DNA of 12,808 nt from Bacteroidota bacterium. GTDB taxonomy: Bacteria > Bacteroidota > Bacteroidia > B-17B0 > B-17BO. Within the stretch, counting starts at the first letter, position 1. Every line of letters begins with the position of its first letter. The stretch covers positions 1 to 12,808 of the forward strand of contig CANHPI010000038.1 in assembly GCA_947462425.1 (NCBI GenBank), given 5' to 3'. The notes under the pieces were generated by a model. That model did no database searches, was not told the origin of the DNA, and saw only the letters and a program-made list of their open reading frames with translations. Position numbers and translations under genes: made by a program. Shown piece by piece: positions 1-12,808 of the stretch.

Positions 1-357
1 AGTTGAAATTTTTAATTCATTATGAATACGTTTTAAAGATTGGGGACCAAATCCTCTTATTTCCATCATATCTATCAACTCATGTGGTGTATTTTTCTTT
101 AATAACTCATATTTTTTAATTTTACCAGTATTAATAAATTCAATTATTTTTTCTGATATACTTTTGCCAATTCCGGGAAGTTCTTCCAAAGTATTGTTTT
201 TAATGCATACTGATACATCTTCTTGTAAGGCTTCTATTACTTTAGATGCTTTGGCATAAGATATGGCACGAAATCGCTCATCTGCTCCCATATATTTATA
301 TATCGAAGACATTTCCTTAAAAATTGTGGCAAGTTTATTATTTCTTTCTGATTTCAT
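1..357 (-). CDS. polX: PolX-type DNA polymerase, N-terminal fragment (runs off the window)
   Basis: The reverse strand is open from an ATG at 357-355 to the window edge, giving 119 residues with no stop. The product matches the N-terminal 8-kDa region of family X DNA polymerases. There is a helical segment at residues 5-50, then a helix-hairpin-helix around 57-78 (LEELPGIGKSISEKI), then a second one around 97-115 (EIRGFGPQSLKRI). The LPGIG / EKI / EF / TGK / RGFGP series follows the order seen in DNA polymerase beta. Bacterial PolX enzymes usually run to about 570 residues, with a polymerase palm and a C-terminal PHP exonuclease, and act in gap filling during base excision repair. Those domains would lie outside the window, so a shorter stand-alone helix-hairpin-helix protein is not excluded. 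No Shine-Dalgarno sequence is visible. Confidence 0.82.
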   Translation of the reverse strand, partial: MKSERNNKLATIFKEMSSIYKYMGADERFRAISYAKASKVIEALQEDVSVCIKNNTLEELPGIGKSISEKIIEFINTGKIKKYELLKKNTPHELIDMMEIRGFGPQSLKRIHNELKIST

Positions 358-1039
358 TCAATGTTTATCTTGAATAATTGTATCTGTTAAATAACATATT
401 ATGGCTTTTCAAATCAATGAGAATAAACATTCATATCTGTAGAGTAGTACATTATAATATGCTATCTGTGCACATAGTTTTTTGTTTCTCATGTAATGAC
501 TTTTTAAAGTGGCATTTAATATTTATATAAATAAAACTATGAACTACCTATTTAACGATACTATTAAATATTAATTGAAAATAAAAAGCTATGAGGTGAA
601 TTAATTATTCCACATAATGCTGAATTTTACTTTTATTTTCACATGGAAGAGTAAGCAGTCGCTTTAGTTCTATAAATAATTATGTTGCGTAAGAATTACA
701 AAAAAATAATATTGGAACTTTTTTGTTTGTTGTTTTAACAAAGGATTAAAATCAGATTTACGCTAATCGTTTTAGTATGGAATTATTTATTGATAGGTTT
801 ATTTTTGTATCAAAATTTATGGCTTTTGGGGATGAATTTCGTCAATTAATTTTTGGATACTTTTGAGTAGCAAAGGATTGAATCTACAATGATAGCGACA
901 GCCGCTTCCACATTACTGATGATAAAGTAATGGAATATCTGAAGCAAAATAAGATGTTCTTAAAATCTAGTTTGTAATTTGATATTTTTTATAATTGAAT
1001 AGAGCATTTTTTAATTTCTATTTCTTTTAAAATATACAA
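358..1039. other. Long gene-free stretch
   Basis: This 682-base gap separates the divergent-side start of the PolX gene from the 3' end of the desaturase gene. It should hold the PolX promoter at its left end, but no convincing TTG / TAnnTTTG pair could be picked out. Two short open fragments on the + strand (777-866, 29 codons, and about 882-977, 31 codons) are not recognisable as proteins. The patch around 893-910 is less AT-rich than its surroundings. Nothing here supports an RNA gene or a mobile element. Confidence 0.5.
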
Positions 1040-2122
1040 TTATTTATTTCCTAATTCTTTTAATCTTTTTACATGCGACATTAAAGCATTTAAGAAAGAT
1101 GGTTTAATATTGTATCTAAAACCAAAATCATTAGCAGTGCTTTCTATAATAGGCGCAATTTTTCGATAGTGGATGTGGCATATATTAGGAAATAAATGAT
1201 GTTCAATTTGAAAATTTAGTCCGCCAACGTACCAATTTAAAAACAAATTATTTCTTGCAAAGTCTGAGGTTGTTAGTAATTGATGAACGGCCCATTCATT
1301 TGGTATTATGCCGTCTTTATTTGGTAAAGGTTGATCTGCATCTTCTACAACATGTGCCATTTGAAAAACAGTACTCATAATCATTCCTGCGGTTACATGA
1401 AGTATAGAAAAGCCTAATAAAACTTGCCACCATTTAAAATCTGTAATTATAATTGGCAATCCTATTAAAATAAAAAAATACATTATTTTTGAACTAATTA
1501 ATTTTATTAGTTCTTTCTTTGGCTTGTGATTTTGTTCCTCAGTAATGCCAGATTTATTAAATTCTATTAATTGAAAAATATCGGTTATTAGCTTTGACAA
1601 AGTCATAAGACCATAAAAGAAAAAGGCATAAATATGTTGAAATTTGTGCATCTTTTTTTTTGGTGCATGTTCACATAAACGTACTACTGCTTTTGTTTCT
1701 ATATCTTGATCATAACCAAATATATTTGTGAATGTATGATGTAAAATATTGTGTTGTATTTTCCAATTAAATGTATTACTTCCTAAAATAAACATTGTTG
1801 ACGCAAATAATGTATTTATCCATTTTTTATTGGAAAAGGCTTCATGTGCGGCATCATGCATTACCGACATTCCAATTCCTCCTTCGCCAACTCCCATTAA
1901 AATAACTAATAGTAAGGCAACCCATAAATTTAAATCAACCGTTAATAATACAATAAATGGTGCAATATAAATAGATAACAATACAATTGCTTTTATATAC
2001 ATTGTTATATTTCCCTTTGTAGAAATACCTCTTTCTTTAAAATACGTGTTTACATTTTTTCTTAGTGCAATTCCAAACTGCTTTTGAGTTAGATCATTGC
2101 TAATGAATTTTATGGTTTGCAT
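1040..2122 (-). CDS. Membrane fatty acid desaturase (acyl-lipid / linoleoyl-CoA desaturase type)
   Basis: The product is a 360-residue integral membrane di-iron desaturase that would introduce a double bond into an acyl chain and so adjust membrane fluidity. All three histidine boxes are intact: HDAAH at 89-93, HNILHH at 124-129 and QIEHH at 305-309. The glutamine that opens the third box is typical of front-end (delta-5/6-like) desaturases. Hydrophobic stretches at about 42-63, 66-85, 212-228 and 233-255 are the likely membrane spans. There is no fused cytochrome b5 domain, so electrons must come from a separate carrier such as ferredoxin. The ATG at 2122 fits the family's usual N-terminus. 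Regiospecificity and substrate (lipid or CoA ester) cannot be read from the sequence. The gene stands alone and is transcribed away from the BON/regulator genes. Confidence 0.93.
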   Translation of the reverse strand: MQTIKFISNDLTQKQFGIALRKNVNTYFKERGISTKGNITMYIKAIVLLSIYIAPFIVLLTVDLNLWVALLLVILMGVGEGGIGMSVMHDAAHEAFSNKKWINTLFASTMFILGSNTFNWKIQHNILHHTFTNIFGYDQDIETKAVVRLCEHAPKKKMHKFQHIYAFFFYGLMTLSKLITDIFQLIEFNKSGITEEQNHKPKKELIKLISSKIMYFFILIGLPIIITDFKWWQVLLGFSILHVTAGMIMSTVFQMAHVVEDADQPLPNKDGIIPNEWAVHQLLTTSDFARNNLFLNWYVGGLNFQIEHHLFPNICHIHYRKIAPIIESTANDFGFRYNIKPSFLNALMSHVKRLKELGNK

Positions 2123-2366
2123 TATAATTAATATTCACTAATAATTATTTTTTATTTCAAATTGTTTTTTATTTATTTCTTTAAGTTTAAAAAGATTTTT
2201 TAAAATATATGGTACAATATATCTTTTGAAATTGTTATAAAAACATTTAATCCTTTTAGAAAAAGACCTTGATCCCAATGGGCTATATAAAAGATTGGAA
2301 TGATTACCATAGTCAACAAAGTTACTTCCTAAGTATTTTATTTAAATGATATTTGCAAAACTTTTT

Positions 2367-2380
2367 GTGATTTTGATCAA
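2367..2380. promoter_or_regulatory. Candidate FNR/CRP-type binding site
   Basis: The 14-mer GTGATTTTGATCAA matches the FNR consensus TTGAT-N4-ATCAA at 9 of 10 defined positions. It sits directly beside a candidate promoter, about 43 bases before the expected transcription start. That is the placement of an activator that touches polymerase at the -41.5 position. The receiver-FNR regulator encoded at 3749-4813 is the obvious candidate ligand. In DNA this AT-rich, chance matches are common. Confidence 0.4.
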
Positions 2381-2412
2381 TTGTTTTTTACATTTTATTG
2401 ATTTTATATTTA
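2381..2412 (+). promoter_or_regulatory. Candidate Bacteroidota-type promoter
   Basis: A TTG at 2381-2383 is followed, after 21 bases, by TATATTTA at 2405-2412. This fits the -33 TTG / -7 TAnnTTTG pattern of Bacteroidota promoters except for the last base. It would start a transcript near 2416, leaving a leader of roughly 95 bases before the ATG at 2512. The AT-rich background makes the match only suggestive. Confidence 0.3.
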
Positions 2413-2511
2413 AGAAATAATTATTGTAATAATTATCATCTTAATATTTCGATTAACTCATGTGACTCATTAAATATTTATATGAATATTGTTTTATTAA
2501 TTTTTAATAGT

Positions 2512-2814
2512 ATGCAATCAAAAAAATTTCATTTATACAGTTTATCAAATCCTCATTTTGAAAGGATAGAAATTACTATAAATAATAATAGTATATTAAA
2601 GGGACAATTTGTGGAGTTTAAGGTAGTAAATGATGATATTGAATTTCTTTACCCATCTGAAAAACTTTGTTTTTTGCCAGAAGAAAAAAAGAAACTATTT
2701 TGGAATGACTTTACAATTAATAAAGGTGAGTTTAGTGTTTTTCCCAGCTATATTAAATTGTATGGATTAAATGATATACTTAAAATATGTATTGAACCTT
2801 TACAAGTATTTTAA
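2512..2814 (+). CDS. Small protein of unknown function (100 residues)
   Basis: I do not recognise this protein. From the ATG at 2512 it has 100 residues with alternating hydrophobic and polar positions, suggesting a compact mostly beta fold. It has no signal peptide, membrane span or cysteine motif. An acidic/basic patch (LPEEKKKLFW) lies in the middle. The frame stays open upstream to 2398, and ATGs at 2482 and 2398 are possible starts. The residues they would add (such as NNYCNNYHLN) look like translated AT-rich spacer, so 2512 is preferred. The gene is preceded by a candidate promoter and FNR-like site and lies about 185 bases ahead of the BON-domain gene. It may belong to the same stress-response neighbourhood; that is inference. 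Confidence 0.55.
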   Translation: MQSKKFHLYSLSNPHFERIEITINNNSILKGQFVEFKVVNDDIEFLYPSEKLCFLPEEKKKLFWNDFTINKGEFSVFPSYIKLYGLNDILKICIEPLQVF

Positions 2815-2904
2815 ATAATATTCTTTTTTTATTAATACTTTTTTGGCTACTTATGTTTTTTTTAACTATGACTTGTGCTATTTATATTCCTGCTTTTTTT
2901 CTAA

Positions 2905-2920
2905 TGTGATATGTCTCACT
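2905..2920. promoter_or_regulatory. Candidate CRP/FNR-family palindrome upstream of the BON gene
   Basis: The sequence TGTGA-TATGTC-TCACT matches the CRP-family consensus TGTGA-N6-TCACA at 9 of 10 defined positions, with GTGA and TCAC as exact complementary arms. It lies about 85 bases before the chosen start of the BON-domain gene and two genes upstream of a CRP/FNR-type regulator. No strong -7 element follows. The best pair is a TTG at 2928-2930 and a poor TAATTGTT at 2948-2955. Confidence 0.42.
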
Positions 2921-2998
2921 ATGTATTTTGATGTAATTCATGTAAAATAATTGTTTCTTTAGTGTTATTTGTATTTTCTAAACTTAAAATATAAACTA

Positions 2999-3673
2999 AT
3001 GAAAACAGATTTAGACATTCAACGAGATGTTATTGATGAATTAAAATTGGTGCCTTTTTTAAATTCAGCTGAAATTGGTGTAACTGTTACAAATGGTATT
3101 GTAACTTTATCAGGAGTTGTAGATACTTATTCGAAAAAAACGGCTGCGGAAATGGCCGTTAAAAAAGTAGCTGGGGTAAATGTGGTTGCTGAAGATATCG
3201 AGGTTAAGGTATCAATTTCTAATCAAAAAAATGATACTGATATTGCCACTTCAATTTCAAAAGCTCTTAAATGGCACAATGCATTTATAGAAGGCAATAT
3301 TAAGATTATGGTTGATTCGGGTAATGTTACGTTAGATGGTGAAGTTGATTGGGAGTTTCAAAGAGATTCAGCTCGCTTGATGATTGAAGATTTGGTAGGT
3401 GTAAATAGTATTAATAATAAGATTAAAGTTAAACCTAAGTCTAAACCAAACTCTGAAGATATTAAAAAAAATATTATTGCTGCTTTTCATAAAAGTGCTT
3501 CTGTAAATGCTGAAAATATTAGTGTTGAGATTATAGGTACTAAAGCTATTTTGAGAGGTAATGTATATTCATTTACTGAAAAAGACAATGCAGAAAAAAC
3601 AGCTTTGTCTGTTGCAGGAATTGAAAATGTAGACAATAGACTTGAAATTAACATTGAAGAATTAATTTTTTAA
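2999..3673 (+). CDS. Triple BON-domain protein, cytoplasmic
   Basis: The protein has 224 residues and is made of three successive BON domains at about 4-70, 79-146 and 152-219. Each shows the family's pattern of an amphipathic helix, a beta strand with V-T-L-x-G (GIVTLSGVV, NVTLDGEV, KAILRGNV), then a helix and a strand ending in a G-V/I-x-x-V/I-x-N/D segment. BON domains bind membranes or other ligands, and OsmY-type members respond to osmotic and other envelope stress. Unlike OsmY, this protein has no signal peptide, so it should act in the cytoplasm or at the inner face of the membrane. An ATG at 2969 would add ten residues, but MKTDLDIQRD from the ATG at 2999 looks like the natural start. 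A CRP/FNR-like palindrome lies upstream and the receiver-FNR regulator gene lies 75 bases downstream. Confidence 0.88.
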   Translation: MKTDLDIQRDVIDELKLVPFLNSAEIGVTVTNGIVTLSGVVDTYSKKTAAEMAVKKVAGVNVVAEDIEVKVSISNQKNDTDIATSISKALKWHNAFIEGNIKIMVDSGNVTLDGEVDWEFQRDSARLMIEDLVGVNSINNKIKVKPKSKPNSEDIKKNIIAAFHKSASVNAENISVEIIGTKAILRGNVYSFTEKDNAEKTALSVAGIENVDNRLEINIEELIF

Positions 3674-3690
3674 CTTTTTAGGTAATTTTT

Positions 3691-3709
3691 TTGTAAATTA
3701 GTTTTACAA
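3691..3709. repeat. Perfect 7-bp inverted repeat upstream of the regulator gene
   Basis: TTGTAAA at 3691-3697 and TTTACAA at 3703-3709 are exact complements around a 5-base spacer. No U-tract follows on either strand, so it does not look like an intrinsic terminator. A candidate -7 element (TATATTTT, 3717-3724) follows closely, so a protein bound here would cover the promoter. This would suit autoregulation of the 3749 gene. The TTGT...ACAA ends recall CRP-family sites, but the total length is 19 rather than 18. Confidence 0.4.
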
Positions 3710-3748
3710 TCATAATTATATTTTTAACTAATACTAAATAAAAACAAT

Positions 3749-4813
3749 ATGAGTCATAATATACTAATTATTGAAGATAGCGATGATGTTCGCGACAACA
3801 TGAAAGAAATACTGGAACTTTCCAGTTATAAAGTAGATACAGCAAAAAACGGCAAGGAGGGTTTAGATTTTGCCCAAAAAAATTATCCTGATATTATCCT
3901 TTGTGATGTTATGATGCCTGAATTAGATGGTTACGGTGTATTACGAGGTTTGTCTAATAATCCTAAAACAAAAAACATTCCTTTTATTTTTGTGACTGCA
4001 AAATCTGATAAACAAGATTTTAGAGTTGGCATGGATTTAGGCGCTGATGATTATTTAACCAAACCATTTAACGGTAATGACTTATTAAGTTTAGTTAATG
4101 CCAGATTAAAAAAGTCAGAAGTATTAAAAGATCTTCTGAAAAATAATAGTAAAGACCTTGAAGCCTTTTTTGTGAATTCCGAAAAGTCAATAGATAATAT
4201 TTACAGTTTAAGTGATAGAATTGTTCAGAAGAAAATAAGAAAGAAAGAAATTCTTTTTATAGAAGGTGATTCTTCAAAGTACTTATATTTTTTAGTGTCT
4301 GGTAAAGTAAAAACATTCAGAACAAATGAACAAGGTAAAGAATATATAACTCAAGTATATAAAGAAAAAGATTTTTTTGGTTATACCTCTTTATTAGATG
4401 CTAATATGTATGAGGATACAGCAGTTGCTATTGAGGATTCGGAAATAGCATCTATTATTAAGCAAGATTTTTACCACATGCTGTTATCCAATAATGAATT
4501 ATATACCAAATTTATTAAATATATAACTACAGACCTTACTGAAACCAATGATAAATTAATTAGGTTAGCCTATGACTCCGCAAGAAAAAGAGTAGCTGAA
4601 GCGATTTTGTATTTAGCTAAGAAATATCACATGGAATTGTCAAACGATATTGTTTTTTCGGTTTGTCGTGATGATATTTCTTCAATTTCGGGTGTTTCTC
4701 CTGAATCTGTAAGTCGTAATTTAACTGATTTAAGAACAGAAAGATTAATTGAGCTTCAAAATGGGAAAATTAAAATTCTGGATTTAAGAAAACTGACTGA
4801 TTTAAAAAATTAA
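3749..4813 (+). CDS. Response regulator: receiver domain fused to CRP/FNR-type DNA-binding module
   Basis: The 354-residue protein starts with a complete receiver domain (about 4-122): acidic pocket E9/D10, phospho-acceptor D53 in LCDVMMP, T83 and K105 in LTKPF. A linker leads to a cyclic-nucleotide-binding-like beta barrel (about 155-262) and a CRP-type winged helix-turn-helix (about 272-345). The recognition helix reads SPESVSRNL; its E319-x-x-S322-R323 matches the E-x-x-S-R of FNR, which reads TTGAT half-sites, rather than the R-E-x-x-G-R of CRP. There is no N-terminal cysteine cluster for an Fe-S centre (only C52 and C306), so direct FNR-style oxygen sensing is unlikely. Control by phosphorylation is expected, but no partner histidine kinase is encoded in the window. 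The gene is followed after 15 bases by the proline-rich ORF, probably on the same transcript. Confidence 0.93.
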   Translation: MSHNILIIEDSDDVRDNMKEILELSSYKVDTAKNGKEGLDFAQKNYPDIILCDVMMPELDGYGVLRGLSNNPKTKNIPFIFVTAKSDKQDFRVGMDLGADDYLTKPFNGNDLLSLVNARLKKSEVLKDLLKNNSKDLEAFFVNSEKSIDNIYSLSDRIVQKKIRKKEILFIEGDSSKYLYFLVSGKVKTFRTNEQGKEYITQVYKEKDFFGYTSLLDANMYEDTAVAIEDSEIASIIKQDFYHMLLSNNELYTKFIKYITTDLTETNDKLIRLAYDSARKRVAEAILYLAKKYHMELSNDIVFSVCRDDISSISGVSPESVSRNLTDLRTERLIELQNGKIKILDLRKLTDLKN

Positions 4814-4828
4814 TTTTCAGTAGTTGAG

Positions 4829-5014
4829 ATGCCTACTAATCCTAAAATTAAACCAGAGGTTGAACCAGTTCCTCGCATTAATCCTGTTGAACCACTTCCA
4901 CCAGATATTCAACCAGATCCGAATATAGAGAAACCAACTCGAATATTGCCAGAAACAGAGCCGATTCCTAAACCGGAAATTTTTCCAAAAACCCGAATAA
5001 TTTATTTGTTTTAA
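4829..5014 (+). CDS. Tiny proline-rich protein (61 residues)
   Basis: This short ORF begins 15 bases after the regulator's stop codon and ends just before a strong terminator, so it is probably co-transcribed with the regulator. Seventeen of its 61 residues are proline. They alternate with charged residues in loose P-E-x-x-P / E-P-x-P repeats (EVEPVPRINP, ETEPIPKPEI), giving an extended, probably disordered chain. There is no signal peptide or membrane span. Small proline-rich proteins of this style occur in other Bacteroidota as far as I recall, but no function is known to me. The regular proline spacing and the tight fit between stop codon and terminator argue that it is a real gene. Confidence 0.6.
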   Translation: MPTNPKIKPEVEPVPRINPVEPLPPDIQPDPNIEKPTRILPETEPIPKPEIFPKTRIIYLF

Positions 5015-5021
5015 TTAATGC

Positions 5022-5057
5022 AAAGAGTAAGTAATTTTTTTACTTACTCTTTTTTTT
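5022..5057 (+). terminator. Strong Rho-independent terminator
   Basis: AAAGAGTAAGTAA at 5022-5034 and TTACTTACTCTTT at 5040-5052 are perfect 13-base complementary arms around a T5 loop, followed by further T residues to 5057. It lies 8 bases after the stop of the proline-rich ORF. It closes the transcription unit that contains the receiver-FNR regulator. The A-rich left flank means it could also work for transcripts arriving from the reverse strand. Confidence 0.88.
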
Positions 5058-5216
5058 CGCCTGTTCTTTTTTATTTATTAATTGAGAGATATTCTCATTT
5101 TGTATAAACTTCAAAAATAATTGAAGTAATGAATAGTAAAATAACTAGTAACTTTGATTTTTATCTTATTAAAAATAGTAACTGTATTTACAATTTAAAA
5201 GCCAAGAAATTCATCA

Positions 5217-5242
5217 GGTAATTTTATAATTTTAAAATTACC
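5217..5242. repeat. Perfect 10-bp inverted repeat over the 3' end of the small reverse-strand gene
   Basis: GGTAATTTTA (5217-5226) and TAAAATTACC (5233-5242) are exact complements separated by 6 bases. The repeat covers the stop codon of the 5238-5402 gene and could form a hairpin at the end of its transcript. No T-run follows on the reverse strand, so it is at best a weak terminator or an RNA-stabilising structure. Confidence 0.45.
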
Positions 5243-5402
5243 ATTTTACAAGGTTTCCATATTTATCAAACCCCATTTCACCTATTTCAAATGCAACCTC
5301 TTCTTCACCTAATCCTATATAATTATTTTTTATTGCAGCAGGTTTCTTTACATCACTTATTTTGTGTATCATATTTTTTATTTTTAGTTTTAAATTTTTC
5401 AT
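5238..5402 (-). CDS. Small conserved-looking protein (54 residues), unknown function
   Basis: The reverse strand has an ORF from an ATG at 5402-5400 to TAA at 5240-5238, with 54 codons. The first part is basic (MKNLKLKIKNMIHKISDVKK). The second is rich in glycine and acidic residues, with GLGEEEVAFEIGEMGF followed by a tail ending in GNLVKW. This composition is far from what AT-rich spacer DNA gives by chance, and it has codons such as GAA, GGT and GCA in sensible positions. An internal ATG at 5372 (MIHKISD) is an alternative start. It lies 65 bases downstream of the exported aromatic-rich protein gene on the same strand and may share its transcript. I do not recognise the family. Confidence 0.55.
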   Translation of the reverse strand: MKNLKLKIKNMIHKISDVKKPAAIKNNYIGLGEEEVAFEIGEMGFDKYGNLVKW

Positions 5403-5467
5403 TTTATCCAGGAATTTATTTTTTGTTGGATTTATTTTAAAGTGCGTTTTTTAAAGATGATTCCTTT

Positions 5468-6949
5468 TTATCTTTTTCTTTTTGTATTTTCCTGAGTGTT
5501 TTTTGGAGTTGATCCACTTCGCGATTTATTTTGTGGTAAATTAGAAGGAGCTCGTTTTGGTTGTTCCATATTATATTTAATTGGGTTTTGTTGTTTCGGA
5601 TAATTTATTCTTTGATTAAATCTTGATTGTTTAATTACTGGATTTAAATGAGGGTAATAGTTTGGATTGTTTTGTAAAAACTCTGAACGTGTAATATTTC
5701 TTCCAAATACGCCTTTAGTACTGCTCTGATAATTCATTTCAAATCTTCCGAGTTCTTTTATACGTTTAGGTCTATTGTTATCTGCATTTAAATATCCTGT
5801 TGGTAAGTTGGGTTCATTTGCTTTTTCCCAACGATGTATCTCGCTATTAAAATCTGTACGTTGAAATCTTGGTCCGTAATGGTTATAATGATGCCCAATA
5901 CAGTAGTCCGAAAAGTTTGAATAATAGTAATGATGATGTGGGTTAAAAAAATACCAATGCATATAATAAGATGAGGGCAATCCAAAATATATTATCCCTG
6001 AAGCGCCCCAATAAAATCCTATATTATACCAATACGGATAAGGATACCAATATGGGAAGTCATACCAATAAGGATAACCAAACCAATACGGATATGGATT
6101 TACAGGTGTATTTAAGTTTGTTACGTTAATATTTATAATGTTTATAGTTTCATCGGAAGTTGAACTACTATAAATATCATCTTCAAAAGCATTACTCTTA
6201 TTTTCTTTATTTAAATATTCTTTTGCAACTTCTTCCATTTCTTTTTTTGCTTCCGGATTTTTTTCTAATCCGCTTATCCATTCTTTTTTTTCTTTTTCAG
6301 TTTGAATTTCTTGCTTTATTTTTATCGAATCCAGCATAAGTAAAGTATACTTGGGATCAGTAGTGTACATGTTTCCCAATATTACTGTGAGATGCATGTT
6401 TGAAGAAAGTGTATTTAGAATATCAGGATGGTTTATTAGTTTTTGAAAGGAGGCTTTGTTATTATTTGAGTATTCGCTAATTATTTTTTCGTATTCTTTA
6501 TTTGTGTTTATATATAAATTATTAATTGTTGAAAGTGTACTATAATTCTTTTGACCATATTTTAAAATTGAGGGCTGTATTTCTTCAGGATATTTATTGG
6601 CAATTAATTTTAATTCTTCTTTTGATTTTATTACACCAGTTACAATTTCAGAAATTAACTCAGGGTATCTAGTCATATTCCATAAGTTATTTTGATCTTC
6701 TTTACTATAATTATCTACTATATCCCGAAATGACTGACTAGAATTTTTCTGAAGCATTTCTGTTTTTATTAAAAACGATGGCTCTTGGCATCCCACTAAA
6801 ATATCTTTCCTTAAGCTATCAGGATAGCTTGCAATTTTGACTAAAGCAGTACTATCCTCCGAATTTAAATTATTCTCTAGGTTTTGTATGGTTTGACCTT
6901 TTATAATAATAGTAATTATGAAAGTAAATAGGAAGAATATATTTTTCAT
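5468..6949 (-). CDS. Exported protein with aromatic/proline/histidine-rich segment
   Basis: The 493-residue product starts with a signal peptide (hydrophobic residues 4-16, likely cleaved near residue 19) and should be exported to the periplasm or cell surface. Residues 20-250 are polar and mostly helical, with a charged possibly coiled stretch at about 207-250. An acidic/serine linker (255-270) leads to an unusual segment at about 284-360, packed with Tyr, Trp and Pro in PYWY-type units and then histidine (HHHYYY at 338-343, further His to 358). The tail (about 440-493) is rich in Pro, Asn, Gln, Lys and Arg and ends in TKRKR. Proteins with similar YPYW-rich cores occur in other Bacteroidota as I recall, but no biochemical role is known to me. 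No enzyme motif is visible. The aromatic/His cluster could bind carbohydrate, metal or wall material; this is speculation. Confidence 0.8.
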   Translation of the reverse strand: MKNIFFLFTFIITIIIKGQTIQNLENNLNSEDSTALVKIASYPDSLRKDILVGCQEPSFLIKTEMLQKNSSQSFRDIVDNYSKEDQNNLWNMTRYPELISEIVTGVIKSKEELKLIANKYPEEIQPSILKYGQKNYSTLSTINNLYINTNKEYEKIISEYSNNNKASFQKLINHPDILNTLSSNMHLTVILGNMYTTDPKYTLLMLDSIKIKQEIQTEKEKKEWISGLEKNPEAKKEMEEVAKEYLNKENKSNAFEDDIYSSSTSDETINIININVTNLNTPVNPYPYWFGYPYWYDFPYWYPYPYWYNIGFYWGASGIIYFGLPSSYYMHWYFFNPHHHYYYSNFSDYCIGHHYNHYGPRFQRTDFNSEIHRWEKANEPNLPTGYLNADNNRPKRIKELGRFEMNYQSSTKGVFGRNITRSEFLQNNPNYYPHLNPVIKQSRFNQRINYPKQQNPIKYNMEQPKRAPSNLPQNKSRSGSTPKNTQENTKRKR

Positions 6950-7155
6950 TATATAGTTTTAAAGTTTCATTATGTTAATAGATTTTCTTATACCTGGTAT
7001 GCAATATATTTTCACCAGTATTAATTTATTTATCTGATCTGTACTATTTTTAAATTGCAATTTTAGAAGCTACAAGGTTTATTTAGTTACTATTGACATG
7101 CAACAACTTCTTGCACAATATTAAATGTGGCTCATAGTATTATCAAACTACTCTG

Positions 7156-7171
7156 TCATTTTATAAAATGA
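7156..7171. repeat. Perfect 16-bp palindrome
   Basis: TCATTTTATAAAATGA reads the same on both strands without a mismatch. It shares its last four bases with the FNR-like site that begins at 7168. Perfect palindromes of this length without a spacer usually mark a dimer binding site rather than a transcript hairpin, but its AT-only core lowers the significance. Confidence 0.4.
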
Positions 7172-7181
7172 TTTGAATCAA
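7168..7181. promoter_or_regulatory. Candidate FNR-type binding site
   Basis: ATGATTTGAATCAA matches TTGAT-N4-ATCAA at 9 of 10 defined positions, with TGATT and AATCA as exact complementary arms. It lies about 150 bases before the baeRF-like gene and about 220 before the start of the exported protein gene on the other strand. It could serve either. It is the best FNR-like match seen in the window. Confidence 0.42.
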
Positions 7182-7330
7182 TTTGTTTTATTAGTTAAAA
7201 GTTATTAGGAATAAATTCATGATGTTTCAAATGAAAATAATTTTCTTTAAAAGAACTCACTTTACGTAATGCCTTAAATCATTTTTAAAAGCATTTACAG
7301 CTTATAGTTTCGTAAAAAAAACTAATTATT

Positions 7331-8464
7331 ATGAATGCAACTATCCTTGATGATTTGAATGTATTAGAAGAATTAAAAAACAATGTGTCAACTCCATGTG
7401 TGTCTGTCATTATTCCATCGCATAAAATAGCTCCTGATAAAGCCGTTGATAAATTAGAAGTAAAAAAAATGCTTAATAAAGCAAAGAAACTTGTATTTGA
7501 TAGCTATGGTTCAAAAAACGGAGGAGAAGAAATTACTAATAAGTTATTTAATCTTGCTGAAAATATCGATTATTTACATAATGATTTTGGGCTTGGTTTT
7601 TTTGTATCTCCCAATATTTCGCGTTTGGTTAAATTTCCATTTCATGTTAATGAGAAAGTAATTGTTGGAAAGAATTTTCAAATCAGAGATATGATTTATT
7701 TAGCTGAAACTATGATGAACTATTATGTTTTATCAATCAATGAAAAGGAAATTAAATTTTATGAAGGTAATGGCGAAAATTTGAAATTAGTAAATGATAA
7801 AGATTTTCCAATGCATTTTGTTGATGATTATGAATATACTCATGCTTCGTTGGGAAGTTCTTATGGTTATTCATTAAAATCTACAGAAAAAGATAAATCG
7901 ATTGTTAGAGAACAAAGATTGTTGGCATATTACAAAATTGCAGATGGAAAAATTTCGAAATACCTGATTAATCAAACACCACTTATATTAGCAGGCAGTA
8001 GTAAAGATTTAGGCTATTTTAAGAAAGTTTCTGCAAATTATAAGTTCGTTGTTGGTAAAGTAAATGGAAATTATATTTATGAGAATAATCAAAAAATTGG
8101 ACAACTTACTTTTGAAAAAATTAAAGAATATTTGAAAACAGAACAGGATAAATTAATAAAAAGACTAGAAGATGCAATTGGTAAAAAATTAGCTGTTTTT
8201 GGAATTGTAAATGTTTGGAAAGCATCAAAAGAAGGTAAGGGTTTAATTTTATTAGTTGAGAAGGATTATGAGATTTCAGGTTTTGTAACAGAGGACGATT
8301 CTGATATATTTCTTCATCCACCAAAGAAGTCACATCAAATTATTGAAGATGCTGTTGATGATGTTATGGAAACGGTGCTTGAAAAAAACGGTAAGGTCAT
8401 TATTGTTGAAAATGGAAAATTAAGCAAGTTTGAAGGCATAGCTTTGTTACTAAGATATTGGTAA
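7331..8464 (+). CDS. baeRF family 3-like protein (bacterial relative of the eRF1/aeRF1 fold)
   Basis: The 377-residue protein follows the layout of the baeRF_family3 group, predicted bacterial relatives of archaeo-eukaryotic release factors. Recognisable parts are the N-terminal PCVSVIIPSHK motif (22-32), FGLGFFVSPN (86-95), the strand pair ending in VGKNFQIRDMIYL (112-124), YYVLSINEKEIKFYEG (131-146), and the C-terminal GKVIIVENGKLSKFEGIALLLRY segment near 354-376, where the domain resembles the eL30/pelota C-domain. No GGQ tripeptide is present, so peptide release as in eRF1 is not indicated. A role in ribosome rescue or translational stress is proposed for the group, but I know of no direct experimental proof. 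The gene is preceded by an FNR-like site and is followed 143 bases later by a phosphate transporter gene. There is no signal peptide, so it should be cytoplasmic. Confidence 0.78.
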   Translation: MNATILDDLNVLEELKNNVSTPCVSVIIPSHKIAPDKAVDKLEVKKMLNKAKKLVFDSYGSKNGGEEITNKLFNLAENIDYLHNDFGLGFFVSPNISRLVKFPFHVNEKVIVGKNFQIRDMIYLAETMMNYYVLSINEKEIKFYEGNGENLKLVNDKDFPMHFVDDYEYTHASLGSSYGYSLKSTEKDKSIVREQRLLAYYKIADGKISKYLINQTPLILAGSSKDLGYFKKVSANYKFVVGKVNGNYIYENNQKIGQLTFEKIKEYLKTEQDKLIKRLEDAIGKKLAVFGIVNVWKASKEGKGLILLVEKDYEISGFVTEDDSDIFLHPPKKSHQIIEDAVDDVMETVLEKNGKVIIVENGKLSKFEGIALLLRYW

Positions 8465-8607
8465 TTATATATTTTTATAAATATTCATTATATCCTATAA
8501 ATTATAAAAATGGTGATTTACTTGATTCACATTTAATGTTTTTTTAATAACATATTTATTATGGTATTAAAACCATTCTATAATTCTTACTATACACTTT
8601 AAGGTAT

Positions 8608-10290
8608 ATGGAAATTCTCACTAATGTTTTTAAACTTTCTGCGGGAATTGGGTTATTTCTTTTTGCTATGTATTTGTTAGAAGAATCTTTAAAAAATCTT
8701 TCAGGACGGAATTTTAAACTATTTCTTCAACGTATTACAAAAAATAGAGTTGGAGCGGTTTCTGGTGGTGCACTAGTTACAGGAGTTCTTCAGAGTAGTT
8801 CAATGGTATCCTTATTGGTATTAGCATTTGTTGGTGCAGGTGTATTTACAATGAAAAATGCCTTAGCTATTATTTTAGGTGCTAATCTAGGCTCTACTTT
8901 TGGTAATTGGTTTGTTGCTACAATAGGCTTTAAATTTAATATAGAAATCATTGCCTATCCTGCGGTATGTTTAGGAGGATTATTACTTATTATTTATAGT
9001 AAGCGAGTAACAATTAAAAATATTTCATATTTACTTTTAGGATTTGGTTTATTATTTATTGCACTTTCTTTTATGAAAATAGCGGTAGAAGAGCAAGTTA
9101 AATTATTTGATTTTTCGAAATATCTTAATATGCCTTCTGTTTTTTTTCTCTTTATTGGTTTTTTTATTACATTATTAGTTCAATCAAGTTCTGTAACAAT
9201 GGCGCTTACTCTAGCGGCACTCAATGCAAATGTTATTCATGTTTTTTCGGCAGCATTAGTTATTTTAGGTTCAGAAACAGGAACAACTATTAAAATGGTA
9301 CTGGGGGCATTAGGAAGTAATACTTCCAAAAAAAGAATTGTATTTGGAAACTTAATTTTTAATATTTTCTTAACTTGTGTTTCTTTTATATTTTTAAAAT
9401 CAATTATTTTTTTAATTACCAATATTTTAAATATTACTGATCCTCTTATTGTTTTAGTGGCATTTTCAAGTATTATTAATTTATTTTCTATTATTATTTT
9501 TCTTCCTTTTTTAGATTACTTTGTGTTATTACTTGAAAAATTAATTAAAGATACTGATAGTTCAATTACCGCTTTTATTGGTCAAGCAAGTAATAATGAC
9601 CCCGAAACAGCATTAAACCTTTTTCAGAAAGAAACAGCTTATTTTATAAATAATTGTATGCTTTTTAATTTAGCTTTGTTTAAAATTGACACAACATTAT
9701 TTGAAGACATTTCAAATTTTAAAAATAGTAATCTGAAACAAAATTATTTTTCAAAATCATCAGAAGAAAAATATGAATTTTTGAAAAAACTTCAAGGCGA
9801 AATACACGTATCATATCTTGATATCAGATTAAAACTGCAAGGAACAAATAGTGCAAAAATTAATCGGTTGATTTCTTCTGTTCGAAGCGCTATGTATTCT
9901 GTTAAAAGTATTAAAGACATTGGAACTAATATCTCCAACCTTCAAAATTCTTCAAAAGATATTAAGTTTGATTTTTTCTTAGATCATAAAAAGGAAATTG
10001 AAAAATTGTACACTGAATTAAATGTGTTTTTAAAAGACAATCATAGGGTTAGTTATGAACTGCTTAAAAAGCTTTTTATCGACATTGAACATAATTACAG
10101 TTCATCACTTAATAATTTTTATACTAATACACAAAAAGTTTTAATTAACAATTTAGATATTACAACTGCTATTAATTTTAATCGTGAGTTATTTACTTCA
10201 AATAAAGCGCTATTGATGTCTGTAAAAGATTTTTTATTAGATGAAAAACTAGCTGAGGAATTTAATGAGATACCAGTTTACAGAACCTAG
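8608..10290 (+). CDS. Na+/phosphate cotransporter with C-terminal PhoU-like domain
   Basis: The 560-residue inner-membrane protein belongs to the NptA/YjbB type of Na+/Pi cotransporters. The membrane part (about 1-310) holds the duplicated signature of the family: QSSS at 62-65 (GVLQSSSMVS) and QSSS at 192-195 (LVQSSSVTM). Each is followed by a re-entrant motif, GANLGST at 91-97 and GSETGTT at 221-227. Strongly hydrophobic spans cover about 8-25, 66-95, 113-130, 140-156, 177-205, 211-222, 246-272 and 279-310. The soluble tail (about 335-555) is helical and charged like a PhoU domain. It would move phosphate across the membrane with sodium; the direction (uptake or efflux) cannot be told from sequence. 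The length is typical of the family. The ATG at 8608 leaves a short N-terminus before the first span. Confidence 0.92.
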   Translation: MEILTNVFKLSAGIGLFLFAMYLLEESLKNLSGRNFKLFLQRITKNRVGAVSGGALVTGVLQSSSMVSLLVLAFVGAGVFTMKNALAIILGANLGSTFGNWFVATIGFKFNIEIIAYPAVCLGGLLLIIYSKRVTIKNISYLLLGFGLLFIALSFMKIAVEEQVKLFDFSKYLNMPSVFFLFIGFFITLLVQSSSVTMALTLAALNANVIHVFSAALVILGSETGTTIKMVLGALGSNTSKKRIVFGNLIFNIFLTCVSFIFLKSIIFLITNILNITDPLIVLVAFSSIINLFSIIIFLPFLDYFVLLLEKLIKDTDSSITAFIGQASNNDPETALNLFQKETAYFINNCMLFNLALFKIDTTLFEDISNFKNSNLKQNYFSKSSEEKYEFLKKLQGEIHVSYLDIRLKLQGTNSAKINRLISSVRSAMYSVKSIKDIGTNISNLQNSSKDIKFDFFLDHKKEIEKLYTELNVFLKDNHRVSYELLKKLFIDIEHNYSSSLNNFYTNTQKVLINNLDITTAINFNRELFTSNKALLMSVKDFLLDEKLAEEFNEIPVYRT

Positions 10291-10315
10291 GCGAATTTTA
10301 GAATTTTATTTATAA

Positions 10316-10347
10316 TTGATATACTGATTATTATTTTACTATCTTTC
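10316..10347 (+). promoter_or_regulatory. Candidate Bacteroidota-type promoter for the SET-domain gene
   Basis: TTG at 10316-10318 and TATCTTTC at 10340-10347 are separated by 21 bases and match the TTG / TAnnTTTG pattern except for the final base. Transcription would start near 10352, about 80 bases before the gene. No terminator is evident after the upstream transporter gene, so read-through from it is also possible. Confidence 0.3.
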
Positions 10348-10432
10348 AATTTGGTTGTGTTAGTAGTATAATGATTTTCACAATTAAGTTTTGCAACATA
10401 ATTCCTATTTCATTCTATAAACTAAAATCACT

Positions 10433-10870
10433 TTGAAAAACTTAAAAGATAATGCTAATACCATTGAAGCTTCCGAATCCGATTATCTTTATACAGCCTT
10501 GTCACAATTACCAAATTCTGGTAATGGTTTGTTTACAGCAATTTCCATTTATAAGGATGAAGTTATATCATTGTTTAAAGGAGAAATATTAACGGAGTTA
10601 CAAGCGAAATTAAGAGTAAAGCAAGGAAACGATAACTACTTTATTAATATGCTTGATGGCCGTATTATGGATTCGATGCACGTAAAATGTTTTGCTAAAT
10701 ATGCTAATGATGCTAAAGGTTTTTCTAAATCAAAATTTAAAAACTGTGCCAAAATTTCGTTAGATGAAGATGATAACGTTTGCATTATTGCTACTCGAAA
10801 TATAAAAATGGGGGAGGAGATATTTTGTGGCTACGGAAAGAAATATTGGATGAAACATATTTTGATTTAG
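10433..10870 (+). CDS. SET-domain protein (putative protein-lysine methyltransferase)
   Basis: The 145-residue protein is essentially one SET domain. The N-terminal G-x-G-L-F motif is visible as SGNGLFTA (29-36), followed by SLFKGEIL (46-53). The catalytic end reads IATRNIKMGEEIFCGYGKKYW (119-139), where GEEIF and YG correspond to the G-E-E-L / F-x-Y-G signature that binds S-adenosylmethionine and lysine. The N-H-S-C pseudoknot motif is replaced by YANDAKG (90-96), so the fold is kept with an altered cofactor-side motif. There is no ATG before residue 73. An in-frame stop at 10418-10420 limits the start to the short interval after it, and TTG at 10433 is the only conventional choice. The target protein is unknown. 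The cysteines are not arranged as a post-SET zinc cluster. Confidence 0.83.
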   Translation: MKNLKDNANTIEASESDYLYTALSQLPNSGNGLFTAISIYKDEVISLFKGEILTELQAKLRVKQGNDNYFINMLDGRIMDSMHVKCFAKYANDAKGFSKSKFKNCAKISLDEDDNVCIIATRNIKMGEEIFCGYGKKYWMKHILI

Positions 10871-10873
10871 TAT

Positions 10874-10954
10874 GATTAAAAGTGATTTTATTTGTTGACT
10901 ATTAAAAAGAATAGAATGCATATAACACAGATTTAATAGGATTAAAAGTGATTT
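10874..10954 (+). repeat. 15-bp direct repeat pair
   Basis: GATTAAAAGTGATTT occurs at 10874-10888 and again, identically, at 10940-10954. The first copy begins 3 bases after the SET gene's stop codon. The second copy sits within the imperfect palindrome that follows, so the first copy may be a fragment of the same repeat family. Confidence 0.6.
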
Positions 10955-10992
10955 CTTCTTAATATCTTAAATATCCGTTTCATCAGCGTTCC
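10922..10992. repeat. Long imperfect palindrome, probable interspersed repeat
   Basis: The left arm (around AACACAGATTTAATAGGAT, 10924-10942) and the right arm (around ATCCGTTTCATCAGCGTT, 10973-10990) are complementary with a few mismatches and one offset base. Shared blocks are AAC, GAT, AA and GGAT. Elements of the style 'ACACAGATT...GATT...ATCCGT...ATC(A)GTGTT' are, as I recall, scattered in intergenic DNA of many environmental bacteria. This copy appears decayed. Confidence 0.5.
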
Positions 10993-11061
10993 ATTAACCG
11001 ATGTGAAAAATAACTGTTACTAAATACGCCTAGAGTTGCGAAAAAATAATAGAACGCTGAT
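10982..11061. repeat. Spaced perfect 10-bp inverted repeat
   Basis: ATCAGCGTTC at 10982-10991 and GAACGCTGAT at 11052-11061 are exact complements with 60 bases between them. The left arm is also the right arm of the imperfect palindrome at 10922-10992, so two alternative pairings share one segment. Confidence 0.6.
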
Positions 11062-11160
11062 AATACATATTAGTTTGGTTAATGATTACTTCACCATTGT
11101 TGAATTATAAGTAATGAGTTTAAAGTTCAGGAAAATCATCATCAAGTTCAAATAATACTC

Positions 11161-11250
11161 CGCGTTAGGGATTGCAGCGAAAATACTTTTTACGAGGCAC
11201 GAATAAAAAGATTGCAGCGTAAAGCCCGTCCGCCAGCTGGCGGAAACGCC
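11161..11250 (+). ncRNA. Structured RNA-like repeat element (Flavo-1-like pattern, tentative)
   Basis: The element can fold into a closed multi-branch structure. GCGTT (11162-11166) pairs with AACGC (11245-11249), GGG (11168-11170) can pair with CCC (11225-11227), CTTTTTA (11186-11192) pairs with TAAAAAG (11204-11210) around an 11-base loop, and TCCGCCAGCTGGCGGA (11229-11244) is a perfect 16-base palindrome. The 9-mer ATTGCAGCG occurs twice, at 11171-11179 and 11211-11219, flanking the central hairpin. It is clearly less AT-rich than its surroundings. From memory, the pattern 'GTTAGGGATTG-AGCG...AGCG-AAAGCCCG' recurs in many Bacteroidota genomes and may correspond to the Flavo-1 conserved RNA motif; I could not verify this. 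The + strand assignment rests on that resemblance. Confidence 0.45.
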
Positions 11251-11335
11251 CAAAAGATTTAAATTGTAATTTGCAACCAAAAAATGCTACAATTTATAGC
11301 ACAAACCAATGCTTGTTTGAGTTATTTTTATAAGC

Positions 11336-11896
11336 ATGTTTGCAATTATAGATATAGAAACCTGCGGGGGAAAATACGAGTACCGAAGAGGACGAATTAC
11401 AGAAATTTGCATTGCCATTCATGATGGCTTAAGGGTAGTTGAAAAATTTACCACACTCATAAATCCTGAATGTTATATTAGCCCTTACTTTATAAGTCTT
11501 TCTGGTATTACAAACGAAATGGTTGCCAAAGCTCCAAAGTTTCATGAAATTGCAAAAACAATTATTGATATGACGGAAGGCAAAATATTTGTGGCTCACA
11601 ATGTGGCATTTGATTATGGTTTTATAAAAGATGAATTTGCCGGTTTAGGTTATAAATACAAACGCGAAACATTATGCACCGTGCGGTTAAGCCGAAAATT
11701 AATGCCAGGTAAATTGTCTTACAGTTTAGGTAAGTTGTGCGATTCTATTGGTATTGATGTGCAAAACAGGCATAGGGCAGAGGGCGATGTTGATGCTACA
11801 ATACAATTATTTGATAGGTTGTTGGAATTAAAAAGTATGCATCCACAATTTAAAAATCAGGGTGTTGAGGATTTAATGACGCGCCGCATTGATTAA
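11336..11896 (+). CDS. DEDDh 3'-5' exonuclease (DNA polymerase III epsilon-like), first half of an interrupted fusion gene
   Basis: The 186-residue product is a complete DnaQ-like exonuclease domain. Exo I has D6 and E8 (IIDIETCG), Exo II has D93 (AHNVAFDYGF) and Exo III has H146 and D151 (HRAEGDVDAT), so all five metal-binding and catalytic DEDDh positions are present. It should hydrolyse 3' ends of DNA with two metal ions, in proofreading or repair. The ATG at 11336 places the Exo I motif right at the N-terminus, as usual. The ORF ends with a TAA at 11894-11896, directly after MTRRID. The same frame then continues, with no shift, into a GIY-YIG nuclease domain. In Bacteroidota I recall these two domains as one protein of about 460 residues, so this stop appears to interrupt a longer gene. 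Confidence 0.88.
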   Translation: MFAIIDIETCGGKYEYRRGRITEICIAIHDGLRVVEKFTTLINPECYISPYFISLSGITNEMVAKAPKFHEIAKTIIDMTEGKIFVAHNVAFDYGFIKDEFAGLGYKYKRETLCTVRLSRKLMPGKLSYSLGKLCDSIGIDVQNRHRAEGDVDATIQLFDRLLELKSMHPQFKNQGVEDLMTRRID

Positions 11897-12724
11897 ATAA
11901 AGCACTATATATTAAATAAGTTACCCGAGGCTTGTGGGGTTTATTACTTTTTAAATAAGGAGCAACAAATAATTTACATTGGTAAAAGTGTAAATATGTA
12001 TAACCGCGCCATGAGTCATTTTAATAGCAAAGAAAGTAAAGGAAAAAAAATGCTGAATGATTTATATAATGTTGATTTTGTAAAAACGGGAAGTGAACTC
12101 GTAGCTTTATTGCACGAGGCTCAAGAAATAAAAAGCCATAAGCCACACTATAATCGGATGCGCAAAGCAGATGTATTTACACACTGCATTGATTGGTTTA
12201 TGGACGATAATGGCATTATTAATTTTAAAATTGTGGAGTATGAAAATACGGTTAATACATTAGTATCGTTTGCTAATTATGCAACAGCTCGCGAACGAAT
12301 AGAAAATTGGATTGATGAATATGCGCTATGCTTAAGATACTGTCATTTAACGAGTGATGAAGCAATTTGTTTTAATCATCAGATAAAAAAATGTAATGGT
12401 ATTTGTGCAGGTGAAGAGGAAATTACAATTTATAATAAACGCGCTAAAGAAATTATGGATAGTATTATTTTTAAAAATGAACACTTTGCATTAATTGATC
12501 ATGGTAAAACACCCGAGGAACGCTCCATTATTTTAGTTGAGAACGGACATTATGTTGGTTATGGATATATTGACAGAACCGACACCTTTAGTTCGTTAGA
12601 AGAATGCCGAGCACTCGTCAATAAAGCAACGTTTTATCCAGATGCGGATGATTTAATTAGAGGTTTTTTAAAAACAAATAAATTAAAAACCATTGTATTT
12701 AAAAACATTAAGGAAGACTATTAA
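11897..12724 (+). CDS. GIY-YIG nuclease half of the interrupted exonuclease fusion, without its own start codon
   Basis: In the same frame as the exonuclease, 275 codons follow the TAA at 11894. Counted from 11897, they contain a GIY-YIG domain with GVYYF (14-18), YIGKS (27-31), the catalytic-type R37 in MYNRAMSHF and a glutamate in LLHEAQEIKSHKP (E74). A cysteine set at 145, 149, 158, 166 and 170 (CLRYC...CFNHQIKKCNGIC) recalls the region after the GIY-YIG domain in UvrC/Cho-like nucleases, which cut damaged DNA. There is no ATG, GTG or TTG before the ATG at 11996. Starting there would remove both the GVY and YIG strands and give a 242-residue product unlikely to be an active nuclease. An intact protein would need read-through of the stop or a near-cognate start. 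Without that, this half is effectively a pseudogene. Confidence 0.75.
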   Translation: MKHYILNKLPEACGVYYFLNKEQQIIYIGKSVNMYNRAMSHFNSKESKGKKMLNDLYNVDFVKTGSELVALLHEAQEIKSHKPHYNRMRKADVFTHCIDWFMDDNGIINFKIVEYENTVNTLVSFANYATARERIENWIDEYALCLRYCHLTSDEAICFNHQIKKCNGICAGEEEITIYNKRAKEIMDSIIFKNEHFALIDHGKTPEERSIILVENGHYVGYGYIDRTDTFSSLEECRALVNKATFYPDADDLIRGFLKTNKLKTIVFKNIKEDY

Positions 12725-12736
12725 TTTATCCGTGAA

Positions 12737-12808
12737 GTCATTCCGAGCTTGACTCGGAATCTAATACGTTAGTGCGATTGTGAGATGCTGAATCAAGTTC
12801 AGCATGAC
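12737..12808. repeat. Paired hairpin repeat with complementary loops (reaches the window edge)
   Basis: Hairpin 1 has arms ATTCCGAG (12740-12747) and CTCGGAAT (12753-12760) with loop CTTGA. Hairpin 2 has arms ATGCTGAA (12785-12792) and TTCAGCAT (12798-12805) with loop TCAAG, the exact complement of loop 1. A small hairpin CTAA-TACG-TTAG (12761-12772) lies between. The unit starts with GTCAT and ends with ATGAC, giving it an overall inverted layout. The GTCATTCCGAG / TTCAGCATGAC style is that of a dispersed intergenic palindromic repeat. It begins 12 bases after the stop codon of the GIY-YIG frame and could also serve as a 3' end structure. Confidence 0.65.

Follow-up and report, generated by a model that had tools for sequence, protein, structure and literature searches.

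The 12,808-nucleotide stretch of Bacteroidota DNA analysed here, referred to below as the window, comes from an uncultured lineage and carries a gene that by sequence comparison is a copy of a widespread, known exonuclease/GIY-YIG fusion, a DNA-repair nuclease, cut in two by a single stop codon. At slightly better than even chances, this stop is real, a nonsense codon that arose very recently where the GIY-YIG module begins in a known gene of the Cho+Exo type. Since the close relatives examined are all intact, the split most likely stems from a recent mutation of the ordinary kind or from an error in assembly, rather than from a new mechanism.

The exonuclease and the GIY-YIG region lie in the same frame with a single TAA between them, as the first-pass annotation had proposed and our frame check confirmed. 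The TAA at 11894-11896 (+ strand, codon 187) is the sole in-frame stop from the start at 11336 to the terminal stop at 12722-12724, and the full conceptual frame, including the stop position, comprises 462 codons. The first open reading frame (11336-11896, +) ends at this TAA and encodes 186 residues. Its 186 sense codons (11336..11893, +) form a DEDDh 3'-5' exonuclease half, with the domain at residues 4-159 and a flexible linker at about 169-177, and contain an entire RNase_T/DEDDh domain (Pfam PF00929, full length, 108.9 bits). Behind the stop, the open frame 11897..12724 (+) holds a UvrC/Cho-type GIY-YIG half (PF01541, 32.4 bits, over the cut-off), a Cys-rich segment and a C-terminal domain; at the base composition of the window, the chance of a 275-codon run staying open is near 1e-11. 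The NCBIfam Cho model covers residues 5-259 of this post-stop frame with 97.9 bits, under its cut-off of 367, and the UvrC model also matches it, below its whole-protein cut-off. The catalytic motifs had been said to be kept on both sides of the stop and indeed D6, E8, D93, H146 and D151, which we take to be the catalytic residues of the exonuclease half, as well as Y203, Y214, R224, E261 and N273, presumably those of the GIY-YIG half, are all present. Four cysteines, C332, C345, C353 and C357, are also present in the window and are invariant in 34 of 34 alignment rows; in our own reading, they correspond to the C4 region of the Cho+Exo type.

The structural placement of the stop was read from an AlphaFold2 model of the intact relative P0001 (mean pLDDT 79.3), whose pTM of 0.53 makes the relative placing of the domains unsure. 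In this model, helix 148-168 closes the exonuclease domain and is followed by a poorly ordered linker (pLDDT below 50 at 172-181), while codon 187 falls within helix 178-195, which leads into the GIY-YIG sheet. The solved GIY-YIG structures of UvrC N-domains align with P0001 from residue 187 or 193. Past the stop, the first ATG opens an ORF of 242 codons (11996..12724, +) that is devoid of the nuclease-core strands 201-206 and 212-218; according to the P0001 model and Pfam, a restart at this ATG would drop both core strands of the GIY-YIG domain, and the ORF has no Pfam match at E 0.001. No ATG, GTG or TTG occurs among the 33 in-frame codons of 11897-11995, exactly as had been noted before.

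This domain order resembles that of two subfamilies among the UvrC-like GIY-YIG nucleases, named Cho+Exo and Cho-like+Exo (Dunin-Horkawicz et al. 2006, PMC1564403), which combine an N-terminal epsilon-type exonuclease, a UvrC/Cho-type GIY-YIG domain, a Cys-rich segment and a C-terminal domain. The paper places these subfamilies in Betaproteobacteria and Actinobacteria, whereas the window gene comes from Bacteroidota; the string "bacteroid" has no occurrence in the text of PMC1564403. The mechanism put forward there was proposed for mycobacterial proteins, and for the window gene we only infer it. Whereas the Cho+Exo type is one polypeptide, as are the close relatives of the window gene, a stop divides the copy in the window. 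Among the NCBIfam models, P0001 is best matched by NF005906 (PRK07883, DEDD exonuclease domain-containing protein), which spans both domains with 252.5 bits but stays under its cut-off of 495 bits; with 462 residues, P0001 is about 100 residues shorter than this model (563).

Searches with the GIY-YIG half as query matched 987 proteins among 1374 candidates, and 110 of the 120 matches listed carry both the exonuclease and the GIY-YIG domain, the exonuclease domain being missing from the other 10. Codon 187 encodes Lys in 17 of 17 full-length fusions among the matches listed (459-463 residues, with 94-99% identity in the GIY-YIG half). A sense codon is likewise found at this position in all 24 loci retrieved from assembled genomes (12 Lys, 11 Asn and 1 Ser), including L013, whose contig has no more than 6 codons ahead of the matched stretch. 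In a 34-row fusion alignment, with rows chosen from the 120 matches listed, Lys187 is invariant; it is nearly invariant in a 36-row version, from which the former differs by the removal of two genome-derived rows. The GIY-YIG half is present in 50 of 87 genomes of the family of G001, the nearest genome, at E 1e-30. Retrieval around exonuclease matches gave 36 loci, 30 of them whole fusions and 6 short genes, with all 6 of the latter in genomes of the genus of G001. No relative was found in the viral contig collection searched. Collectively, these comparisons bear out the view of an interrupted fusion taken by the first-pass annotation: the relatives examined make one polypeptide of about 460 residues and have a sense codon at the stop position, and the alignment to fusions of related genomes, which it had suggested as a check, gave no stop at codon 187 in the 24 loci or the 17 close full-length copies.

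To estimate the age of the stop, we used a close set of 21 sequences (the window, L001 and P0001-P0019), two of which are partial. Only two residue changes are private to the window in this set, the stop at codon 187 and D194N, and these are no more than 22 bases apart; the intact full-length copies of the set have 0 to 7 private changes each. In the comparison with G001, where substitutions were counted without assignment to either lineage, dN/dS is 0.044 upstream of the stop (2 nonsynonymous and 11 synonymous changes) and 0.081 downstream of it (9 and 23). This comparison of synonymous and non-synonymous change past the stop had been proposed earlier, and it indicates a well-kept frame. Apart from one private change, no further lesion and, with the dN/dS of 0.081, no relaxed selection was seen behind the stop as a sign of decay. 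Since the downstream half bears no sign that selection has been absent for any length of time, the stop should be either very young or not in the organism. Of the former suggestion that the break is recent or tolerated, the first part stands in the form of a recent stop or an artefact, given the few private changes and the low dN/dS, while tolerance only could be the case, in view of natural exonuclease-only relatives.

If the nonsense codon is real, translation would end at 11896 and would yield the full DEDDh exonuclease and its linker in 186 residues, and the endonuclease half would not be made. Here we presume that the DNA of the cell carries the stop, that the truncated protein is stable and that no endonuclease activity remains. 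To the main competing explanation, a technical artefact, we grant somewhat less than an even chance: the contig, presumably a metagenomic one and possibly derived from merged strains, would carry a consensus or assembly error, and the gene of the organism would be intact. The sense codon at position 187 in the 17 listed close full-length copies and the 24 genome loci speaks for such an error, and it is also in line with a very young mutation. No sister assembly sharing the stop came to light, which counts against a real allele. The private changes would also fit an assembly fault, being only two and at most 22 bases apart, as would the location of the gene in a segment at the window end, past a step in identity at a repeat edge. 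Furthermore, a recent study reports that a large share of the pseudogenes with internal stops in assemblies arise from faulty assembly (Cooley and Wright 2024, PMC11017572), which lends this explanation some weight. On the other hand, the eight other complete ORFs of the window argue against a high error rate, as six of them have Pfam matches that span the whole profile or almost all of it. Asn at codon 194 is natural in the more distant relatives P0027, P0031 and P0121. The differences from G001 around the stop (7 in 48 bases) were considered as a possible cluster, but the permutation test was not significant (p 0.099).

The segment in question, 11154..12808 (+), makes up the last 1.65 kb of the window, contains the stop and is 97% identical to contig C43 of G001 (locus L001). 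The syntenic genes at 5743-10280 occur in the same order on C43, with 69-72% identity of DNA and 60-67% of protein. Thus, identity to G001 jumps from about 70% to 97% at 11154, between neighbouring syntenic genes and where a dispersed repeat of the genus (11159..11254, +) has its left edge; a second dispersed repeat family occurs at the window end (12781-12808). Both the jump at a repeat edge, which makes a mosaic assembly possible, and the second repeat at the end are in line with an artefact. By these data, the terminal segment has another ancestry, or possibly another origin, than the rest of the window, and real recombination between species and an assembly mosaic both fit the jump at 11154. 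The same two genes are adjacent in the window and in G001, which argues against a random join. The gap between the aligned stretches measures about 870 bases in the window, with a SET-domain gene inside, versus about 170 in G001. The G+C content rises at the gene from 0.266 to 0.331 in the window and, by a smaller step, from 0.283 to 0.327 in G001; since G001 shows a similar step, we rejected G+C as a sign of a chimera.

Several features of the surrounding DNA were recorded in passing. The two repeat families at 11159-11254 and 12781-12808 have many copies in genomes of this genus. The SET-domain gene (10433-10870) lies between a Na/Pi symporter gene and the fusion gene and encodes a protein of 145 residues (Pfam SET, 45 bits) that also matches a Dot/Icm effector model of NCBIfam, if weakly (32.9 bits versus a cut-off of 550). 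It is missing at the syntenic site of G001, but 10 of the 20 genus genomes contain similar DNA at E 1e-20. The gene at 7331-8464 encodes a baeRF family 3 protein (Pfam), which reaches 240.4 of the 330 bits needed for the NCBIfam ribosome hibernation factor model and is thus below the cut-off; it adjoins the Na/Pi symporter gene, in the same order as in G001 and, by positions, in G017. Among the other complete ORFs, 5468-6949 has only a weak Pfam match, under the cut-off, and 2398-2814 has none. On casual inspection, no further broken gene was noticed in the window.

Programmed read-through or re-initiation, by which the gene would produce a short exonuclease together with a little fusion or separate endonuclease, is very improbable. 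The well-kept downstream frame would fit such recoding, but it is equally expected of a young mutation. Besides, the stop is not conserved (it occurs in none of the 24 genome loci and in none of the 17 close full-length proteins), the RNA shows no stable fold over the 101 bases that begin with the stop (no better than shuffles, z -0.55), TAA terminates six of the eight other complete ORFs, with TAG at the other two, and no ordinary in-frame start precedes the core strands. At gathering scores, no Rfam family was found in the window. Nonsense mutation, read-through, re-initiation and error had all been listed at the outset as possible accounts; a young nonsense codon or an artefact is favoured by our data, and read-through and re-initiation are left without positive support.

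It is hardly credible, either, that this lineage naturally keeps the two halves as separate genes. The protein database does contain pieces corresponding to one half, the exonuclease domain is missing from 10 of the 120 matches listed, and the pairs P0138/P0263 and P0232/P0255 seem to lie each on one contig, as judged from equal contig sizes alone (15719 and 4062); yet 110 of those 120 matches have both domains, the starts of the C-terminal pieces are spread over the whole gene and for the most part fall on Met codons, and P0123, P0138 and P0232 have unlike tails, as expected of separate breaks. These two pairs, each of an exonuclease piece and a GIY-YIG piece, suggest other interrupted fusions with different breaks. 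Of the pieces reaching the C-terminus, 84 in all, 14 begin at Met221, about what a rough reckoning predicts from a 40-residue Met-free stretch. A break hot spot at the junction was therefore rejected, the excess at Met221 not being clear with starts on Met codons all along the gene. For the same reason, P0019 (242 residues, 97% identity), which begins at the ATG matching 11996, was dropped as a sign of a shared stop.

Coming back to a real nonsense codon, natural exonuclease-only relatives exist, so loss of the endonuclease half could be tolerated. Among 20 genomes of the genus of G001, six have the fusion, six have an exonuclease-only gene, none has both, and eight have neither at the cut-offs used, a number that may be inflated by incomplete assemblies; the GIY-YIG module was not found in 14 of the 20 (E 1e-30). 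The natural short exonucleases have about 170 residues, and others of 184-208 residues keep the linker motif and then end, though some of these could owe their ends to contig edges. Such stand-alone Bacteroidia 3'-5' exonucleases are the nearest known counterparts of the expected product of the window, but they have ends of their own, whereas the window exonuclease groups with three fusions (support 100/97) in a tree that covers 80 exonuclease domains, from the window, 36 loci of genomes and 43 hand-picked database proteins. The window also sits among fusions in an earlier tree of 60 domains, from which minus-strand loci had been left out. The 80-domain tree needs three changes between fusion and short forms, two of them forced by well-supported branches; it is not rootable, and hence gain and loss of the domain are not told apart. 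In two genomes examined, the neighbourhood of the short genes differs from that of the fusion in G012, so these genes are not necessarily shortened versions of the gene at the place of the window. On a tentative and rather unlikely reading, the window has caught a lineage at the first step of shedding its endonuclease half. Given that the module was not found in 14 of 20 genomes, that exonuclease-only relatives exist, some of those outside the genus with the linker kept, and that the stop lies near the ends of the short forms, the domain boundary may, on this reading, be a repeated loss point at which a working exonuclease is left.

Here a striking split fusion comes down to a single stop, young or spurious, in a gene already known, which calls for caution. 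If the stop is real, the window gene would offer a natural single-mutation test of the exonuclease half without its GIY-YIG partner.
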